Notes under the pieces: generated by a model | Told to the model about the DNA's origin: nothing | The model's database searches: none | The model's input: only the letters and a program-made list of their open reading frames with translations | Program-made: the position numbers and the translations under genes | Assembly: GCA_019637115.1 (NCBI GenBank) | Contig: JAHBWH010000005.1 | Location: forward strand, 1 to 64,000 | DNA from: Myxococcales bacterium | GTDB lineage: Bacteria; Myxococcota_A; Polyangia; Polyangiales; Houyiibacteriaceae | Reading direction: 5' to 3' | Length of the DNA: 64,000 nt | In this document: positions 1 to 64,000 of the stretch, piece after piece | Position numbering within the stretch: the first letter of the stretch is position 1 | Layout of the letters: each line of letters opens with the position of its first letter

Positions 1-138
1 CCCGACCGCGACGCGCGATGGCGCCCAACCGCGCCGCTTGATGGCGCCCGACCGCGACGCGCGATGGCGCCCGACCGCGACGCTTGATGGCAACCGACCG
101 CGACGCTTGATGGCAACCGACCGCGACGCGCGCTGGGG
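1..138. repeat. 23-bp tandem repeat, six copies
   Basis: Six head-to-tail 23-bp units fill positions 1-23, 24-46, 47-69, 70-92, 93-115 and 116-138, each close to CCGACCGCGACGC followed by a GATGGC-like tail. A degenerate seventh unit may start at 139. The array touches the window edge, so it may extend upstream. The units have no spacers, so it is not a CRISPR array. No gene is visible before the lipoprotein at 393, and the rest of 139-392 holds nothing else I can name. Confidence 0.85.
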
Positions 139-392
139 CTCGACGGCGACGCGCCGAGCCGCCCAACCGCCGCGACGCACTCAGGCCGAGCGCCACGCCA
201 AGGCCGATGGGCGTCATGTCGTGAGACACGTGGCGGCGGGCCACGGCGGGCGCGCGTATGTGGCGTGCTCGCCGCGCAAGCACGTCGTGACACGGCGCGC
301 GCGCACGCACGCTTTGCACGCCCCGACGCGAATCCATGAGTTTTCTCAGCTCGCACGGGCGTTGCTACGTGGAGCGCAGGGGGGTCAGGTCG

Positions 393-1406
393 ATGCGCGG
401 GACGTTTCAGCTCGCTTGGCTCGCGCTCGTCGCGGGTTGTTACCTCTTCCTCGACGATGACGCGGCGCGCTTCGACGCCGAGCACGGAGACGCCGGAACG
501 GAGCATTGCGCGACGTTCTTGGCCGACCCGGTGGTGCGCTGCCCATCGCGCGCGGCGTACGGGGCACCCGTGACGATCGAGGTCGGCACGACCTACCGAG
601 GTTGCTGCGCCGGGGGTGAGCTCATCGCGCGCGCGCGCCACACCTCGCTCGGCGTGCACGACGTCTTCGTCGAGGGGCGCGTGTGCGAGTGCTGCACGGG
701 CTGCCCATGCATCGGGCCGCTGCTCACGACGACCTTGACGGTCGAGGACCTCCCGCGCGGTCGCAACGTCTTCCGCGCGGGCTCGACCTCGTGCGTCGTC
801 GACGTCGTCGAGGAGGCCGAGTGCGTCGCCGTGGCCGCCGCCGAGCTCCGTATCCCGCGCGTGCTCTTCCCGCACAGCCCCTTCGGCTTCACCCTACGCA
901 GCGAGCTCTCGGCGTGCGGATGTACACCTCGGCTCAGCGCGAACGCGCTCGGCTACGGCGCCGCGCTCTGTGGCTGCGGTGAGTGCGAGGACGAAGCGAC
1001 GCGCTACGAGATGGCCTATTTCGGGCCGCCGCTCTCGAACGCGCTCGCCATCGACGGCGCGGTCCACCCCGTCTCGCAGCGTCAGCCGGAGAGCTGTGCG
1101 CTCGTCTCGGCCCGCTTCGAGATCGTGCCCCCGGACTGGAGCGCGCGGCGCTTCGGCCCTCCGATCTGGTGGGTGCACGCCGTAGGCGTCGGCGAGCAGC
1201 CGGCGTGCTGCACGCCGCAGGCCGGCGTCGACCTGAACCCGACGGCGGGCCACGAGTGGCACGTCGGCTTGCGCGATTGCACGCCCCCCTGTGGATGCGA
1301 GGGCCCGCGGAGTCGGCTCGACGCGTGGGCCCCGCTCGGGCCCCTCGGACCCGGCGGCTACGCGCTCCGTGACGAGGTCATGGCGCTCGCCTTCCACGTC
1401 CCGTGA
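393..1406 (+). CDS. Cys-rich lipoprotein, tandem paralogue A
   Basis: Predicted lipoprotein of 337 aa with unknown function. The start at 393 puts a short signal peptide ahead of the lipobox LVAGC; an in-frame ATG at 336 would add 19 unlikely residues. The mature part has many Cys in fixed clusters (GCCAGGELI, CECCTGCPC, CGCTP, CGCGEC, CTPPCGCEGP) that suggest disulfides outside the cytoplasm. It is clearly paralogous to the next gene (1877-2914): blocks such as PRVLFPxSxFGFT and LDAWxPLGPLxPGGY are shared in the same order. No known enzyme motif is visible. A structural or binding role at the cell surface is only a guess. Confidence 0.8.
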   Translation: MRGTFQLAWLALVAGCYLFLDDDAARFDAEHGDAGTEHCATFLADPVVRCPSRAAYGAPVTIEVGTTYRGCCAGGELIARARHTSLGVHDVFVEGRVCECCTGCPCIGPLLTTTLTVEDLPRGRNVFRAGSTSCVVDVVEEAECVAVAAAELRIPRVLFPHSPFGFTLRSELSACGCTPRLSANALGYGAALCGCGECEDEATRYEMAYFGPPLSNALAIDGAVHPVSQRQPESCALVSARFEIVPPDWSARRFGPPIWWVHAVGVGEQPACCTPQAGVDLNPTAGHEWHVGLRDCTPPCGCEGPRSRLDAWAPLGPLGPGGYALRDEVMALAFHVP

Positions 1407-1470
1407 CGGACCGGCCCGCACGTCCCGTCACGGCGTCCGACGACCGCGACGACCGCGGCCGGCCTGAGAT

Positions 1471-1640
1471 CGTCCACGTCCACGTCCACGACGTCCACGT
1501 CCACGACGTCCACGTCCACGTCCACGTCCACGTCCACGTCCACGTCCACGTCCACGTCCACGACGTCCACGTCCACGTGCGCGTGCGCGTGCGCGTGCGC
1601 GTCCACGTCCACGTCCGTGTGCGCGTGCGCGTGCGCGATC
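1471..1640. repeat. GTCCAC hexanucleotide microsatellite
   Basis: About 170 bp of (GTCCAC)n interrupted by GACGTC trimers. Around 1576-1600 and 1619-1637 it changes to alternating GCGCGT/GTGCGC units, a purine-pyrimidine alternation that can form Z-DNA. It fills the gap between the two paralogous lipoprotein genes (1407-1876). I see no gene there. The Asp-Val and His-Val reading frames come from the repeat. Confidence 0.9.
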
Positions 1641-1876
1641 GAACATCGGTCGAGGTTCCGGGTCGACGAGATCGACGACCACGACCGCGTCGCATCACGA
1701 GCGTCACGGCGCGCTGGCTTCCACGTTCCGCGCACGAATCGCGCCGACAGGTCGCGGCCCGGCACGCTCTGGCACGCCCCGTCCTGATGTTCGTGTGACG
1801 TGTTCGCGTGGATCTTCGAGGGGCCCATGGCGCCCGGCGTGTGCATGAACGTTGCTTACGGCACACTACGAACACC

Positions 1877-2914
1877 ATGCGCGCCGCCTTCCTCGCTTCG
1901 CTGCTGCTCTTCGGCTGCTACCTCCACCGCGACACCGGACCGGACGCGGCCATCGACGGGGGGCCCACCCCCGACGCTCCGTGGCCCATCGACGCGGGCC
2001 CCGGTTGCGAACCAATCCGGGTCGTCTCCAGCGCGCTCGCGTGCCCCTCACAGGCGACGGTCGGCGAGCCCGTCACCGTGCAGGTCACGGCGACGCACGG
2101 TGGCTGTTGCCGAGGCGGCGAGCTCATCCCGCGCGTCACGTCCCCCACTCCTTTCACGCGGTCCATCGCGCTCGACGGCTACGTGTGCGAGTGCTGCGCC
2201 GAGTGCCTCTGCCTCGGCCCAATCCTCGAGCGTGACGTCACGCTCCACGATCTCCCGGTCGGCCGGACGACGGTCCGCGCAGGCGACGCGAGCTGCGTGA
2301 TCGAGGTCGTCGACGCGGGCGAGTGCGCACCGATGGGCGTCGACGACCTGCGGATGCCGCGCGTGCTCTTCCCGCGGAGCACCTTCGGCTTCACGGGCCG
2401 CAGCAACACGAGCGGTTGCTCGTGCAACCCGCGGCTGACGAGCGGACCGCTCGGCTACGCGGCGGAGCTCTGCGACTGCTGCGAGCTCTGTGACTGCATC
2501 GATCCCCCCTACGAGGTCTCGTACTTCGGGGCGCCGCCGGGCGGCGCGCTGGTGCTCGACGGCGCACGCTACGACATCGACCGACGCTCTGCCGACAGCT
2601 GCCCACCCGTGGAGGCGCGCCTCGAGCTCGTCCCTCCCGACGAGTCCGTCCTCCGCGACGGCCCCGCGATCTGGTGGCTGCGGCTGCGCGGCGAGAGCCC
2701 CTACGCGGACTGCTGCGGCCCGAGCGCTGGCGTCGACGTCACGTCCTCGGGCGCGAACGAGTGGCGGGTACAGCTCCGCGACTGCACGCCGCCGTGCCGC
2801 TGCGCCGGTCCGCCCGCGCAGCTCGACGCCTGGATGCCCCTCGGCCCGCTCGCCCCTGGCGGCTACCTGGTCCGCTACGGCGCCTCGGAGCTCTCGTTCA
2901 TGGTGCCGCGCTGA
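1877..2914 (+). CDS. Cys-rich lipoprotein, tandem paralogue B
   Basis: Predicted lipoprotein of 345 aa and a paralogue of 393-1406. The start at 1877 gives MRAAFLASLLLFGC, a compact signal peptide with lipobox LFGC, followed by a DAAIDGG-type linker. Conserved Cys blocks are GGCCRGGELI, CECCAECLC, CSCNPRL, CDCCELCDC and CTPPCRCAGP. Both copies end with a LDAWxPLGPL block and a short beta-rich tail. I do not recognise the family. Two adjacent copies imply a tandem duplication. The C-terminal codons and stop lie inside a 56-bp direct repeat that also carries a hairpin. Confidence 0.8.
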   Translation: MRAAFLASLLLFGCYLHRDTGPDAAIDGGPTPDAPWPIDAGPGCEPIRVVSSALACPSQATVGEPVTVQVTATHGGCCRGGELIPRVTSPTPFTRSIALDGYVCECCAECLCLGPILERDVTLHDLPVGRTTVRAGDASCVIEVVDAGECAPMGVDDLRMPRVLFPRSTFGFTGRSNTSGCSCNPRLTSGPLGYAAELCDCCELCDCIDPPYEVSYFGAPPGGALVLDGARYDIDRRSADSCPPVEARLELVPPDESVLRDGPAIWWLRLRGESPYADCCGPSAGVDVTSSGANEWRVQLRDCTPPCRCAGPPAQLDAWMPLGPLAPGGYLVRYGASELSFMVPR

Positions 2915-2926
2915 CTCATGTAGCGA

Positions 2927-2949
2927 GGGCGGGCTGCTCCATCCCGCCC
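2927..2949 (+). terminator. hairpin after lipoprotein gene B
   Basis: GGGCGGG at 2927-2933 pairs with CCCGCCC at 2943-2949 around a 9-nt loop, 13 nt past the stop. There is no T-tract, so intrinsic termination is uncertain. The same hairpin recurs at 3004-3026. Confidence 0.45.
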
Positions 2950-3003
2950 TGACGCACGCAGAGGAGCCGCCGAACGATGGTGCCGCGCTGACTCGTGTAG
3001 CGA

Positions 3004-3026
3004 GGGCGGGCTGCTCCATCCCGCCC
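3004..3026 (+). terminator. second copy of the same hairpin
   Basis: GGGCGGG at 3004-3010 pairs with CCCGCCC at 3020-3026 with an identical loop, as part of the 56-bp duplication. It lies 58 nt before the start of the GH13 gene. Confidence 0.4.
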
Positions 3027-3083
3027 TGACGCTCGCCGAGGGGCCTCTGAAAGCGAACCGAAGGAAGCGCACGAAAAAGGCGT

Positions 3084-4787
3084 TTGCGCGAACCTCGTCG
3101 ACGTTCGAAGTTGTGGACCGCCGTGTCTCGCTTCCTCTTGGTCCTCACGCTCCTCGTCGCGTGCACCGCCGACGACCTCGACGCCGAGCCGCCGCCGATC
3201 GCGACCCACGTCGGCGACTGGCGCGACGAGGTCATCTACCAGCTCGTCACCGACCGCTTCGCCAACGGCGACACCAGCAACGACGTGCTCGACGGGATCG
3301 GGCCGACCCCCGACGACCTCACCCGCCACCAGGGCGGCGACTGGGCCGGGGTCGTCGACCGCCTCGGCTACATCAAGACCCTCGGCGCGACCGCGATCTG
3401 GATCTCGCCGCTGGTCGCGAACGTGGACCGAACCGACACCGAGGACGGCTACCACGGCTATTGGGGCACCGACTTCACCCAGCCAAACCCTCGCTTCGGC
3501 GACCTCCGCGCGCTGCGACGCCTGGTGCGTCGCGCCCACGAGGAAGACCTGCGCGTCATCGTCGACATCGTGACGAACCACAGCGGTCGCGTCTTCTCGT
3601 ACGACCTCGACCGGAGCGGCACCATCGAGCCGAACGAGATCGAGCCGCCCTACCGCGCCGAGGGTTACGACGTGCCGCTGATCTACACGCACGAGACGCG
3701 GCTGTGGGGCGCGGACGGCGCGCCCTTCGTGCTTGGCGACGAGCACTTCCGGCGGCGCGGCCTCGGCAACCTCAACGTCTTCGAGGAGAAGATCTTCGGT
3801 GACTTCCCGACCGGCCTGCGCGACCTCGACGCGAGCCGAGGCGACATCGTCGACGCGCTCGTCGAGACCTATACGCGCTGGGTGCTCGAGACCGACGTCG
3901 ACGGCTTCCGGATCGACGTCGTCCCCCACGTCGAGGACGAGTTCTGGCCCGAGTTCGGCGCGCGGCTCCGCGCCCGCCTCGCCGCGCACGGCAAGCACCG
4001 CTTCTTGCTCCTCGGCGAGGTCTTCATGGGAGACACGTTCTCGCTCGCTCGTTACACGGGCGAGACAGGGGCGCTCGACAGCGTCTTCGACTTTCGCACG
4101 AAGTTCCTCGTCATCGACGCCGTCATCCTGGACGGCGGCCCGCCCTCGATGGCGGTCGGCCCCCTCGAGACCGAGCGCGCGGCCTACCGCCCCTTCGAGC
4201 AACCGAGCGGGATCGGCGCCTCGCCCTGGGAGGCCCGCGCCGTCATGGCCGACAACCACGACACGTGGCGCCTGCGCGGCGAGCTCGACCGGCTCGACAC
4301 CGCGAAGCTGGCGCTCCTCGTGGTACTGACGAGCGAGGGCATCCCCTGCCTCTACTACGGCACCGAGCAGGAGCTGCGCGGTCAGGGTGGAGGTGGCAGC
4401 CGCGAGCGGCTCTGGGACACAGGCTACCGCACCGACACGCCGACGTTCCGGTGGCTGCAGCACCTCATCGCCCTCCGACGCGCGCACCTGGCGCTGCAAC
4501 GCGGCACGCAGCGCGTGCGCTACGCCAGCGAGAACGACGGACGCAGCGACGAGGACGACGCGGGCATGCTGGCGTACGAGCGAGCCTTCGACGGCGAGCG
4601 CTTGCTCGTCGCCTTCAACGTCCACGCGCTGAAGGCGAGCGTCGCGGACGTCCCGACGGGGTTCCCCGTGGGCGCCGAGCTGCGCAACCTGCTCGAGCCG
4701 AACGATGCGCGCCGCTGGACGGTCCAACCCGGTGGCGTCGTCACGCTCGCGCTCGAGGCCCGCGAGCCCGTGCTGTTGGCGCGCTGA
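3084..4787 (+). CDS. GH13 alpha-amylase-family lipoprotein
   Basis: Secreted glycoside hydrolase of family 13, expected to cut or rearrange alpha-glucans (starch, glycogen, maltodextrin) at the cell envelope. The protein has 567 aa. The TTG start at 3084 follows an AAAAAGG stretch and leads into a signal peptide with lipobox LLVAC. The four GH13 regions are present in order: DIVTNH, GFRIDVV with nucleophile D278, GEVF with acid/base E312, and ADNHD with D393. The C-terminal 100 residues resemble the usual beta-sandwich domain C. The next gene is a GH1 lipoprotein on the same strand, so the two may degrade sugars together. The exact substrate cannot be read from the sequence. Confidence 0.9.
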   Translation: MREPRRRSKLWTAVSRFLLVLTLLVACTADDLDAEPPPIATHVGDWRDEVIYQLVTDRFANGDTSNDVLDGIGPTPDDLTRHQGGDWAGVVDRLGYIKTLGATAIWISPLVANVDRTDTEDGYHGYWGTDFTQPNPRFGDLRALRRLVRRAHEEDLRVIVDIVTNHSGRVFSYDLDRSGTIEPNEIEPPYRAEGYDVPLIYTHETRLWGADGAPFVLGDEHFRRRGLGNLNVFEEKIFGDFPTGLRDLDASRGDIVDALVETYTRWVLETDVDGFRIDVVPHVEDEFWPEFGARLRARLAAHGKHRFLLLGEVFMGDTFSLARYTGETGALDSVFDFRTKFLVIDAVILDGGPPSMAVGPLETERAAYRPFEQPSGIGASPWEARAVMADNHDTWRLRGELDRLDTAKLALLVVLTSEGIPCLYYGTEQELRGQGGGGSRERLWDTGYRTDTPTFRWLQHLIALRRAHLALQRGTQRVRYASENDGRSDEDDAGMLAYERAFDGERLLVAFNVHALKASVADVPTGFPVGAELRNLLEPNDARRWTVQPGGVVTLALEAREPVLLAR

Positions 4788-4904
4788 GCCTTCGCGACGA
4801 AGCTCTCGAACGCCCAGACAGCGAACGCTGCTCGCATTTCATTTGGTGCGAAACGGGCTCGCGTCTGCTTGCCGCGGCGCGCGTGACGCGCTTTCGTTCC
4901 CGAC

Positions 4905-6479
4905 ATGCGCCGCTTGCTCTTCCTCTCCTTCGCCTCGTTCGCGCTGCTCGGCTGCGGCGGCGACGACGCCTCCGACCCGATCGACTTCCCCGCCGCCGGC
5001 CCGGTCGGCGGCGCTGCGGGCGCGTCCAGCTTCACCTTCGGGGCGGCGACGGCCGCCGCGCAGATCGAGGACCTGAACGTCGACTCGGATTGGTACGTGT
5101 GGACCCTCCCACAGGCCGAGGGCGGCCTCGGCAACGGCGAGCACGTCGGGGAGGCCGTGCAGGGCTACACGCGGCAGGTGGCCGACAACGGCCTCGTGGC
5201 GGAGATGAACCTCGACGCCTACCGCTTCAACCCGAGCTGGGCGCGCATCGAGCCCCAGCGCGACCAGATCGACGAGGAGGCCCTCGCCCACTACGGCGAG
5301 GTCATCGACGACCTCGTCGCGCGGGGCATCAAGCCGATGCTCACGGTCCACCACTTCTCGAGCCCGATCTGGGTCGACGACCCGCGGCGGGTGGGGCCCT
5401 GCGCGGGCGACCCGAGCGACACCGACCTCTGCGGCTGGCACCACCCGACGGGCGCCGACGAGATCATCGCCGAGATCGCCGAGTTCGCGGGGCTGCTCGC
5501 GCGCACCTACGGCGACCGCGTCGACGAGTGGTGCTCGCTCAACGAGCCCGTGAACTACCTCCTCGCCTCCTACGGCCTCGACGTCTTCCCGCCCGGCCGC
5601 AACCTCCTCCTCGGCGACTTCGATCAGCTCGTGGACGCCTTCCGCAACTACATCCGCGCCCACGCCGCCATCTACGACGCGATCATGGCGAACGACACGG
5701 TCGACGCGGACGGCGACGGCGTGGCGGCGCACGTCGGCCTCACGCTCTCGGTCGCGTCGTGGATCCCCGCGTTCCGCAACGCCCGCACGACGCGGCCGCA
5801 GGACGTCGCGGCGACCGAGGCGGTCGAGTACGTCTACCATCGCTTCTTCGTCGAATCGATTCTGAACGGGACCTTCGACGCCGACCTCGACGGTGACCCC
5901 GAGGAGACCCACCCGGACTGGACGGGCAAGCTCGACTTCCTCGGGGTGCAGTACTACTTCCGCGCGGGCGTGACCGGCTCGCCCGGCCTCATCCCGCGCG
6001 TCGGAGCGACGCCTTGCTTCGGCGAGTTCGACTTCGGCGCGTGCATCCCGCCCGAGGACGAGACGAAGTGGGTGCCGACGATGCACTACGAGTTCTGGGA
6101 GCCGGGCATCTACGAGATCCTGGTGGACTTCTCGACCCGCTGGCCGAACCTGCCTCTCTCGGTCACCGAGTCGGGCATCGCGGCCGAGGTCGGCCGGCGC
6201 CGCGCCGAGCACGTCGTGCGCAGCCTCGAGCAGATCGCGCGCGCCCGCGAGGAGGGCGTCGACGTGCGCGGCTACTACCACTGGTCGCTCATGGACAACT
6301 TCGAGTGGGCGGAGGGCTACGAGCCCCGCTTCGGCCTCTACCGCGTGAACCTCGACACCTACGCCCGCGCCGCGACCGAGGGCGCCGTCGTGCTCGGCGA
6401 GATCGCGGGCGCCCGCCGGATGACGCGCGCGCACCGGGAGACCTACGGCGGCCTCGGCCCGATGACGCCCGAGGAGTGA
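4905..6479 (+). CDS. GH1 beta-glucosidase-family lipoprotein
   Basis: Family 1 glycoside hydrolase of 524 aa, expected to release sugars from beta-glucosides or related glycosides. The signal peptide ends in lipobox LLGC at the N-terminus, so it should be lipid-anchored, which is less common for this mostly cytoplasmic family. The acid/base motif is LNEPVNY (E214) and the nucleophile motif is VTESG (E422). The downstream block [16 protein letters not shown] is a strong GH1 signature. It follows the GH13 gene with 117 nt between them, so both may serve extracellular carbohydrate use. Confidence 0.92.
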
Positions 6480-6507
6480 GCGGCGCCGCCTCAGCGGCGT
6501 CCGCGGT

Positions 6508-6542
6508 GTCTCGGTATTCGGTGTCTCGTCTCGGTATTCGGT
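6508..6542. repeat. 15-bp direct repeat
   Basis: GTCTCGGTATTCGGT occurs at 6508-6522 and 6528-6542, in the gap after the GH1 gene. It is more A/T-rich than its surroundings. Function unknown. Confidence 0.7.
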
Positions 6543-6600
6543 ACCTCGTATCTCGCGAGCCGCGGTGGCCGTCGCGCCGCAAGACCCCTACCCTTGCGCC

Positions 6601-7296
6601 ATGGCGCGCCCCGACGACATCGTCACCCTCGAGACCCTGCACGATCCGATCGAGGCCGAGATGCGCGTCGAGATCTTGCGCAGCGCCGGGATCGACGCCG
6701 AGGTGCCCGGGCTCGAGCACCGCCAGATGCTCGGCGTGCTCGGCGCGTACGTGCCGCTCCCGCTGCGGGTCCGCCGCGAAGACGCCGCGCACGCGCGAGA
6801 GATCCTCGAGGGCCTCGAGGACCCCGACGCGCTGCTCGAGGCCCCCGTCGGCGACCCCGTCCCGCCCGCGGGAGAGGGCCCCTACCGCGGCGGAGAGGCG
6901 GTCGACAGCAGCTATCGCGACCAACGCCTCAAGCGCGTCGCCGCCTTCTGCGCGCTGGTCCTCCCCGGCACCGCGCACTTCTATGCGCGCGAGTCGACCA
7001 CGGGGTGGGTCCTGCTCGGGCTGCAGGTGAGCGCGCTCGCGCTGGGGGTGACCTTCGCGCCAGCGTTCCTCGCGGCGGTCCCGGTGGTGCTCGCGTACGA
7101 CTTCGTGGGCAGCCTGCGCGCCTGTGACCGCTTCAACCGCGGCGAACCGCGCGCTCCAGGCGCGCAGCTCGCCCGCTCGCCGCTCGCGATCGCGATGGCG
7201 GGCGCGGCGGTCTTCGCAGCGCCCCACCTCGCGCCCTACCTCGACGGCGAGGCCGTGGAGCGCGACTCCTACGACGCCTTCTATGGCTCCTACTGA
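6601..7296 (+). CDS. DUF2007-like N-terminus plus membrane segments
   Basis: Predicted 231-aa protein. Residues about 6-75 (VTLETLHDPIEAEMRVEILRSAG onward) resemble the DUF2007 'putative signal transducing' fold, in which a short beta-alpha-beta unit reads as xLxxFxxxxEAxxxxxxLxxxGI. After a Gly/Pro linker come two or three hydrophobic segments (about 118-175 and 200-215), in a layout like small TM2-type membrane proteins. The start at 6601 is favoured over 6565 because TACCCT sits at 6589-6594, 6 nt before this ATG, matching the leaderless pattern of other genes here. Role unknown. Confidence 0.75.
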   Translation: MARPDDIVTLETLHDPIEAEMRVEILRSAGIDAEVPGLEHRQMLGVLGAYVPLPLRVRREDAAHAREILEGLEDPDALLEAPVGDPVPPAGEGPYRGGEAVDSSYRDQRLKRVAAFCALVLPGTAHFYARESTTGWVLLGLQVSALALGVTFAPAFLAAVPVVLAYDFVGSLRACDRFNRGEPRAPGAQLARSPLAIAMAGAAVFAAPHLAPYLDGEAVERDSYDAFYGSY

Positions 7297-7403
7297 CCCT
7301 GCACGTCGTGCCCGTCGCGCCCTCGAGCGCGACGCTCGGCGCTTGGCGGAGGACGGGCCGAGGTCGAACAGAGGCGGGCCTCGCGCGCGACGCTCGACAC
7401 GAT

Positions 7404-7494
7404 GGGTCGCGCCCTCGCGCGCGACGCTCGACGCGCCACGGACACCGCGGCGACGCGCGTGCTCGGGTCGCGCCCTCGCGCGCGACGCTCGACG
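7404..7494. repeat. 30-bp direct repeat, two perfect copies
   Basis: A 30-bp sequence starting GGGTCGCGCCCTCGCGCGCG is present at 7404-7433 and 7465-7494. Shorter relatives lie at 7317-7342 and 7381-7398. They occupy the 359-bp gap between the genes ending at 7296 and starting at 7656. I see no gene in this gap. Confidence 0.8.
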
Positions 7495-7655
7495 TCTGGC
7501 GCGCGGACCGGCCGCTCTGCCCAGGACCACCCTGCCTAGGCCAATCCGCCGAGCACCACTAGCGGGTGCCCCCAGCGGTCCATCGAGCACGGACGGCGCC
7601 GAAACGACATCGAACCCGGTTCCAGAGGAGGGCGCGCGTGCGGTAGGCTGCGCGC

Positions 7656-8501
7656 ATGATTCGCGCGCTCGTCGCCGTCCTGCTCTTGACGTTCGTGGTG
7701 CCCACGGCCGAGGCGCAGCGGAACAACCCGCTCATCCGCCAGGGACAAGAGCTCTACGACGAGCTCCGCTACGAAGAGGCGCTCCAGGTGCTCTCGGCCG
7801 CGCTCGTGCGCGCCGGCAACTCCGAGCAGGATCGGGTCACGATCTACCAGGTCCTCGCCTTCACCTACCTCGCCCTCGGGCGACGCGAGGAGGCCGACGG
7901 CGCGTTCCGGAGCCTCCTCGCCATCCGGCCGGAGTACGCGACGCCGACCGACCTCTCGCCGCGCTTCCGCGAGTTCTTCGACCAGTCCCGCCAGCAATGG
8001 GAGGCGGACGGACAGCCCGGGGTCGCCACCGCGCCCCCGCCCCCCGTCACGATCGCGCACGTCTCGCCCGCGCAGGCCGACCCCGGGACCGAGGTGCCGC
8101 TCAGCGCGACCCTCGACGACCCCTCCGGCCGGGTCGAGCGCGTCGTCGTCGCCTACCGCCAAGGGACGAGCGACGTCTTCCGCCGCCTCGACTGTGAGCT
8201 CGGCGCGGACGGCACGTACTCGGCCACCATCCCCGGAGAGGACGTCGGCCCCCCGCTCGTCGAGTACTACTTCGAGGCCCTCGACGGCGCCGGCCTCCCC
8301 GTGGCCGCCCGCGGAGACGTCGCCGCTCCGCTCCGAATCGCCGTGGAGGGTGGAGGCTCGGTCTTCGGCAAGTGGTGGTTCTGGACCATCGTCGGCGCGG
8401 TCGTCGTCGGCGCAGCCGTCGCCACGGCGGTCATCGTCACCCGCCCAGGCGACCCGGTCATCCCGCCCGGCCAGGGCACGCTGATCATCAACGTGCGCTG
8501 A
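7656..8501 (+). CDS. secreted or periplasmic TPR protein with C-terminal membrane anchor
   Basis: Protein of 281 aa with a Sec signal peptide (cleavage likely after PTAEA). Residues about 30-100 form TPR-like helices (ELYDELRYEEALQVLSAAL; YLALGRREEADGAFRSLL). They are followed by a beta-rich domain around 125-215, a transmembrane helix near residues 232-258 (WWFWTIVGAVVVGAAVATAV) and a short tail. Similar TPR plus anchor proteins are common in myxobacteria; their function is not established. TAGGCT ends 6 nt before the ATG. A hairpin follows the stop at 8517. Confidence 0.8.
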   Translation: MIRALVAVLLLTFVVPTAEAQRNNPLIRQGQELYDELRYEEALQVLSAALVRAGNSEQDRVTIYQVLAFTYLALGRREEADGAFRSLLAIRPEYATPTDLSPRFREFFDQSRQQWEADGQPGVATAPPPPVTIAHVSPAQADPGTEVPLSATLDDPSGRVERVVVAYRQGTSDVFRRLDCELGADGTYSATIPGEDVGPPLVEYYFEALDGAGLPVAARGDVAAPLRIAVEGGGSVFGKWWFWTIVGAVVVGAAVATAVIVTRPGDPVIPPGQGTLIINVR

Positions 8502-8516
8502 GGCCCGACACCCGCC

Positions 8517-8539
8517 CCGACACCCGCCCGGGGTGTCGG
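8517..8539 (+). terminator. hairpin after TPR gene
   Basis: CCGACACCC (8517-8525) pairs perfectly with GGGTGTCGG (8531-8539) around a 5-nt loop, 16 nt past the stop. There is no clear T-tract. Confidence 0.55.
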
Positions 8540-8703
8540 AATACCGGCGGCCAGGCCTAAAACCGACGTTGTTCCGGCGCCTTACGCAGTGCCCGGGCGG
8601 GTGCCGGGCCGGGCGACCGCGTCGATCGCGATACACGACATCTCGCCCCGCGCACGGGTCACTCGACCGCGAAGTGTCACACCCCTCCCGTAGCCTGCGG
8701 GTC

Positions 8704-10848
8704 ATGCTCGACGCGCTCGCCATGACGAGTCCGCCCGCATCATCGCGGGCGTCAGCGGTCGGCGGTGTGGCGGCCTCGTCCCCGCCCGCACCGCGCTTCG
8801 ACTGGCGCGCGGACTTCGGCCCCGCCGAGCGCGCGGCGGCCGACGCGGAGCTCTTCGTCTTGGCGCGCGGGCTCGGGCGGGTCCGGCTGCAAGTGGGCCT
8901 CGCGCTCGTCGCCCTCGGCCGCGACCATCGTGAGCTCGGCTTTCGATCCCTGGGGGCGTACGCGCGGCAGCGGCTCTCGCGCAGCAAGGGGTGGGCTGGC
9001 GAGTCACGGGCGGTGGCGTCGCGGCTCGTGGAGCTGCCCTTGATGCTCACGACGTTCTGGGAGGGGCGGCTGTCGTGGACGATGGTCGCGCTGCTGAGCC
9101 GCTTCGCGACGGCGAACGACGAGGCGGAGCTCCTCGAAGCGACCGCCGGGATGACGGTGCGCGAGGCGCGCGAGGTGCTGAGGGAGCGCGGGCACGACCC
9201 CGACGCGCCCGAGGAGCGCTACGTGACCTTGCGGCTCTCGCTGCCGGTCGAGGACGCAGCATGGCTCGAGCGCGGCCGCTGGCTCTTGCAGGGCGTGGAG
9301 GGCGTCGGCGCGCGCGAGTGGTTCGAGCTGCTGCTCGCCGAAGGCGACATGTCGCTGCTCGAGGTGATGCGCGACGTCCCCGGTTGGCACAACACGCCCG
9401 AGGACGTCGTCGAAGAACAGGCGCGCTGGCTCGCGGCCCAAGCGCGTGGGCGCGAGGAGCAACGGCGCCGCGAAGAAGCCGCGGCGGCGCGGCTCGCTTC
9501 GCTGCCAACGGAGGCAGGCGACGCGCCGGAGCTGCCACCGCTGCCGCGCAGCCCCAAGGCGATCGACGCCGTGCTGCGTACGCTCGCCGCCACGTTGGAT
9601 GCGCGCGAGCTCTACTTCGGCGAGCTGGCCGAGCGGGTGTTCTATCGGCGCGGCTGGGCATCCCTCGACTACGCGAGCGAGGAGCAATACTGCCGCGAGC
9701 GGCTCGGCCTCTCAGCCGGGCTCGTGCGCTCGCGGATCCGCCTGGCGCGCGAGGCGCGGCGGCTTCCCGCGCTGGGCGACGCCGTGCGCAGCGGGAAGGT
9801 CGGCATGGAAGCGGCGCTGCTCGTCGCGCGCATCGCGAGCCGCACGACGGCGCCCGCCTGGATCGAGCGCGCGCAGCGGCGCACGTATGAGCACCTACGC
9901 GAGGAGGTGCAGGCGGCGGAGCTCACGATGCGGCTGACCGGCTCGACGCGCTCGCCGCTGCCGCCCGACCGTGAGGCCCTGGAGGCCGCGTGGCAGGTGG
10001 AGCGCGACACGCTCTCGGGGGCGTCGTTGCAGGCGCTCATCGGCCGCCTCGCGGACGCACCGCACCGCGAGGCGGTCGTGGCCGTCATGGTGGGGGTGGA
10101 GCAGGCGAGATGTGCAGCGGTCGAGACGTCGGCGGCTCCTGCATCCGACCTCTCACCCCTCGAAACAGCCCCACTTTCCCCGCGAATTTCGGCTTTCGAT
10201 CGGATATCCGACCACTCCTCGACCGCTCACGAGTCGCCCGAACACGCCGTCGCCACCGAAGAGTCCCCCGCTCCTGCTCCTCGTGCCACCGCCGAAGACG
10301 GAGCCCACCCCTCCGACCCCTCGCCCCCCGAGCACGCCCCACTTTGTCCGGGCGTTTCGGCTTTGGATCGGATGTCAGAGCGCTTCTCGGCCCCTGCTCG
10401 TCGCGTCGGCTACACGACGGTCGAGATCCGCTGCCGTGAGGACGCCGCGCTCCACTACCGTCAGCTCGAGGCAAGTTACGAGCGCTCGGCCCTCCCAGGC
10501 GACTTCCTCCGCTTTGCGGTCACCGCGCTCTGCCACGTCATGCTGCCGCTGGTCTCCACGGGCGGCGGCAAGTACCGCGACGTCCACCTCCGCGACCGAC
10601 TGCGCTGTTCGAGCCCGGTGTGCGACAGCCGAAACGTCACGTGCCACCACGTCGTCTTCCGTGCGCACCAGGGCGGCGAAGAGCTCGAGAACCTCACGAG
10701 CCCCTGCGAGTTCTGCCACCTCGACGGCGTTCACGGCGGCCGCCTCCGCGTCCAGGGCCGCGCGCCCGAGCTTCGCTGGGAGATCGGCCGTGAGCCGATC
10801 CTCGTCGTCGAGGGACGCGAGCTCCGAGGCGTGGGTGAGTTCGGTTGA
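8704..10848 (+). CDS. HNH endonuclease-domain protein
   Basis: Protein of 714 aa ending in an HNH-type nuclease motif (CSSPVC...VTCHHVVFRAHQGG...NLTSPCEFCH at about 625-670), with paired Cys for a structural zinc. The long N-terminal part is helical and contains two related halves (LGFRSLGAYARQRL near residue 80 and RGWASLDYASEEQYCRERL near 315), a layout seen in DUF222/13E12-like HNH proteins. A Ser/Pro-rich linker at about 480-565 carries an internal duplication. The start at 8704 is chosen because TAGCCT lies 7 nt upstream; an in-frame ATG at 8533 would extend the protein across the hairpin at 8517-8539. The biological role is unclear: these proteins are often mobile or multicopy. The next gene carries homing-endonuclease-associated repeats. 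Confidence 0.82.
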   Translation: MLDALAMTSPPASSRASAVGGVAASSPPAPRFDWRADFGPAERAAADAELFVLARGLGRVRLQVGLALVALGRDHRELGFRSLGAYARQRLSRSKGWAGESRAVASRLVELPLMLTTFWEGRLSWTMVALLSRFATANDEAELLEATAGMTVREAREVLRERGHDPDAPEERYVTLRLSLPVEDAAWLERGRWLLQGVEGVGAREWFELLLAEGDMSLLEVMRDVPGWHNTPEDVVEEQARWLAAQARGREEQRRREEAAAARLASLPTEAGDAPELPPLPRSPKAIDAVLRTLAATLDARELYFGELAERVFYRRGWASLDYASEEQYCRERLGLSAGLVRSRIRLAREARRLPALGDAVRSGKVGMEAALLVARIASRTTAPAWIERAQRRTYEHLREEVQAAELTMRLTGSTRSPLPPDREALEAAWQVERDTLSGASLQALIGRLADAPHREAVVAVMVGVEQARCAAVETSAAPASDLSPLETAPLSPRISAFDRISDHSSTAHESPEHAVATEESPAPAPRATAEDGAHPSDPSPPEHAPLCPGVSALDRMSERFSAPARRVGYTTVEIRCREDAALHYRQLEASYERSALPGDFLRFAVTALCHVMLPLVSTGGGKYRDVHLRDRLRCSSPVCDSRNVTCHHVVFRAHQGGEELENLTSPCEFCHLDGVHGGRLRVQGRAPELRWEIGREPILVVEGRELRGVGEFG

Positions 10849-10884
10849 CGGCAGCGAGTCATCGTTCAAGGCCGCTCGAGCATC

Positions 10885-11385
10885 ATGGCGACGAAGAAAG
10901 AACTGGTCATCGAAGAGATCCGGCGACGCGCTGCGGCGGGGCATTCCCTCAAGTCGGGCAGTAACCGAGGCGACTGGCTCTACGCAGCCGCCGTCCGTGA
11001 GTTCCGCTCTTGGGGCCGAGCAATCGACGCTGCGGGATTGGCGTATCGCGAGATCAAGGGCCGGCCGCTCTCCAAGATCGAGGTGCGACGCCGCCTTCGG
11101 GAGCTGATCCAGACCGGGGAGCCCGTCCTGGCCAAGGACCACCCCAAGCTGCGTGAGGCTGCCGTCCGGCACTTTGGCTCATGGAAAGAAGCGTTGGCTG
11201 CGTTGGGCCACAGGCAGGGGACTCGGTGGACGAAGCACGCTGTCGTGGCCGCGATCCGAGAGCACCTCGCCAAGGAGCTCGCCGTGACTTCGAACGAGAT
11301 GAGGCGTCGGGACGAGAACCTCTACATGGCGGGCCGCAGGCAGTTCGGCAGCTGGGCAGCCGCCGTCAAGGCAGCGCAACGATGA
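10885..11385 (+). CDS. stand-alone homing-endonuclease-associated repeat protein
   Basis: Small 166-aa basic protein of three repeated units ending in FRSWGRAIDAAGL, FGSWKEALAALG and FGSWAAAVKAAQ. This matches the HNH_repeat / homing-endonuclease-associated repeat, a helical unit with a conserved F-x-S-W, thought to bind DNA. No nuclease domain is attached. It follows the HNH-domain gene by 36 nt on the same strand, so the two could form a split binding/cutting pair. That pairing is inference. Its codon use is less extreme in GC than the neighbours. Confidence 0.75.
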   Translation: MATKKELVIEEIRRRAAAGHSLKSGSNRGDWLYAAAVREFRSWGRAIDAAGLAYREIKGRPLSKIEVRRRLRELIQTGEPVLAKDHPKLREAAVRHFGSWKEALAALGHRQGTRWTKHAVVAAIREHLAKELAVTSNEMRRRDENLYMAGRRQFGSWAAAVKAAQR

Positions 11386-11399
11386 ATCATCGTTACACC

Positions 11400-11414
11400 A
11401 TTGGTCGGACCAAT
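11400..11414. promoter_or_regulatory. palindromic operator 1 upstream of fadR-like gene
   Basis: ATTGGTCGGACCAAT is a perfect 15-bp inverted repeat with a central G. Its core TGGTCNGACCA matches what I recall of the E. coli FadR consensus. It pairs with the copy at 11437-11451, 37 bp away centre to centre. Confidence 0.8.
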
Positions 11415-11436
11415 CTCACACCCCACCCTTGCGCAA

Positions 11437-11451
11437 ATTGGTCCGACCAAT
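11437..11451. promoter_or_regulatory. palindromic operator 2 upstream of fadR-like gene
   Basis: ATTGGTCCGACCAAT is a perfect 15-bp inverted repeat that ends 14 nt before the start codon at 11466. A bound regulator would cover the expected promoter or ribosome-binding region, which suggests autoregulation. Confidence 0.8.
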
Positions 11452-11465
11452 CACCATGAACCCAG

Positions 11466-12215
11466 ATGGAGCCCACGACCGAAGGCCGCGTCGACGAGAT
11501 CGCGGACGCCCTGCGCAGCAGCCTCCTGAGCGGCGAGCACCCCGTTGGTCAGCGCCTTCCCCCCGAGCGCCAGCTCGCTGAGCGCTTCGGCGTCAACCGC
11601 GTGACCATCCGCTCCGCCCTCGGACGCCTCGCCTCCGAGGGCCTCGTCCGCGCCCGCCAGGGCAGCGGCTACGTCGTCCGCGACTTCCGGCGCCACGGCA
11701 CCCTCGACCTCATCCCCACGCTCGTCGCCTCGTCGACCGAAGACCTCGAGCAGACGGCGCGCGACCTCCTGGCGATCCGCCGCCAGCTCGCCGCACTCGT
11801 CGCCGAGCGCTTGGCCGCCCCGGCGCTCCGCGCCGACCACGACCCGTTCAGACCGGTCCGAGACGCGATCGACGCCTTCGAGCGCGCCGCCGAGGACGGC
11901 GCGACGACGGCGGAGCTCGCGCAGGCAGACCTCGACGTCATCGCGTCGCTCCTCGAGCTCACGGGCAGCGCGGTGCTGCAGCTCTGCTTCAACCCGGTCG
12001 CGAGCGTGCTCGCCGCGCTCCCCGCGCTCTGCGAGGCGATCTACGCGCGCCCCGAGACCAACGTCGTCGCGTACCGCGCGCTCCTCGCGCGCCTCGACGC
12101 CGCCGCGCGCGGTGGCGCGCCCCCGCCTCCGAGCGAGCTCGTCGCGCTCCTCGCCGCGCGCGACGCGGCCACGCTCGAGCGCCTCCGCCACTCCAACCCC
12201 ACGGTGCCCTCGTGA
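11466..12215 (+). CDS. FadR-like GntR-family transcriptional regulator
   Basis: DNA-binding regulator of 249 aa. Residues about 6-72 form the GntR winged helix (LPPERQLAERFGVNRVTIRSALGRLASEGLVRARQGSGYVV). The C-terminal half is all-helical and aligns by eye with E. coli FadR over the region RHGTLDLIPTLV to LLAIRRQL. FadR senses long-chain acyl-CoA and controls fatty acid breakdown and synthesis. Here the ligand is inferred, supported by two upstream palindromes with the FadR-type core TGGTCNGACCA. It overlaps the next gene by 4 nt (GTGA), so the two form an operon that it probably controls. Confidence 0.85.
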   Translation: MEPTTEGRVDEIADALRSSLLSGEHPVGQRLPPERQLAERFGVNRVTIRSALGRLASEGLVRARQGSGYVVRDFRRHGTLDLIPTLVASSTEDLEQTARDLLAIRRQLAALVAERLAAPALRADHDPFRPVRDAIDAFERAAEDGATTAELAQADLDVIASLLELTGSAVLQLCFNPVASVLAALPALCEAIYARPETNVVAYRALLARLDAAARGGAPPPPSELVALLAARDAATLERLRHSNPTVPS

Positions 12216-12997
12216 CTCCTCCGCTCCACGCCCACCTCCTGCTTTTCCCCCGCACGATCCAGGCGAACCTCGACCGCGTCCGCGCGAGCGGGCTCGTCGC
12301 GCCGGACGAGGTCCCGAACCTCTGGCAGATCCAGCTCGGCGTCTTTCGGATGTGGCACCGCGTCTTCTACCGCCCGGAGTCGATCGGCACCTGCGCCGAG
12401 CATCCGACCCGTCGCACATGGCGCGCTCGGCTCCTCCGCTTCCGCCCGCTGCGCTTCCCTTTCTTGCTCGCCGAGCGCGCGGTCCACCCGCTCGACTTCA
12501 GCGGCCTCGCGAGCCACCCCGAGCGCGTCGTCCGCCACCTGCTGGGCGCGCACCACGACGGCGTCCAGTTCCACTACGACCTCGAGCTGCTCTGCCTCGA
12601 GCCCGAGCGCCTACGCGAGGTGCGTGAGGAGGCGCGGGCCATCGTCGACGGCGATCACCCGCGCGGCGAGTGGCTCCGCGACCTCGTCGTGTACGAGCGC
12701 TACCACGAGAACCTCCTGGCCGCGGTCGACGCCTTCCTCGACGGCGCGCTCGAGGTCCCCGCGAGCCAGAAGGACGATCCGGACATCCTCTTCGCGGCGT
12801 ATCTGCGCTGGTGCGCGCGTCAGCCCGTGACGCCGACCGAGACCTGGCGCGCCCTGCGCGCAGGCCGCTACACGGTCGCGGACGGGCTGCTCGACGCCGA
12901 GGCGAGCGCGCGCAGGTCAGCCCCGACTCAAGGTGAGTACGCGCGGCAGCAGAGGTTGTCCGCGTGCGCCGCGTCGCAGCTCGCGCCCGAGCGATAG
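12212..12997 (+). CDS. unknown protein co-transcribed with FadR-like regulator
   Basis: Protein of 261 aa with a GTG start at 12212 that overlaps the regulator's stop (GTGA), so translation is probably coupled. I do not recognise the family. It looks cytosolic and helical, rich in Arg, Leu and acidic residues, without signal peptide or membrane segment. Conserved-looking blocks include LWQIQLGVFRMWHRVFYRPESIGTC, near residue 40, and an HHDGVQFHYDLELL stretch near 115. The last 23 codons overlap the 3' end of the convergent lipoprotein gene, which is unusual; the true end may be as given. Because it shares an operon and operators with a FadR-like protein, a link to lipid metabolism is plausible but unproven. 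Confidence 0.75.
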   Translation: MTPPLHAHLLLFPRTIQANLDRVRASGLVAPDEVPNLWQIQLGVFRMWHRVFYRPESIGTCAEHPTRRTWRARLLRFRPLRFPFLLAERAVHPLDFSGLASHPERVVRHLLGAHHDGVQFHYDLELLCLEPERLREVREEARAIVDGDHPRGEWLRDLVVYERYHENLLAAVDAFLDGALEVPASQKDDPDILFAAYLRWCARQPVTPTETWRALRAGRYTVADGLLDAEASARRSAPTQGEYARQQRLSACAASQLAPER

Positions 12998-14547
12998 AGC
13001 GAGATGCACGCCCCCATGAGCCGTACGTAGTAGTCGCCCATCTCGTTCCTCCCCGGCTCGATGTCGCGGTTGTACTCGACGTCCCATTTGTCGAGGAAGC
13101 AGCCGTCGGGGAAGCGATCACAGGGGCACGTGCCCGCCTGCCAGGCCTGACCGCAGCGCTGGCGCTGCGCGATCCACTCGTTCCACCCCGTGATCGTCAC
13201 GATCGGGGTCTCGGGCGCGTCGAAGACCCGCTGGAACTGCTTGCGGAACGTGAGCCCGCGGTGCTTCGGCGTCGCCGTCCGCGTGTCGTTCATGAAGTTC
13301 TGCTGGTACGCGACCGCGACCGGGATGTGCTCGATGCGACCGTCTCGCATCGAGACGCGCTGGTTGCAGGGCCGCGAGTCCGTCGGCGAACGCTCGCAGC
13401 GCTGCATGAAGCTCCACCGAGGTCCGCTGTCGGCGAGCGCGCCCCACATGCGCCGAAGGGTGTAGCGCGCCGAGAGCTCCGACTCGCGCGCGGTGTTCAC
13501 GGGCCACTGCTCGTTCTCGGTGATGAGGATCAGCGGTCGCCCGAGGTATTCGAAGTGCATCCCCGGATAGGCCGCGAGGCGCGCGAGCATGATGTCGATC
13601 GTGAACTGATCGCCCGCTGGCACCGGCGTCGTGATCGGCACCCACGGCACGACCTTCGGCGCGCCGGGGACGGTGCTCCAGACGGCCAGGAGGCGATCGA
13701 GCGGCTCGAGGATCATCTGGAGCGTGCGATCGGCGTTGTGCCGCCAGGGGTGGTTCGTGGCGTCGATGAAGATGAAGTCGATGCCCGCGTCGCGGAGCTG
13801 CTCAGCGTGCCGCCGCAGCAGCCCATCGTTCTGGCTCAGGCAGTAATAGCCCTCGGCGGGCTCGTCCCAGTAGTGGAACGCCTCGTAGGGGCCCCAGTTC
13901 TGTCGGCCGGCGAGGACCTCGGAGATGTCGTGGATGGGTCGCGCGTTCGCGATCGGGCAATGCCACGTGCTGTAGAACATCCCGAACTGCGTCGTCGGCG
14001 GCGCGACCGGCTGGTCGACGCAGATGTATCGGCTCGTATCGCAGCGCTGGCGACCGCCGCAGTGCGAGTCGCTCGTGCACTGCACGCACAGGCCACCCTG
14101 GCAGCGAGAGCCCGACGCCGTGCCCGAGCACAAGAACCCGAACGAGCACGGGTCACGGCAGATGCCTGCGAGGCAGCGCCGGCTGCCGCTGCACTCGGCG
14201 TCCCCCGTGCACTCGGGGCGAGGGCCCGCGTCGGAGCCCGCGTCGAAGCCCGCGTCGACGCCTGCGTCGAACGACATGCCCGAGCCGCCGTCGCTCATCG
14301 GTCCGTCGCCGCCGTCGACGACGACGCCTCCGCCACCGTCGATGCCGACGATGCCTCCGCCGTCGATGGCAGGGACGGCGCCGTCGGCCCCGACCACGCC
14401 GCCTCCGTCCTGCATCACGTCCGGCCTCGGCTCGGCGTCTGCCCCGGGCGGGGTTCCGCGCGTGCGGCCGTTGGAGGCGCACGCCGCCAGCGCGGCTGCG
14501 CAGGCGAGGATCCAGATCACGCTCGTCGACGGGCGTCGGTCAAACAT
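12928..14547 (-). CDS. lipoprotein with Cys-rich module and glycosidase-like TIM barrel
   Basis: Predicted lipoprotein of 539 aa. The ATG at 14547 gives a signal peptide with lipobox LAAC; a GTG at 14583 is also possible. After a long Asp/Gly linker (about 25-105) comes a Cys-rich module (ECTGDAECSGSRRC onward, about 110-180). The catalytic-like domain begins with GMFYSTWHC and continues with HAEQLRDAGIDFIFIDATN, PLILITEN and ITGWNEWI, which suggests a TIM-barrel glycosidase of the GH99/GH71-like or DUF5010-like type. Which residues act as acids is not certain. It should act outside the cell on a polysaccharide. Confidence 0.75.
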   Translation of the reverse strand: MFDRRPSTSVIWILACAAALAACASNGRTRGTPPGADAEPRPDVMQDGGGVVGADGAVPAIDGGGIVGIDGGGGVVVDGGDGPMSDGGSGMSFDAGVDAGFDAGSDAGPRPECTGDAECSGSRRCLAGICRDPCSFGFLCSGTASGSRCQGGLCVQCTSDSHCGGRQRCDTSRYICVDQPVAPPTTQFGMFYSTWHCPIANARPIHDISEVLAGRQNWGPYEAFHYWDEPAEGYYCLSQNDGLLRRHAEQLRDAGIDFIFIDATNHPWRHNADRTLQMILEPLDRLLAVWSTVPGAPKVVPWVPITTPVPAGDQFTIDIMLARLAAYPGMHFEYLGRPLILITENEQWPVNTARESELSARYTLRRMWGALADSGPRWSFMQRCERSPTDSRPCNQRVSMRDGRIEHIPVAVAYQQNFMNDTRTATPKHRGLTFRKQFQRVFDAPETPIVTITGWNEWIAQRQRCGQAWQAGTCPCDRFPDGCFLDKWDVEYNRDIEPGRNEMGDYYVRLMGACISLYRSGASCDAAHADNLCCRAYSP

Positions 14548-14679
14548 CGGTTGAGGCCCCTTTCGCCCGCGAAAGGTACTCACCCGCCCCCGCTGTCCGT
14601 CTTACATCGTCTGTCCTCGAGGACGTCGCAGTCGATCCGGCGCTCACACCGCGGGTCGTCGGTCAGCGCACCGTCACGC

Positions 14680-17600
14680 TCAACCTCGGTCGCCCGAGCC
14701 CTCCGTGGCGGCGATCGCCACGCAGGCGTCCACGGCGCCGAGGCGCCAGCCGCTGCTCGTCCGCTCGACGATCTCGCGGTCCGGGAACGCCTCGCGCAAG
14801 GTCTTGCGCAGCCGGTTGATCGCCACGTAGAGGGTGTTGCGGTGTTGGAGGGGGTGGTACTCGGCCACGCCCCAGACCTTCTCGTAGATCGCCTCCGCCG
14901 ACACCGCCTCGCCGCGCCCGCAGACCAGCACCGAGAGGAGCGCGCACTGCAAGGGCCGACCGGTGATCTCGATCTCCCCGCGGCGCGCGACGATCACGCC
15001 CTCGAGCTCGTCGACGACCAGCTCCCGTTGAGCCCGCTCGCGCTCGATGTCCTTCCTGGTCGCAGCGCGACGCCCGGTCCGGTCGACGAGATAGCAGTCG
15101 ACCATCTCGCTCAGCCCGAGGTGTGCGAGCAACGCGACCGCGCCCGGCACCACCCTCGCGGCCTGACCGCCGTCGATCGCCGCCCGGAGCGCGTTCGCAT
15201 AGACGCTGCCGTGCTCCGGATCGATCTGGCGGAGCGCGTCGGTCAGCACCTCGTCCGCCGCGCGCACTCGGTTCGCCCGCCGCGCGAGGCCCGCGGAGAC
15301 GATCGCGCAGCCGACGCGGACCGATCGCAGCTCGCCACGCTCCGCGAGCTCCTTGGCGCGCGCGAGCGCCCCCTCGGCGAGCACGAGGTCGGTCCGGCGG
15401 CCGCGCGCCACGTACGCCGCGGCGAGCACGACCTGAGCCCGCGCGATGTCGTAGGGCCGCGTGAGGGTCGTGGTCGACTCGGCGCGCTCGACGGCGCGGT
15501 CGAACCTCCCGCCGACCAGCTCGATGCCCGCGTGCTCGAGGTCGATGGGGGAGCTCGCGACGTCGAGCCCCTCGAGCGCCTTGCGCGCCGCCGCGAGGTG
15601 CTCGAGCGAGCGGGCGATGTCACCCTCGACCGCGTAGGCGTGCGCGTGCGCGCGGTGCGCCGTCGCGACCGAGCGGGGCCCGATGTGCTCGCTCCCGAGC
15701 GCCTCGTCGGCGAACCGGTGCGCGTCCTGGGTCTGGATCGCCTCGGCCGCGTGGATCGCCTCTTGCGCGAGTGAGCGCGCGACGAACCCTCGGAGCCCCG
15801 CCGCGCGCGCGAGCTCGGTCGCCCGCGCCGCGAGCTCGCGCGCCTTCGTGAGGCGCCCGAGCTCCGCGAGCGCTGCGCTGCCGTAATAACCCGCGAGGTA
15901 GGCGTTGGCGGTGTCGCCGTGGGCTCGGAGGTAGTCGTGCGCCTCGAGCAGCTCCTCCCAAGCGTGCTTCGCCTCGCCGTCCGAGTACATCACGATCGCG
16001 CGGTAGAGCGACGCGACGCGACGCCGCAGGCCCGACTCGTCGATGTGCCGCATCGCGTCGCGCGCGAGCGTCATGTCCTCGCGGCCGATCCCGGCGAGCG
16101 TCTCGAACATCGCGAGCTGGTTGCGGAGGTCGCGGTGCCCACGCTCGGTGAGATCCTCGCGCGCCTGCCGCGCCTCCTCCGTCGCGAGCTCGTAGCGCTC
16201 GTCGAGGAGCCAGCTCAGCGTGCGGGCCCACCGACAGCGCGCGACCTGGGCGGCGGTGGGCGAGGCGACCTCGCCGAGCGTCGTGTCGAGGATCTGGCGC
16301 GCGCGCTCTCCTTCGCCTCGATAGGCCGCGACGATCGCCGTCTGAAGGCGCGCTTGGAACCTGGCGCCCTCGTGGGGGGCGCGCTCCACCGCCGCGCCGA
16401 AGAGCGCCTCGGCCCGCGCGAGGTCCCCCTTTCGCTGAGCGATCTCGCCCGAGAGCGCGAAGTAGCGCGCCGCGTCGGCGTCGTCCGTCGGCTCGCCGAT
16501 CCCTCCAAGCACTCCGTCGGCGCGCTCGATGAGCGAAGCCCGCACGAGGCTCCGCGCGATCAGCAGATCGATCGCGGTCCGTCGCTCGGGCAGCACGTCG
16601 CGGAGGCGCTCGAGCGGCTCGAGCAGGAGGTGATCGCTCCCCGCCGACGCGAGCGGAGAGTGCCAACGCTCGACGAGCTGCCACGCCTCGAGCCATTGCT
16701 GGCCGGAGAGGTGGAGGTGGATGGCGTCCACCGCGTGGATCAGCGCCGGCGGATCGCTGCGCTCGAGCTCTCCGAGGCAGAGCCCGGCGCAGTCCCGACG
16801 CGCGACCTCGAGCTCCTGCTCGCCCGCGACGCGCAAGAGCGCCTCGCGGACGAGATCGTGCACGATCAGCCGGTCGTCCTCGACGTCGAGCAAGAAGCGG
16901 CGCTCGAGCTCGCGCACGATGCCGTCGAGAGAGTCGTTCGTCCCCCACGCGCTCTGGAGCACTTGAAGCGACGGTCGATGGGGCGAGAGCGCCGCCGCGA
17001 GGAGCACGCGCCGCGCGGCCCCCGACAGCTCCTGCAGAGAGCGCTCGAGCGAGTCCTCGCCGCCCGAGTCGCGCGCCAAGAGGCGGCGGATGTGGAAGGG
17101 GCTGCCGTGGCTCGCGCGCATCACCGCGCCGACGCCGGGCCGGGCGACCTGCAAGCGCTCGACGAGCGCGTCCATCATCTGCTCGACAGCCTCGGGATCG
17201 AGCGGCCCGAGCGTGGTCACCACCGGCAGCGCCGCGTCGGCGTGGATGCGGATCTCCTGTCGCGACGCGACGAAGATCCGGCTGCGCCGCACGCGCCGCG
17301 ACAGGAAGCTCAGCGCCTCGCTGACCGCCTCGGGGTGGAGGTGGTGAACGTCGTCGAGGAAGACCAGGTGAGGGCGCGCGTCGAGGAGCTGCGCGAGCGC
17401 CGCGAGCTGCTCGTTCAGGTGCTCGACCTCCGTCGCTTGGCCGCGACGGGGCTCGGGGGGCGCGCCCGCGATCGCGAGCAACTCGGCGAGCGCGCGGGTG
17501 CCGCTGCTCCCCGCCCGGACCTCGAGGTGGACGGGCACCGCGTCTCGCCACTGAGGCGTCGCGCGAGCCTCGGACATCAGCTGGTAGATGAACTCCGACT

Positions 17601-17775
17601 TCCCGATGCCCCCGACCCCGTAGACGAGGAAGAGCACCTCGTCGTCCAAGAGCTGCAGCACGCGGTCGAGCTCCGCTCGGCGGCCCGCGAACCCACGAAC
17701 CGGCCTAGGAAATCCGCTGGCCTCGGGAGCCGTCTCGAGCGGGCCTGACGTCACGGCGGCGTACATTCCTGACAT
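14680..17775 (-). CDS. STAND-type ATPase with TPR-like repeats and C-terminal winged helix
   Basis: Large regulator of 1031 aa. Residues 53-60 form the Walker A motif (GVGGIGKS) and about 143-152 the Walker B (HLVFLDDVHH). The next part resembles the MalT/AfsR-like NTPase and winged-helix regions. From about 350 to 880 the protein is helical and Ala/Leu/Arg-rich, typical of TPR-like sensing repeats. The C-terminus (about 905-1010, ending KTLREAFPDREIVERTSSGWRL) is an OmpR/SARP-like winged helix for DNA binding. Placing the DNA-binding domain last is the reverse of the AfsR order and resembles the LuxR/MalT layout. Start: ATG at 17775; GTG 17799 and ATG 17766 are alternatives. Signal and targets unknown. 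Confidence 0.8.
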   Translation of the reverse strand: MSGMYAAVTSGPLETAPEASGFPRPVRGFAGRRAELDRVLQLLDDEVLFLVYGVGGIGKSEFIYQLMSEARATPQWRDAVPVHLEVRAGSSGTRALAELLAIAGAPPEPRRGQATEVEHLNEQLAALAQLLDARPHLVFLDDVHHLHPEAVSEALSFLSRRVRRSRIFVASRQEIRIHADAALPVVTTLGPLDPEAVEQMMDALVERLQVARPGVGAVMRASHGSPFHIRRLLARDSGGEDSLERSLQELSGAARRVLLAAALSPHRPSLQVLQSAWGTNDSLDGIVRELERRFLLDVEDDRLIVHDLVREALLRVAGEQELEVARRDCAGLCLGELERSDPPALIHAVDAIHLHLSGQQWLEAWQLVERWHSPLASAGSDHLLLEPLERLRDVLPERRTAIDLLIARSLVRASLIERADGVLGGIGEPTDDADAARYFALSGEIAQRKGDLARAEALFGAAVERAPHEGARFQARLQTAIVAAYRGEGERARQILDTTLGEVASPTAAQVARCRWARTLSWLLDERYELATEEARQAREDLTERGHRDLRNQLAMFETLAGIGREDMTLARDAMRHIDESGLRRRVASLYRAIVMYSDGEAKHAWEELLEAHDYLRAHGDTANAYLAGYYGSAALAELGRLTKARELAARATELARAAGLRGFVARSLAQEAIHAAEAIQTQDAHRFADEALGSEHIGPRSVATAHRAHAHAYAVEGDIARSLEHLAAARKALEGLDVASSPIDLEHAGIELVGGRFDRAVERAESTTTLTRPYDIARAQVVLAAAYVARGRRTDLVLAEGALARAKELAERGELRSVRVGCAIVSAGLARRANRVRAADEVLTDALRQIDPEHGSVYANALRAAIDGGQAARVVPGAVALLAHLGLSEMVDCYLVDRTGRRAATRKDIERERAQRELVVDELEGVIVARRGEIEITGRPLQCALLSVLVCGRGEAVSAEAIYEKVWGVAEYHPLQHRNTLYVAINRLRKTLREAFPDREIVERTSSGWRLGAVDACVAIAATEGSGDRG

Positions 17776-17880
17776 CCGGGTCACGATAACGTCGCACACG
17801 GACCAGGCCCGAGCAACGGACGTTCGCGTTGGCGCAACCGGTGTTAGGCGACGCCGCCTTCCGGTACTGCGCCGTCGAGC

Positions 17881-18945
17881 CTACGCAGGCTTGGCCGCCG
17901 CCTTCGCCTCGTCCTTGCCCGCGCCGAGCCGCGCGACGAGCGCGGTCGCCGCGAAGCCGACCGCGACGAGCCCGAGCGCCCCGAGCATCTGCAGCGGCTC
18001 GGGGCCGAAGAACTGCGTCGGGTATTTGTCGGGCGTGAGGGCCGCGAGGGTCTCCTCGGTCACCACGCGCCCCTTGAAGACGCTGCCGAGCGCGGGCGCG
18101 ACCCCCTCCTGAAAGGGCCACAGCCCGAAGACCGACCCGCCGAGCAGGCCGAGCAGGAAGCCGAGCGTCGGCTTCTCGGCCCGCTCGAGCAAGAGCTTGA
18201 GCACGTTGCTGACGACGAGCACGCCGACGAGCACGCCGACGCCGACCGGGACGACGACGTCCAGCATCGGCTCCGAGAGCGCGCCCCAATCCTTCGCCTT
18301 CACCGCCACCTTGGCCGCGTCGACGGCCCCCAGAATCGTGACGTAGACGCCCATCACGAGCAGCAGGTAGCCGCCGCTCACGCCCGGGAGGATCATCGCG
18401 CTCGCGCCCGCGACGCCAGCGAGGAACATCATCAGCCACCCGTCGTTGTCGGCGCCGCTGTCCCCGCCATGCATCTGGAAGTAGGCGAGGATGGCCATCG
18501 GCACGAAGCCGAGCACCGCCCCGACCCAGAGCGAGGGCGCGGCCGGGCGGGCCAGCTTCCACACGACCGGGACGCCCCCGAGGGTGAGGCCGATGAAGAG
18601 CGAGTACATCACCCAGCGGTGATCGACGACGAGGTTCTTGACCGGTCCTGCGAACGCCACGATCGCCACGAGCGCGCAGAGGACGACCGCGGCGAGCACG
18701 AAGATCGAGCGCTTGCGGAAGCGCAGCGTGCTCAGCTCCGCGATCGCCGCGATGAAGCGTGGGTAGACGCCCGAGGCGAGCAACATCGTGCCGCCGCTGA
18801 TGCCTGGCACCAGGTTGGCCAGGCCCATGAGGGTGCCGCCGATCGCCGCGCGAACCCCGAGCAGCGAGTACGGCACGTCGTCTTGGAGGACGCCGTCCTC
18901 CGCACCGCTCGGCTGCCCCGCGTCCGCCTCTCGTCCCTTCGTCAT
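17881..18945 (-). CDS. DUF368 polyprenyl-phosphate transporter (PopT-like)
   Basis: Integral membrane protein of 354 aa with about eight to ten hydrophobic segments. The repeated motifs NLVPGISGGTM (near residue 44) and ILPGVSGGYLLL (near 180) mark the DUF368 family. Members of this family (PopT) return undecaprenyl phosphate from the outer to the inner leaflet for reuse in wall and glycan synthesis. The ATG at 18945 is preceded by TAGACC with a 7-nt gap, as in the other leaderless-type starts. It ends 105 nt before the ATPase gene on the same strand. Confidence 0.88.
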   Translation of the reverse strand: MTKGREADAGQPSGAEDGVLQDDVPYSLLGVRAAIGGTLMGLANLVPGISGGTMLLASGVYPRFIAAIAELSTLRFRKRSIFVLAAVVLCALVAIVAFAGPVKNLVVDHRWVMYSLFIGLTLGGVPVVWKLARPAAPSLWVGAVLGFVPMAILAYFQMHGGDSGADNDGWLMMFLAGVAGASAMILPGVSGGYLLLVMGVYVTILGAVDAAKVAVKAKDWGALSEPMLDVVVPVGVGVLVGVLVVSNVLKLLLERAEKPTLGFLLGLLGGSVFGLWPFQEGVAPALGSVFKGRVVTEETLAALTPDKYPTQFFGPEPLQMLGALGLVAVGFAATALVARLGAGKDEAKAAAKPA

Positions 18946-18976
18946 GGCCGCGGGTCTACCCCGTCCGCTCCGAAGT

Positions 18977-21040
18977 TCAAAGCGTCGCGCGTTCGTTCGG
19001 GATGCGGCAGCTTCCGTCCGGGCAAGTGTCCTCCGCCATCCCGTCCGGGCGGCAGAAGCGCTCGAGCTGCTCCAGCATCGGCTCGGTGAAGCGGAGGTCG
19101 TCGTGGGCGACGTTGTCGCGCGGCGGCGCGACCGATCCCTCGTAGATCGGCTCGACACCCTCGAGCTGGTAGATGAAATATCCGCTCGACCGCGGTCCGT
19201 CGGCCCGCTCCATGTACTCTCCCACCCCCCACGGCTCGTAGACGCTCGAGGGGAAGAAGGGCAGCCCGATGGTGCGCGCGGCGATGTCGGCCGCGATGGT
19301 CGGGACCTGGGTGTCGTAGCGCGCGACCTGGTAGAGGATGCGCCGGTTCGAGGCGTCGATGCCCTCAATCGGCTGGCGCCCGATCAGTGACGGCGCGTAG
19401 GTGCCCGGCTCGGCGAGATCCCACATCGACTGCATCGTGACCACGTACCAGTCTCGGTCGAGCTTGCGGTCGTAGTAGATCTTGAACGCCGCCTCGTAGG
19501 GCGTGAAGTTCCGCGAGCGCCGCAGCATGATGCTGTAGTTGATCGCGCCGACCTGCAGCACGTAGGCGTCGATCTTGTCGCTGAGCGCGGCGACCGTCGC
19601 GCCCATGATGCCGCCCTGGCTGATGCCGTAGTAGTAGGTCTCGGTCACGTCGTGGAGCGGCCGGGGCTCCCCCCCCTCTTCTTCGGGCTCGAGGAAGAGC
19701 TCTGGGATCCGGCTGCAGGGGCCATCGATGAAGGTCTTCTGTAGGATGAGCGAGTTGAGCGTGCCCTGCATGAGCCGCTCGCCCAGCTGCGCGACGTTGC
19801 CGAAGTTCGTGACGACTTGGCTGATGATCTGCGCGGTGTCGTCGCTCGAGAGACCCCAATAGTCCGTACCGAAGCCGACCATCGCCGAGCGCTGCAGGGC
19901 GTAGGTCGTGCCGCTACTCGACACCTGGTCGGCCCGACCGAGCAGGCCGTGCCCGTACATCAACATGCGACCCGGCCCCTCGCCGGCGAGCACGCGGTCA
20001 CGGACGCTCGGCGGGATGACCACCTCGAAGGGTGCCTCGGCGGTGCCGTTGTAGGCGATGTTTCCTTCGGCGTCGCGGTTGGCGAGCGCGCCCTCGAAGG
20101 GAGTCGTCATGTAGAGCGGCACGGTGAAGGTCCCGCGGATGCGCCGCCAGATCCGGTCACCCACGTTCTCTTGAACCGCCTCGACGGTGCAGGTCCCGAT
20201 GCCATCGGTTCCCGCGTCGTAGCGGGCGAAGCCGTCCGCGCGCATCGCGAGCATGTCTCCCCGGAGCGAGGATCCGGACGCGGTGTGGAAGTCCCACGCG
20301 AGGATCAGATCGTTTCGGGCCACGCCCGCCGCGCCGAGCACGGTGAAGACGTCCTCGAGCGCCTCGCGCCGATCCTCGAGCCCCTCGAGCTCGCTCGGCG
20401 TGCCGTCACGGAGCGCAGCGAAGTACTCGCTCGCCTCGACCGCCTCGCCACCCACGAGCGAGAGGCCGCGGATCGCCGCGACGTAGCGCCGGTTCTCCTC
20501 GAGCCGAATCGCCGGGCGGATGTAGAAGGTGGTGAAGCCCGGATCGCGGTTGACCCACTCGTCGATCTCGGAGAAGTGCGGAACGCGCTCACCCGTCTCG
20601 GCGTCGAGGAGCACGGTCGGGCTGTCGGTCGCCAGGCTCTCGCCGATGCGCTCGAACGAGGGAAGGTTCGCGGGGTCGATCTCGCCGCGGAAGCCCACGA
20701 CGAGGCTCGTCAGCGGGCTGAAGCCGTCGAAGCGGTTCCACGGATCCGACGCGGCGTGAGGATCGCGGCGGTTGTTCAGCGGGAAGACCGAGTCGGGGAC
20801 CGCCACGCGGAAGCCCGTCTCGGTGGTCGGATCCGCGCGCAGGAAGTGGCTCGACGGATAGGGCATCGCGCAATGCGTCGGCTCGAGGTTCTCGCACTCG
20901 GGCCGGAGCGGAGGTGGCGGCCCGGCGTCGACCATCGCGTCGCCGGTCTCGGCGTCCGTCGGCCCGGCGTCGTCGTCGCCGCACCCCACTACGCCCGTCG
21001 AAATGAGCAACCCGCACCCAAACCAAGCCAACGTCCGCAT
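18977..21040 (-). CDS. secreted alpha/beta-hydrolase-like lipoprotein
   Basis: Predicted lipoprotein of 687 aa. Signal peptide with lipobox VVGC followed by DDDAGPTDAET. The motif YYYGISQGGIMG is a nucleophile elbow (G-x-S-x-G), so an esterase, lipase or peptidase activity is likely. Upstream parts are beta-rich (PTVLLDAETGERVPHF, FYIRPAIRLEENRRYVAA), as in large myxobacterial envelope hydrolases. Catalytic His and Asp were not assigned. The leader just upstream is strikingly G/T-rich on this strand (21056-21112) and may fold into a G-quadruplex. Start at ATG 21040; an in-frame GTG lies 12 nt upstream. Confidence 0.78.
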   Translation of the reverse strand: MRTLAWFGCGLLISTGVVGCGDDDAGPTDAETGDAMVDAGPPPPLRPECENLEPTHCAMPYPSSHFLRADPTTETGFRVAVPDSVFPLNNRRDPHAASDPWNRFDGFSPLTSLVVGFRGEIDPANLPSFERIGESLATDSPTVLLDAETGERVPHFSEIDEWVNRDPGFTTFYIRPAIRLEENRRYVAAIRGLSLVGGEAVEASEYFAALRDGTPSELEGLEDRREALEDVFTVLGAAGVARNDLILAWDFHTASGSSLRGDMLAMRADGFARYDAGTDGIGTCTVEAVQENVGDRIWRRIRGTFTVPLYMTTPFEGALANRDAEGNIAYNGTAEAPFEVVIPPSVRDRVLAGEGPGRMLMYGHGLLGRADQVSSSGTTYALQRSAMVGFGTDYWGLSSDDTAQIISQVVTNFGNVAQLGERLMQGTLNSLILQKTFIDGPCSRIPELFLEPEEEGGEPRPLHDVTETYYYGISQGGIMGATVAALSDKIDAYVLQVGAINYSIMLRRSRNFTPYEAAFKIYYDRKLDRDWYVVTMQSMWDLAEPGTYAPSLIGRQPIEGIDASNRRILYQVARYDTQVPTIAADIAARTIGLPFFPSSVYEPWGVGEYMERADGPRSSGYFIYQLEGVEPIYEGSVAPPRDNVAHDDLRFTEPMLEQLERFCRPDGMAEDTCPDGSCRIPNERATL

Positions 21041-21055
21041 CGTCCGCACCTCGCC

Positions 21056-21112
21056 GCCCCCAAGACCCGAAACCCCAAACCCAAAACCCCAGACCCGAAA
21101 CCACCCCCAACA
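21056..21112 (-). promoter_or_regulatory. telomere-like G/T-rich leader, possible G-quadruplex
   Basis: On the minus strand the leader contains at least seven runs of three or more G separated by TTT, TC or TCT spacers (for example GGGGTTTTGGGTTTGGGG). It begins 16 nt upstream of the ATG at 21040. The arrangement can form a quadruplex in the DNA or the mRNA. No promoter box is visible inside it. Confidence 0.5.
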
Positions 21113-21346
21113 CCCGACAGCCGCATGGTCGAGGGCTGGGCCACGACCTGCAAGCGTGGCGCGTGGCTCGCGCATCGCCTGAAAGACCTTCACCCTGTCG
21201 AAGACGCCGAGCCTACACCGCGGCGCCCCGCCGGTGGAGATTCGCGTACGCGTCACGAAATGCACGAAGATCCGACCCTCCGTGAGCGGAGTCCTCGTTT
21301 TCTCCGAACTTTCGTGGCACCAGCCTTGCTACGGAGGAGCGCACCG

Positions 21347-22429
21347 ATGCGTAGCTTCACCCTTCTTGCTTGCCTCGTCCTTCTCGCTGGCTGCGGCTCG
21401 CGGACCGGCCTGTTGCTGCCCTACTCCGATGTACCAGCCCTCGACGCATCCACCGACGCCACCTTCGACGCCACGGTGGACGCTGGCGTCGACGCGCCGT
21501 CGGACGTCGGCCCGGACGTCGTCGACTCGTTCGTCCCCGACGCGTTCGTGCCGATGTGCCCGAACCCTCGGACCGTGGCCCCCGGCGAGGCGAGCATCCC
21601 GGTCGACATCATCTGGGTCTTCGACAGCTCGCTGAGCATGGTCGACGAGAACACCCGCCTGCAGACGAACATCCAGATCTTCTGGGACGCCATCACCGAA
21701 GCGAACGTGGACAGTCACGTGATCTTCATCGCGCAACGCGGCTACATCCCCGGACCCCCAGCCGGCTTCGCGAGGCGCTTCATGTCGATCGACGACCGGG
21801 TCGGCTCCTGGGATCCGCTGCTCAAAGTGCTCTCGAATTTCCCGATGTACGAGCCCTTCCTGCGCCCCAACTCGGTCGTGCATGTCGTGGCGGTCACCGA
21901 TGACGAGTCACGCGCGATTGACGCCGTCAGCTTCGACGAGGAGTTCCGGGCGCTCCTCGGGCGTGGCTACACCGCCCACGCGATCGCGTCCGAGCAATTT
22001 CCCCCGACCGTCCTCAACCCGAGCGGCGCCTGCTACTCCGAGAGCAACCAAGCCTACGGCCCCGGCCTCGAGTACATCGCGCTCACGGAGATGACCGGAG
22101 GCCTCTTCATGTCGGTCTGCGAAGAGGATTGGTCGCGGCTGATGGAGCCGCTCTCGGAGCGGGTCGCCGTGCGGATCCCGCTGCCCTGCGCGTACTCCCT
22201 GCCGCAGCCGCCTCCGGTCGGCATCGACTACGATCCTCGGGACTTCTCGGTGCGGGTGCAGGTGCCCGGTGAGCCCGAGCCTCGCTTCCTCCCGCGCGTC
22301 GCCGAGGCCTCCTGTGGCGACGGCTGGTGGTTCGTCGATCGCGCCGACCGGGTCGAGCTCTGCCCGAGCACCTGCGCCGAGCTCGACGCCCTCGACGGGC
22401 GGGTCACCGTCGACATCTGCCCGCGCTGA
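21347..22429 (+). CDS. VWA-domain lipoprotein
   Basis: Predicted lipoprotein of 360 aa. GGAGG at 21333-21337 supports the ATG at 21347, giving a signal peptide with lipobox LLAGC. A DAS/DAT/DAG linker leads to a von Willebrand factor A-like domain that starts at about residue 85 with IPVDIIWVFDSSLSM, containing the MIDAS motif DxSxS for metal-dependent binding. TDDESRA near residue 185 may be another metal ligand. The C-terminus has several Cys (CGDGWWFVDR, CPSTCAEL). Surface or adhesive binding is likely; the ligand is unknown. Similar VWA lipoproteins are abundant in myxobacteria. Confidence 0.85.
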   Translation: MRSFTLLACLVLLAGCGSRTGLLLPYSDVPALDASTDATFDATVDAGVDAPSDVGPDVVDSFVPDAFVPMCPNPRTVAPGEASIPVDIIWVFDSSLSMVDENTRLQTNIQIFWDAITEANVDSHVIFIAQRGYIPGPPAGFARRFMSIDDRVGSWDPLLKVLSNFPMYEPFLRPNSVVHVVAVTDDESRAIDAVSFDEEFRALLGRGYTAHAIASEQFPPTVLNPSGACYSESNQAYGPGLEYIALTEMTGGLFMSVCEEDWSRLMEPLSERVAVRIPLPCAYSLPQPPPVGIDYDPRDFSVRVQVPGEPEPRFLPRVAEASCGDGWWFVDRADRVELCPSTCAELDALDGRVTVDICPR

Positions 22430-22492
22430 CGGCGGCGCCACCGTGATCGTCCGCACCACGTTCTCGCCCGAGGCTGCTACACCGCCGCCCTC

Positions 22493-23080
22493 GTGGTCGA
22501 GAGAGAGTTCGGGCAGGCCTACTACCAGAGGCACTACGAGGATCCGGAGACCCGGGTCTACGACGGTGAGGCGATCGCGCGCACCGGCGCGTTCGTGCGC
22601 GCCTACCTCGAGCACCTCGACGTGAAGGTCGAGCGCGTGCTCGATCTGGGGTGCGGCCTCGGGTTCTGGAAGCCCGTCATCGAGCGCTATTTCCCGGACG
22701 CCCGCTACGAAGGCGTGGAGGTGAGCGAGTACCTCTGCGAGCGCTACGGCTGGACCCGTGGATCGATCGCGGATTTCAAGGCGCCCCCCGCGGACCTCGT
22801 GATCTGCCAGGGTGTGCTCCAATATCTCGACGCCAAAGAGGCCGCTCGCGCCTTGAAGAACCTCGGGCGCCTCTGCCAGGGTGCGCTCTACCTCGAGGTG
22901 CTCACGCGCGCCGATTGGGAGCAGAACGTCTCCCAGCACCGCACGGACGGCGACGTCTACCTCCGCGAGGGCCGCTGGTACCTCGAGCGCTTGCGCCCGA
23001 GCTTCGTGAACGGCGGCGGTGGGGTGTTCTTCCACCGAGACGCGGGCGCGGTGCTCTACGAGCTCGAGCACATCGGCTGA
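22493..23080 (+). CDS. class I SAM-dependent methyltransferase
   Basis: Protein of 195 aa with the SAM-binding motif VLDLGCGLGFW near residues 49-59, an acidic residue after beta-2 (YEGVEVSEYL) and an LVICQGVLQYL motif around 100, as in Rossmann methyltransferases. The GTG at 22493 is chosen because TACACC ends 8 nt upstream and no earlier good start exists. Substrate unknown. It lies between a VWA lipoprotein and, convergently, a putative outer membrane protein, with a strong hairpin in between. Confidence 0.85.
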   Translation: MVEREFGQAYYQRHYEDPETRVYDGEAIARTGAFVRAYLEHLDVKVERVLDLGCGLGFWKPVIERYFPDARYEGVEVSEYLCERYGWTRGSIADFKAPPADLVICQGVLQYLDAKEAARALKNLGRLCQGALYLEVLTRADWEQNVSQHRTDGDVYLREGRWYLERLRPSFVNGGGGVFFHRDAGAVLYELEHIG

Positions 23081-23106
23081 CGTGGCCGTGGCGGCCGGAC
23101 GGAACG

Positions 23107-23134
23107 CGAACGGCCCGCCGAAGCGGGCCGTTCG
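23107..23134. terminator. bidirectional terminator hairpin
   Basis: A 12-bp perfect stem (23107-23118 with 23123-23134) closes a CGAA tetraloop, between the convergent methyltransferase and outer membrane protein genes. It carries a weak T-run on the plus side. Confidence 0.75.
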
Positions 23135-23152
23135 TTCACGTGATCGCGATCC

Positions 23153-24496
23153 TCAGAACGCCGAGGCGACCGAACGCTGGGCCTGGGCCTCTTGCGCGGC
23201 CCGCGCGCGGTTCGCGCGGAGCTCGGTGGCGAGGAAGTCCGGGCGCACCTGGAGGCTGAGCGTCACCGCCGAGTTGCGGTTGCGGAGCGGGTTCTCCGCG
23301 CCGCCCGAGGCGTTGAACCACCCGCCGAAGGCGAAGTAGCTGAGGCTCGCCGTGATGTAGGAGGTGATGTCGAAGCCGACCGCGATCGAGAGGGTCTGGA
23401 AGATGAGGCGGTTCGTCTGCTGACCCCCCTCGAGCACGAACGCAGTCCCGTCCGCCGTCACGACGTCGTTCGGGTCGAAGGTCGCGTCCTCGGTCGGCAC
23501 GCGGCGGGCGTAGACGCCCGAGTAGGAGAGCGTGAGCGCGAAGCGGTCCATCGGCAGGAGGTTGGCGAAGACCGTCGCCGTCGTCGTGTGGCGGATCGAC
23601 TGCACGCCCGAGTGGCAGATCATGTTGTTGCCCGACGGGTCGGTGCAGACGTAGTTCTCGCTCGGGGCCGGCGTGCTCGCGTTCTGCTGGATGTTGCCCG
23701 TGTAGCGCAGACCGCCAATGAGGATGAGGCCGTTGAGCACGGGGAACGACTTGATGGCCATCGCGAAGCCACCGAGGCCGAGGATTCGGCCAGCGGCGCG
23801 GCTGCCACGCGAGGTCGGGAGGAACGCCGTGCCCTGGATGGCGAGCGAGATGCCGCCCGGACGCCAGGGGAGCGTGTAGAGGACGTCGAGGCGGGTATCC
23901 GACCAGGTCCACTCGCGCTTGAACGTCTGGTTGAAGACGTCCGCGAGCCAGGTCGAGTCGTTCGAGGTCGCCTCGAAGTTACCCGTCTGGATGACGCCGA
24001 CCGAGAGCGCCGAGCTGAAATTCCACCGCGGCGCGACCGTGATCGAGTGCTGGAAGAACGGGTCGTAGGTCTGCTGGGCGTTCCGACGGAAGGTGCGGAA
24101 GCTGATGGTGTTGTTGGACGTGATGGGGAACGTCCACGGCACGCCCGCCTGGGGCACCGCCTGCGCCATACGCTCGGCCATCGAAGGCGGCATCTCGGGC
24201 TCGTCGCCGTCCCCGGTAGGAGCCGCCGCGGCCGTCGTGCTGCCCGTCGCCTCGTTCAGGTCCTCGGCGATGGTCGGCGTCGTGGTCGGCGTCGTGGCCG
24301 GCGCGGCCGTGCCGAGCGCGTCGCTCGACTCCGCCGGTCGGGAGACCTCGGGCTCGGGCTGCGAGACCTCGGGCTCGGGCTGAGCCGCGTCGGGCGGAGC
24401 CGCGTCGGTCACCGGAGAGTCAAGCTCGTCGGTCTGCGCAGCCGCAGGAGCGGCGATCGCCAGCGCGAGCGCGATCATCAAGGATGCGTTCTTCAA
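23153..24496 (-). CDS. putative outer membrane beta-barrel protein
   Basis: Protein of 447 aa. The TTG start at 24496 follows GGAGAG and gives a typical signal peptide ending APAAAQ. A long Pro/Thr/Ala/Glu-rich linker (about 25-105) precedes a domain rich in alternating aromatic and hydrophobic beta strands (FQHSITVAPRWNFSSALSVGVI, ASLSYFAFGGWF, AVTLSLQVRPDFLA), as in outer membrane barrels. Family not recognised. No porin signature was found. It may act in transport or adhesion. Confidence 0.65.
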   Translation of the reverse strand: MKNASLMIALALAIAAPAAAQTDELDSPVTDAAPPDAAQPEPEVSQPEPEVSRPAESSDALGTAAPATTPTTTPTIAEDLNEATGSTTAAAAPTGDGDEPEMPPSMAERMAQAVPQAGVPWTFPITSNNTISFRTFRRNAQQTYDPFFQHSITVAPRWNFSSALSVGVIQTGNFEATSNDSTWLADVFNQTFKREWTWSDTRLDVLYTLPWRPGGISLAIQGTAFLPTSRGSRAAGRILGLGGFAMAIKSFPVLNGLILIGGLRYTGNIQQNASTPAPSENYVCTDPSGNNMICHSGVQSIRHTTTATVFANLLPMDRFALTLSYSGVYARRVPTEDATFDPNDVVTADGTAFVLEGGQQTNRLIFQTLSIAVGFDITSYITASLSYFAFGGWFNASGGAENPLRNRNSAVTLSLQVRPDFLATELRANRARAAQEAQAQRSVASAF

Positions 24497-25101
24497 GGGA
24501 GTCTCTCCACCAATGAGCCCCACACGGCTCCTACACACTCGAGCAGCTCCACCGCGGTGGCCGCCAACGCGGGTCACCCCACCAAGCAAAGCGAGGGGCG
24601 TTGTCTGTCAGATGCCCCAGGGATGTCAACGAACCCCGTCGTCAGGCCTCGCACGCTTCGGCCGGGCGGAGGAGTCCGCGCCGGGGGCAGAAGCATGCGA
24701 CGTGCCATGCGTGTCGACGTCTCCAAACCATCGACATGACGAGCTTTTGCGTTGCCTCACGCGCCCTCTTCCGGGGCGGAGGCCCGTTCGTGTCCACCGA
24801 CGAACGGCTCGTTGCGGGAAGTCACACCCGTTTTCCTCGTGATCTCGCGTCTTCGACGGACGTAAAGGATCTGACGCCGGTGCGCGGACTTGGCACGACA
24901 GGCGGATCCGAGGGAAGGCGCCGACTCCGATCAGCACCTCATTGGGCCCGTGGGGAGCGACGCCGCGCAGATCGAGACGTCGTCCGCCGACGATCTCGAG
25001 TGTGTCGAACGTGCGCTCCGGTTCCGCGTCCGGTTCTGCGGTCCAGTCGTGCACCATCCGACCCGGCTCGAATTTCCGGGCGGGTGTACTAGAGCCAACC
25101 G
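24497..25101. other. 605-bp divergent intergenic region
   Basis: It lies between the divergent genes starting at 24496 and 25102. It holds the presumed promoters of both. The only structure seen is an 8-bp inverted repeat CCGTTCGT/ACGAACGG (24784-24807). A possible TACTAG box lies at 25087-25092. Short reading frames here have no recognisable protein. Confidence 0.5.
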
Positions 25102-26805
25102 ATGCCCGCCCGCGCGCTGGTCCTCGGCCTCGACGGCGCCGATCCCGACGTCGTCCTCGAGCTCGGCGAAGCCCGACTCCCCACCTTGCACCGCCTGATG
25201 CGCGAGGGCGCCTGGGCTCGGCTCGAGTCCGTGCAGCCGCCCGCCACGCTGCCCAACTGGACGACCTTCCTCACGGGCGTCGATCCGGGAAGGCACGGCG
25301 TCTTCGACTTCACGACCCGCGCGGGATACGACGTCCGCTTCACCGCCGGCACCGTCCGCGAGGCGCCGACGCTCTTCGCGCGCCTCGACCGCCTCGGCCT
25401 CCGCTGCGCGTGCGTCGGGTTCCCCGCCACGTGGCCACCCGAGCCGCTCGCGCACGGCGTCTTCATCAGCGGCTGGGACGCCCCGGTCGCCTTCGAGGGC
25501 GACGCCTCCTTCGTATGGCCTCGCGAGCTGCACGCCGAGCTCGGCCAGCGCTTCGGCCCGCTCGTCTTCGACGACGTCGACGAGTTCGGGGTGGATCGCC
25601 CCGGCTGGTACGCCGCCCTCCCCGACGCGCTCGCGCGGCGCGTTCAACAGAAGACCGAGCTCGCGCGTTACCTCCTCGCGGGGCGCGACTGGGACGTCTT
25701 CGCGATCTACTTCGGCGAGAGCGACACCGCCGCGCATCACCTCTGGGCGCACCACGACCCTGGATCTCCCCGCCACCCCGGCGCGCTCGCGAGCGGCGCG
25801 GGCGGAGGCGGCCTCGCCGAGGTCTACGGGGCCCTGGACGCTGCGGTCGGCGCCCTACTCGAGGCCTCCGGCGAAGACGTCGAGCTCACGATCGTCAGCG
25901 ATCACGGCTCGGGGGGCTCGAGCGACGCGGTCTTGCACCTCAACCGCGCCCTCGCCGAGGCCGACCTGCTGCGCTTCCGCGAGGAGAGCCGCAGCGCGTC
26001 GCGCGCCCGGCTCGAGGCGCTCGCGCTCGGGCGGATGAAGGACCTCGCGCTGACGCGCCTGCCCCCGCGCCTGAAGGAGCGCCTCTTTCGCGCCGCGGAC
26101 GCGCGGCTGCCGAGCTGGCTCGAGAGCCGCACGCGCTTCGGCGCGATCGACTTCTCGCGCACGCTCGCGTTCAGCGACGAGCTCAACTACTTCCCGGGAA
26201 TCTCGCTCAACCAGGTCGGCCGCGAGCCTCGAGGCTTCGTCCCGCCGCGCCTGCGCGAGCGCACGCTCCGCCGCGTCACCGAGGCCCTCCGCGCGCTCCG
26301 CGACCCGTGGACACACGAGCCCGTCGTCGAGGAGGTGTGGCGACGGGAGGAGCTCTTCGCGGGGCCCTTCGTCGATCGCGCGCCCGACCTCTTGCTCCGC
26401 CTCGCGCTCCGCCACGACCCCCCTGGCTCGCGCGGGTACTCGTGGAACCTGCGGCCGTCTGCGGGGCCCGGCCCCGTCTTCGCGCGGCTGCCAGCCGCCG
26501 AGCACCTCGGCCGCAAGGGCCGGAGCCTGCCGGGGAGCCACCGCGAGCGGGGCCTCTTCGTCGCCACGGGACCGCGCGTGCAGCCCGTCGGCGAGATCGA
26601 CGCCCGCATCGCCGACGCCAGCGCGACCCTCCTCGCGCGCCTCGACGTCGCGGTACCGCCGGAGGCCTCGGGCCGCGTCCTCTGGGAGGCCCTCCGCGAG
26701 GGCGGCGGCGAGCCGCGCCCGCTCCCCGAGGCCGAGGCGCTCCGAGCGCGAGGCGACGAGGCCGCGGTCGAGGCCCGCCTGCGCGCGCTCGGATACGTGG
26801 ACTGA
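25102..26805 (+). CDS. type I phosphodiesterase / alkaline-phosphatase-superfamily enzyme
   Basis: Protein of 567 aa. Near the N-terminus the motif LGLDGADP supplies the first metal-binding Asp; PATLPNWTTFLTG contains the expected Thr nucleophile; later GESDTAAHHLW and VSDHGSGG supply further metal ligands. These are hallmarks of the nucleotide pyrophosphatase/phosphodiesterase family. There is no signal peptide, so it should be cytoplasmic. The substrate (nucleotide, phosphonate or lipid phosphate) cannot be told. It is followed by yicC. Confidence 0.85.
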   Translation: MPARALVLGLDGADPDVVLELGEARLPTLHRLMREGAWARLESVQPPATLPNWTTFLTGVDPGRHGVFDFTTRAGYDVRFTAGTVREAPTLFARLDRLGLRCACVGFPATWPPEPLAHGVFISGWDAPVAFEGDASFVWPRELHAELGQRFGPLVFDDVDEFGVDRPGWYAALPDALARRVQQKTELARYLLAGRDWDVFAIYFGESDTAAHHLWAHHDPGSPRHPGALASGAGGGGLAEVYGALDAAVGALLEASGEDVELTIVSDHGSGGSSDAVLHLNRALAEADLLRFREESRSASRARLEALALGRMKDLALTRLPPRLKERLFRAADARLPSWLESRTRFGAIDFSRTLAFSDELNYFPGISLNQVGREPRGFVPPRLRERTLRRVTEALRALRDPWTHEPVVEEVWRREELFAGPFVDRAPDLLLRLALRHDPPGSRGYSWNLRPSAGPGPVFARLPAAEHLGRKGRSLPGSHRERGLFVATGPRVQPVGEIDARIADASATLLARLDVAVPPEASGRVLWEALREGGGEPRPLPEAEALRARGDEAAVEARLRALGYVD

Positions 26806-26855
26806 CCGGCACTCGGTGCCACCACTCTCCTCGCGCTCGTGTTACACCATTCTGC

Positions 26856-27743
26856 GTGAGGAGCATGACCGGCTACGGCGCGGCCGAGGCGCGCGTCCCG
26901 CTCGCGGGGCGAGATCTGCGCGTCCGCGTCGACGTCCGCGCCGTCAACCATCGCTTCCTCGACGTCCGCACGCGGATCCCGCCGGCGCTGACCGAGCACG
27001 TCGCCGCGCTCGAAGAGCTCGCGGGCAAGCGACTGCGGCGTGGGCGCATCGAGATCGGCGTGCGCGTCGACGGTCGGCTCGAGCCCGCGCCGGTCCTCGA
27101 CGTCGGCGTGGCGCGGGCCGCGTTCGAGCAGCTCCGCGCGCTCCGCGACGAGCTCGCGCCCGGCGAGCCGATGCCCTTCGGGTTGCTCTCGTCGGTCCCC
27201 GGCCTCTTCGTCCCCGGCGTCCCCGAGGAAGGCGGCGCCCTCCGCGAGGCGCTCGCGGACGTGCTGGGCCGAGCGTGTGAGGCGGTCGACACGATGCGCC
27301 TGCGCGAAGGCAGCGCGCTGGCGGAGGACCTCTCGACCCGGCTCGAGTCGATGCGCGCGAAGCTCGCGCAGATCCGACACCTCGCGCCCGGCGTGGTCGC
27401 CTCGCAGCGGACGCGCCTGCGCGACCGCGTGGCGCGCGTGCTCGGCGACGTCGACGCCCCGCTCGACGAGGTGCGCCTCGAGCACGAGGTCGCCCTCTTC
27501 GCCGAGCGTACCGACGTCGCCGAGGAGGTCGCGCGCATCGGCGCCCACTGCGATCAGTTCGACGAGCTGATGCACGCCACGGGTCCGGCCCACGGGCGCA
27601 AGCTCGACTTCCTCTTGCAGGAGCTGGCGCGCGAGGTGAACACGCTCGGCGCCAAGACGCCCGAGATCGAGATCACCCGGATCGTCGTCGAGCTGAAGGC
27701 GGACATCGAGCGCCTGCGCGAGCAGGTGCAGAACATCCTGTAG
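26856..27743 (+). CDS. yicC: YicC-family endoribonuclease
   Basis: Protein of 295 aa matching YicC/YloC: N-terminal RSMTGYGAAEAR, then RAVNHRFLDVRTRIP, and the C-terminal GRKLDFLLQELAREVNTLGAKTPEIEITRIVVELKADIERLREQVQNI, where the conserved block DFLxQEMxREVNTLxSKS is recognisable. The family is linked to RNA decay. The GTG at 26856 gives the usual M-RSMTGYG start; TACACC lies 7 nt upstream. An ATG at 26865 is an alternative. Confidence 0.92.
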   Translation: MRSMTGYGAAEARVPLAGRDLRVRVDVRAVNHRFLDVRTRIPPALTEHVAALEELAGKRLRRGRIEIGVRVDGRLEPAPVLDVGVARAAFEQLRALRDELAPGEPMPFGLLSSVPGLFVPGVPEEGGALREALADVLGRACEAVDTMRLREGSALAEDLSTRLESMRAKLAQIRHLAPGVVASQRTRLRDRVARVLGDVDAPLDEVRLEHEVALFAERTDVAEEVARIGAHCDQFDELMHATGPAHGRKLDFLLQELAREVNTLGAKTPEIEITRIVVELKADIERLREQVQNIL

Positions 27744-27765
27744 GCGCCGTCGCGCCGCTCGTGCT

Positions 27766-27779
27766 TCGGCCCGGGCCGA
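27766..27779. terminator. possible terminator palindrome
   Basis: TCGGCCCGGGCCGA is a perfect 14-bp palindrome between the convergent yicC and DUF507 genes. The stem is short, so termination is uncertain. Confidence 0.3.
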
Positions 27780-27794
27780 GTCGCCCTCAGCGCG

Positions 27795-28307
27795 TCACTG
27801 CAGGCCCTTGCGCGACTTCAGCTGCGCCATCACGCGCTCGTACTCGATCTCGAAGGCGGCGGTGCCCTCTTCGAGGTTCTTGATCTTCGAGCGCACCTCG
27901 CGGTCGAGCTCGTTGCCCGACGCGGTGTGCGTGCGCAGGACCTTCACGATCTTCTTTCGCAGGTCCGCGTCCTCGGCGAAGACCTCGGCGACGTTGTTGC
28001 TGTGGAAGAGCATCGTGAGCAGCTGGTTCACGAGGTACGGGAGGTGCTCGTCGGGCTCGGGGAACCCGGTGTCCTTCGCGACCTGCGACTTCACCTTGCC
28101 GAGCATCGAGTAGCTGAGGCCCGCCCGCTCCATGCGGTTCTTGGCCTCGTCGGTGACCTCGCGCTCGCGGCGGACGAACTCCTTGAGCACCGACTCGAAG
28201 TCGAGTCGGACCTCGGCGGCGTTGTCGACCTCGATGTCCCCGTCGGCGGTGAGCGTCTGGAGCAGCTCCTCGGCGATGAGGGGGACCTTGCCGCTGTAGA
28301 GTTTCAT
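27795..28307 (-). CDS. DUF507 family protein
   Basis: Protein of 170 aa starting at MKLYSGKVPLIAEEL, which is a typical DUF507 opening; the ATG at 28307 is preferred to 28328. It is highly charged and helical, with no membrane segment. DUF507 proteins are widespread in delta-type bacteria and have no settled function. Located 40 nt downstream of the FemAB-like gene on the same strand, so probably co-transcribed with it. Confidence 0.85.
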   Translation of the reverse strand: MKLYSGKVPLIAEELLQTLTADGDIEVDNAAEVRLDFESVLKEFVRREREVTDEAKNRMERAGLSYSMLGKVKSQVAKDTGFPEPDEHLPYLVNQLLTMLFHSNNVAEVFAEDADLRKKIVKVLRTHTASGNELDREVRSKIKNLEEGTAAFEIEYERVMAQLKSRKGLQ

Positions 28308-28347
28308 GGCGCGGCTTGGTAGACCCATTCGCCCCCTGGCGCAAGGC

Positions 28348-29544
28348 TCATGCCCGCTCGTCCTCCGTCGCGCCTCCTGGAAGGTCGCCCGCCCGGAACG
28401 GTGAGTGGGCCGCGAGGACGTCCATCTGGTGCCGCAGCGCGGCGGCCTCGCGCCGTAAGAAGTCGCTGACGCCGAAGCGGAGGCGAGGGTCGCGGACCCA
28501 GTGGACGCTGTGGATCGGCGCCGGCAGGAGCCCGCGCTTCAGCTTGTGACCGCCCTGCGCGCCGGCCTCGAAGCGGGTGTAGCCGCGCTCGATCGCGCGC
28601 TCGATGAGGCGGTAATAGCAGAGCTCGAAGTGGAGCATCTCGTGGTCCTCGACGCAGCCCCAGTAGCGGCCGTAGAGGTGGCGCCCTTTCTCGAAGCTGA
28701 GCGTGGCGGCGACCGGCGCGCCCTCGCGGTAGGCCATCAAGGCGAGCGCGCGCCCGAGCCGCGCCGGTCCGAGCTCGAAGAACTCGTCCGTGAGGTAGGG
28801 GTAGCTGCCCTTGCGGCGGCAGGTGTCGCGGTAGAACGAGCGCAGCAGCGACCAATCGCGCGCGTCGAGCGAGCTCGCCTCACGCGCTCGGATCTCGATC
28901 CCCGCGGCCTCGACGGCGCGCCGCTCTTTGCGGACCTTCTTGCGGTCCGACGAGCGGAAGCGCGCGAGGTAGTCGTCGAAGGCGCGGTCGCCAGCGGCGC
29001 GCCAGTGGTATTGCATCGACAGGCGCGGCGCGAGCGCGTCCTCGTCGCCGCGGAGAGCCCGCGACGCGCGCACCAGGTCGTCGCGCTCTTCGTCCGAGAC
29101 GAAGAGCACGTGAATCGACGAGGCCGACGTCTGGTCGGCCAGCTCGTAGAGACCCGCGACGAGCGCCTCGACGACGCGCGCGCGCTCCGCGTCCGGCGCG
29201 ACGAGCACTCGCGTCCCGGTGGCCGGCGTGAGCGGGGCCATCGCGACGAGCTTCGGGTAGTACTCGAGGCCGAGCCGAGCCGCCGCGTCCGCCCAGCCCC
29301 AATCGAAGATGTACTCCCCGTAGCTGTGCTCCTTCAGGTAGAGCGGGAGCGCGCCGACGAGCCGCCCTGCGTCGTCCTTCACGACGAGGTGGACGGGCAG
29401 CCAGCCCGCGTCGGCGCCGACGCTCCCGCTCTCCTCGAGGGCGAGCAAGAAGGCGTGCTCGGCGAAGGGATCGTCGTCGCCAGCGAGCCGATCCCAGGCC
29501 TGTGGATCGACCTCGCGGAGGTCGGACACGACGAGCACGTCCAT
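28348..29544 (-). CDS. FemAB-like / GNAT-fold acyltransferase (DUF482)
   Basis: Protein of 398 aa matching the peptidogalycan biosynthesis (FemAB-like, PF04339) family: N-terminal AWDRLAGDDDPFAEHAFLLALEESG, SYGEYIFDWGWADA near residue 75, CRRKGSYPYLTDEFF near 240, and FEAGAQGGHKLKRGLLP near 325. The fold is a double GNAT domain that may transfer an amino acid or acyl group to a cell-envelope target; the true substrate is not known. ATG 29544. It sits 70 nt after the malate dehydrogenase gene on the same strand. Confidence 0.85.
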   Translation of the reverse strand: MDVLVVSDLREVDPQAWDRLAGDDDPFAEHAFLLALEESGSVGADAGWLPVHLVVKDDAGRLVGALPLYLKEHSYGEYIFDWGWADAAARLGLEYYPKLVAMAPLTPATGTRVLVAPDAERARVVEALVAGLYELADQTSASSIHVLFVSDEERDDLVRASRALRGDEDALAPRLSMQYHWRAAGDRAFDDYLARFRSSDRKKVRKERRAVEAAGIEIRAREASSLDARDWSLLRSFYRDTCRRKGSYPYLTDEFFELGPARLGRALALMAYREGAPVAATLSFEKGRHLYGRYWGCVEDHEMLHFELCYYRLIERAIERGYTRFEAGAQGGHKLKRGLLPAPIHSVHWVRDPRLRFGVSDFLRREAAALRHQMDVLAAHSPFRAGDLPGGATEDERA

Positions 29545-29614
29545 CGGCCAGAGCGTGGGGCCCCCACGAGGAGTGTCAACGAGCGCACGCTCGGATCGGC
29601 GCGGGCGGTCGCGC

Positions 29615-30598
29615 TCAGCCGAGGAGGTCGGCCACGTCAGCGGCCTCTTCCTGCAGCTCCTTCGCCGTCGCGTCCATCTTGGCGCGGCTGAAGGCGTCGA
29701 TCTCGAGCCCCTGCACGATCGACCACTTCCCGCCCTCGCAGGTCACGGGGAAGCCGTAGATCACGCCGTTCGGGGTGTCGTACGAGCCGTCCGACACGAC
29801 GGCCATCGAGACCCAGTCGCCCTTCGGCGTGCCGAGCGACCAATCGCGGATGTGGTCGATCGCGGCGCTCGCGGCGCTCGCGGCGCTCGACTTGCCGCGC
29901 GCGTCGATGATGGCCTTGCCGCGCTGCTGCACGTCCGGGAGGAAGGTCTTCTCGATCCACGCCTGGTCGTCGATCAGGGCCGCCGCGCTCTTGCCGTCGA
30001 CCTCGGCGTGGAAGGCGTCGGGGTACTGCGTCGCCGAGTGATTCCCCCAGATCGTCATCTTCTTGACCGAGGTCACGGGCTTGCCGAGCTTGTGCGCGAT
30101 CTGGCTCATCGCGCGGTTCTGATCGAGCCGCACGAGCGCGGAGAAGCACGTCGGCGAGAGGTCCGGCGCGTTGCGCATGGCGATGAGGCAGTTCGTGTTG
30201 GCGGGGTTGCCGACGACGACGACCTTCACATCGCGCTTCGCGTGGTCGCTGAGCGCCTTGCCCTGGCTCGTGAAGATCGGGCCGTTCTCGCGCAGCAGGT
30301 CCTTGCGCTCCATCCCGGGACCACGGGGCTTCGCGCCCACGAGCAGCGCCGCGCTGACGTCCTTGAAGGCGACGTTCGGATCGTCGCTCGCCTCGACGCC
30401 CGCGAGCAGCGGGAACGCGCAGTCGTCGAGCTCCATGATGACGCCCTCGAGCGCCTTCATCGCCGGGGTGACGTCGAGGAGCTGGAGGATGACCGGCTGA
30501 TCCTTGCCGAGCATGTCGCCCGCGGCGATGCGGAAGAGGAGGCTATAACCGATCTGACCGGCGGCACCGGTGACCGCGACGCGGAGGGGCTGCTTCAT
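29615..30598 (-). CDS. mdh: malate dehydrogenase
   Basis: Cytosolic NAD-dependent malate dehydrogenase of 327 aa, converting malate to oxaloacetate in the TCA cycle. Motifs: [17 protein letters not shown] (NAD-binding Gly-rich loop, residues 10-26), [20 protein letters not shown] and the catalytic [11 protein letters not shown]. The Ala/Ser-rich [17 protein letters not shown] block is normal for this enzyme. An AAGGAG sequence just before the ATG at 30598 is a good ribosome-binding site. Confidence 0.95.
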
Positions 30599-30852
30599 GG
30601 GAGGCTCCTTGAGGGTGAGCGCCGCCGGTCGCCCAGCGACGCGAGAACGGCGGGACCGTAGTACAAGGACGCGTGGGTAGCCATGCGCGTCCGTCGCCGC
30701 GCCGCCCGTCGCCGCGCCGCCCGGCGCCGCACGAGCGGCCGCGCAACTCGCCGCGCTTGGCACGACCGAGCCCGTTGCCCGTGAGGGGCCACACGCAACA
30801 TGCCCTCTCGACACCCGACCGAGGCGCCGCGACCCGCTGCTATGCTCCGCGC

Positions 30853-31188
30853 ATGAGCGAGTCCGAAGCCCTCGTGGTCCTCTGCACCGCCCCCGACGCC
30901 GACACCGCGGCGCGCCTCGCGCGTGGACTCGTCGAGGCGAGGTTGGCCGCCTGCGTGAACATCCTCGGCGGGGTCCGCAGCTTCTACGTGTGGAAGGGTG
31001 AGGTGCAGGACGACGCCGAGCATCAGCTCGTGTGCAAGACCGATCGCGCCCACCTCGACGCCTTGATGTCGTGGGTGCGCGCCGAGCACCCCTACGAGGT
31101 CCCCGAGCTCCTCGCGCTCCCCGTCACGGGCGGGTCGGCGGGCTACCTCGCGTGGCTCCGCGCCGAGCTCGGATCCCCCCAATCATGA
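30853..31188 (+). CDS. cutA: divalent cation tolerance protein CutA
   Basis: Small 111-aa protein matching Cut[52 protein letters not shown], and [24 protein letters not shown]. CutA forms trimers and is tied to copper tolerance and protein stability; its mechanism is debated. TATGCT lies 6 nt before the ATG. The stop overlaps the next start (ATGA), so the two genes form an operon. Confidence 0.93.
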
Positions 31189-31778
31189 GGAGGCTGGCCT
31201 CCGCGCTCGTCACCACGCTCGCGCTCGGCTGCGGCGCCCACGCGCCGCCGCCCCCTGCGCCCCTCGCGCCCGCGACCGATCGCGATCCGGAGCCGTGGGT
31301 GCCGCCGCCGGCGAGCGAGGCCCCGGCGGGAGGAACCGTCTCACTGAGCATCGCGGGCGGCGACGCTCAGGCGAGGCTCGTCGCCCTGCGCGTCGTCACC
31401 ACCATCCGCGACGGAGACGAGGCCTCGCTCTTGGCGCTCCTCGACGACCCGCTCGCGCGTGCGCAGCCACGCCCGAGCGCCGCACGCATCGGCCGCGAGC
31501 AGATCGTCGAGATGGCGATGCGCAGCCCGCGACGGAGCGACCTCGCGACCGAAGCGACCCTCGAAGAGCTCGTCGAGGTCGAGCAGATCGAGGTCATGCC
31601 GCTCTCCGAGCTCATGCCGTCTCCGCCCGAGGGGCTGCTCCCGACCGACTGGGTGGTCTACCTCCCGCTCACCGCCACGGGTCGACGCTCCTTCCGCTTC
31701 CTCCTCAACGGCTGGCACCTGCGCGGCGCCGTGATCGTCCGCGACGCAGGCGGCGGCCCGAGGGTCGTCGGCCTCTGA
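31185..31778 (+). CDS. small lipoprotein, function unknown
   Basis: Predicted lipoprotein of 197 aa. Signal peptide [16 protein letters not shown] gives a lipobox followed by a Pro-rich linker (PPPPAPLAPATDR). The mature part has a helical and a beta-rich piece (SARIGREQIVEMAMRSPRRSD; SFRFLLNGWHLRGAVIV). The latter resembles the core of a small nuclear-transport-factor-2-like domain, which would fit a cone-shaped binding fold, but this is a guess. The start overlaps cutA by ATGA. A hairpin follows the stop. Confidence 0.7.
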   Translation: MRRLASALVTTLALGCGAHAPPPPAPLAPATDRDPEPWVPPPASEAPAGGTVSLSIAGGDAQARLVALRVVTTIRDGDEASLLALLDDPLARAQPRPSAARIGREQIVEMAMRSPRRSDLATEATLEELVEVEQIEVMPLSELMPSPPEGLLPTDWVVYLPLTATGRRSFRFLLNGWHLRGAVIVRDAGGGPRVVGL

Positions 31779-31829
31779 TCCGCGAGATCTGCTTTCGCGA
31801 TCGCGTCGAAGCGACGCGGGGAGGATCGC

Positions 31830-31866
31830 GGCGGCGGTAGTCGAGCGCAGCCCGACCACCGCCGCC
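31830..31866. terminator. bidirectional hairpin between convergent genes
   Basis: GGCGGCGGT (31830-31838) pairs with ACCGCCGCC (31858-31866); GTCG/CGAC extends the stem inside after one mismatch. It lies between the small lipoprotein gene and the convergent amidotransferase-like gene. Confidence 0.55.
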
Positions 31867-31879
31867 CGAAGTCGCGCGG

Positions 31880-32695
31880 TCAGATCGAGGCCGTCCGCAC
31901 GTTGAGGTTTCGGTCGACGACCACGATCGACCCCTGGTCGATCGCCCGCCAATCCGATGGCAGCGGCTCGGCGGGCTCGCCTACCACCATCACGTAGCGG
32001 AGCGTCGCCGGCCCGCCGGACGAAGGCGGCAGATCGGGGGGGGGATCGTGCAGCCCGCGGCGCTCGACCACCGCCATCGGCCCGCCGCGCCGCAAGGCAT
32101 AGAGGGCGCGGCCGTTGGTGAGCACGAGGTTCAGCCCGCTCTCGGGTCCGCGGACCTCCGCGACCACGCGGTCGACGAGCGCGACGGCCGAGCGGAGCGC
32201 CGAGATCACGACCTCCTCGTCGACGTCGGGTCGGTCGAGCTGCCCCGCGTCGTGCAGGAAGCTGAGCACGACGTAGAAGAGCAGCTCGCTGTCGGTCGTG
32301 CCCCGCAGCCCGCGCGAGAGGAAGTCGGGGAGCGAGGCGCGCAGCGTCCCGGAGATCGCCTCGAAGCGGCCGATCGTGCCGAGGTGCGCGAAGAGCCAGC
32401 GTCGCATGCGGAAGGGGTGGGTGTTCTGCGTGCGGAAGTCACCGACGGTGGGTTGCCGTAGGTGCAAGACCACGCAATCGGAGACCACGTCGCGCGCGAG
32501 CTGCTGCCAGTCGACCGCGCCGGAGAGCTGTGGGCGCTTCTTATGGAGCACCTCGCCGTTCTGGTAGAAGCCGAGCCCCCAGCCCGTCGGTGTCGTGGCC
32601 GCGGTCGCGCTCGACGCGACCACGGCCCGCTCCTGATAGAGCGCCGCAGCGAGTCGATCCGAACGATTCGCCATGTATCCAACTAGCCGTGCCAT
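31880..32695 (-). CDS. class II glutamine amidotransferase-like protein lacking the catalytic Cys
   Basis: Protein of 271 aa aligning with YafJ/GATase-II (NTn hydrolase) proteins: LHLRQPTVGDFRTQNTHPFRMRRWLFAHLGTIGRF and GTTDSELLFYVVLSFL. The family uses Cys at position 2 after Met removal. Here the N-terminus is MARLVGY, so Cys is replaced by Ala. The glutamine-site HNG is HLG (residues 104-106). It should therefore not release ammonia from glutamine and may be a regulatory or scaffolding pseudoenzyme. GGAGG lies just before the ATG at 32695. Confidence 0.85.
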   Translation of the reverse strand: MARLVGYMANRSDRLAAALYQERAVVASSATAATTPTGWGLGFYQNGEVLHKKRPQLSGAVDWQQLARDVVSDCVVLHLRQPTVGDFRTQNTHPFRMRRWLFAHLGTIGRFEAISGTLRASLPDFLSRGLRGTTDSELLFYVVLSFLHDAGQLDRPDVDEEVVISALRSAVALVDRVVAEVRGPESGLNLVLTNGRALYALRRGGPMAVVERRGLHDPPPDLPPSSGGPATLRYVMVVGEPAEPLPSDWRAIDQGSIVVVDRNLNVRTASI

Positions 32696-33082
32696 GTCGC
32701 CTCCAATGCTCGCTCCTCTCCCTCGTCGTCGCCCTGCGTCACCTCTTCACACTCGGGGTGCTCGCCCGAACCGCGGCCACCCTGCCTGCGGTGCTCCATG
32801 CATCGTGTTCCGTCGTGCTCCGTGTCCGTCGTGTTCCTTCGCGTCCTCCGCGTCGTCTCCGCGTCGCCCTTGTCGAGCGCTACGCCTTCACCGCGCTTCG
32901 ACCAGCCCTGCCGCTCGTGCCTTGGACGCACGAGTCACGCTTCCGTTCACGGGCCGCGGGGCGACGCTTGAAGCTCCGCCGAGCGCCACCCAAGGGTCAC
33001 CCCATCGGCAGCCGCGCGGCGAGGCGGGCCCGAACGTCGTTCTGTCAACCCGCCCGCGGCGGGAACCTTCAGGCTCGACGCC
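32696..33082. other. 387-bp intergenic region with imperfect ACGACGG-type repeats
   Basis: Between the amidotransferase-like gene and the small membrane protein. Around 32800-32870 the minus strand reads as imperfect repeats of the kind ACACGACGGA/GCACGACGGA/ACGCGG. No gene is supported. Long open frames here run through compositional bias. Confidence 0.5.
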
Positions 33083-33229
33083 CTACGTAGGGTCGCCGAG
33101 AGACCGAAGGAGCCGGTCGGTGCGTTGTCGCGCACGCCGCCTCGCGAGGCTCACCCAGACTCGGAACGCCAGGCTCGTCGCCGCCACCACGGAGAGCACG
33201 ACGAGCACCAGCGGAGAGTCGAGGGTCAT
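33083..33229 (-). CDS. possible 48-aa single-pass membrane protein
   Basis: A 48-aa frame opens with MTLDSPLVLVVLSVVAATSLAFRVWV, which reads as an N-terminal membrane helix, and ends in a basic tail (ARRRARQRTDRLLRSLG). It begins 57 nt after the end of the Omp85-fusion gene on the same strand, so it could be co-transcribed. The stop lies in a 12-bp palindrome (CCCTACGTAGGG at 33081-33092). Evidence is only the helix-plus-basic-tail pattern and position; no homologue recognised. Confidence 0.45.
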   Translation of the reverse strand: MTLDSPLVLVVLSVVAATSLAFRVWVSLARRRARQRTDRLLRSLGDPT

Positions 33230-33286
33230 GGTGGCGCCTCACCAGCACAGGATAGCCGTGGCGTCGCCACATCGCCACGGTGCACC

Positions 33287-36013
33287 TCAGAAGTATTGCT
33301 CGAAAGCGATCAGCGTCGTGATGGGCGGCAGGTTCCGCGCGTCCTCACCGCGGATCAGCGGCACCGCGAGGTCGAAGACGAGGACGGCGGGCTGCACGCC
33401 GCCATACTCGAAGTGCGCGCGCAGACCCACACCGACCTCCGCGCCGGCCACGACGTCGCGGCCGTCCGTCGCCGCGAAGACCACGCCCGCCCCCACGAAG
33501 GCTGCGAGCTGGAGCTCCCGCACCCACGCGAGGTGGGCGAGGTTCAGGTCCAGGTCGCCAAACGCCGTCGGCGTGAAGCGCCCCTCGACGACGGCGAAGG
33601 CGCGCGCGCGACCGAGGACCTCCGCGTTCTGGTAGCCCCGGAGCAAGAAGCGACCGCCGAGGCCGGGGCGCTCTCCGGGGAGGGGCTCGCCGATGACCCC
33701 AGCGGCGCCAGCGGCGACGACGATCGCGCCGCGGAGCCCCAGCGGCCGGGTGAGGTTCGCGCGGATCGACGGCGAGAGCGTCCACGAGCGGGTGCCGTCG
33801 TCGCGGAAGACCAAGCTCGACGCCAGCGAGGCCCACGCGGCGCCGCCGTGGCGCGGGTCGAGGAACCACCGCAGCGAGCTCCAGCCGGCGGCGAGCTGGG
33901 CCCCCAGCCGGAAGCCGCCGGGCTCGTCGTCGCGTGCGAACCCGCCGTGGAGTCGATCGAAGTAGATCCCGGGCGCGATGAAGCCACGCCGCACGTTCGT
34001 GTCGCGCGGCGCGCCCAGGCCTCGCACCCAGCGCAGCAGGCCCCCGGTGCTGCGCGGATCGGTGGAGAGTCGCAGGCCGATCGTGTCCTCGGTGTCGTAT
34101 TGGCGCCGCATCGCGACGTCGAGCAGCCCGACCAGCACGCGTTCGGTCGCGCCGACCGCGAGGTTGAACGACTGCACGACCGGCGGTCGCCACGGGTGTC
34201 GCGTCGCGTCGTCGGCGCGCGGATGATCCCGCGCGACCTCGTCGCTCTGCGCGAGGCGCCCGCGCGGGTCGACCAGGACGTCGCGCAGCCGCCCCTCGGT
34301 CTCGACCTCGACGACGCCCTCGGCGCCCGCCCCATCCCAGAGCGCGCTCACGTCGCCGCCGCGCGCGCGGACCCGCACCTCGACGGGCTCGCGCCTCGGA
34401 TCGCCGTCGCGACGGATCCGGATCCGGTGGCGATACCCACCCTCGGGCCTCGAGCTCGTCTCGACCCCCACGAGGACGTAGTTCACCTCGGTCCCTGCGG
34501 CGCCGAGCCACTCGTCGAGCCGCGACGCCATCTCGGGCGCCACGCGCGCGAGCGCCTGCCGCGCGGGCTCGACGCGCTGCAAGAGCGCCTCGCTGAACGA
34601 CGCGAAGCGCTCGTCTCCGAGGGCGTCGCGCGCCATCTCGAGGATCCGACGCCCCTTCGAGCGAGGACGCCGCGCGTAGGCGGGATCGTCGCGGAACGGA
34701 TCCGGCTCCACTATGCCCGCGAAGTAGACGTCCGGGAACGCCGTCTGGGGTGCGTAGAGCAGTTGGTCGATCGCAGGGTGGAAGCCGGCCCACCCCAGCA
34801 GCTCGCGCGCGCTCTGCGCCCGCCCCTGACGTCGCACCTCGTCGAGATCGGCGAGGAGCGCCGCGCGCAGATCCGTCGACCACGCGCGGTCGTCCGGGGG
34901 CTCGAGCGCGGCGGTCGCCGGACAGGAGGCGAGCGCCTGCCGAAAGAGCGCGCGCCGCACCGCGCGGTCGTGGAACGAGCGCGCCGCCTCGTGGGGGAAG
35001 ATCTGGAAGGCGCGATCCGAGACGAGCGTCAGCCCTGGCGCCGTCGAGGCGAGCTCGGTGCGAGAGGGGACGAGCGCGACGACGAAGCTCGACTCGATCG
35101 GCGTCGCGCAGCCCGCCTCGCGGAGCATCGCGAGCGTGCGCGCGGCGTCGGACGCGACCCGCTCGAGCTGCTCGAGCACGTAGACCTCGGTCAGGTCGCG
35201 GATCGACGTGACGCCCGTCGCGTCGGCGGGAGGAGGCTCGGCGAGCGCGCGCGGGGAGACGACGACGAGGCGGTGCCCGTCGGGCAGCGCGCGCTCGTAG
35301 CGGTGGAGGCGCGGGGCGATCACCAGCGGGACGAACTCGTCGCTGACGCGGCGCAGCGTCGTCACACCACGCCCGCTCTCCGCGCCGCCCGGCGCGAACG
35401 CCTCGAGCCCGTCGGCGACGGTCACGCTCACGCGATGTCGCGTGTCACGGATCGTGTCGCCTTCGACGGGGAGGGGATACCACGGCCCCGTCATCGTGAC
35501 GCGGCGGCCGACGCGACCGAGCCGCCCGTAGCGCTCCGGGAGCGCCATCGAGAAACGAACCTCCACCACCCGCGCGCCGGGCGGTACCGCGACGATCAGG
35601 TCGCCGCCGGCGACGTCTCTCCCGCGCGGATCGCCGACCGGCGCGCGCTCCCAGCGCGGCTCGGCGGCGACGCCGTCGACGCTCGAGGCGACGTCCATCT
35701 CCCGCGTATCGACCTCGCGCGGGAAGACCCACCGAGACGAGCGCTGGTCCATCGCCGAGGGGGCGACCGCCAGACGATCGGCGTAGACCCAGAGCCGCAG
35801 CGGCCCCGCCCCTTCGACGGAATAGCGCGCGCGCCCCCGCAGCGCGCCGCGACGGTCGACGCGCGCGACGACGTCGATCGAACGGACCGTGACCGCTGCG
35901 TGGTCACCCCGCGCCCCCACCGCATCGTTCTCCGTGGCGGTCTGCGCGCGCGCCGGGCCTGCGCACACGACGCAGATGCCGACGAGCACAACGACCCAGG
36001 AGCGTCGACGCAC
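33287..36013 (-). CDS. peptidase-M1-like domain fused to Omp85-type outer membrane barrel
   Basis: Protein of 908 aa. GTG start at 36013 (TAGAGG box 5 nt upstream) gives a signal peptide ending PARAQ. The N-terminal part (about 30-240) is beta-rich (LWVYADRLAV, GPWYPLPVEG), resembling the N-terminal domain of M1 aminopeptidases. Around residue 340 sits PHEAARSFHD: a degenerate HExxH where the second His is Arg. From about 590 the sequence becomes barrel-like, with the Omp85 landmark GGRFLLRGY near 785-793 and an FEQYF end. This suggests a passenger exported and displayed by its own Omp85 barrel, as in type V-d systems. Protease activity is doubtful because of the missing His. Confidence 0.7.
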   Translation of the reverse strand: MRRRSWVVVLVGICVVCAGPARAQTATENDAVGARGDHAAVTVRSIDVVARVDRRGALRGRARYSVEGAGPLRLWVYADRLAVAPSAMDQRSSRWVFPREVDTREMDVASSVDGVAAEPRWERAPVGDPRGRDVAGGDLIVAVPPGARVVEVRFSMALPERYGRLGRVGRRVTMTGPWYPLPVEGDTIRDTRHRVSVTVADGLEAFAPGGAESGRGVTTLRRVSDEFVPLVIAPRLHRYERALPDGHRLVVVSPRALAEPPPADATGVTSIRDLTEVYVLEQLERVASDAARTLAMLREAGCATPIESSFVVALVPSRTELASTAPGLTLVSDRAFQIFPHEAARSFHDRAVRRALFRQALASCPATAALEPPDDRAWSTDLRAALLADLDEVRRQGRAQSARELLGWAGFHPAIDQLLYAPQTAFPDVYFAGIVEPDPFRDDPAYARRPRSKGRRILEMARDALGDERFASFSEALLQRVEPARQALARVAPEMASRLDEWLGAAGTEVNYVLVGVETSSRPEGGYRHRIRIRRDGDPRREPVEVRVRARGGDVSALWDGAGAEGVVEVETEGRLRDVLVDPRGRLAQSDEVARDHPRADDATRHPWRPPVVQSFNLAVGATERVLVGLLDVAMRRQYDTEDTIGLRLSTDPRSTGGLLRWVRGLGAPRDTNVRRGFIAPGIYFDRLHGGFARDDEPGGFRLGAQLAAGWSSLRWFLDPRHGGAAWASLASSLVFRDDGTRSWTLSPSIRANLTRPLGLRGAIVVAAGAAGVIGEPLPGERPGLGGRFLLRGYQNAEVLGRARAFAVVEGRFTPTAFGDLDLNLAHLAWVRELQLAAFVGAGVVFAATDGRDVVAGAEVGVGLRAHFEYGGVQPAVLVFDLAVPLIRGEDARNLPPITTLIAFEQYF

Positions 36014-36121
36014 GCCCCCCTCTACCGAGAATCGGCGACCCGCGCCAGGGCACCACGGTTGCCCCCCACAGAACCGCCCCATTCCTGGCGCGCGACGCTC
36101 GGCTCGGGCCATGCTTCCCGC

Positions 36122-37027
36122 GTGAGCGACGAGCCGCGCGAGGTGAGCGACCTCCGGGTCGACGAGTACCTCGACTTCCTGAAGGTCGAGCGCGGCCTCT
36201 CGAAGAACACCCTCGAGGCCTACGCCAAAGATCTGAGCCGCTGGCTCAGCTTCCTCGAACGAGAGGGCGTGAGCCTCGACGAGGCACGTGGCGGGACCGT
36301 CGCCGCGTTCCTCGTCGCGCTCGCAGGGGACGGGGTCTCCGCCCGCTCGCAGGCGCGGTACCTCAGCGCGCTGCGCGGGCTCTACCGTCACCTGGTGCGC
36401 GAGCGGTACCTCAAGGAGGATCCGACGGCGCTCGTCGACCGACCGAAGCTCGGCCAGCGCCTCCCCTCGGTGCTGACGCGAGACGAGGTCATTCGCCTGC
36501 TGGCGGCGCCAGCGGGCGAGGGGCCGCGCGAGGTTCGGGACCGCGCGATGCTCCACACGATGTATGCGGCCGGGCTTCGGGTGACCGAGCTGGTCGACCT
36601 CGATCTGAACTCGCTGAACCTCGAGACCGGCTTCGTCGTGCCCTTCGGCAAAGGAGACAAGCGTCGCGTCGTGCCGCTCGGCGAGTTCGCGAAGGACGCC
36701 CTCCTCGAGTACCTGCGGACCGTGCGACCCGCGTGGGCCTCGCCAGGCAGTCGCGCGGTCTTCCTCACCCACCACGGCCGCCCGATGACGCGCCAGGGCT
36801 TCTGGAAGAACATCAAGCGCTACGCGGCGGCGGCCGGCATCACGAAGGTCGTCTCGCCCCACAAGCTCCGGCACAGCTTCGCGACGCATCTCCTCATCGG
36901 CGGCGCGGACCTGCGCGTCGTGCAGACGATGCTCGGCCACGCCGACATCGCGACCACCCAGGTCTACACCCACGTGACCGGCGAGCGCCTGCACGAGATC
37001 CACGAGCGCCACCACCCGCGCGGCTGA
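36122..37027 (+). CDS. XerC/XerD-type tyrosine recombinase
   Basis: Protein of 301 aa with an N-terminal SAM-like DNA-binding domain (EYLDFLKVERGLSKNTLEAYAKDLSRWLSFL) and a tyrosine recombinase catalytic domain. Catalytic residues: R153 (AAGLRVTEL), H248, R251 (HKLRHSFATHL), H273 (GHADIATTQ) and the nucleophile Y282 (VYTHV). Length and lack of mobile genes around it fit a chromosome-dimer resolution recombinase of the XerC/XerD type rather than a phage integrase. The GTG at 36122 follows a CATGCT box. Confidence 0.9.
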   Translation: MSDEPREVSDLRVDEYLDFLKVERGLSKNTLEAYAKDLSRWLSFLEREGVSLDEARGGTVAAFLVALAGDGVSARSQARYLSALRGLYRHLVRERYLKEDPTALVDRPKLGQRLPSVLTRDEVIRLLAAPAGEGPREVRDRAMLHTMYAAGLRVTELVDLDLNSLNLETGFVVPFGKGDKRRVVPLGEFAKDALLEYLRTVRPAWASPGSRAVFLTHHGRPMTRQGFWKNIKRYAAAAGITKVVSPHKLRHSFATHLLIGGADLRVVQTMLGHADIATTQVYTHVTGERLHEIHERHHPRG

Positions 37028-37170
37028 GACGCATGCCAGCGCATGAACGCGCGCGCCCCGTCGGTCGAGTCTGACCCGCGGGTAGCGATGGACGCAGTGG
37101 GCGACGATGGACGACGCGCGCCGGGCGCCCCGCCTCGACCTCCGCTACGCTCTCCACCGGAGGCGCGGAG

Positions 37171-38511
37171 ATGCGACGCTGGCGAGGGCTGAAGTCTCTG
37201 GTGCACGACGCGGTCGACGCGACGACGCTCCTCGTCGAGGAGGGCCACGAGTCGACCTCGCGCGCCGTGCTTCGGGGCGTGCGGGTGGTCCCGCCGCTCG
37301 TCGAGTCGGCGCGCGCCGTCGACGAGGTGCGTCGTGTCGCGACGCGCGGGACGTTGGGGCTCGTCCGGGCCGTCAACCGCGTGGTGCAGCGCGTGACCGA
37401 CGTCGGGCTCGACGTCGCCGAGAACGTGGCGGCGAGCCAGGGCGTCGCGCTCGAGGGGCCCGCGGTCGCGATGCGCTCGGACGCGCTGCGAACCATGTAT
37501 GGGCTCGGCGACGCGATGGTCGGCGTCGTCAACGGCGCCGTCGGCGACCACCTCCACGCGCGCGGCAACGGGCTCGATCTCGGCATGCAGCTCCGCGTCG
37601 GCGACCAATACGTCGTCCTGACCAGCGAGCCGCGCGTCGAGGAGCCGGGCACCTCGGCAGACAACGCGCGCTCCGCTCCGGGCGCGCCGCTCGACCCTTC
37701 CTCCGCGACCTCCAAGGTCGTGGTCTTCGTCCACGGGCTCATGGCCACCGAGTGGTCGTGGTGTCTCGAGGGCGAGGCGTACCACGGCGAGCCGGGGGCG
37801 AACTTCGGCACGTTGATGGCGCGCGACCTCGGGTACACGCCGGTCTGGGCGCGCTACAACACCGGCCGCCACGTCTCCGAGAACGGCCGCCGGCTCGCCC
37901 GAGAGCTCGCCACGCTGCTCGAAGCCTACCCCGTGCCCATCGACGAGCTCGTGCTCATCGGGCACAGCATGGGGGGCCTCGTCGTGCGCAGCGCCTGCCA
38001 CTACGCCGACGAGGACGGCCTCGGCTGGGTGCGCAAGGTCCGACGGGTGTTCAGCCTCGGCTCACCTCACCACGGCGCGCCGCTCGAGCGCTTCGGCGCC
38101 GCCGCCGCCGCCGTGCTCGGCGCCATCGACACGCCCGGCACGCGGATCCCCGCGCGGCTCATCACGGCGCGGAGCGCGGGCATCAAGGATCTCGGCTACG
38201 GCGCGCTGGTCGACGAAGATTGGCTCGGCCGCGACCCCGACGCGCTGCGCGACGCGCCCTGCCGCGAGATCCCGCTGCTCGATGGCGTCGCGTACCACTT
38301 CCTGTCCGCGACCGTGACCGCGGACCCCGAGCATCTCCTCGGCCGCGTCATCGGCGACCTCCTCGTGCTCACGCCGAGCGCCTCCGGCGCGAAGCTCAGC
38401 GAGCGGAGCTTCCCCATCGAGACGCGCCACTTCGGCGCCGTGCTCCACCACCAACTCCAGAATCACCCCGCCGTCTACGAAGAGATCCTCCGCGCCTGCG
38501 CCGCGACGTGA
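37171..38511 (+). CDS. alpha/beta hydrolase (lipase/esterase-like)
   Basis: Protein of 446 aa with the oxyanion motif VVVFVHGLMATEWSW and nucleophile elbow GHSMGG (S266). The block SLGSPHHGAPLER near residue 295 is the sequence seen in PGAP1-like and triacylglycerol-lipase-like hydrolases. The N-terminal 170 residues are helical and Val/Ala/Arg-rich, possibly membrane-associating. Substrate: probably an ester of a lipid; unproven. Start at ATG 37171 with a GGAG just upstream. Confidence 0.82.
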   Translation: MRRWRGLKSLVHDAVDATTLLVEEGHESTSRAVLRGVRVVPPLVESARAVDEVRRVATRGTLGLVRAVNRVVQRVTDVGLDVAENVAASQGVALEGPAVAMRSDALRTMYGLGDAMVGVVNGAVGDHLHARGNGLDLGMQLRVGDQYVVLTSEPRVEEPGTSADNARSAPGAPLDPSSATSKVVVFVHGLMATEWSWCLEGEAYHGEPGANFGTLMARDLGYTPVWARYNTGRHVSENGRRLARELATLLEAYPVPIDELVLIGHSMGGLVVRSACHYADEDGLGWVRKVRRVFSLGSPHHGAPLERFGAAAAAVLGAIDTPGTRIPARLITARSAGIKDLGYGALVDEDWLGRDPDALRDAPCREIPLLDGVAYHFLSATVTADPEHLLGRVIGDLLVLTPSASGAKLSERSFPIETRHFGAVLHHQLQNHPAVYEEILRACAAT

Positions 38512-38576
38512 GCGACGCCCTGCCCTCTCGCGACGCTCGTCCGCGACGCGCGGGCCCTGTATCCTCCCGGTGACGC

Positions 38577-40157
38577 ATGAGCGCCGGCGACGTCTTCTAC
38601 TTGGTCGCGACCTTCGCCGGTGGGCTCGGCTTCTTCTTGCTCGGGATGCACCTGCTGACCGAGGGGTTGAAGGTCGCCGCCGGCGGCGCGCTCGAACGCA
38701 TCCTCCGGCGCTCGACCAAGACCCGCGCGCGCGCGCTCGTGGCGGGTGCGGGGATGACGGCGCTCGTGCAATCGTCGAGCGCCGTCACGGTCGCGACCCT
38801 CGGCTTCGTGAACGCGGGGCTGCTCGAGCTGCGCTCGGCGGTCTGGGTGGTCTTCGGCAGCAACGTCGGCACCACCGCGACGGGCTGGCTCGTCAGCCTG
38901 ACGGGCATCGGCATCGACCTCAAGGCCGCCGCGCTCCCCATCGTCGGCGTGGGCACGGTGCTGCAGCTCTCCGGCAGCTCGAAGCGGCGTGGCGCGTTCG
39001 GGCGCGCGTTGACGGGCCTCGGGCTCTTCTTCGTCGGCGTCGGTGTGCTCCAGGACGCATTCGGCTCGCTCAGCGCCCAGATCGATCTCCGCGTGCTCCA
39101 CACCGAGGGCGCGCTCGGCGTGCTCGTCCTCGTCGTCGTCGGCGCCCTGATGACGACGGTGATGCAGTCGTCGAGTGCCGCGATCGCCGTCACGCTCACC
39201 GCCGCGCACAGCGGGGCGCTCCAGCTCACGGGCGCCGCGGCGATGGTGGTCGGCGCGAACATCGGGACCACCTCGACCGCGCTCCTCGCCGCGGCCAAGG
39301 CCACGCCCGACGCCAAGCGCGCCGCCTTCGCACACACCGCGTTCAACCTGCTCACGGGCGTCGTGGCGCTCCTCTCGCTCCCCGTCCTGCTGCGGCTGGT
39401 CGACGTGATCGACGGCGTCGAAGAGGGCGGGCTCACGCGGACCCTCGCGCTCTTCCACACCGTCTTCAACTTGCTCGGCGTCGTGCTCATGTGGCCGATC
39501 ACGGACCGGCTGGTGCGCTGGCTCGACGCCCACTTCGAGCGGCCGGACGACGACCCCGAGGCGCGCCCGAGGCACCTCGACCCGACCATCTTCGGCGTCC
39601 CGCACGTCGCGCTCTCGGCGCTCGCGCTCGAGACGGAGCGCCTCGCCGGCCTCGCGGCGCGGGTCACACGCGCGGCCTTCGAAGGGAACGTCGAGGCGCG
39701 CGAGGCCGACGATCGATCGTACGCTCGGCTCCTCCAAGCGATCGTCGACGCGGTCGACCGCCTCGCCGGACAGCCGCTGCCACCCGAGATCGCGAGCGGC
39801 ACGCGGCGCATCCTGCGCGTCTGTCGCCACCTCACCATCTCGACCGAGCAAGCCGCCATCGTCGCCGAAGGGGTCCCGACGGGCGAGGTCCGAGACAGCG
39901 CCTTCGAGCTGCTCGACGCGCTCGGCGAGTCGAGCGCGGACCCCGACCGCGCCGCCGAGCTCTTCGGCGCCTTCGAAGCTCGCCTGGAGGATCGCGTCGA
40001 TGCGCTCCTCCACTCGGTGGGCCGCGGAGGTGTCGCGGCCCGCGCCGCGATGCGAGAGCAGCGGCTCCTCAGCGAGGCGCGTCGCGCGCTCAAGCACCTC
40101 GCCCGCGCCCACCGCGAGCTCGCGCCGCTGCGCCCGGCCCCCCCAGAGGAGTCGTAG
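38577..40157 (+). CDS. Na+/phosphate cotransporter family protein
   Basis: Membrane protein of 526 aa with the inverted-repeat NptA-type core. Repeat 1 has LVQSSSAVTVATLGFVNAG and GSNVGTTATGW; repeat 2 has VMQSSSAAIAVTLTAAHSG and GANIGTTSTALLAA. The QSSSA and G-x-N-x-G-T-T motifs bind Na+ and phosphate. A C-terminal helical tail (about 335-526) is PhoU-like. It imports inorganic phosphate, or acts in phosphate-homeostasis signalling. Confidence 0.9.
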   Translation: MSAGDVFYLVATFAGGLGFFLLGMHLLTEGLKVAAGGALERILRRSTKTRARALVAGAGMTALVQSSSAVTVATLGFVNAGLLELRSAVWVVFGSNVGTTATGWLVSLTGIGIDLKAAALPIVGVGTVLQLSGSSKRRGAFGRALTGLGLFFVGVGVLQDAFGSLSAQIDLRVLHTEGALGVLVLVVVGALMTTVMQSSSAAIAVTLTAAHSGALQLTGAAAMVVGANIGTTSTALLAAAKATPDAKRAAFAHTAFNLLTGVVALLSLPVLLRLVDVIDGVEEGGLTRTLALFHTVFNLLGVVLMWPITDRLVRWLDAHFERPDDDPEARPRHLDPTIFGVPHVALSALALETERLAGLAARVTRAAFEGNVEAREADDRSYARLLQAIVDAVDRLAGQPLPPEIASGTRRILRVCRHLTISTEQAAIVAEGVPTGEVRDSAFELLDALGESSADPDRAAELFGAFEARLEDRVDALLHSVGRGGVAARAAMREQRLLSEARRALKHLARAHRELAPLRPAPPEES

Positions 40158-40161
40158 GGAC

Positions 40162-40202
40162 CGCGCTCGCGTCAGCGCAGGGCGCGCTCGCGTCAGCGCA
40201 GG
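40162..40202. repeat. 21-bp tandem repeat, two copies
   Basis: CGCGCTCGCGTCAGCGCAGG occurs at 40162-40181 and 40183-40202, in the gap after the Na/Pi gene. Function unknown. Confidence 0.8.
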
Positions 40203-40372
40203 ACGGGCGCGAAGAACTGGGCCCAGGCCTCGCGCCGGGCCTTCGGTTGCAGGTCGACGCTTCGCTCCGACTCCCGATCACCCTACGCGTCGAGGTGATC
40301 ACGATGCGCAATTCGCCTCGGTGAGCGCCGTCCACCGCCAGGCGACACACCGTATGCTGCTACCTTGCACCG

Positions 40373-42433
40373 GTGACGCGGCTCCTCTTCTTCTACGGCC
40401 ACCTCATCTGGCCCGCCCTGGCGCTGCTCGGGCTCTTGCTCGGCAGCGGATGGGTGTGGCGCCGCTTCGCGCGGCGGGCCGTCCTCTCGGCCTGGCGGCC
40501 GACCCCCCCGAAGCTCGGCGACGTCGTCCTCGACGGCGTCATCGACTCCGACCACCGGCTCCCGCGGGGCCGCGTCGTGGACGCCTCGGGCCTGACCGCG
40601 GGGCGCCTGTGGCTGAAGCTCCGCGACGGCGAGCGCGTCGCGCTCGAGGGGCCCATCAGCGTGCTCGATCGCGTCCCCGGCATGGACGACGATCCGGAGA
40701 TCCACCACGATCTCCCGGCCAATCATCCGGTGCGGGCGCGCGCTCGCCTCGCGCCGTCGAAGACCGCGACGACGCTCGGAGGCGTCGTGCCCTCCGGCGG
40801 CCCGTACCGCGCCGACTCGCGTGGTCTGACCCTCGTGCCACGGGCGGACGTCATCGAGCTCGCGTCGCGGCGATGTCCACGGCGCCCGCTGATCCAGGGC
40901 GCCCTGCTCGGCGCGCTCGTCGGCGCGACGCTCGGCCTCTTCGCGCCCGGCTTCGGGCTCGTCCTCGACGCGCCGACCGTCGGCCTCGCGAGCCCGCTCT
41001 TTCGCACGCGCGCGATCACGACGCTCGCCTCGGACATGGAGGTCGCCCTCCGCGACGCCGACGACGAGTGGGCCGCGCGTCACGTCGTCCGCTACCTGCT
41101 CCTACGCCGCGAGCGCGACGGCGTGCTCTGTCCCGACGAGCTCCCCGGCGCGCCGTCCGCCTTCGTCATGGCCGAGCTCGCGGCGCATTGTCGCCGCCCG
41201 CAATGGCTGCGGACCTTCGTCGAGACGAACCTGGCCCAGCTGACCCCAGGGCGCGCGCAAGCGTGGCTCGCGCGCGCGGCGGAGCTCGGCGCGCCCGCCG
41301 ATCCGAGCTTCGCGTTCACGGAGGCGCGCGTCGCGCTCACCAGCGGCGCGCCGCTCGGGCCAACGTTCGACGCGCTCCGATGGCAGCTCCCCGCCGCGAC
41401 CCACTGCGCCTTCGAGCGCGCGGACGACGACGCATGGCGACGCCAGTGCTGGTGGCGCGCCATGCTGCGCGGCGAGCTCGACGCGCTCGCGCCCGCCCTC
41501 TTCGCAGGCGGTCCCTGGGAGCGCGACGAGGCGCGCCTCATCGCCCTCGCGCTCGGTCGCTGCGGCGCCACGGACGCGCAGCCTTGGTGTGACAAGCAGC
41601 TCCACCGCACGTTCGATCCCCCGCACCTCTCGGTGGGAGACAGCCCTCGGGCCGTCGTCGATCGGGGCGCGTACTTCGCCCACCTCCACGCGCGCTCGGA
41701 GGGGCTCGATCCGCACCTGCGGAGAGCGCTCGCCGAGCGCGCGCTGGCGTTCGAGCTGATGGTCGCGCCGACCGCGGGCCTCGGCGAACGCGCGCGCTTG
41801 GCGCGTCGCGCGCTCGAGGCGCTGCCCGAGGCCGCCAGGCCCACGCCGCCGGCGCCCAAACCAGGCTATTGGAGCGGCGGTGGCGGGTCGCGAAGCGCCG
41901 ACTCGAGCCGCGCGCGGAGCCTCGGTCTGCTCGCCCAGGTCGCGGCTTGGCGGGGCGCCGCCGAGGCGTTCGGGGTCCTCGGCGGGCGCCTCGCCGACCT
42001 GCGCGGAGGGCAGGACGGTCGATCTCCCTTGGCCGCCCCACGCCTCGACGACTCGCCCGAGGCGTTCGTCCACTACGCGCTGCGACGGGGTGAGGTCTTG
42101 CCCCCCGAGCGATGCGAGGAGACCGTGCCCACCAGCTACGCGCTCGCGGCGTTGCTGACGAGCCGCCGCTGGCACCACGCGCGGTGCGGCGCGACGCCCG
42201 CACACGACGCGCGTGCGGAGGCGCTCTTGGTGGGCTACGGCGGCGCCGAGCGGGGCGCGCTGCTCACTGTCTTCGACGAGGCCGAGCAGGCCGGCCCGCG
42301 CGGTCTCGGCGCAGAGCCCCCGGTCCAACCCCCGTCGCGCGCGATTCGCAGGCGATATGGCCCCGTGGAGGTCACGATCCAGAACCCCACGCCGACGTCG
42401 ATGGCGGAGACGTTCGAGTTCTTTCGCCGCTGA
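40373..42433 (+). CDS. unknown membrane-anchored protein
   Basis: Protein of 686 aa. GTG start at 40373 (TACCTT box 6 nt before it). A transmembrane helix at residues 7-27 and another near 178-205 (LIQGALLGALVGATLGLFAPGFGLVL) flank a beta-rich domain with SDHRLPRGRVVDASGLTAGRLWLKLRDGERVALEGP. The rest (about 215-686) is a helical Ala/Arg/Leu/Cys-containing region with short repeated motifs of the LLRRERDGVLCPDEL and LARAAELGAPADPSF type, possibly TPR-like. I cannot name a family. Neighbours give no clear pathway. Confidence 0.7.
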   Translation: MTRLLFFYGHLIWPALALLGLLLGSGWVWRRFARRAVLSAWRPTPPKLGDVVLDGVIDSDHRLPRGRVVDASGLTAGRLWLKLRDGERVALEGPISVLDRVPGMDDDPEIHHDLPANHPVRARARLAPSKTATTLGGVVPSGGPYRADSRGLTLVPRADVIELASRRCPRRPLIQGALLGALVGATLGLFAPGFGLVLDAPTVGLASPLFRTRAITTLASDMEVALRDADDEWAARHVVRYLLLRRERDGVLCPDELPGAPSAFVMAELAAHCRRPQWLRTFVETNLAQLTPGRAQAWLARAAELGAPADPSFAFTEARVALTSGAPLGPTFDALRWQLPAATHCAFERADDDAWRRQCWWRAMLRGELDALAPALFAGGPWERDEARLIALALGRCGATDAQPWCDKQLHRTFDPPHLSVGDSPRAVVDRGAYFAHLHARSEGLDPHLRRALAERALAFELMVAPTAGLGERARLARRALEALPEAARPTPPAPKPGYWSGGGGSRSADSSRARSLGLLAQVAAWRGAAEAFGVLGGRLADLRGGQDGRSPLAAPRLDDSPEAFVHYALRRGEVLPPERCEETVPTSYALAALLTSRRWHHARCGATPAHDARAEALLVGYGGAERGALLTVFDEAEQAGPRGLGAEPPVQPPSRAIRRRYGPVEVTIQNPTPTSMAETFEFFRR

Positions 42434-42502
42434 GACGACCAAGCATGCCGAGCGCGGGAACGGTGCGGCGCCCGCCGCGGAGGCTGCTATGCCGAGGGGC
42501 TC

Positions 42503-43102
42503 GTGAGCGCACCACGCAAGACTCGGCCGCGAAAGGGCCCGACGCTGCGGTTTGCCGAGAGCACGCTCTCGCTCCGCGACGACGGTGGCTTGCGGGTCGC
42601 GATCGTCTCCGACACCCACAGCGCCCTCGACGCCCGCGCGCTGCCGTTGTTGAAGGCGTTGCACCCCGACGCGATCCTCCACGCAGGTGACATCGGCGAC
42701 CTTGCCGTCCTCGCCACGCTCGCGGAGCTCGCGCCGGTGACGGCGGTGCGCGGCAACATCGACGAGCGCGCCCCGGATCTACCCGACGTCGTCACGATCG
42801 ACGTGCGGTCGAAAGGCGAGACCGTGATGAGGGCGCTGCTCACGCACATCGCGGTCGCCGGCGCCAAGCTCCGCGCCGACGCCGCGCGCCTGGCGCACGC
42901 ACACGAAGCAGGCCTCGTGCTCTGCGGCCACTCCCACGTGCCCTTCCTCGGGCGTGACCGCGGCCTCCTCGTCTTCAACCCGGGGTCGGCGGGGCCGCGC
43001 CGCTTTCACCTCCCCATCGTCTTCGGCGTCTTGGAGATCGCCGACGGACGCATGAGCCTCCGGCACGTGGACTGCGAGACCGGCCAGCCCTGGCTCCCTT
43101 GA
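42503..43102 (+). CDS. YfcE-like metallophosphoesterase
   Basis: Protein of 199 aa with the calcineurin-like phosphoesterase motifs: VSDTHS (D-x-H), HAGDIGD, VRGNIDE, the GHSHVPFL motif near residue 145, and FNPGSAGPRR. The length and NPGSAG motif match YfcE/MJ0936-type small phosphodiesterases. GTG start at 42503, with TATGCC 8 nt upstream. Substrate unknown. Confidence 0.88.
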   Translation: MSAPRKTRPRKGPTLRFAESTLSLRDDGGLRVAIVSDTHSALDARALPLLKALHPDAILHAGDIGDLAVLATLAELAPVTAVRGNIDERAPDLPDVVTIDVRSKGETVMRALLTHIAVAGAKLRADAARLAHAHEAGLVLCGHSHVPFLGRDRGLLVFNPGSAGPRRFHLPIVFGVLEIADGRMSLRHVDCETGQPWLP

Positions 43103-43139
43103 GCACGACGCCACCTCCCGCGGCGGCGAATCGCGGCTC

Positions 43140-43847
43140 TCAGGCGAGGCCAACGTACACGGCCTCGACGTCGTCGTCGTCGTCGATTGCGCCGAGGAAC
43201 GCCTCGACCTCCGCGCGCTTGGCCTCGTCGACGCTCACGGGGTTCTTCGCCTTCCAGATGAGCTTCGCGCTGGTGACGGTCCACCCGCGCTCCGCGAGCG
43301 CCTTGCTCACGGCGTCGAGCTCGGTCGGCTCGGTGTAGAAGGTTACGGTGCCTCCGTCCTCGGGCTCGACGTCCTGCGCGCCGGCCTCGATCGCCTCCTC
43401 CTCGGGGTCGACGTCCGCGCGCTCGTGGCTCGCCTCGACGGCGCCGAGCCGCTCGAAGTCCCAGCTGATCGCCCCACTCGCCGCGAGCTGCCCGCCGCCT
43501 TTGTGGAAGAGCACGCGGACGTTCGTCGCGGTGCGGTTCTTGTTGTCCGTCGAGCACTCGACGATCACCGGCACCTGGTGCGGGGCGAAGCCCTCGTAGG
43601 TGACCGACGAGAACTGCGCGGCGTCTCCGCCGAGCAACCCCGCGCCCTTCTTGATGGCGCGCTCGAGCGTGTCCTTCGCCATCGACGCCTTGCGCGCCGC
43701 CTCGATCGCCATCCGCAGCCGCGGGTTCAGCGACGGGTCGGCGCCGCCTCGCGCGGCGATCGTGACCTCCTTGACGAGCTTCGTCATGAGCCTGCCCTTG
43801 GCGTCCGCCGCGGCCTCACGACCCTTCTGCTTCCACTGCGCTCCCAT
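43140..43847 (-). CDS. YebC/PmpR-family regulator
   Basis: Protein of 235 aa matching Yeb[68 protein letters not shown], and VSYEGFAPH-like [30 protein letters not shown]. The family is described as a transcription regulator and, more recently, as a translation factor for proline-rich stalls. TAGAGG is 6 nt before the ATG. Confidence 0.92.
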
Positions 43848-43951
43848 GACGCGCCTCTACCGCGCTCGAGGGCGTCGATCCAGCGGCCCTCGTGCCTTCA
43901 CGCTCGCGACGACGTCGACGTTGACCTTCGTCTCACTTGCGCCAGCGGCTG

Positions 43952-45397
43952 TCAGAGCCCGAAGGTCGGGAACCAGAACGCCGCGAAGAGCGCGAGCGCC
44001 GCGAGGCCCACGAGGGTGAGCGTGGTCCCCGGGACGATCATGTCCCGCGCGACGAGCTCGCCCCGCCCGTCCGCCTTCATCCCGAAGCCGAAGGCCATCG
44101 CGTTCGGCGGGGTGCTCACCGGGAGCGGCATCGCGAGCGAGCACGCGAGCGCCGCGACCACGAGGAGCGGCGCGGCGCTCACGCCCGAGAGCCCCATGAT
44201 CATCGGCGCGAGCAGGTTCGCCGCCGCGGTGTTGCTCATCACCGCCGAGAGCGCCGCCGCGAGGAGCGCGACGACGCCCACGAGCGCGAGCTCGGGCAGC
44301 CCCTCGGTGGGCAAGCGCGCGCTCGCCCAGCTCGCGAGGCCGGATTGGTCGATGGCCGCGCCGAGGGCGAGGCCGCCGCCGATGAGCAGGAGCACGTCCC
44401 ACGGGAGCGCGCGTAGCTCTGGCACCCGCAAGAGATTGCTCCCGAAGAAGAGCACCACCGGCAAGAGCGCCACCGTCCCAGGCGTGAGCCCGAGGCGGTC
44501 ACCCATCAGCCAGCCGGTGATCGTCAGCAGGAGCACGCCCACGACGAGCGCCTGCGGACCCCGGAACGGGCGCACGTCGTCGTCCTCGTCGAGCTCCACC
44601 TCCTCCACCTGTGTGGGGAAGCGGCGCGCGAGGTAGGCGAGCACGACGACGAGCAGCGCGATGAGCAGCGGGCCCGCGAGCATCATCCACGCGCCGAAGC
44701 TCGGCGCGTTCCCCTCGGCCTGGAGGTAACGCAGCATGATCGCGTTGGGCGGAGAGCCGATGGGGGTCGCGATGCCGCCGAGGTTCGCCGAGAACGCGAT
44801 TCCGAGGAGCAGCGCTTTGCGGAAGCCGTCGCCTTCGGGGACCTTCGCCAGCATCGAGCCCGCGAGCCCGAGCATGAGCGCGCAGGCCGCCGTGTTGCTC
44901 ATCCACATCGAGAGCAGCGCGGTCGTGACCATCGTCGCCAAGAGCACGCGCGTCGGCGTACGGCCCGCCCGCCGCAAGATGCCCCGCGCGAGCCGACGAT
45001 CGAGCGCCGTGCGCTCGAGGCCCGCGCTGAGCACGAAGCCACCGAGGAAGAGCAGCGTGACGTCCGAGAAGAAGGCGTTCACGAAGAGCGCCGGGCCGCG
45101 CCCTTCCGAGAGCGTCGGCGCGAGCCAGGTGAGCTCGAGCGCCAACACGAGCAGGCTCGTCACGAAGAGCGGCACCGCCTCGGTGATCCAGAGGATCGCC
45201 GCGACGAGCACGATGCCGAGCGTCACCTCGGCCGGCCGCGTCAGCCCGAGCGGCCCGGCGAGCCAGCCCTCGTTCGCGGCCACGAAGGCCAGGATGGCGA
45301 GCGAGATCCCAGGCGGCGTCCGCCACGGGAGCCGCAGCACGACCGGGACCCACTCCTTCGCGATGTCGGCTCCGGGTAACGGCACGGGCGGGAGCAT
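43952..45397 (-). CDS. SLC13 (DASS) family anion transporter
   Basis: Integral membrane protein of 481 aa, about 11-12 helices. The SLC13 motif MSNTAA is present twice (MWMSNTAACALMLG near residue 162 and VMSNTAAANLLAP near 391), preceded by a helix-hairpin containing GGIATPIGSPPNAIM in the first half and a matching PVSTPPNAMAFG in the second. This fits a Na+-coupled carrier of dicarboxylates or sulfate. Substrate not told. Confidence 0.88.
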   Translation of the reverse strand: MLPPVPLPGADIAKEWVPVVLRLPWRTPPGISLAILAFVAANEGWLAGPLGLTRPAEVTLGIVLVAAILWITEAVPLFVTSLLVLALELTWLAPTLSEGRGPALFVNAFFSDVTLLFLGGFVLSAGLERTALDRRLARGILRRAGRTPTRVLLATMVTTALLSMWMSNTAACALMLGLAGSMLAKVPEGDGFRKALLLGIAFSANLGGIATPIGSPPNAIMLRYLQAEGNAPSFGAWMMLAGPLLIALLVVVLAYLARRFPTQVEEVELDEDDDVRPFRGPQALVVGVLLLTITGWLMGDRLGLTPGTVALLPVVLFFGSNLLRVPELRALPWDVLLLIGGGLALGAAIDQSGLASWASARLPTEGLPELALVGVVALLAAALSAVMSNTAAANLLAPMIMGLSGVSAAPLLVVAALACSLAMPLPVSTPPNAMAFGFGMKADGRGELVARDMIVPGTTLTLVGLAALALFAAFWFPTFGL

Positions 45398-45458
45398 AGC
45401 GCTAGCAGTGCTCGGGGCGACCGCGGGCGAGCCGCGCCGCCCTACTTCGTGCGCCGTC

Positions 45459-46241
45459 CTACTTCGTACGCTCTCGCGCGGCCTTCGCCGCCCGCGTCGC
45501 CTTCCGGTAGCGGTGCGGCTTCAGGTAGCGCTCCTCGAGCTTCTCGAGCTCGGTCTTCTTCATCGGCCGGAGCTGGCCGGGGCGCAGCCCCTCGGCGGTG
45601 ATGCCTGCGAACGAGAGCCGGACGAGCCGCATCACGCGATGGCCGACCGCGTCGCCCATGCGGTGGATCTGCCGGTTCTTCCCCTCCGTGAGGGTGATCT
45701 GGATCCAGGTGTTGCGATCCTCGGTTCGCTCCACGAAGAGCTGCGCGGGGCGCGTCACGTAGCCGTCGTCCAGCTCGACGCCCTTGCGCAGCGCGTCGAG
45801 CGCGGGGACGTCGACCAAGCCCTGGAGCTTCGCGACGTAGACCTTCGGCACCTTCGTGGTGGGGCGCAGCAGCGCCTCCGTGAGCGCGCCGTCGTTGGTC
45901 AGGAGCAGCACCCCGCTCGTGTTGAAGTCGAGCCGTCCGATCGCGTGGACCGCCTCCGGCAGACGTCCGACCACCTCGGCGAGGCAGGGGCGCCCCTCGG
46001 GATCCGAGAGCGTGGAGACCATCCCGCGCGGCTTGTGGAAGACGTAGTAGGCGGGCTTCTCGGCGACGACGCGGCGGCCGTCGACCTCGACCTTGTCACG
46101 CCGTGGGTCGACCTGCGTGCCGAGCTCGGTGGTGATGCGGCCGTTCACCCGAACGCGACCCGCGGCGATGAGCTCCTCCGCCTGACGTCGCGACGCGATG
46201 CCAGCTCGTGCGATCACCTTCTGAAGCCGTTCGAGCGCCAT
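45459..46241 (-). CDS. rluB: RluB/RsuA-type pseudouridine synthase
   Basis: Protein of 260 aa with an N-terminal S4 RNA-binding domain (LQKVIARAGIASRRQAEELIAAGRVRVNG), the catalytic motif GRLDFNTSG (Asp about residue 104) and VPKVYVAKLQG. RluB-type enzymes modify U2605 of 23S rRNA; RsuA acts on 16S. The block NRQIHRMGDAVGHRVMRLVRLSFAGI is common to both; rluB is the more likely. The ATG at 46241 is preceded by GGAGGA. Confidence 0.85.
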   Translation of the reverse strand: MALERLQKVIARAGIASRRQAEELIAAGRVRVNGRITTELGTQVDPRRDKVEVDGRRVVAEKPAYYVFHKPRGMVSTLSDPEGRPCLAEVVGRLPEAVHAIGRLDFNTSGVLLLTNDGALTEALLRPTTKVPKVYVAKLQGLVDVPALDALRKGVELDDGYVTRPAQLFVERTEDRNTWIQITLTEGKNRQIHRMGDAVGHRVMRLVRLSFAGITAEGLRPGQLRPMKKTELEKLEERYLKPHRYRKATRAAKAARERTK

Positions 46242-46352
46242 GTTCCTCCGCGCGAGCGAGCCCGCGTCGGCAGGGTGTAGCAGGCCGGGCGGGCGTCGTC
46301 GCGCGCTCGCTCAGCTGCCCGCCGACTCCGTGGTGGGCTCGCGGGGGCCTGC

Positions 46353-47060
46353 TCAGGTCTCGGCGTCGGCCTCGGCCGCTGCGGCCTCTTCCGCCTCGCG
46401 GCGCGCGGCCTCGGCCTCGCGCTGGCGCTGCCACTCGGCGTCGCGGTCCCAGCGGTCGACGCGACCGTCGCCGTTCACGTCCACGCCGACGCGCACGAGC
46501 CGCCCCTCCTCGTAGTACTCCCACGTGTCGGGCGTCCAGCGCTGGGCGGTGCTGCGGCCGGAGAGGTCGCGCTCCCCGCGGACGGGCCGGCCGTTCTCGA
46601 AGAAGATCTTCGTGTCGATGCGGCCATCGCCGGTCGTGTCGATCTCCTGGCGGACGATGTGACCACGCTCGAAGAACGTGAGCTCGTCCATCTGGCCGTC
46701 GAAGTTCCGGTCCGCCTCCTCGCGCATCGGGCGGCCCTCGTCGTTGTAGAAGCGGACCACGTCCTTGATCCCGTCGCCGTTTAGGTCGGCCTCGCGGCAG
46801 ATCAAGATGAGCCGCGCCATCCGTCCTTCGCCGACCGTGCGGAAGACCTTGCGCACGTCCGGCCAGTCGTCACCCGAGGTGTCGTACTCGCTCACCTCGA
46901 AGCCGGGCCCTTCCCCTTCGCAGCGCCCTCGGTCGTCGTCGGGCCGCTCGCCGCCCGACACCGACGCCGCGTGCGACGGCCGCTCGGCCCGCCGGTCCGC
47001 CTCGGTCTTGCAGCCGAGCGCGAGCGACGCGAGCGCGCAGAGGATCCAGACGCGATTCAT
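46353..47060 (-). CDS. calcium-repeat-like lipoprotein B
   Basis: Predicted lipoprotein of 235 aa. Signal peptide with lipobox LALGC. The mature part repeats a 22-26-residue unit of the kind D-x-N-x-D-G-x-x-D-x-x-x-F/Y followed by G-R (ADLNGDGIKDVVRFYNDEGR; DRNFDGQMDELTFFERGH; DTTGDGRIDTKIFFENGR; DVNGDGRVDRWDRD), which resembles EF-hand or dockerin calcium loops alternating with short beta strands. The C-terminus is an Ala/Glu-rich helix. It overlaps the paralogous upstream gene by ATGA. Calcium binding is inferred. Confidence 0.8.
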   Translation of the reverse strand: MNRVWILCALASLALGCKTEADRRAERPSHAASVSGGERPDDDRGRCEGEGPGFEVSEYDTSGDDWPDVRKVFRTVGEGRMARLILICREADLNGDGIKDVVRFYNDEGRPMREEADRNFDGQMDELTFFERGHIVRQEIDTTGDGRIDTKIFFENGRPVRGERDLSGRSTAQRWTPDTWEYYEEGRLVRVGVDVNGDGRVDRWDRDAEWQRQREAEAARREAEEAAAAEADAET

Positions 47061-47860
47061 TGGGCGTCTCCTTGCGTCGAGCCATCGTCCGCGATGGCGA
47101 TGTCGTCGTCGGCCGAGGGCGCAGGCGTCTCCGAGCCGCTCGTGCTGCTCGACTCGGCCTCCGGCCGGTCGACCACGAGGCAATGCAGCACGCTCTCGAC
47201 GAGCCCCGCCTGCTCGGCGGCGATCTCCTCGACGCGATCGGGCGTGCCGTCGCGGTCGGTGTCGTAGCGGATCTCGACGAGCCGTCCGTCTCGGAAGATC
47301 TCGAACTTTTCGGGGCGCCCGTCGTTGTCGTCGTCGTAGGCGGCCTCGACGAGCATCCCGCGCTCGTAGGTCTCCCAGACGTCGACCCGGCCGCGGTTGC
47401 GTCGGTCGCGCTCGGCGCGGACGACCCGCCCGTCCTCGCACCACAGCCACGTGTCGATGCGGTCGTTGAAGGTCGTGTCGAGCTCCTTGTGCACGAGCAC
47501 GCCGTTCTCGAAGTAGGCGATCTGGTCGATTCGCCCGTCGAAGTCGAGGTCGTGCTCCTCGCGGATCACCGTGCGACCGTCGGGCGCGTAGAAGCGCACC
47601 ACGTCGACGCGACCGTCGAAGTTCATGTCGATCTCGGTGCAGCGCCGCGCGCCGTTCGCGAGCACGTGGCGGATGTCCGGCCGGCCGTCGTTGTTCACGT
47701 CGACCGCTTGGACGTTGTCGCCGGTGCCGACGCAGAGCTCGCGGACCCGGGCGTCCCCGCGGGAGCCGCTCGGGGTCGTGCGGCGGTCACCCACGCCAGA
47801 GCCTTCGGTGCTGCTCCCGCCGCAGGCGACGAGGAGGACGAGTATGCAGAGGTTGCGCAT
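47057..47860 (-). CDS. calcium-repeat-like lipoprotein A
   Basis: Predicted lipoprotein of 267 aa, paralogue of the following gene. The lipobox is LLVAC. Mature repeats include DVNNDGRPDIRHV, DMNFDGRVDVVRFYAPDGR, DLDFDGRIDQIAYFENG, DRRNRGRVDVWETYERG and DDDNDGRPEKFEIFRDGR. It starts at 47860 and its TGA overlaps the next ATG, so both are translated from one mRNA. A secreted, calcium-stabilised surface role is plausible but not shown. Confidence 0.8.
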   Translation of the reverse strand: MRNLCILVLLVACGGSSTEGSGVGDRRTTPSGSRGDARVRELCVGTGDNVQAVDVNNDGRPDIRHVLANGARRCTEIDMNFDGRVDVVRFYAPDGRTVIREEHDLDFDGRIDQIAYFENGVLVHKELDTTFNDRIDTWLWCEDGRVVRAERDRRNRGRVDVWETYERGMLVEAAYDDDNDGRPEKFEIFRDGRLVEIRYDTDRDGTPDRVEEIAAEQAGLVESVLHCLVVDRPEAESSSTSGSETPAPSADDDIAIADDGSTQGDAQ

Positions 47861-47962
47861 GAAGCAATCCGAGCGCCGAGGCGGCCCTTCCGCTTGGGTC
47901 CCCTCCCTCGGCGTGCGCAGCTTACCTGCGCCTCCACCGCTCGGGCAAGGCGCGCAGTTGGA

Positions 47963-47991
47963 TTGACGCTATACATGGTGTCATGTAGGTT
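47963..47991 (+). promoter_or_regulatory. promoter with palindromic operator for RHH gene
   Basis: TTGACG (47963-47968) and TAGGTT (47986-47991) are spaced by 17 bp as -35 and -10. Between them sits TACATG-GTGT-CATGTA (47972-47987), a perfect 6-bp inverted repeat covering the spacer and touching the -10. This is a likely operator for the ribbon-helix-helix protein encoded next. Confidence 0.55.
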
Positions 47992-48086
47992 CACCCTCCC
48001 GAACGCGACGCGCTCGGGCGTGAACCCCATGCGCGCTGGGCGTGGGCGAGCGAAGGGTGGGGCCGGCGCACCCCGAAGGAACCAAG

Positions 48087-48278
48087 ATGGCCCGGAAGAA
48101 GATCTCCACCACCGTCTACATCACGCCCGAGCAGAACGAGAAGCTCAAGCTCCTGCACGAGCGGACGAAGGTGCCCATCGCCGTCTACATCCGGGAGGGG
48201 ATCGACCTCGTGCTCGAGCACCACCAGCACGAGCTCCCGGGGCAAGCGCAGCTGAGCTTCGACACCGGCCGCGAGTGA
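48087..48278 (+). CDS. ribbon-helix-helix regulator
   Basis: Small 63-aa protein with a MetJ/Arc/CopG-type fold: STTVYITPEQNEKLKLLHERTKVPIAVYIREGIDLVLEHH gives one beta strand followed by two helices. It should bind DNA as a dimer at inverted repeats. GAAGGA before the ATG at 48087 is a ribosome-binding site. The upstream palindrome TACATGNNNNCATGTA suggests autoregulation. No toxin gene is adjacent, so it does not look like an antitoxin pair; lepA follows on the same strand. Confidence 0.82.
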   Translation: MARKKISTTVYITPEQNEKLKLLHERTKVPIAVYIREGIDLVLEHHQHELPGQAQLSFDTGRE

Positions 48279-48385
48279 GCGTCGTCCCGGGTGAGCTCCA
48301 CCGACCAGGGGTGACCGGACCGAGTTTCGCCGACGCGGCTGGAACCGAGGCACGAGCGCTGCTAACTGCGTCCGCCTGAGGGCTC

Positions 48386-50194
48386 ATGTCGTTCCCGCTC
48401 GACCGCATCCGCAACTTCTCGATCATCGCCCACATCGACCACGGCAAGAGCACGCTCGCCGATCGCATCCTCGACGTGACGGGCGCCGTCACGCAGCGCG
48501 AGCAGCGTGAGCAGCTCCTCGACAAGATGGAGCTCGAGCAGGAGCGCGGGATCACCATCAAGGCGCAGACCGTGCGGCTCCCCTTCAAGGCGGCCGACGG
48601 CATCACGTACCAGCTCAACCTGATCGACACCCCAGGGCACGTCGACTTCAGCTACGAGGTCAGCCGCTCACTGGCGGCGTGCGAGGGTGCGCTGCTCGTG
48701 GTCGACGCGACCCAAGGCGTCGAGGCGCAGACGCTCGCCAACGTCTACCTCGCGCTCGACAACGACCTCGAGATCATCCCCGTCTTCAACAAGATCGACC
48801 TGCCGAGCGCGGACGTCGATCGGGTCAAGCGCGAGGTCGAGGAGGTCATCGGCCTCGACGTCCCCGAGCCCATCTTGGCGTGCAGCGGCAAGACCGGCGC
48901 GGGCGTCCGAGAGGTCCTCGAGGAGATCGTCCGCCGGGTACCCCCGCCGAAGACGAACCCGGACAGCCCGCTCCGCGCGCTCATCTTCGACAGCTGGTAC
49001 GACGCCTACCGGGGCGCGATGGTCATGATCCGGGTGGTCGACGGGACCATCCGCAAGGGCGACAAGATCAAGCTGATGGCGACCGGCGCCGAGTACGAGG
49101 TCACGGAGCTGGGCATCTACACGCCGTGGCCGACCGCGATCGATCACCTCGGACCGGGCGAGGCGGGCTTCTTCGCGGCCTCGATCAAGTCGGTCGAGGA
49201 CACGAAGGTCGGCGACACCGTGACGCACGTGAAGCCACGCGCGACCGAGGCGCTCGCGGGCTTCGAAGAGGTCAAGCCGATGGTCTTCTGCGGCGTCTTC
49301 CCGACGGAGAGCGACCGCTACCCGGATCTGCGCGACGCGCTCGACAAGCTGAAGCTGAACGACGCCGCCCTCTTCTTCGAGCCCGAGACCTCGGACGCGC
49401 TCGGCTTCGGCTTCCGCTGCGGTTTCCTCGGCCTGCTGCACATGGACGTCGTCCAAGAGCGGCTCGAGCGCGAGTACGACCTCGACCTCATCACGACGGC
49501 GCCGAGCGTCGTCTACCACGTGTACCTCACCGACGGCGAGATGGTCACGGTCGAGAACCCCTCGAAGCTGCCGGAGACGAGCAAGATCGAGCGCATCGAG
49601 GAGCCGTACTTCAAGGTCTCGATCCACGTGCCGAAGGAGCACGTCGGCGCCGTGCTCAAGCTCTGCCAAGAGCGGCGCGGTGAGCAGAAGGAGCTGCAGT
49701 TCGCGGGCTCCGACCGCGTGATCATCGTCTACTCGCTGCCGCTCGCCGAGGTCCTCTTCGACTTCTTCGACAAGCTGAAGAGCGCGACGCGCGGCTACGC
49801 CTCGATGGACTACGAGCTCGAGGGGTACCGCACGAACAGCCTCGTGCGCCTCGACATGCTCATCAACGGCGACAAGGTCGACGCGCTGTCTGCGATCGTC
49901 CACCGCGACAACGCCTACGTCGTCGGCCGCGCGCTCGCGCTGAAGCTGAAAGAGATCGTCCCGCGGCAGCAGTTCGACGTCGCGATCCAAGCGGCCATCG
50001 GGCAGAAGGTCATCGCCCGCGAGTCGGTCCGCGCGCTGCGCAAGGACGTGACGGCGAAGTGCTACGGCGGCGACGTGAGCCGAAAGCGCAAGCTCCTCCA
50101 GAAGCAGAAGGAGGGCAAGAAGCGCATGAAGAGCGTCGGCAAGGTCGACATCCCGCAGGCCGCCTTCCACGCGATCCTGAAGGTCGACAACTGA
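48386..50194 (+). CDS. lepA: elongation factor 4 (LepA)
   Basis: GTPase of 602 aa. The G1 motif AHIDHGKST and G3 region DTPGHVDF are at the N-terminus, followed by NKIDLPSAD. The LepA-specific C-terminal domain has [28 protein letters not shown] and ends with the Lys/Arg-rich stretch [26 protein letters not shown]. LepA acts on stalled or mistranslocated ribosomes at the inner membrane or in the cytosol. A TAACTG lies upstream and GAGGG precedes the ATG. Confidence 0.97.
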
Positions 50195-50221
50195 CGGTCG
50201 ACGACTGACGGTCGCTGGCGG

Positions 50222-50908
50222 TCAGACCACGAGCTTGTAGCCGACGCCGTAGACCGTGAGGATGTGGCGCGGCTTGTCGGGCTGCGGCTCGAGCTTCTTG
50301 CGGAGCTTCACGATGAAGTTGTCGACCGTGCGGTTCGTCGGGCTCGCCTCGAGCCCCCAGATGGCGTCGAGGATCTCGTCGCGGCTGACGGGCTCGCCCG
50401 CGCGCGCGACGAGGAGCTTGAGCAGCTCGACCTCGTAGAAGCCGAGCTGCTGCTCGTCTCCGTCGCGCACGATGACCTGCTTGACGGGGTCGATCTCGGC
50501 GTCGCCGATCCGGAAGGGCGCGGTAGACGCCCCACGCCCCGCGCGGCGTAGGAGCGCGCGGATGCGGGCGACGAGCTCGCCGAGCGAGAAGGGCTTGGTG
50601 ACGTAGTCGTCGGCCCCCGAGTCGAGGCCGCGGATCTTGTCGGCCTCTTGGCTCCGCGCGGTGAGCATGAGGATCGGCACGTGCCGGTCGGTCAGCCGGA
50701 TCTGCTCGCAGACCTGGTAGCCGTTCATGTCGGGGAGCATCAGGTCGAGGATGATGACCGAGGGGCTCGCGCTCCGACCGAGCGAGACGGCGTCTTTGCC
50801 CGTCTGCGCGTGATGGACCTTGAACCCCTCGAACTCGAGCGCGTCGACGAGGCCGAGCGCGAGCGCGGGGTCGTCCTCGACGAGGAGGATGCTTTGCTCC
50901 GCGTCCAC
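50222..50908 (-). CDS. OmpR-type response regulator
   Basis: Protein of 228 aa. Receiver domain with phospho-acceptor D55 (VIILDLMLPD) and K105 (VTKPFS); the C-terminal half is an OmpR-type winged helix ending FIVKLRKKLEPQPDKPRHILTVYGVGYKLV. The GTG at 50908 with TATCAT 7 nt upstream suggests a leaderless mRNA. No sensor kinase is adjacent. The histidine kinase at 59339 is about 9 kb away on the same strand, so pairing is uncertain. Confidence 0.9.
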   Translation of the reverse strand: MDAEQSILLVEDDPALALGLVDALEFEGFKVHHAQTGKDAVSLGRSASPSVIILDLMLPDMNGYQVCEQIRLTDRHVPILMLTARSQEADKIRGLDSGADDYVTKPFSLGELVARIRALLRRAGRGASTAPFRIGDAEIDPVKQVIVRDGDEQQLGFYEVELLKLLVARAGEPVSRDEILDAIWGLEASPTNRTVDNFIVKLRKKLEPQPDKPRHILTVYGVGYKLVV

Positions 50909-50950
50909 GGCGGCGATGATACCGCACGTGGGTGTGGACGCACATGTGGA

Positions 50951-51155
50951 GGTTGGGGGCGCGAGGAGCGCGGGCGCGGGGCGGCGTGTTGGGGACGCGG
51001 GGCGTGTTGGGGGCGAAGGGGTCCGGGGGAGTGGGGGTCCGACGGCGAAAGGGGGCGGCGGCGGGGGGTCCGTGGGGGGAGCGGGGGTCCGGGGGAGCGG
51101 GAGGCGAAGGGCACTTGGGCAGGGGCAAGGGCAAGGGCAGGGGCAGGGGACTCTT
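50951..51155. repeat. G-rich low-complexity tract with GGGCAA/GGGGCA repeats
   Basis: The plus strand here is extremely G-rich, with many runs of 4-7 G (for example GGGGGCGAAGGGG, GGGGGTCCGGGGG). At 51117-51150 it becomes hexamer repeats (GGGCAAGGGCAAGGGCAGGG type). Related repeats occur at 57915-57944 and 59311-59333. It lies in the divergent gap between the response regulator and the lipoprotein-type gene at 51198. Quadruplex formation is possible. Confidence 0.85.
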
Positions 51156-51197
51156 TGGGACTGCGGAACGGCGCCCTCGTCGGGTACGGTATGCGCC

Positions 51198-52775
51198 ATG
51201 CGTGCGCGCTTCGCGTTGGGCTTCGCCCTGAGCCAGGCCCTGGCTCTGCTCCCGTCCTGCCACTCCGGCGAGGTCGCCGTGCCGAGCCTCACCTTCCACG
51301 ACCCGCGCGGCTTGATGGACGTCATCGGCGACCTGCGCCTCGTGGTCTTCGACGCCGAGGGCCGGAGCTGCACGGCGGACGGCACGGTGCTCCCCGAGCT
51401 CTCCGACGCACCCGACGCGGTCTTCCCCGACGCCGTCGTGGACATCACCTTCCCCACGGACGCCGCGACCCAGGTGAACCTCTTCGCCGGCAGCTACCTC
51501 GTGCACGTGCGAGGGCGCGGCACCGACCCCGTCACGGGCCGCACGAACCAGATCGTCGCGACCGGGTGTGTCGACGACGTCCTCATCGAGGAAGGCCAGA
51601 CCCGCGAGATCACGGTCGAGCTCAAGGACGTGGTCGGCATGGGAGAGTGCGGCGACGGCATCCTCAGCCCGGACGAGCAATGCGAGGCCGCGACCGGCCC
51701 CCTCCCCTGCGACGCGTGCCGAACGCAGCCCTTCGCGGCCACCAGCACGACGACGAATTTGCAGGACAAACCGTCGGCGGGTTGGGCCGCGGGCCAACGC
51801 CTCGTGGTCTCGTTCGACAGCGAGAGCACCTCGCCCCGCGGGGTGATGACGATGTTCCGCAGCGATCGCGGCGAGGTCGTCACGAGCCCGGCCGCGCTGG
51901 CCATCGACGTGGACGTCGACGTCGGGATGACCATCCCGGGCGTGCAGACCACGACGGCCACCGCGGTCTCGCCCGCGCGCGTGGCGATCGCGTTCGGTGA
52001 CTTCCGCAGCGCGATGACCGAGGGCGGCGACGTGCAGGTGCGCTTCTTCGACCTCGACCGGGCCCCGCTCGCGAACGCGACCCAGGCGGTGCCGAGCCCT
52101 GGCGCGCAGACGAACCCGAAGATCGCGATGATGCCGGACGGAAACACGCTCGTCGTCTTCGACGACGGCGTCTCCACGAGCGGCGCGTCGGCGGTGCACT
52201 TCGCCGCGGGCTCGACGTCTCCCGGAGCAGCGGTCGCGATCGGCACCTCGGGCGCGTCGGCCCCTGCGGTCGCCGCGCACGCGGGCGGCTTCGTCGTCGC
52301 GTACGTCCAGGGCGGACAGGTCCTCGCGGCCCGCTACGACGCCGAGGGAGCGTCGGTCGGTGAGCCCGTGACGGTCGGCGCCGGCGCACAGCCCACGGTC
52401 GCGGCGCTCGCCGATGGCCGCTTCTACGTCGCGTTCGACGACGGCGGGTCGGTCCGCGGCCGCGCGTACACGGCCGAGGGCGCCCCCGCCTCGGACGCTT
52501 TGCTCCTCGGTCCGGGCGTGCGCCCCGCCGCTGGCGCGGGCGCCGAGCGCTTCTTCGTCGCGTGGGAGTCGAGCGGGCAAGTCCGCGCGCGTGTGGTCGA
52601 CGGCGCGGGCGCCCCTGCCCGCAACCGGGAGAACCCTCCGACCCCCGACGCCTTCACGGTGAGCGCGGGCGCGGAGCCCACCGTCGCGGTCGGCGGCCCG
52701 ACCGGTCAGACCTGGGCCTTCGTCGGCTTCACGGCTGGCGGTGACGTCCAGGGGCGGCTCTACCCGCTCCCTTGA
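51198..52775 (+). CDS. Cys-rich-repeat protein with beta-propeller-like C-terminus
   Basis: Predicted secreted protein of 525 aa with an N-terminal signal and a possible lipobox LLPSC. The region GECGDGILSPDEQCEA...CDACR (about residue 150-175) is a myxobacterial Cys-rich repeat. From about 190 onward come repeated beta blades with a motif of the kind PTVAALADGRFYVAFDDG and PAVAAHAGGFVVAYVQGGQVLAARYDAEG, suggesting a beta-propeller. TACGGT is 7 nt before the ATG. Function unknown, probably envelope or extracellular binding. Confidence 0.78.
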   Translation: MRARFALGFALSQALALLPSCHSGEVAVPSLTFHDPRGLMDVIGDLRLVVFDAEGRSCTADGTVLPELSDAPDAVFPDAVVDITFPTDAATQVNLFAGSYLVHVRGRGTDPVTGRTNQIVATGCVDDVLIEEGQTREITVELKDVVGMGECGDGILSPDEQCEAATGPLPCDACRTQPFAATSTTTNLQDKPSAGWAAGQRLVVSFDSESTSPRGVMTMFRSDRGEVVTSPAALAIDVDVDVGMTIPGVQTTTATAVSPARVAIAFGDFRSAMTEGGDVQVRFFDLDRAPLANATQAVPSPGAQTNPKIAMMPDGNTLVVFDDGVSTSGASAVHFAAGSTSPGAAVAIGTSGASAPAVAAHAGGFVVAYVQGGQVLAARYDAEGASVGEPVTVGAGAQPTVAALADGRFYVAFDDGGSVRGRAYTAEGAPASDALLLGPGVRPAAGAGAERFFVAWESSGQVRARVVDGAGAPARNRENPPTPDAFTVSAGAEPTVAVGGPTGQTWAFVGFTAGGDVQGRLYPLP

Positions 52776-52936
52776 GGCTCCGCTGCAGGAAATCCGCTGC
52801 GTGGTCCCACGCCGTAGCCCGTGCAGCCCGTACGGTAGCCGCGCAAGAAAATCGGTCCGACGTAGCAAGACGCGCAACTGGCTCGTCGCGCGGCCGAGAC
52901 CGGGCCATGTTCAACGTTCCTCGGGAGAGACCTCTC

Positions 52937-53920
52937 ATGCGACCGCTCTACGTGACCCTTCACCTCTCGACGCTCCTGCTCGCGGGATGGGGCTGCAGCA
53001 CGCTCCCCGCCAATCCCTGTGGAGAGCTCGTCCGAACCCCCGCCGGCAGCTGCGACTGCCCCGAGGGTTCCACCCGCGATGAGGAGGATTGGTGGCTCTG
53101 CCACCTCCCCGATGGTGGCCAGATTCGCGACCCGAACGCGCCGCCTCGGACCGACGGAGGTTCGGACGACACAGGCCCCAGCGACTCCGGTTTCGATGGT
53201 GGAGCTCTCGAGGATGGCGGCTACGACGCCGGCGAAACCCTCGATGCAGGCCCCGCCGATGGAGGCTGCCCCGACCGCGTCTGGTACCGCGACCGCGACC
53301 GCGACGGCTTCGGCGACGACTCGACCACCGTCATGGGCGGCTGCGCGGCCCCAGAAGGCTACGTGGCGGAAGGGGGCGACTGCGATGATGAGTGCTCGGC
53401 TTGTCACCCTTTCGCGCCGGAGATCTGCGACGAGCGCGACAACAACTGCAACGACGAGATCGACGAAGGTCTGCCCCAGGTGATGTGCTACCGGGATCGT
53501 GACGGCGACGGCTTCGGTGACGAGACGACGAGCATGCTCGCGTGCGCTTGTCGGAGCGGGTGGACCCAGCGCTCGGACGTCTTCGACTGCGCGGATCGAG
53601 AGCCGAGAGCGTTTCCTGGGCAAACCGAGTACTTCACGACCCAGTATTGCGCCGCGCCCCCAGGTTGGGTCTGTGCGTTGGGTCCGGATGGAACGCTCAT
53701 CAACGGTTCGTGGGACTACAACTGTGATGGGCGGGTGACCTCCCAGTATTCGACCGCAGAGTGCGCCTTCGCGTCCGACAGCAGCTGTCGGCCGACGGCA
53801 GTGCTCTGCTGCTACGATGCGACCGACTGCGGGACGACGGTCGGAGAGCGCGAATCCTGCTTCATCGAGGGCGGGATGTGCCGCACGCGCAGACGGTCGG
53901 TGACCCAAGCCTGCCGGTAG
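52937..53920 (+). CDS. MopE-type putative metal-binding lipoprotein
   Basis: Predicted lipoprotein of 327 aa. Lipobox GWGC after MRPLYVTLHLSTLLLA; ATG 52937 chosen (GGGAGAGA upstream) over 52907. It has a Gly/Asp linker followed by two MopE-like units: WYRDRDRDGFGDDSTTV...GDCDDECSACHPFAPEICDERDNNCN and CYRDRDGDGFGDETTS...VFDCADREPRAFPGQTE. This is the putative metal-binding motif family described from methanotroph MopE and abundant in myxobacteria. The first of three tandem lipoprotein genes. Confidence 0.82.
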   Translation: MRPLYVTLHLSTLLLAGWGCSTLPANPCGELVRTPAGSCDCPEGSTRDEEDWWLCHLPDGGQIRDPNAPPRTDGGSDDTGPSDSGFDGGALEDGGYDAGETLDAGPADGGCPDRVWYRDRDRDGFGDDSTTVMGGCAAPEGYVAEGGDCDDECSACHPFAPEICDERDNNCNDEIDEGLPQVMCYRDRDGDGFGDETTSMLACACRSGWTQRSDVFDCADREPRAFPGQTEYFTTQYCAAPPGWVCALGPDGTLINGSWDYNCDGRVTSQYSTAECAFASDSSCRPTAVLCCYDATDCGTTVGERESCFIEGGMCRTRRRSVTQACR

Positions 53921-53943
53921 CCGCTCGTCGGTCGACCATTGCC

Positions 53944-53987
53944 GAACCTCCACCGACCCTGCTACGTAGAGGGCTCGGTGGAGGTTC
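53944..53987 (+). promoter_or_regulatory. 13-bp inverted repeat that can mask a Shine-Dalgarno
   Basis: GAACCTCCACCGA (53944-53956) pairs perfectly with TCGGTGGAGGTTC (53975-53987) around an 18-nt loop. The right arm contains GGAGG (53980-53984), the ribosome-binding site of the lipoprotein gene that starts at 53993. The hairpin could repress its translation or terminate the upstream gene. Confidence 0.65.
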
Positions 53988-53992
53988 CTTTT

Positions 53993-54784
53993 ATGCGCAC
54001 GCTTCTCTTTTTGGGTCTTGGATTATCCCTGCTTGGTTGCGGAGACGACGATACTCGGCCAACCACGGACGCGGGCGGCACCGACGCCCCCCCCGCCGAA
54101 GATGCCGCAACCACCGAAGACGCAGGCGATCGCACCGATGGAGGCGCGGATGTGGACTCCGGGCCTTCCCCTTCGATGTGTCCCCCGGGAGCCTGCAACG
54201 TCGAGACGAACGCGGGATGTGACGTTGCGATGGGAGAAGGCTGCTACTGGGCCACGAGCCCAGAGGGCGAGGGGCCGGCTGCGATGTGCGTTCCGGCCGG
54301 GGGAGGAGTTGCGGGAAGCCCGTGTGAGTTCGTCAACTCATGCCGAGAGGGTCACACTTGTTTCCTCGGCACCTGCCGTCCAGTGTGCTGCGGCTCGGCA
54401 TCCTCGTGTTCCCTTGGTGATCTTTGCGTCGGAGCTGCGCTCCCCCCTGGCACACCTGGAGCGCTCGGCACGTGCGTCACCCCGTCGGATTGTTCGGTCG
54501 TGGAACAGTCCGGCTGTGATGGCGGTCGCGCTTGCTACGTGATTAGCCAAGACGGGAGCGCCCTCTGCATTCCGCCGCCCAGCCCGGGGGTCGCAACAGG
54601 AGGAGCCTGTTCGTCGCTGAACGAGTGCGCGCCTGGCAATGTTTGTCTTGGCTCGCCTGGAGCCTGCCGGCGTGCCTGCAACCCGATGGCGGCGATGGTT
54701 GAATGCGGGACGGACTTCCGATGTGCGAACGTCACAGGGTGGCCCGCCACACTGGGTGCCTGCGTTCCGATGACGGGGGGCTGA
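53993..54784 (+). CDS. Cys-rich lipoprotein (second of cluster)
   Basis: Predicted lipoprotein of 263 aa, ATG 53993 with GGAGG upstream. Lipobox LLGC and DAGGTDAPPAEDAATTEDAG linker. The mature part has several repeats of the pattern C-x(4-6)-G-x-x-C-x-(V/L)-x(4)-GxxC with CxLGTCRPVCCGSASSC and similar blocks, reminiscent of the Cys-rich modules of the neighbouring genes. Its sequence is richer in A/T near the 5' end than its neighbours. Function unknown. Confidence 0.75.
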   Translation: MRTLLFLGLGLSLLGCGDDDTRPTTDAGGTDAPPAEDAATTEDAGDRTDGGADVDSGPSPSMCPPGACNVETNAGCDVAMGEGCYWATSPEGEGPAAMCVPAGGGVAGSPCEFVNSCREGHTCFLGTCRPVCCGSASSCSLGDLCVGAALPPGTPGALGTCVTPSDCSVVEQSGCDGGRACYVISQDGSALCIPPPSPGVATGGACSSLNECAPGNVCLGSPGACRRACNPMAAMVECGTDFRCANVTGWPATLGACVPMTGG

Positions 54785-54793
54785 TCAGCCACC

Positions 54794-55573
54794 GTGTCGC
54801 GGAGCTCTGTCCCACTGCTCGCGCTCCTGCTCGTCGTCGCCTGCGGTGACGACGACGGGGGCGCGGATGCTTCCGTCGACGCCGGTCGGCAAGACGGCGC
54901 CGTCGTGCTCGACGCTTCGCTCGCGGACGCCGGCGCGGACGCGGGGCCGTCGAACGACGCGGCGGCGGTCGACGCGGGCGAAGGGCTCGCGTGCGGTGGG
55001 AGCTGTGACCCGCGGGGTCAACGCTGCGGTGACGGGCTCTGCGTGCTGACCGCGGCCGAGCCCGTGTGCTCGCTCGGGGCCGGGCTCGGCGGGCTCGGCG
55101 ACGCTTGCGAGGTGACGACCGAGTGCTCGGCTGGCCTCGCCTGCTTCCGACGACGCGAAGGGGGCGTCTGTGGGCGCATCTGCTGCCCTTGGGGCGGGGA
55201 GACCTGCGGCGAGGACGAGCACTGCGGGGGCACGGGCGTGCTTGTGGATGGAAGCGTCACGCGCTACCGCGAGTGCCTCGCGCCGCGCGCGTGCGATCTG
55301 CTCCGAGACGACAACACCGCGTGCTTCCCCGGCGAGTCCTGCTTCCTCGTCGGTGAGCGCGAGACGGATTGCCGCGTGCCCGGCGAGGTCCCAGTGGGCG
55401 GCGCGTGCGAGCGCCCCGAGGACTGCCAGATGGGCACGACCTGCGTAGGGCTCTTCGAGAGCACCTGCGTCCGCGTCTGCTCGTTGCTCCGCGAAGGCAG
55501 CTGCCCCGCCAGCGAAGGGCGATGCGTCGCCTACGCGCAATCGCCGCCAGACACCGGGCTCTGCACGCTCTGA
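54794..55573 (+). CDS. Cys-rich lipoprotein (third of cluster)
   Basis: Predicted lipoprotein of 259 aa, GTG at 54794, 9 nt after the previous stop, so co-transcribed. Lipobox VVAC followed by a long DAS/DAG linker. Cys-rich blocks (CGGSCDPRGQRCGDGLC, ICCPWGGETCGEDEHCGG, CFPGESCFLVGERETDCRVPGE, CERPEDCQMGTTC) resemble those in the gene before it. The two are distant paralogues. Function unknown. Confidence 0.75.
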   Translation: MSRSSVPLLALLLVVACGDDDGGADASVDAGRQDGAVVLDASLADAGADAGPSNDAAAVDAGEGLACGGSCDPRGQRCGDGLCVLTAAEPVCSLGAGLGGLGDACEVTTECSAGLACFRRREGGVCGRICCPWGGETCGEDEHCGGTGVLVDGSVTRYRECLAPRACDLLRDDNTACFPGESCFLVGERETDCRVPGEVPVGGACERPEDCQMGTTCVGLFESTCVRVCSLLREGSCPASEGRCVAYAQSPPDTGLCTL

Positions 55574-55656
55574 GCGCGAAGCGCTGGAGTGGGACTCGCG
55601 GAAACGTCATCCACGGCCGCTCGCGGCGCGCGACGTGGGCGGGCATACTGTTGGCC

Positions 55657-56238
55657 GTGGCAGAACCGGCGATGAGGATCAGCGCGGAGGCGTATCTGGC
55701 TGAAGAGGCCATCGCCGGCCGTCGCCACGAATTCCTGAACGGCGCGATCATCGCAATGGCAGGCGCGTCGGCCCGACACAACCTCATCGCGGCCAACGTC
55801 ATGCGGGCCCTCGGCAACGCGCTCGCCGCGGGCCCATGTCGCGTGCTGGGCAGCGACCAACGGGTCCGCATCGGACTCAGCGATGCCTACCTCTACCCCG
55901 ACGTGACGGTGGTGTGCGCCTCGCCGCGCTTCGCGGACGATCGACCGGCCTCGTTGCTGAACCCGTCGCTCGTCGTCGAGGTGCTCTCACCGAGCACGGT
56001 CGATCACGACCGTGGCGCCAAGCTCGCGCACTACCGTCGCCTGCCCTCTCTCGGAGAGATCCTCCTCATCGAGCCGAACGAGCGGCGCCTCGAGGTTTAC
56101 CGCCGCCTCGCCAGCGGTCAGTGGCTCATCACGGACGTGCTCGATGGCGCCGTGGAGCTCGAGAGCGTGGGCGCGTCGCTCTCGCTCGACGAAGTCTACG
56201 CGAAGACTGTTGGCCTCCCGCTCGACGCAGCAGAGTGA
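55657..56238 (+). CDS. Uma2-family putative restriction-like endonuclease
   Basis: Protein of 193 aa of the Uma2 (PF05685) family: RHEFLNGAIIAMAGASARHNLIAANVMRALGN, then PDVTVVCASPRFADDR and NPSLVVEVLSPSTVDHDRGAKLAHYRRLPSLGEILLIEP. The catalytic-like residues are D in PDV and the E-x-L/V pair (VEVLSPST). The fold is PD-(D/E)xK-like. Its true activity in vivo is not established. GTG 55657 is a choice supported by CATACT 7 nt upstream; TTG 55651 and ATG 55672 are alternatives. Confidence 0.85.
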   Translation: MAEPAMRISAEAYLAEEAIAGRRHEFLNGAIIAMAGASARHNLIAANVMRALGNALAAGPCRVLGSDQRVRIGLSDAYLYPDVTVVCASPRFADDRPASLLNPSLVVEVLSPSTVDHDRGAKLAHYRRLPSLGEILLIEPNERRLEVYRRLASGQWLITDVLDGAVELESVGASLSLDEVYAKTVGLPLDAAE

Positions 56239-56365
56239 CACCGCCCCTGCTCCGGCCGGCCCTCGCCCCCTCCGTGCGGCCGTGGAGGCACGTTCGACGA
56301 GTTGCCAGCCTCCAGGGCGCGTCGCCTCGCTTGACCGCCCGGGCGGCGGCGCGCATGACCGGCCC

Positions 56366-57118
56366 ATGACGCGCGCCGATGGTCGTAGCTACGACGCCCT
56401 CCGCCCCTTCTCGATCGAGCTCGGGATTCAACGCAACCCCGAGGGCTCCGTGCTGGTGCGGGCCGGCCAGACGACGGTGCTCGTCGCCGCTTCGGTCGAC
56501 GAGGGGACGCCGCCGTGGCTCTCGGACCCGAAGGCGGGCTGGGTGACGGCCGAGTACGCGATGCACCCGCGAGCGAACCCGCGCCGGCAGCGCCGCGATG
56601 GGCGCAAGGGGACGCTCGACGGACGCACCTCGGAGATCCAGCGGCTCATCGGCCGCGCGCTGCGGAGCTGCGTGGCGCTCGACCTGCTCGGCCCGCGCAC
56701 GATCACCCTCGACTGTGACGTGCTCGACGCCGACGGTGGCACGCGGACCGCCTCCATCACGGGCGCCTTCGTCGCGACGGCGATCGCGCTCGACGGTCTG
56801 CGCAAGCGGGGGCTCGTCGGCCCCGGCGTCCTGCGCACCCCGATCGCGGCGATCAGCGTCGGACTGCTCGGAGGCCAGCCCCTGCTCGACCTCTGCTACA
56901 CCGAGGATCGCGACGCCGAGGTCGACCTGAACGTGGTCGGGACCGCGAAGAACGGCGTCGTCGAGATCCAGGGCACCGCCGAGGGCGCGCCGGTGGCGCG
57001 CGAGAAGATCGACGCGATGGTCGATCTGGCGCTCGGCGCGATGCCCGCGCTGGTCGCGGCGCAGACGAAGGCGCTCGAGGCCGCGAACGTCCCCCTCTCC
57101 CGCCTGCTCCCCGCCTGA
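56366..57118 (+). CDS. rph: ribonuclease PH
   Basis: Phosphorolytic 3'-to-5' exoribonuclease of 250 aa that trims tRNA precursors. Motifs: RKGTLDGRTSEIQRLIGRALRS, ITLDCDVLDADGGTRTASITGAFVA, and DLCYTEDRDAEVDLNVVGT. Its TGA shares one base with the next ATG, so rdgB is translated from the same mRNA. ATG 56366 is used. Confidence 0.95.
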   Translation: MTRADGRSYDALRPFSIELGIQRNPEGSVLVRAGQTTVLVAASVDEGTPPWLSDPKAGWVTAEYAMHPRANPRRQRRDGRKGTLDGRTSEIQRLIGRALRSCVALDLLGPRTITLDCDVLDADGGTRTASITGAFVATAIALDGLRKRGLVGPGVLRTPIAAISVGLLGGQPLLDLCYTEDRDAEVDLNVVGTAKNGVVEIQGTAEGAPVAREKIDAMVDLALGAMPALVAAQTKALEAANVPLSRLLPA

Positions 57119-57711
57119 TGACGGCCGAGGCGATCCGCGTCGTCGTCGCGACGAACAACGAGGGGAAGCGCCGCGAGCTGCAGGTGCTCTTGCCGTCGAC
57201 CTTCGCGCTCGTGAGCCCGCGCGAGCTCGAGCTCGCGCTCGACGTCGACGAGACGGAGGACACCTTCGAGGGCAACGCGCTCCTGAAGGCGCGCGCCTTC
57301 GCGGCCGCGTCGGGCCTGCACGCCCTGGCGGACGATAGCGGCCTCGAGGTCGACGCGCTGGGTGGGGCGCCCGGCGTGCGCTCGGCGCGCTATGCGGGAG
57401 ACGACGCGACCGACGCCGACAACGTCGACGAGCTCCTGCGAGCGCTCGCCGGCGAGGACGCGCGGAGCGCGCGCTTCCGCTGCGTGCTCGTGCTCGTCGC
57501 GCCGAACGGCGACGTCGTCGCGCGCGCGGAGGGCCGCTGCGAAGGAGCGATCACGAGCGCGCCGCGCGGTGACGGTGGCTTCGGCTACGACCCGGTCTTC
57601 GTGCCTGCGGGGGATACCCGCACGATGGCCGAGCTGAGCCGCGACGAGAAGAACGCGATCAGCCATCGCGCGGCGGCCGCGCGAGCGCTGCGCGAGCGGC
57701 TCGAGGGGTGA
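57118..57711 (+). CDS. rdgB: XTP/dITP diphosphatase
   Basis: Ham1/RdgB-type nucleoside triphosphate diphosphatase of 197 aa, which removes deaminated purine nucleotides (ITP, XTP). Motifs: VVATNNEGKRRELQVLL, TEDTFEGNALLKARAFA, ALADDSGLEVDAL and GDGGFGYDPVFVPAG. It is in an operon with rph, an arrangement seen in many bacteria. Confidence 0.95.
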   Translation: MTAEAIRVVVATNNEGKRRELQVLLPSTFALVSPRELELALDVDETEDTFEGNALLKARAFAAASGLHALADDSGLEVDALGGAPGVRSARYAGDDATDADNVDELLRALAGEDARSARFRCVLVLVAPNGDVVARAEGRCEGAITSAPRGDGGFGYDPVFVPAGDTRTMAELSRDEKNAISHRAAAARALRERLEG

Positions 57712-57824
57712 GCGCCGCTGACCCCGTGCCGCTGCGAGGTGGCGGGGCTCGGGCGGCACTGACGCGGCTGGCTGCCGGGGCTGGGGCGGCGAGCGCGACG
57801 GGTGAGCAGGAGCGGGGGCAACCG

Positions 57825-57876
57825 GGGGCTGGCTCGGCAGGCGGGGCTGGCTCGGCAGGCGGGGCTGGCTCGGCAG
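57825..57876. repeat. 18-bp tandem repeat, about three copies
   Basis: GGGGCTGGCTCGGCAGGC occurs at 57825-57842 and 57843-57860, and all but its last two bases at 57861-57876. It lies in the 247-bp gap after rdgB, with a hexamer repeat following at 57915-57944. No gene here. Confidence 0.85.
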
Positions 57877-57914
57877 CGGCGGCGAGAGACGCCGGTCGTG
57901 CTCACCGCCGCGTT

Positions 57915-57944
57915 GGGGGCAAGGGCAGGGGCAAGGGCAGGGGA
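57915..57944. repeat. GGGCAA/GGGGCA hexamer repeat
   Basis: This 30-bp tract is one member of the same G-rich family seen at 51117-51150 and 59311-59333, with the shared core GGGCAAGGGCAGGGGAC. It lies before the stop of the Rieske gene on the other strand. Confidence 0.8.
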
Positions 57945-57958
57945 CTGGTCGTTCTGCT

Positions 57959-58978
57959 CTACTCCGCGGCTTCGGCCGAGTACGCGTAGAACTGTCGGCA
58001 CCACTTGCGGTAGGGGCCGATCGGGCCGTCGTTCGCGGCGAGCACGGGGCGGTCGAAGTAGGCCTTGTTCTCCCAGATATGGAAGTCCTGCTCGACGTCG
58101 TGCACGAAGCCCTTGAAGAAGAGCCCGTTCACGAGCTGGTTCATGTTCGGGTCGGGCAGCATCTTCATCGTGCCGCCGCCGCGGAGGATGACGGTCTCTT
58201 CGTCGATGGGTGTGCAGAGCACGTAGGTGCGGAACTCGGTGCCGAAGGTCGGCGTCTCGACCTCGACCACGGAGTAGCCGAGGCCGTGGACCCGCACCTT
58301 GAAGACCGACTCGACGCTCTGGCCGGGCATCCCGAGGTTGTCGAGGCCGCGCTTCATCCGGTAGCTGATGCGGAGGGTGTCGCCGGTGATGTCGATCGGG
58401 TCGACGATGTCGACGCCCGCGTAGCCGTGCACCGTCTCGAAGTGCGCGAGGTCGACGCTGTTCTCGCTCGTTTCTTGCGGATGTGCGTGGAGCTTCTCCC
58501 ACGTATGCCACTGCATCGGGGCCCACTTCTCGGGCTCGCCGCGCTGGTCGAAATAGCTCGGCACCTCGAAGCTCGGAGGCTCCCCAGCCGGATCGAACCA
58601 GACGACGAGGATCCCGTCGACCTCACGCACCTGCCAGGCCTTCGCCTTCATGCCGGGTGGCACCTTGGTCACGTGGGGGATCGAGACGCAGTTGCCCTCC
58701 CCGTCGAACCGGATCCCGTGGAAGGTGCACCGGAGCGCGCCGTCCACGACGCAGCCGCCCTTGCCGAGGTGGGCGCCGAGGTGCGGGCAGTAGGCGTCGA
58801 GCGCGTGCGCCGTGCCATCGGCGCCACGGAAGAGGACGATGTCGCGCCCGAACGCGCGGCGCGTCAGCACCGTCGCCGCGCCCTCCGCCGCTGGCTCCCC
58901 CGGCCGACCGGCGAGCTCGTGAGAGAGGGCGAGGGCAAACCACCCGCGAGGATAGGAGGGGAAGGGGTAGCGAGACAT
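57959..58978 (-). CDS. Rieske oxygenase
   Basis: Protein of 339 aa. Rieske [2Fe-2S] ligands are C64, H66 (CPHLGAHL), C84 and H87 (CTFHGIRF). The non-heme iron site contains H179 and H184 (VDLAHFETVHG). The overall layout (Rieske domain first, DxxHFxxVH motif at about 176-184) resembles KshA and the DAF-36/Neverland cholesterol desaturase group, so a steroid or sterol substrate is possible. An oxidoreductase partner is not encoded nearby. ATG 58978; the 5' extension to 59014 is unlikely. Confidence 0.88.
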   Translation of the reverse strand: MSRYPFPSYPRGWFALALSHELAGRPGEPAAEGAATVLTRRAFGRDIVLFRGADGTAHALDAYCPHLGAHLGKGGCVVDGALRCTFHGIRFDGEGNCVSIPHVTKVPPGMKAKAWQVREVDGILVVWFDPAGEPPSFEVPSYFDQRGEPEKWAPMQWHTWEKLHAHPQETSENSVDLAHFETVHGYAGVDIVDPIDITGDTLRISYRMKRGLDNLGMPGQSVESVFKVRVHGLGYSVVEVETPTFGTEFRTYVLCTPIDEETVILRGGGTMKMLPDPNMNQLVNGLFFKGFVHDVEQDFHIWENKAYFDRPVLAANDGPIGPYRKWCRQFYAYSAEAAE

Positions 58979-59338
58979 CGCGGCCGATTGTCGCGGGTCT
59001 GGCCCGCGGGTCAAGGGCGAGCCGTGGGTGACGTGACGTCAGCTGGCGCTGACGCCCGCTGAACCGGGTTTCTGGAACGTGTATCGATGCGGCCGGAGCG
59101 GACGCTTTCGGGGCGGTCGCGCTCAGCTCAGCGGCGGCCGTGTCAAAGTTGCTGGCAGCGCGCGGGTCGCCGTGTCGAGGTTGGCGGCCGCGTCCGGTCG
59201 GCGACCGCGTCCGGGTCGGCGGACGATTCGCGGAAGGCACGGGCACGGGCTCGGGCTCGGACACGGGGGCACGGTCACGGACACGGGGAGACGGTCACCG
59301 ACACCGGCGCGGGCAGGGGCAGGGGCAAGGGCACGCGC
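58979..59338. other. 360-bp intergenic region with G-rich repeats
   Basis: Between the Rieske gene and the histidine kinase stop. It is rich in CACGGG/CGGGCT repeats around 59237-59300 and has the GGGGCA family tract at 59311-59333. An 18-bp perfect palindrome CACGCGCCTAGGCGCGTG spans 59332-59349, centred on the kinase stop codon. No gene supported. Confidence 0.6.
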
Positions 59339-61177
59339 CTAGGCGCGTGGGAGCCAGAGCTCGAAGCGGGTGCCTCTGCCGTCCGTGCCCTCGGCGCAAC
59401 GGATCGTACCCTCGTGCGCGACGATGATCTGCTGGGTGAGCGGGAGGCCGAGGCCGCTGCCCTGCTCCTTGGTCGTGAAGAAGAGATCGAAGATGCGGTC
59501 ACGCATCTCCTCGGGGATCCCGCCGCCTTCGTCCTCGACGACGACCGCGACCCCGTCACCTCGCTGGGTCGCGCGCAAGCGGATCGTGCCGCCCTCGGGC
59601 ATCGCCTCGCGCGCGTTGCGGAGGAGGTTGAGCAGAGCCTGGCGCAGCTGCCCCTCGTCCAGCGCGACGAGCGGGAGATCGTCGTCGATGCGCACGTCGA
59701 GGTCGATCTTCGCAGCGCGCATCTCGCGGTCCACGAAGGAGACGAGGGATCGGAGCAGGTCCTCGATCTCTTCGGGCTCGAGGCGCGGCGCCGGCAGGCG
59801 CGCGAGCCGGAGGTACTCCTCGGTGATCTCCGTGAGGCGGTCGATCTCGCGCTGGATCGCCCCGAGGAGCGCGTGCGCCTCGCTCTCGCCTTCTCCGAGC
59901 TCGTCCGTGAGCATCTCGACGTTCAGCCCGATGGACGAGAGGGGATTGCGGACCTCGTGCGTGACGTGCGCGGCCATGCGGCCGATGGCCGCGAGGCGCT
60001 CCGTGCGGATGAGCCGGTCCTTGGTGCGCAACGCGTCGGTCACGTCCTCGGCGACGAGGAGGACCTGCCCGGGCTCGTCGCCGAAGGGCGCGAGCTGCAC
60101 GTCCACGAAACGCTCCGTCATCCCGCGCGCCGCGCCGAGCGGCTCCGCCTCGAGCGTCGAGGTCTCGCCGCCGCGCGCGGGCCCGATCGCCGCCTCGAGG
60201 GCTGGGAGGCGCGCGAGCAGACCGTCGAGGCGCGCACCCACCTCCAGCCCGAGTAGGCCGCGCGCGGCGGGGTTGGAGGCGCGCACGACGCCGTCGGTCC
60301 CGAAGACGACGACCGCCGCGCGGAGACCCGCGACCATCTGAGCCTGCGTGCGCCGGAGCTCTTCGAGCCGCGCGTCGCGCGTCGCGAGCGCCTTCACCAT
60401 GTCCTCGAAGCCCGTCGCGAGCCGACCGATCTCGTCGTCGCGGCGCACCTCGGGCTCGCGCGGCGAGAGATCCCCCTCGGCGACCGCCGCGACGCGCGCC
60501 TGAAGCCTCGGGAGCGGTCCGAGGATGCGCTGGCTCCAGACGGTGGCGGCGAGGCCCGCGAGCAGCGCGAGGAACGCGAGCACGCCGAGCACGAGCGCGG
60601 CCTCGCGCTCTTGGTCGGCCGCGCTGCTCGCGAGCCCCTCGATGCGATCGACGAGGCGACCGTAGGCGTCGCGGTAGCGCCGCTCGATGAGGAGCTCGGT
60701 GGACGCGAGGCGGCGGTGGAGCTCGGCCGCGCCCTCCCCCGCCTCGAGCAGGCTCACGAGCCGCTCGTACTCGGGGCGGGTCTCCTCGTAGTCGCGCTCG
60801 ATGGCATCGAGCGCCGCCTCGACGGGCGCGAGCACGTCGCCCTCCCCTGCGATCCGAGCGAGCCGCGAGGCCTGCGCGAAGTCCTCTCGCAAGCGCCGCA
60901 TCGTCGAAGGGCGAACCTGCCGGGCAGCCTGGAGCCAACGTAGCTCGGTCGGCGCCTCGAGGAGACGCTCGACGTGGCGCCGGAAGACGTTCTGGTGGCT
61001 ACGTGCCTCGCCGAGCCGGAGCGCGAGCGGGAGGTACCCGTCGTGCAAGAGGCGGAGCCGACGCGCCGTCTTGTCGTGTTGGACGACGCTCGACAGCGAG
61101 ACGCCCGTGAAGCTCACGAGCATCAAGGCGAACGCGAGGAAGATCCTCGTCGGGATGGACAAGCGCTGGCGCGCCAC
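59339..61177 (-). CDS. sensor histidine kinase with HAMP and PAS-like domain
   Basis: Membrane kinase of 612 aa, GTG start at 61177. TM1 about residues 10-32, a helical periplasmic-type domain to about 190, TM2 about 195-217, HAMP about 218-272, PAS-like 285-390, then the dimerisation/phosphorylation motif HVTHEVRNPLSSI with H407, and the ATPase domain with LRQALLNLLRNAREAMP (N box), VVVEDEGGGIP (G1) and GSGLGLPLTQQI (G2). The lone response regulator at 50222 is a possible but unproven partner. The kinase gene starts 39 nt after a vapC-like gene on the same strand. Confidence 0.93.
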   Translation of the reverse strand: MARQRLSIPTRIFLAFALMLVSFTGVSLSSVVQHDKTARRLRLLHDGYLPLALRLGEARSHQNVFRRHVERLLEAPTELRWLQAARQVRPSTMRRLREDFAQASRLARIAGEGDVLAPVEAALDAIERDYEETRPEYERLVSLLEAGEGAAELHRRLASTELLIERRYRDAYGRLVDRIEGLASSAADQEREAALVLGVLAFLALLAGLAATVWSQRILGPLPRLQARVAAVAEGDLSPREPEVRRDDEIGRLATGFEDMVKALATRDARLEELRRTQAQMVAGLRAAVVVFGTDGVVRASNPAARGLLGLEVGARLDGLLARLPALEAAIGPARGGETSTLEAEPLGAARGMTERFVDVQLAPFGDEPGQVLLVAEDVTDALRTKDRLIRTERLAAIGRMAAHVTHEVRNPLSSIGLNVEMLTDELGEGESEAHALLGAIQREIDRLTEITEEYLRLARLPAPRLEPEEIEDLLRSLVSFVDREMRAAKIDLDVRIDDDLPLVALDEGQLRQALLNLLRNAREAMPEGGTIRLRATQRGDGVAVVVEDEGGGIPEEMRDRIFDLFFTTKEQGSGLGLPLTQQIIVAHEGTIRCAEGTDGRGTRFELWLPRA

Positions 61178-61216
61178 GGGCGGAGCGTACGACGATTTTC
61201 GAGGCAGGCCCGAAGA

Positions 61217-61630
61217 TCACGCGACGGAGACGACGACGATCCCGCGGTAGGGCGCCGCGAGGCGCTCGAGGTCCACGGGGTCGCCCGTCAGCAGGGCGCC
61301 ACCCCCGCGCTCGACGGCCACGGCCACGACGTGAGCGTCGACGATGTGCTCGGAGCCAACACGAGCCGCGTCGAGCAAGCCCCCGACCAAACGCGCGAGC
61401 GCACGGTCCGTGTCTCGGAGGAGGACGCCGGTCTCTCGGGACAACAGGGCATCCATGACCGCGGAACGACCCCGCCCCCGATAGAGCTCTGCCAACACCA
61501 ACGTCGGAACGATCACGTCGCGCCCGAGGCGCGTCGCGGCCGTCATCGCAGCTCGAACCTCGAGTTGACGTCGCGACCTCGGTCCCGCCAGCGCCGAGAC
61601 CGCCTCCGCGTCCAATACCAGGCAGCTCAA
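61217..61630 (-). CDS. PIN-domain toxin (VapC-like)
   Basis: Protein of 137 aa, TTG start at 61630 overlapping the antitoxin stop (TTGA). PIN-fold acidic residues are visible in LVLDAEAVSAL, LVLAELYRG and HIVDAHVVAVAV plus GGALLTGDPVDL. VapC toxins are Mg2+-dependent RNases that cut tRNA or rRNA. Toxin activity is inferred from family and gene order. Confidence 0.85.
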   Translation of the reverse strand: MSCLVLDAEAVSALAGPRSRRQLEVRAAMTAATRLGRDVIVPTLVLAELYRGRGRSAVMDALLSRETGVLLRDTDRALARLVGGLLDAARVGSEHIVDAHVVAVAVERGGGALLTGDPVDLERLAAPYRGIVVVSVA

Positions 61631-61854
61631 GCGAGGAGCTCCTCGTACTTGGCGATCAGCCGCTTCGACACCGCCCCATGTCGCGCGTCGAGCTCGGCCA
61701 AGAACGCCTCGAGGCGCGCGAGTCTCCGCCGCCGCTCCACGACCTCCCGCAGCGCGTCGTTCAGCTGTTTGGAGAGCGTCTCGTCATCGCGCTCGAGCTC
61801 CTCGATGAGATCCGCGTCGAGGGATACCGAGATCTTGCGCTTGAGCGCGGTCAT
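61627..61854 (-). CDS. ribbon-helix-helix antitoxin (VapB-like)
   Basis: Protein of 75 aa: KRKISVSLDADLIEELERDDETLSKQLNDALREVVERRR is a CopG-type ribbon-helix-helix, followed by a Leu/Glu/Ala-rich tail that would bind the toxin. It overlaps the toxin start. The upstream region has TTGACA, TAGCTT and two direct repeats that probably bind this protein (see the regulatory site). Confidence 0.85.
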   Translation of the reverse strand: MTALKRKISVSLDADLIEELERDDETLSKQLNDALREVVERRRRLARLEAFLAELDARHGAVSKRLIAKYEELLA

Positions 61855-61888
61855 ACTCGAAAGCTACCGCGGTCATACCGAGTGTCAA
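61846..61888 (-). promoter_or_regulatory. vapBC promoter with 11-bp direct-repeat operator
   Basis: On the minus strand TTGACA (61888-61883) and TAGCTT (61866-61861) are spaced by 16 bp; the -10 ends 6 nt before the ATG. GTATGACCGCG occurs twice (61878-61868 and 61856-61846), 22 bp apart, on the same face of the helix. The second copy covers the start codon. This fits autoregulation by the antitoxin. Confidence 0.65.
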
Positions 61889-61967
61889 CGGGGCCCCCCT
61901 GTTGGCCGTCTGCCCGACCCATGCGAACATGAGTCGCCCGGTGGGGGTACGTGTCCTCGGAGACCTC

Positions 61968-62504
61968 ATGCTTCGGCTTACGCTTCTCGTCATCCTCCTC
62001 TGCGGGTGTTACTCGGCCTACGAGTCGGACGACCCCGACCGTCCCCTCGGCCGAGACGGTGGCGTCGTCCTGATCGACGCGGGCCGCCCGGATGGCGGGC
62101 CGCCACCGCCGCCTCCGCCACCGCCGCCGCCTCCTCCACCTCCGCCCATCTGCGAGCCGAACGCGCCCGCGACGTATGACGGCGACCGATGCGCGAGGCG
62201 GACGCGGACGTGCATCGAGGACTGCCAAGCCCTCGGCGACGAGGACGCATGCATCGACGAGTGCTTGTTCGCCGATCTCCCCTGCGTCGACTGCCTCTAC
62301 GGCGAGGTGATCGCGTGCGCGGTCCCCCGCTCGCGCTGCGGTGTCGAGTGGGACGCCTTCGCCTGCTGTCGGGACACGTCGTGCCGCGGCGTCAGCCTCT
62401 TCGACTGCCTGAACGACGTCTGCTTCGATCCCGCGATCGGCCTCTTCGACTGCCTCGCGCCGGCGTTCGACGCTTGCGCCGACGCACAGGTCACCTGCTT
62501 CTGA
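61968..62504 (+). CDS. small Cys-rich lipoprotein with poly-proline linker
   Basis: Predicted lipoprotein of 178 aa. Lipobox LLCGC just after MLRLTLLVI; GGAG precedes the ATG at 61968. A 16-residue poly-Pro run is followed by a Cys-rich domain with CIEDCQALGDEDACIDECLFADLPCVDCL and CRDTSCRGVSLFDCLNDVC. Resembles the GCYL-type lipoproteins at the window start in its N-terminus only. Function unknown. Confidence 0.75.
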   Translation: MLRLTLLVILLCGCYSAYESDDPDRPLGRDGGVVLIDAGRPDGGPPPPPPPPPPPPPPPPICEPNAPATYDGDRCARRTRTCIEDCQALGDEDACIDECLFADLPCVDCLYGEVIACAVPRSRCGVEWDAFACCRDTSCRGVSLFDCLNDVCFDPAIGLFDCLAPAFDACADAQVTCF

Positions 62505-62538
62505 GCACTCGACCCGCTTCTGAGCGCCGCGACGCGAG

Positions 62539-62709
62539 GCTAGTGCCCCCAACCCGAAGTTCGTTCCGGGTATCCGCGGCCCTCGACGCGGATCTCGCTC
62601 GCCGACCTCCTCGAATAGGCTTTGGCCTGTCCAACGCCTGCGCGGCAAACGACCTCCACGCCGATCATCCACGGCAACCCGGAACGAACTTCGGGTTGGG
62701 GGCACTAGC
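62539..62709. mobile_element. candidate MITE with 33-bp terminal inverted repeats
   Basis: The left arm (62539-62571) begins GCTAGTGCCCCCAACCCGAA and is perfectly inverted at 62677-62709. A weaker match extends both arms inward by about 8 bp. The interior (about 105 bp) has no supported gene. The ends carry a TA dinucleotide in CTAG, as expected for a TA-target duplication of the Tc1/mariner/IS630 type, but the duplication itself is not proven. The right arm supplies the stop codon of the adjacent TPR gene, so it sits between two convergent genes. A large terminator is the alternative. Confidence 0.6.
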
Positions 62710-63751
62710 GCGCGCGCTGCGCCCGCCGGGCTGCCTCGAGCTGCTCGCGCGTGCGAGCCGCGAGCGGCCCGCTGGGCTCGAGCCGGAGCGCCGTCTCGAA
62801 CGAGGTGATCGCCTCGGCGTATTGGCCCTCGGCGGCGAGGAGCGAGCCGAGGAGCGCGTGCGCCGTCGCGTAGCGGGCGTCGAGCGCGATGGCCTGGCGC
62901 AGCGTCGCCTTCGCGCCGTCGGTGTCGTTCGCAGCGCGCTGAGCGAGCGCGAGCTCGCCGAGCAGCGCTGGCGTGGGCCCGCCGTGCGCTTCGATGGCGG
63001 ACCGAAGCGCCTGGACCGCCGGCTCGGGCTGCCCCGCGCGCCGCAGGCCGTGGCCGATGGCCTGCAGCGCCGCGGCGTCCTGGCCGACGAGCCGCAACGC
63101 GCGACGGAGCTCGATCGCGGCTTGGTCGTTCTGCCCGCGGCGCAAGAAGAGCAGCCCGAAGTTCGTCCGCGCGAGCCCGTCGTCCGGACGCAGGCGGACG
63201 GCGCGACGGTAGGCTTCCTCGGCGCTGGCGTCGTCTCCGGCGTCCTCCGACGCCATCGCGAGGTTCAGCCACGCCTCGCCGAAGCTCGGGTCCTCGGCGA
63301 CCGCCCGCCGCAACACCTCGACCGCCTCCCCGGCGCGCTCGACGTCCCGCAGCAGGAGGCCGAGGTTGTTCAGCGCTTCGGGGAACGCGGGGTCGATCTC
63401 GAGGGCGGCGCGGTATGCGCGCTCGGCTGCCTCGTACTCGTTGCCCAGCTCCAGCACGAGCCCGACGTTCAGGTGCGCGCGAGGGTCGCGCGGGCTCTCC
63501 TGGATGGCTTGCTCGAAGAGCTGGAACGCAGCCCGCGGGTCGCCGCTGGCGAGCGCCGCCTCTCCGCGCGCGACCAGCTCGCTCGCGGGGTGGCGCTCCG
63601 GCCGCTCGCGCACCCCCTCGTCCGGGAAGGTGACGTCGTCGTCGCCGGCGGTTCGCCCCATGTCGCTCGAGCCCGTGCCGCTCGAACCCGCGCCGCTCGG
63701 GCAGCCGCTCCAGAGCAGCGCCGCCGCCAGGAGCCATGTCGCGCGTGTCAT
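62705..63751 (-). CDS. TPR lipoprotein
   Basis: Predicted lipoprotein of 348 aa with lipobox LLWSGC, then about eight TPR-like units (for example RAAFQLFEQAIQESPRDPRAHLNVG, EAAERAYRAALEIDPAFPEALNNLG, GEAVEVLRRAVAEDPSFGEAWLNLA). TPRs organise protein complexes; partners unknown. The start overlaps the glnD-like stop by ATGA. The stop codon lies in the inverted-repeat element. Confidence 0.88.
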   Translation of the reverse strand: MTRATWLLAAALLWSGCPSGAGSSGTGSSDMGRTAGDDDVTFPDEGVRERPERHPASELVARGEAALASGDPRAAFQLFEQAIQESPRDPRAHLNVGLVLELGNEYEAAERAYRAALEIDPAFPEALNNLGLLLRDVERAGEAVEVLRRAVAEDPSFGEAWLNLAMASEDAGDDASAEEAYRRAVRLRPDDGLARTNFGLLFLRRGQNDQAAIELRRALRLVGQDAAALQAIGHGLRRAGQPEPAVQALRSAIEAHGGPTPALLGELALAQRAANDTDGAKATLRQAIALDARYATAHALLGSLLAAEGQYAEAITSFETALRLEPSGPLAARTREQLEAARRAQRAR

Positions 63752-64000
63752 CCCTCGTCCTCCCCGTGAAGCTCCTCGAGCCGATCTCGCAGGTTCGCCC
63801 GCAACGCCGCGAGGCGCCCCGCGTCCCGGAGCTTACCTCCGCTCGCGTCCTGCACGTAGAAGACGTCCGCCACGCGGTCCCCCTCGGTGTTGACCTTCGA
63901 GAGCGCGATCGTCAGGCCCTCGTCGTGGAGCGTCCGCGCGATCGTGTGGAGGACGCCGACGCGATCACGGGTGAAGACGTCCACGACCGTGAAGCGCGGC
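63748..64000 (-). CDS. glnD: 3' end of [protein-PII] uridylyltransferase (partial)
   Basis: Only the C-terminal about 83 residues are in the window; the gene continues beyond the edge. The sequence RFTVVDVFTRDRVGVLHTIARTLHDEGLTIALSKVNTEGDRVADVFYVQDASGGKL is the C-terminal ACT domain of GlnD, which senses glutamine and controls PII uridylylation. The TGA overlaps the start of the TPR lipoprotein gene by ATGA. Confidence 0.75.
   Translation of the reverse strand, partial: PRFTVVDVFTRDRVGVLHTIARTLHDEGLTIALSKVNTEGDRVADVFYVQDASGGKLRDAGRLAALRANLRDRLEELHGEDEG

Follow-up and report, generated by a model that had tools for sequence, protein, structure and literature searches.

A myxobacterial clade of class II amidotransferase-like proteins without the nucleophilic cysteine, and its putative lipoprotein neighbour

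In a clade of myxobacterial proteins with the fold of class II glutamine amidotransferases, the nucleophilic cysteine appears to have been lost throughout; the loss of the cysteine chemistry is well supported, as firmly as sequence allows. The member from which we started is encoded in a stretch of 64,000 nucleotides of a Myxococcales bacterium ("the window"). On balance, and with a slight preference, we read it as a non-catalytic binding or sensing protein of the Ntn fold that is functionally tied to a putative envelope lipoprotein.

The gene and its product

The open reading frame at 31880-32695 (minus strand) is uninterrupted and begins with ATG. The features of the gene that are needed first are:

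31880-32695, minus strand: coding sequence of the pseudo-amidotransferase, 271 aa, class II GATase_4 fold without Cys2 (ORF reading, Pfam and AF2)
32700-32704, minus strand: GGAGG, a ribosome-binding-like site that ends 4 nt before the ATG (sequence reading)
32690-32692, minus strand: codon 2, Ala where the nucleophilic Cys is expected
32378-32386, minus strand: H104-L105-G106, an altered HNG motif

The initial annotation had proposed that the Cys at position 2 is replaced by Ala and HNG by HLG, with the rest of the fold retained. All of this is borne out: residue 2 of the ORF is Ala, residues 104-106 read H-L-G, and the Pfam profile GATase_4 (PF13230) matches the protein with 71.4 bits (E 7.6e-20; cut-off 23), in line with the AF2 model and the structural matches given below. 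GATase_4 was also matched at E <= 0.001 by 21/21 members of sequence set A1. Neither the N-terminal Cys nucleophile nor the HNG motif of active class II amidotransferases is present, Ala2 and Leu105 standing in their place. HNG had also been described as glutamine-binding; the change of the motif stands, but its Asn belongs to the oxyanion hole and is not the principal clamp for glutamine.

An upstream start that supplies an N-terminal Cys had been raised as an objection to this reading; it was looked for and is absent. Ahead of the ATG the frame stays open for 17 codons, none of them for Cys, and the sole Cys of the protein is C74, so that an N-terminal Cys is impossible from any start, upstream or internal. 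The orthologue in a genome of the same genus (G001) is 80% identical and also has Ala2, which makes an error in this single sequence unlikely. A frameshift or assembly error is unlikely as well, given the Cys-less orthologues across many genomes and named records.

The genome of the window (8.9 Mb in 434 contigs) holds one further homologue at E <= 0.001, on contig C151 (G000:C151), which is 31% identical, starts with MCRLLG and has the HNG motif. It is conceivable, if very unlikely, that the Cys-less protein pairs with this Cys2 paralogue and regulates it. Both kinds do occur in many genomes of the relatives set, and 11/11 of the weaker matches that were fetched begin with MCR, but G033, G041, G046 and G053 each have a single match, and a Cys2 paralogue is therefore not required.

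The cysteine-less clade

Homologues, Cys-bearing ones included, were found in 54/57 genomes of the relatives set (own genome included, E <= 0.001) and in 181/377 genomes of the phylum (E <= 1e-20). A scan of genome contigs with the single sequence gave 21 loci in named records, all titled myxobacterial or Deltaproteobacteria; Myxococcota, Sandaracinus, Polyangiaceae and Sorangium are among the names of the related records, which puts the window with the myxobacteria, presumably in the order Polyangiales.

From 165 loci we gathered 137 distinct proteins, 132 of which were used for the tree. Left out were two incomplete sequences (L052, L111), one with a match to residues 1-168 only (L072) and two in which Met-Cys is internal and falls at residues 8-9 of the alignment instead of at the N-terminus (L116, L140). 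Note that the script that chose the starts favoured any start with a following Cys within 20 codons, so that the missing Cys2 cannot be put down to the way starts were chosen.

In this tree, which is of the quick kind, has no inferred root and contains flagged long branches (among them L119, L125, L139, L124, L078 and L130), a single change separates the 30 rows with Cys2 from the 102 rows without it (SH-aLRT 93). None of 500 label shuffles on the 132-row tree needed as few as one change. The row L124 (Thr2) adjoins the Cys rows with weak support, and 27 of the 30 Cys rows belong to one subfamily. The split is consistent with one loss of the Cys; in an unrooted tree a gain is formally possible, and we infer that a loss is much likelier because the known active relatives carry the Cys.

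The Cys-less rows have at position 2 Ala (45), Ser (31), Gly (16), Thr (4), Pro (4), Met (1) or Arg (1). Conservation of Ala2 had been suggested as the mark of a pseudoenzyme clade. This fails for Ala specifically (45/102) and holds in a wider form, in that a residue other than Cys, mostly a small one, is kept; as far as the alignment goes, the clade-wide trait is the absence of Cys2 and not Ala2 as such.

Outside a large clade of 84 rows there are 18 Cys-less rows, 16 of them with Ser2 or Thr2, and one of the sequences, L041, combines Ser2 with an intact HNG. This would fit a changed chemistry, in which members with Ser2 or Thr2 would be hydrolases of the Ntn-serine/threonine type, and those with Ala or Gly would rely on water or a different nucleophile. 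We regard it as unlikely, since Ala or Gly occupies position 2 in 61/102 rows, the window protein included, and Asn105 is lost in 95/102. L041 itself (L041:5414-6241, plus strand) lies outside the large clade and keeps H-x-R and TDSE too; it may have a Ser nucleophile or be a transitional form.

Selection and predicted structure

Nei-Gojobori dN/dS ranged from 0.035 to 0.243 in 15 pairs of Cys-less genes, with the highest value for the window gene and its same-genus orthologue (0.243), which rules out a decaying pseudogene for the clade. Two pairs of Cys homologues gave 0.206 and 0.152. The genomes of genus g2 (e.g. L058, L059) measure 2.8-4.4 Mb in the ten that were examined, and dN/dS of their Cys-less gene is 0.035-0.086 in six pairs.

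An AF2 model built from 21 sequences is a confident Ntn fold (pLDDT 90.2, pTM 0.90). VIA-align superposed the model on 206 residues of 3mdn at 2.5 A (Z 24.4). A PurF entry reached Z 22.3, and two EgtC entries scored 21.9 (4zfk, holding glutamine) and 21.8 (4zfl, EgtC_C2A plus natural substrate); for GlmS C1A with glutamate (3ooj) Z was 21.1. Taken together, the entries of 3mdn, PurF, EgtC and GlmS match the model with Z 19-24, which assigns it to the Ntn amidotransferase fold. By their titles, 4zfl and 3ooj hold substrate or glutamate in Cys-to-Ala forms, so that such a replacement can leave binding intact, which sets a precedent, made in the laboratory, for the Ala2 found in nature. Presumably these solved mutants of EgtC and GlmS keep the Asn of HNG; with their Asn intact, they are no proof of binding where both Cys and Asn are lost.

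The initial proposal of a pseudoenzyme is thus upheld as far as sequence data reach, by the one-change split, purifying selection, an intact predicted fold and a kept clamp, with the nucleophile and mostly also the Asn lost. We used as a working definition of a pseudoenzyme clade that the catalytic residue is absent on one side of the tree and that the gene is under purifying selection; both were found, on an unrooted quick tree with long branches.

Residues lost, kept and newly fixed

The residues of the pocket and its surroundings that we discuss are listed here, with counts among the 102 Cys-less rows and, where given, the 30 Cys rows:

32456-32458, minus strand: Arg80, which the alignments place on the H-x-R Arg of 3mdn, 1te5 and EgtC; 93/102
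32291-32293, minus strand: Asp135 of TDSE; kept in 95/102
32402-32410, minus strand: Arg96 (101/102; Cys rows 7/30) and Arg98 (86/102; Cys rows 0/30)
32303-32305, minus strand: Arg131 (93/102; Cys rows 0/30)

Residue 105 is Asn in 7/102 Cys-less rows against 30/30 Cys rows, and residue 104 is His in 58/102 Cys-less rows. Five residues are invariant in all 102 Cys-less rows (Gly40, Pro94, Gly106, Gly132 and Glu137). Beside Asp135 and Arg80, Thr134 (96/102), Asn91 (95/102) and Trp39 (92/102) are widely kept, and Thr83 is found in 71/102.

The Asp of TDSE (Asp135) we take to be the clamp of the amino group of glutamine. Arg80, Thr/Ser83, Gly106 and Asp135 are jointly present in 82/102 rows, at least one of them being missing in 20/102; in rows from genomes of the window's order they are jointly present in 64/73. 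In a simulation of PurF (PMC7953260), the glutamine analogue DON is hydrogen-bonded by Arg73, Thr76 (backbone N), Ala77 and Gly102; Arg80, Thr83 and Gly106 were matched to this clamp through the motifs H-x-R-x-x-T and H-x-G and not through a residue-level structural alignment.

Eight residues are near-fixed in the Cys-less rows and rare in the Cys rows (Arg96, Arg98, Arg131, Asn10, Leu50, Pro123, His148 and Asp149), which gives the Cys-less clade its own conserved signature. Low retention of the residues that the Cys rows have at positions 35, 22, 63, 240, 207 and 58 may mark the subfamily rather than catalysis, because almost all of the Cys rows come from one subfamily (see above).

The Ntn fold could also be kept purely as a scaffold, that is, as a module for protein interaction with an empty pocket and pocket residues that are structural. 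We see this as possible, though less probable than binding or sensing. His104 and Thr83 have drifted and a fifth of the rows or so lack a clamp residue (the 20 mentioned above); the newly fixed Arg96, Arg98, Arg131, Pro123, His148 and Asp149 could make an interface; and proteasome subunits with an inactive Ntn fold are described as most likely being scaffolds (PMC9140057). What speaks against an empty pocket is that Arg80 and Asp135, each kept in more than 90% of the rows, stand at positions known for holding the glutamine backbone, the Arg in the PurF simulation and the Asp by the assumption stated above. The kept Arg and Asp may be structural in role. All in all, the kept clamp together with the new arginines would favour binding or sensing over a bare scaffold fairly clearly, and the protein probably binds its target without cutting it.

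The putative lipoprotein neighbour

The neighbours of the Cys-less gene mostly vary between families, as judged with our gene caller, and a downstream lipoprotein-like gene recurs. Note that the gene caller is home-made and missed the pseudo-amidotransferase gene itself at 11/47 loci, so that the neighbour counts obtained with it are lower bounds. The features in the window are:

31185-31778, plus strand: gene of the putative partner lipoprotein (197 aa; NTF2-like fold by prediction), which runs towards the pseudo-amidotransferase gene
31230-31232, plus strand: lipobox-like Cys16 of the lipoprotein; present in 12/12 aligned members

Cys16 follows a hydrophobic stretch in all 12 rows, five of which (L040, L043, L049, L050, L051) begin at chosen positions that are not start codons. 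The lipoproteins form two groups, a Sandaracinaceae type (11 members, the window's included) and a Polyangiaceae type (12 members), labelled after the families in which each was seen. HHalign relates the two with a probability of 97.8%, and a profile made from the Polyangiaceae type only finds the Sandaracinaceae type adjoining the gene (best E among the fetched loci 4e-8).

The AF2 model of the lipoprotein, from 12 sequences, has pLDDT 81 and pTM 0.67. It matches 8p33 with Z 13.5 and NTF2, CaMKII hub and ketosteroid-isomerase-like chains with Z 9-10.5. Pfam gave SnoaL_2 with E 0.052 in one member and no match in the window member. We assign the NTF2-like fold with moderate confidence, because the best Foldseek match of the model has an E of only 1.1e-3.

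Linkage of the two genes

Linkage was analysed in 132 genomes of the order that are at least 90% complete. The lipoprotein is found in 98 of them (E <= 0.001) and the Cys-less protein in 119 (E <= 8.5e-53, a chosen cut), counting one place per genome, so that weaker rows and the second copies G419:C334 and G419:C362 do not enter. The two genes are adjacent in 92 of the 98 lipoprotein-bearing genomes, which cover six family codes (f1, f3, f4, f7, f9 and f12), and in 89 the lipoprotein lies downstream on the same strand, with a gap of -25 to 221 bases as measured between profile matches and not gene ends. The three pairs on opposite strands are those of the window (111 bases apart) and of G043 and G382 (about 1.4 kb).

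Among the non-adjacent cases, the Cys-less gene of G412 is cut by a contig end (E 8e-52), and G005 has a much diverged Cys-less partner directly upstream of the lipoprotein (E 1.5e-22). The lipoprotein stands at a contig start in G384, where the Cys-less gene lies near the end of another contig, and in G320, where only a weak Cys-less match is found elsewhere (E 8.6e-15). No Cys-less gene was found beside the lipoprotein of G013 and G110; the contig of G110 ends about 0.56 kb upstream.

A Cys-less gene without a neighbouring lipoprotein was seen in 27 genomes. Ten of these belong to genus g2, where the lipoprotein was found in 0/10 genomes with the Cys-less gene. In G384, G046 and G409 the contig ends within about 320 bases downstream of the Cys-less gene, in G040 a local profile does find the lipoprotein (E 2.7e-18), and G050 and G370 have weak lipoprotein matches in place (L081 and L154; E 8.8e-6 and 2.5e-4). 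For L064, L070, L077 and L078 there is no lipoprotein in the 1.6-8.5 kb downstream, nor is there one in at least 1.6 kb downstream in the named records L038, L041, L044 and L048.

The gene pair is thus a strong but not obligate association. Either gene can be found alone, so that we see a functional tie here and not an obligate complex.

In genus g5, the Cys-less gene of L169 (G005) is strongly diverged, with HLGQP and the clamp Arg lost, and L168 (G013) has no Cys-less match in 3.5 kb around the lipoprotein; decay may be ongoing there.

Other genes around the locus

In the window's genus, and also in L032, a block of CutA1 and the lipoprotein (30853-31778 of the window, plus strand) is inverted with respect to the usual co-directional order. 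The two genes of the pair therefore converge, and in the window they cannot share a transcript. A large gene at 33287-36775 (minus strand) belongs to a family that recurs at at least 15/47 loci; it has no Pfam match and no PDB sequence match at E <= 1. The C-terminal part of its product resembles an outer-membrane barrel (GGRFLLRGYQ, which we take to be an Omp85-like motif). CutA, XerD, mdh and the large neighbour were set aside as candidate partners because they are not seen again at the loci of other families, where the lipoprotein persists.

A possible role

We picture the pseudo-amidotransferase as an Ntn-fold protein without a signal peptide that would no longer hydrolyse glutamine by the class II mechanism. 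Its pocket may still bind a glutamine-like, gamma-glutamyl or other anionic ligand without turnover, and the protein could then act as a sensor or a regulatory partner. Where the genes are co-directional they may be co-transcribed and serve one process that connects the envelope with a signal in the cytosol. That such a process is envelope-related is suggested by the tie with a putatively exported lipoprotein; the two proteins themselves should not meet, as the lipoprotein is exported and the pseudo-amidotransferase is not (both by prediction). A more specific version seems doubtful to us. In it, an amidotransferase that lost its nucleophile would have become, throughout an order, a non-catalytic Ntn protein for sensing glutamine or gamma-glutamyl compounds, and together with its co-transcribed, putatively NTF2-like lipoprotein would couple the nitrogen or thiol status of the cytosol to the envelope.

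Comparison with known systems

In the open-licence literature (titles and beginnings of abstracts) we found no description of a class II amidotransferase pseudoenzyme of myxobacteria, nor of a pseudo-amidotransferase that stands by itself, occurs throughout an order and has a lipoprotein gene as its neighbour. The pairing with the lipoprotein gene is new in this analysis and goes beyond the initial annotation. As a large and selectively maintained lineage has no nucleophile, the name "glutamine amidotransferase" that it receives from profile libraries is misleading.

EgtC (4zfj, 4zfk, 4zfl; TIGR03442) is similar in being a single-domain Ntn fold (Z about 22 over 214-216 residues), and GWG and the Arg of the H-x-R region align with the window protein. 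It differs in having Cys2 (as the title of the C2A entry tells) and HNG, where the window protein has Ala2 and HLG. EgtC is an active gamma-glutamyl amidohydrolase of the ergothioneine pathway (PMC9103826). Membership of the window protein in this family is ruled out by its 71.7 bits against TIGR03442, for which the cut-off is 218.65 (NCBIfam).

The closest solved sequences are 3mdn (SPO2029) and 1te5 (PA01), with E 3.8e-11 and 8.5e-7 and Z 24.4 and 21.0, respectively. They have HNG in place of the HLG of the window protein; the alignments start past residue 2. The Ntn domains of beta-lactam synthetase and carbapenam synthetase (1jgt, 1q15) show the same type of fold with a weaker match (Z 11.9 and 9.1). 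These domains, we assume, have no Cys nucleophile and are fused to a synthetase domain.

A further parallel is found in a multi-subunit ring of another Ntn family, the proteasome. Its inactive subunits likewise have the Ntn fold without an active nucleophile (PMC9140057). With nucleophile-less Ntn proteins known from both systems, this kind of pseudoenzyme is not new as such. What the clade adds to it is a series of natural Ntn proteins that have no Cys and keep the clamp residues, and with it a handle on how the pocket of an enzyme may turn into a sensor; the tight pairing with a lipoprotein that has no name in Pfam makes the role of the protein testable by genetics.

What the first reader, a model, noticed from the sequence alone, without database searches (positions are those of the whole stretch)
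33287..36013. Peptidase-like passenger fused to an Omp85 barrel
A long protein with an M1-like N-terminal region, a degenerate HEAAR zinc motif and a C-terminal Omp85-like barrel (LRGY motif). Type V-d autotransporters fuse patatin lipases to such barrels; a peptidase-like passenger would be a new type.
Basis: partly seen in the sequence, partly recalled or inferred. Interest (0 to 1): 0.65.

Follow-up and report, generated by a model that had tools for sequence, protein, structure and literature searches.

The report
Dead M1 peptidase on Omp85 barrel
A myxobacterial outer-membrane protein joins a peptidase-shaped domain that has lost its zinc site to a shortened Omp85-type barrel, so it looks like an anchored non-enzymatic binding protein rather than a secreted peptidase.

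Summary
Sequence profiles align the whole passenger with standalone M1 peptidases (E 2.5e-20; five shuffles and one reversal E 0.2-0.72). A structure model finds M1 aminopeptidases for residues about 39-411 and BamA/TamA for the barrel. The zinc claim fails. HE at the HEAAR position occurs in 2 of 72 full-length relatives, HEAAR lies 7-9 residues from where the HExxH of active M1s aligns, and none of the 72 has an HExxH at that site. It is a family-wide pseudopeptidase in Myxococcota. No POTRA is visible. Both models give 9 strands before the L6 loop; the full-length model gives 14 in all, not 16, starting about where BamA strand 3 should be. The type V-d analogy is weak, because the PlpD passenger has been shown to be periplasmic. 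Most likely this is a periplasm-facing M1-fold binding or scaffold domain tethered to the outer membrane by an Omp85-derived barrel. Function is inferred, not shown. The conserved neighbour, a class-II amidotransferase homologue, has also lost its catalytic cysteine.

The parts
33287..36013 (-). Whole gene: M1-like pseudopeptidase / Omp85-like barrel fusion, 908 aa (GTG start)
   Evidence: 71 full-length relatives besides it
35945..36013 (-). Signal-peptide-like segment, residues 1-23, cleavage site read by eye after ARA
   Evidence: sequence itself; hydrophobic segments at the same place in relatives
34264..35941 (-). M1-like passenger, residues about 25-583: N-terminal saddle-like region, degenerate catalytic-like helical region, C-terminal beta domain shared with standalone M1 peptidases
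   Evidence: hhalign E 2.5e-20 over 502 columns, 6.6e-29 over 555 columns; ERAP1 Z 22.1 over model 16..388, i.e. residues 39-411
34979..34993 (-). HEAAR, residues 341-345: not conserved, not the zinc site
   Evidence: HE in 2 of 72; alignment offset
34943..34975 (-). FHDRAVRRALF, residues 347-357: helix that aligns with the HExxH helix of M1; H348 kept in 67 of 72
   Evidence: helix in the model at mature 319-339
34745..34783 (-). FHPAIDQLLYAPQ, residues 411-423, family signature; D416 in 72 of 72
33290..34231 (-). Omp85-like barrel, residues about 595-908; 9 predicted strands before L6 and 5 after it; last residue F
   Evidence: DSSP; BamA Z 19.7 and 18.8, TamA Z 17.7; aromatic last residue in 68 of 72
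33632..33643 (-). L6-type motif LRGY, residues 791-794
   Evidence: L in 69, R in 49, G in 53, Y or F in 60 of 72
31880..32695 (-). Neighbouring class-II glutamine amidotransferase homologue without the catalytic Cys (MARLVGY...); conserved neighbour, link to function unproven
   Evidence: PF13230 E 7.6e-20; neighbour within 1.5 kb in 20 of 23 testable loci; no Cys at position 2 in 20 of 20

Best explanation
The gene encodes an outer-membrane protein with two degenerate parts. An M1-fold domain descended from envelope M1 aminopeptidases has lost its zinc site. It is anchored by a C-terminal barrel derived from the Omp85 superfamily that lacks POTRA domains and probably the first two barrel strands. 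By the topology of Omp85 proteins, and by analogy with PlpD, the M1-like domain most likely hangs in the periplasm under the barrel. I infer that it uses the old substrate cleft to bind peptides, protein termini or another envelope ligand and works as a tethered receptor or scaffold in envelope homeostasis, not as a peptidase and not as an autotransporter. Shown by computation: the fusion, the M1 and Omp85 ancestry, the loss of the zinc motif, the spread in Myxococcota. Inferred: the periplasmic side, the binding role, the 14 strands (moderate-confidence models).
For: M1 ancestry: 13 standalone HExxH peptidases against the family, hhalign E 6.6e-29 over 555 columns and 2.5e-20 over 502 columns with the 72-row passenger; five column shuffles, one reversal and the family's own barrel give E 0.2-0.72. 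Foldseek: the 50 rows shown are nearly all M1 aminopeptidases; VIA ERAP1 Z 22.1. Loss of zinc site: no HExxH at the site in 72 of 72; the only HExxH is HEEDH in L079, at residue 437 of that row, away from the site. Barrel: F. nucleatum BamA Z 19.7, rmsd 3.0, 251 aligned and Z 18.8, 258 aligned; NCBIfam Omp85_fam in 18 of 21 close members; LRG[YF] motif; aromatic last residue in 68 of 72. Strand count: 9 strands before L6 in both models, 5 after it in the full-length model; 36 of 50 VIA rows start at BamA residue 448-452. Periplasmic side: PlpD precedent.
Against: Both AlphaFold models used only 6 sequences and have mean pLDDT 64; in the barrel-only model the first strands stand at about 40-50 and the last strands are poorly formed. 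Pfam recognises no domain in the window protein and Omp85 in only 2 of 54 mostly distant members at E<=0.01. No topology, binding partner or phenotype is known. The invariant residues (R161, D416, R812, G872 in 72 of 72) could equally mark a new active site.
Confidence: 0.5

Rival explanations
1. Type V-d-like autotransporter: the barrel exports the M1-like passenger to the cell surface, where it acts on extracellular substrates.
For: Signal peptide, N-terminal passenger and C-terminal Omp85-like barrel; historical reading of PlpD as type V-d, as described in PMC11116518.
Against: PlpD's own passenger is periplasmic. The passenger is a folded multi-domain region of about 560 residues. The barrel is predicted shorter than 16 strands and without POTRA. 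The L6 arginine is missing in 23 of 72. The zinc site is lost in all.
Confidence: 0.12
2. The passenger is still an enzyme, with a rebuilt non-zinc active site in the old cleft, for example around H348, D333, R318 and D416.
For: H348 in 67 of 72, D333 in 65, R318 in 62, D416 in 72, R161 in 72: polar residues kept over large divergence.
Against: Model coordinates could not be read, so clustering of these residues is untested. No family match suggests a chemistry. Conserved polar residues also serve folding or binding.
Confidence: 0.2
3. An Omp85-type insertase or assembly factor in which the M1-like domain replaces POTRA domains as the substrate-binding part.
For: Barrel resembles BamA and TamA. 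The M1 fold binds peptide termini (established knowledge of the family).
Against: Predicted loss of the strands equivalent to BamA strands 1-2, of which strand 1 forms the lateral gate (gate role recalled); L6 arginine absent in 23 of 72; the same genome holds five separate Omp85 matches.
Confidence: 0.12

Closest known systems
PlpD / patatin-like Omp85 proteins (PMC11116518)
   Same: Signal peptide, N-terminal enzyme-fold domain, C-terminal Omp85-type barrel in one chain
   Different: M1-like instead of patatin; no catalytic motif; no POTRA visible; predicted 14 rather than 16 strands
Standalone M1 peptidases of the same class (13 among L105-L119 and, in the same genome, G000:C44, L030)
   Same: Colinear over N-terminal, catalytic-like and C-terminal beta domains
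   Different: They have HExxH and end in a short mostly hydrophobic tail; here HExxH is gone and a barrel takes the place of the tail
TAF2 of TFIID (M1-like, non-catalytic scaffold; status recalled)
   Same: M1 fold used without catalysis; the TFIID entry 7edx_B appears as Foldseek row 50
   Different: Nuclear eukaryotic protein with no barrel; analogy only. PMC1199594 (one passage seen) says only that TAF150 has an aminopeptidase domain
BamA / TamA barrels
   Same: Fold and L6 motif
   Different: No POTRA; alignment mostly starts at BamA 448-452, so strands 1-2 appear to be missing
Omp85 'Metallo' (PF00149) and 'noNterm' subfamilies of Heinz and Lithgow 2014 (PMC4104836, section 10 and passages read)
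   Same: Non-POTRA Omp85 proteins
   Different: PF00149 is not M1; an M1 passenger is not among the subfamilies described in that section

Membership tests
Peptidase family M1 | M1 fold and colinear sequence homology | tested here: met
   profiles with controls; structure
Peptidase family M1 | HExxH...E zinc site | tested here: not met
   absent in 72 of 72 at the aligned site; hence not an M1 peptidase, only M1-like
Peptidase family M1 | GxMEN-type exopeptidase motif (GGMEYP in the local active relatives) | tested here: not met
   GGMEYP of the active relatives aligns around TELASTAPG
Omp85 superfamily | Omp85-type C-terminal barrel with L6 (V/L)RG(F/Y) motif | tested here: met
   motif LRGY in the window protein; R792 in 49 of 72 and so not universal
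Omp85 superfamily | 16-stranded barrel | tested here: inconclusive
   14 strands in the full-length model and 9 before L6 in both, at moderate to low confidence; alignment starts at BamA 448-452 in 36 of 50 rows
Omp85 superfamily | At least one POTRA domain (usual, absent in some subfamilies) | tested here: not met
   M1 homology runs to residue about 597, just before the barrel; the segment before the barrel is six strands with two short low-confidence helices
Type V-d secretion / PlpD | Patatin-like passenger | tested here: not met
   sequence profiles and the structure search identify the passenger as M1-like
Type V-d secretion / PlpD | Passenger translocated to the surface | not testable with these tools
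   disputed for PlpD itself

The most novel reading that the evidence does not exclude
A new Omp85 subfamily of Myxococcota: a 14-strand barrel that has lost the lateral-gate strands and POTRAs, fused to an M1 pseudopeptidase whose cleft was rebuilt (H348, R318, D333, D416, R161) into a new binding or catalytic site, and evolving next to a second dead enzyme, a cysteine-less class-II amidotransferase homologue.
Probability: 0.25. Interest if true: 0.72.

Novelty: new variant of a known kind. Interest (0 to 1): 0.5.

Why it matters
It extends the Omp85 scaffold to a new kind of partner domain and gives a case where both halves, peptidase and barrel, seem to have been stripped of their ancestral activity yet are kept across a phylum. 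If the barrel really has 14 strands and no gate, it tests the idea that Omp85 barrels can serve purely as anchors, and it bears on the PlpD debate about which side of the membrane such passengers occupy. It also warns that an HExxH-like string found by eye in a high-GC protein need not be a metal site.

Tried and rejected
Degenerate zinc site at HEAAR: rejected. Active M1-Omp85 fusions in the phylum: none seen. The filter for the 72-row set excluded rows matching HE[LFI][AGM]HQ, which could have hidden such fusions, so I checked: the proteins there with an M1-type HExxH match the profile only up to position 566, never in the barrel.

Profile comparison of the barrel with single Omp85 proteins of the same genome was weak: best E 0.043 with L034, which aligned LGG..IRGY with LGGR..LRGY. 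The sequence-profile search of the PDB gave only Toc75 at E 0.47. The first hhalign and the second place the HExxH helix two residues apart; neither puts it on HEAAR.

Paper searches: searches found nothing. Searches listed papers, none with an M1-Omp85 fusion in the title or the part of the abstract shown. Only PMC4104836 and PMC11116518 were opened in depth, with single passages of PMC12611786 and PMC1199594. Absence from print is therefore limited to these searches of an open-access library. A search outside Myxococcota for distant fusions was not done; the scan of genome contigs reaches close relatives only, 5 loci.

Full report
What is there. On the minus strand, 36013 to 33287 encodes 908 residues beginning with a hydrophobic signal-like segment. 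It is the only copy found in its 8.88 Mb genome. Pfam finds nothing in it; NCBIfam gives Omp85_fam at E 7e-4, far under the curated cut-off. The 1300-aa open frame on the opposite strand (33125-37027) is the antisense of this gene run into a tyrosine-recombinase-like gene (name recalled from the sequence; Pfam gave no match for the part submitted).

Relatives. 19 of 57 related genomes match at E<=0.001. With a profile of 21 rows (A1), 154 of 317 genomes of the class match at E<=0.001. Many of those are partial matches to standalone M1 peptidases or other Omp85 proteins; by my count of the printed table 75 genomes match at E below 2e-40. In an even sample of the phylum 44 of 377 match at E<=1e-10. 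I fetched DNA and kept 71 further full-length proteins, criterion: profile positions 130 or lower to 820 or higher, span over 550, no HE[LFI][AGM]HQ, duplicates dropped. Together with the window protein this is the 72-row set. One row (L024) is from a contig titled only 'uncultured bacterium'.

M1 ancestry. Partial matches led to 13 standalone peptidases with HExxH that share N- and C-terminal stretches with the family. Profile against profile they align over 555 columns, E 6.6e-29. With the 72-row passenger (69 of 72 rows used by hhalign) they align over 502 columns, E 2.5e-20, probability 99.3, while five column-shuffled copies, a reversed copy and the family's own barrel give E 0.2-0.72. 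Among the M1 peptidases of the same genome the nearest is L030 at E 3.6e-4. The AlphaFold model (6 sequences, pLDDT 64.4, pTM 0.45) matches M1 aminopeptidases in nearly all of the 50 Foldseek rows shown (E from 3.8e-16; row 50 is a TFIID entry), and ERAP1 at Z 22.1 over model residues 16-388.

No zinc site. HE at positions 341-342 occurs in 2 of 72 rows (the window protein and L002). The single HExxH in the whole set, HEEDH at residue 437 of L079, is away from the site. The helix of active M1s that carries HExxH aligns with FHDRAVRRALF (347-357). What is conserved is different: R161, P180, D416, R812 and G872 in 72 of 72, H348 in 67, D333 in 65, R318 in 62. The whole family is therefore a pseudopeptidase, or has rebuilt its site.

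Barrel. Residues 586-881 of the model match F. nucleatum BamA at Z 19.7, rmsd 3.0, 251 aligned; the barrel-only model (pLDDT 64.2) gives Z 18.8 over 258 aligned residues, and Foldseek lists BamA and TamA first. Omp85_fam is seen in 18 of 21 close members at E<=1 but in 5 of 54 further ones at E<=0.01; Pfam Omp85 in 6 of 21 at E<=1 and 2 of 54 at E<=0.01. Both models have nine strands before the LRGY loop and the full-length model has five after it. In 36 of 50 VIA rows the alignment begins at residue 448-452 of E. coli-type BamA, whose barrel begins near 424 (recalled), so two strands seem to be missing. OmpG, a 14-strand porin (recalled), also scores Z 17.6. Confidence in the first strands is low, so I treat 14 strands as likely rather than shown. 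No POTRA is visible, since M1 homology runs almost to the first strand. The L6 arginine is absent in 23 of 72.

Topology and function. The 2024 PlpD paper (abstract and Discussion read) shows the patatin domain of the type V-d prototype in the periplasm. With the same order of parts, the simplest reading is a periplasmic M1-like domain. The standalone M1 peptidases end in a short, mostly hydrophobic tail straight after the shared beta domain; here a barrel stands in its place. I infer a tethered binding or scaffold role. No result shows a ligand or partner.

Surroundings. In 20 of 23 loci with enough flank (my count) a class-II amidotransferase homologue lies within 1.5 kb; in 19 it is divergent from the fusion gene, while in the window the fusion gene is inverted relative to both neighbours. 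The homologue lacks Cys at position 2 in 20 of 20 loci: Gly 14, Ala 5, Ser 1. A paralogue elsewhere in the same genome reads MCRLLGF, with the Cys. The role of that Cys is recalled knowledge of the family. The homologue shows no signal peptide by eye, so a direct contact with the barrel protein is not implied.

Prior work. Heinz and Lithgow (PMC4104836, section 10 and passages) list ten Omp85 subfamilies without an M1 passenger. My paper searches found no M1-Omp85 fusion, within an open-access library only.

Verdict. The architecture is real and, as far as these searches go, undescribed. New variant of a known kind, interest 0.5.

Noticed in passing
window 31880-32695 (-): Class-II glutamine amidotransferase homologue (PF13230) begins MARLVGY and lacks the catalytic Cys; the same holds in 20 of 20 neighbour loci, while a paralogue in the same genome (L138) has MCRLLGF.
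   Followed up: partly
window 31880-37027: The fusion gene is inverted between the amidotransferase homologue and the Xer-like gene relative to the 19 other loci with the amidotransferase neighbour.
   Followed up: partly
L085-L097, L103, L104 (barrel L6 region): In one group of relatives the L6 arginine is replaced (LGAY, LSGY, LAGF and similar), so the hallmark of the Omp85 loop is lost there.
   Followed up: partly
window 33125-37027 (+): A 1300-aa open frame is an antisense read-through of the fusion gene joined to a recombinase-like C-terminus; a trap for automatic annotation in this high-GC genome.
   Followed up: no
L105-L119: Standalone active M1 peptidases of the class end in a short, mostly hydrophobic tail just after the domain that in the fusion family leads into the barrel.
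   Followed up: partly

Follow-up and report, generated by a model that had tools for sequence, protein, structure and literature searches.

RUP of Streptococcus pneumoniae has been described together with IS630-Spn1 (Oggioni and Claverys 1999, reviewed in PMC2229807). According to the portion of that review drawn on here, RUP resembles the element studied in this work in being short, gene-free and present in about 100 copies, in forming a hairpin, in using a TA target and in having repeats that match an IS630-family IS. On the other hand, RUP belongs to an unrelated organism, has a length of 107 bp as compared with 163 bp, and has its partner IS within the same genome, whereas the matching IS elements were found here only in related genera. 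Neither CTAG nor the landing on stop codons, both of which are present here, is described in that portion of PMC2229807. The Correia/NEMIS elements of Neisseria, as treated in the same part of the review, are likewise hairpin MITEs at TA, near genes or fused with them, but they have other ends and another host organism, and RNase III processing has been proposed for them. MITEPlu5, an ERIC-like element of Photorhabdus, shares with our element a strong full-length hairpin, the TA border, IS630-like ends and many copies; it is 123 bp long with CCC-type ends, and the likeness is one of description only (PMC6267812). IS630 of Shigella sonnei and ISY100 insert at TA and duplicate it, and IS630 elements favour the TA of CTAG (PMC2170065, citing Tenzen and Ohtsubo 1991). 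Both are autonomous with a transposase gene of their own, which our element does not have.

We analysed a 64,000-nucleotide stretch of DNA, hereafter the window, in which a hairpin-forming element lies at the end of a TPR-repeat gene. It is very probably one copy of a dispersed family of non-autonomous, palindromic MITEs of the IS630 (Tc1/mariner) type. This reading is the most likely one because of the copy number, the CTAG/TA borders, and the presence in related bacteria of IS630 elements with the same end motif. A sizeable IS630-type MITE family would thus be added for the uncultured Myxococcota, for which the open-access papers searched yielded no description of such a family.

Extent and folding of the element

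A perfect 33-bp inverted repeat was found with its arms at 62539-62571 and 62677-62709. These form the outermost part of 41-nt arms (62539-62579 and 62669-62709), which are 93% complementary and lie 89 nt apart. A 21-bp core occurs at two places in the window, one in each arm, while shuffled sequences give an expectation of 0. The region 62530-62720 was predicted to fold into a single end-to-end hairpin of -145.8 kcal/mol (z = -14.8), and none of 200 shuffled sequences equalled this value.

The first-pass annotation had proposed a 171-bp element with perfect 33-bp ends. The perfection of the 33-bp arms was confirmed, but the length of 171 bp counts the borders. When an IS630-type TA duplication is assumed, the outermost bases are flanking DNA and the MITE proper comprises the 163 bp from 62543 to 62705, from GTGCCCCC to GGGGGCAC. 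This delimitation draws on the copies in the same genome, on the copy ends and on the TA-target rule of IS630 (PMC2170065). The left terminal inverted repeat (62543-62571, plus strand) is perfect over 29 bp and continues imperfectly to 62579, and the right one (62677-62705, minus strand) is perfect over 29 bp and continues imperfectly inward to 62669. Between them lies the interior (62572-62676), the diverged second half of the hairpin. In the left CTAG border (62540-62543), the C is flanking DNA, the expected TA duplication occupies 62541-62542 and the G belongs to the element; in the right one (62705-62708), the C belongs to the element, the expected TA duplication occupies 62706-62707 and the G is flanking DNA.

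In the ORF list of the window, no likely gene was present inside the 163-bp element, and the long ORFs that run across it resemble frame artefacts of the neighbouring genes, in agreement with the gene-free interior noted at first. Peptides derived from the interior had no match in Pfam. The element is flanked by an ORF on the plus strand, which ends at 62504, and by the TPR ORF on the minus strand (62705-63751).

Copies, borders and a candidate mobilizing transposase

The genome of origin (G000) is a fragmented draft of 8.88 Mb in 434 contigs with 98% completeness. It carries at least 40 alignable copies with 84-100% identity, and this number is a lower bound because only 40 of 400 candidates were scored. 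A search with the 18-bp terminal core, allowing up to two mismatches, gave 101 matches (46 + 55), and the pattern of end plus border gave 87 (43 + 44); the reversed control gave 0 in each case. Among the 100 core matches listed, 73 distinct sites were counted, 27 of them close pairs. The two-ended copies span GTGCCCCC to GGGGGCAC and are mostly 163 bp long, and several copies are located at contig ends. Multiple copies with TA borders had been named beforehand as the test for a MITE, and the 40 scored copies and dozens more ends, with CTAG or its one-step variants, bear this reading out. Related MITEs were also detected in the sister species (G001) and in three further genera of the same family (g7, g8 and g10), with a more distant relative in another family (G053). 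A plasmid collection contained no match to the element, and Rfam returned a single chance-level match to a microRNA (E = 0.07). In one copy (L196, Prado145 scaffold_2450), the loop is broken by about 90 bp of other inverted-repeat sequence, apparently a nested insertion.

C-TA-G stood directly outside the element at 29 of 68 ends, and 32 of the other 39 ends were one base away from TA. CTAG is strongly avoided in this genome (the window contains 9 occurrences, where its composition predicts 167 and a Markov estimate 63), and therefore the preference for it at the borders is strong. TTAA was absent from the window, with 27 expected. Of 24 two-ended copies, four had TA on both sides and seven had the same dinucleotide on both sides (permutation p = 0.10), the remaining three pairs being CA/CA, TG/TG and TC/TC. 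Over the 68 ends, the outer C was retained in 61, the T in 41 and the A in 49, a rough comparison, since the pattern search penalised mismatches at C and not at TA. Quick loss of CTAG after insertion, insertion into target-like sequences, faulty gap repair and assembly joins could each contribute to the unequal borders. Irregular borders were also obtained with ISY100, an IS630-family element, in vitro, in 5 of 39 cases (PMC2170065). No empty site was found among the sequences retrieved. The search for empty sites in the sister species covered the end of the TPR gene and two further loci. Owing to the divergence and rearrangement of this genome, the only one from a sister species, synteny was too broken for occupied sites to be aligned with empty ones.

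A scan of related genomes with the inner end motif revealed, in G003, two inverted copies 1.5 kb apart that enclose an intact transposase of 366 aa (NCBIfam IS630, 230.6 bits with a cut-off of 100; Pfam DDE_3). This IS has CTAG on both outer ends, and its ends are identical to those of the MITE at 28/33 and 27/33 positions. A second intact IS, in G016, was found by protein search rather than by the end motif; its transposase is 53% identical to that of the G003 element, it is bordered by CTAG, and its ends match the MITE at 25/33 and 22/33 positions. Both elements are about 1.5 kb long and occur in family-level relatives belonging to two genera. Over the 29 bases of the element itself, the four ends gave 24, 23, 21 and 18 matches, as compared with a maximum of 18 over the roughly 64,000 positions of the window. 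Two other IS630 elements matched the ends poorly (12/33 for that of G027 and 19/33 for that on contig C391 of G000), which indicates that only one clade of IS630 shares the end motif.

Neither the G000 draft nor that of G001 yielded an intact IS630 element with matching ends; a functional partner in the same genome is usual for an IS630-derived MITE, although not strictly part of the definition. We infer that this lineage has, or once had, an autonomous partner, which is either lost or absent from the drafts. The IS630 element on C391 was rejected as the mobilizer, as its gene is broken and its ends are too different (15/29). It is a broken IS630-family element of another type (L134, G000:C391:72500-73700) with the ends CTAGTGCACCGCCGTCGAGATG. 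An IS630 fragment on contig C25 of the same draft has none of the ends described here. The solitary ends on contigs C268 and C409, considered as possible autonomous elements, turned out to be one-ended remnants with no transposase. In the proposed mechanism, an IS630-type DDE transposase encoded elsewhere would bind the terminal repeats in trans, excise the element and reinsert it at a CTAG with duplication of the central TA, in the manner of cut-and-paste transposition.

The very stable hairpin lies between the convergent ORF ends at 62504 (plus strand) and 62705 (minus strand), and gene ends host many of the copies. This arrangement is what a bidirectional terminator or an RNA-processing hairpin of the two flanking genes would have, immobile and kept for its function. 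We regard this explanation as very unlikely, since dozens of copies stand beside unrelated genes with borders that are sharp at CTAG, and transposase-bearing elements have the same ends. A lone-copy terminator had been named in advance as the refuting case, and it fails on the copy number; moreover, no T-tract terminator was predicted. An individual copy may nevertheless terminate transcription as a side effect. The hairpin shape would also suit a REP/BIME-like element mobilized, with no target duplication, by an HUH (Y1) transposase such as a RAYT, for which differing dinucleotides on the two sides, as often seen here, are expected. Such an origin is highly improbable in view of the identical CTAG on both ends, the long inverted repeats, the three non-TA copies with equal dinucleotides, and the DDE transposase of the IS630 family that the matching autonomous elements carry.

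CTAG on both sides can also be read as a 4-bp duplication made by a transposase of another family, for example an IS5- or IS701-like one, and the pairs CCAG/CCAG, CTGG/CTGG and CTCG/CTCG fit such a reading. As the inner G and C do not vary, duplications of 2 bp and 4 bp are inseparable by sequence. However, the end motif sits on IS630-family elements in two genera, and searches aimed at the end motif and at IS630 did not incidentally bring up any element of the IS5 or IS701 family that shares the motif. The 4-bp reading was dropped as the default when the partner proved to be of the IS630 family, and we now consider it very unlikely.

Stop codons at the border

The stop of the TPR-repeat ORF (62705-63751, minus strand) is a TAG at 62705-62707, composed of the border TA (62706-62707) and the last base of the element, which is G on this strand (62705). 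The element thus supplies this stop, as the first-pass annotation had noted. In seven of 30 copies (L001, at the TPR gene, and L005, L006, L021, L022, L026 and L027), the border coincides precisely with the stop of a gene-like ORF; the stop at L021 is now TAA. The ortholog of the TPR gene in the sister species terminates at the same codon position, there with TGA and with no element beside it, and the ortholog for L005 ends within one codon. The genes that end at the border were therefore probably not shortened by the insertion, as judged from these comparisons. Since CTAG includes TAG and the first base of the element is G, a TAG stop is recreated on insertion and reads C-TA-G, so that the neighbouring TPR gene retains its end. 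This is a clear case in which the target CTAG together with the first base G lets a transposon land on stop codons with the protein unchanged. A statistical enrichment of stop-codon landing was considered and rejected (7/30 as compared with 1/20 background CTAG sites; Fisher p = 0.12, non-significant).

Variation of the tips and the interior

The tips and the interior were compared in an alignment of 31 copies. The interior was 93-96% identical between the MITEs of G000 and those of the sister species G001, and was conserved to the same extent in a copy of the own genome that has the other tip, whereas the outer 15 bp were about 60% identical between the two species. Sampled genes of the two genomes have about 76-83% DNA identity. 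The copy with the other tip (L115, in G000) carries G001-like tips (93% and 87%) on the shared interior. At the same locus (G000:C388, ~43920-43965), two ends of the second type stand back to back with one common CCAG border. The window itself contains a solitary end of this related tip variant, CTAGTACACCCGCCCGGAAATTCGAGCCGGGT, at 25061-25092 on the minus strand, adjoining unique sequence. About 12 solitary tips of the second type occur in the genome beside unrelated sequence, with no partner end in the flanks examined.

Both arms change jointly, with compensatory changes among 12 of 35 predicted pairs. Such a joint change is as expected if both ends are bound by one transposase, or if one arm is copied onto the other. 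The overall covariation term was close to zero (-0.09) and thus offers no separate argument for selection on an RNA structure. We also considered, as a tentative and rather unlikely proposal, that selection acts on the interior and the tips are exchangeable, so that a hairpin module would swap both tips jointly and could be used by different IS630 transposases. In this proposal, one arm would be copied onto the other during repair of the hairpin, giving the paired change of the tips, and the module may serve the host in some way. Tip switching on a conserved interior, if confirmed, would be a route for a MITE to change its transposase. The pattern of tips and interior and the decay of the borders are the aspects that deserve specialist attention.

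Other repeats were observed in the course of this work. Three regions of L079 (~2430-2560, 3354-3630 and 13465-14052) contain additional DNA repeats, for which many matches were seen in both G000 and G001 and which are possibly further repeat families. A different hairpin-like MITE was found in another family within the order (L118, G042:C147; L120, G042:C60), with paired ends about 145 bp apart and the tip CCAGTGCTCGCG-GCCGGAAGT.
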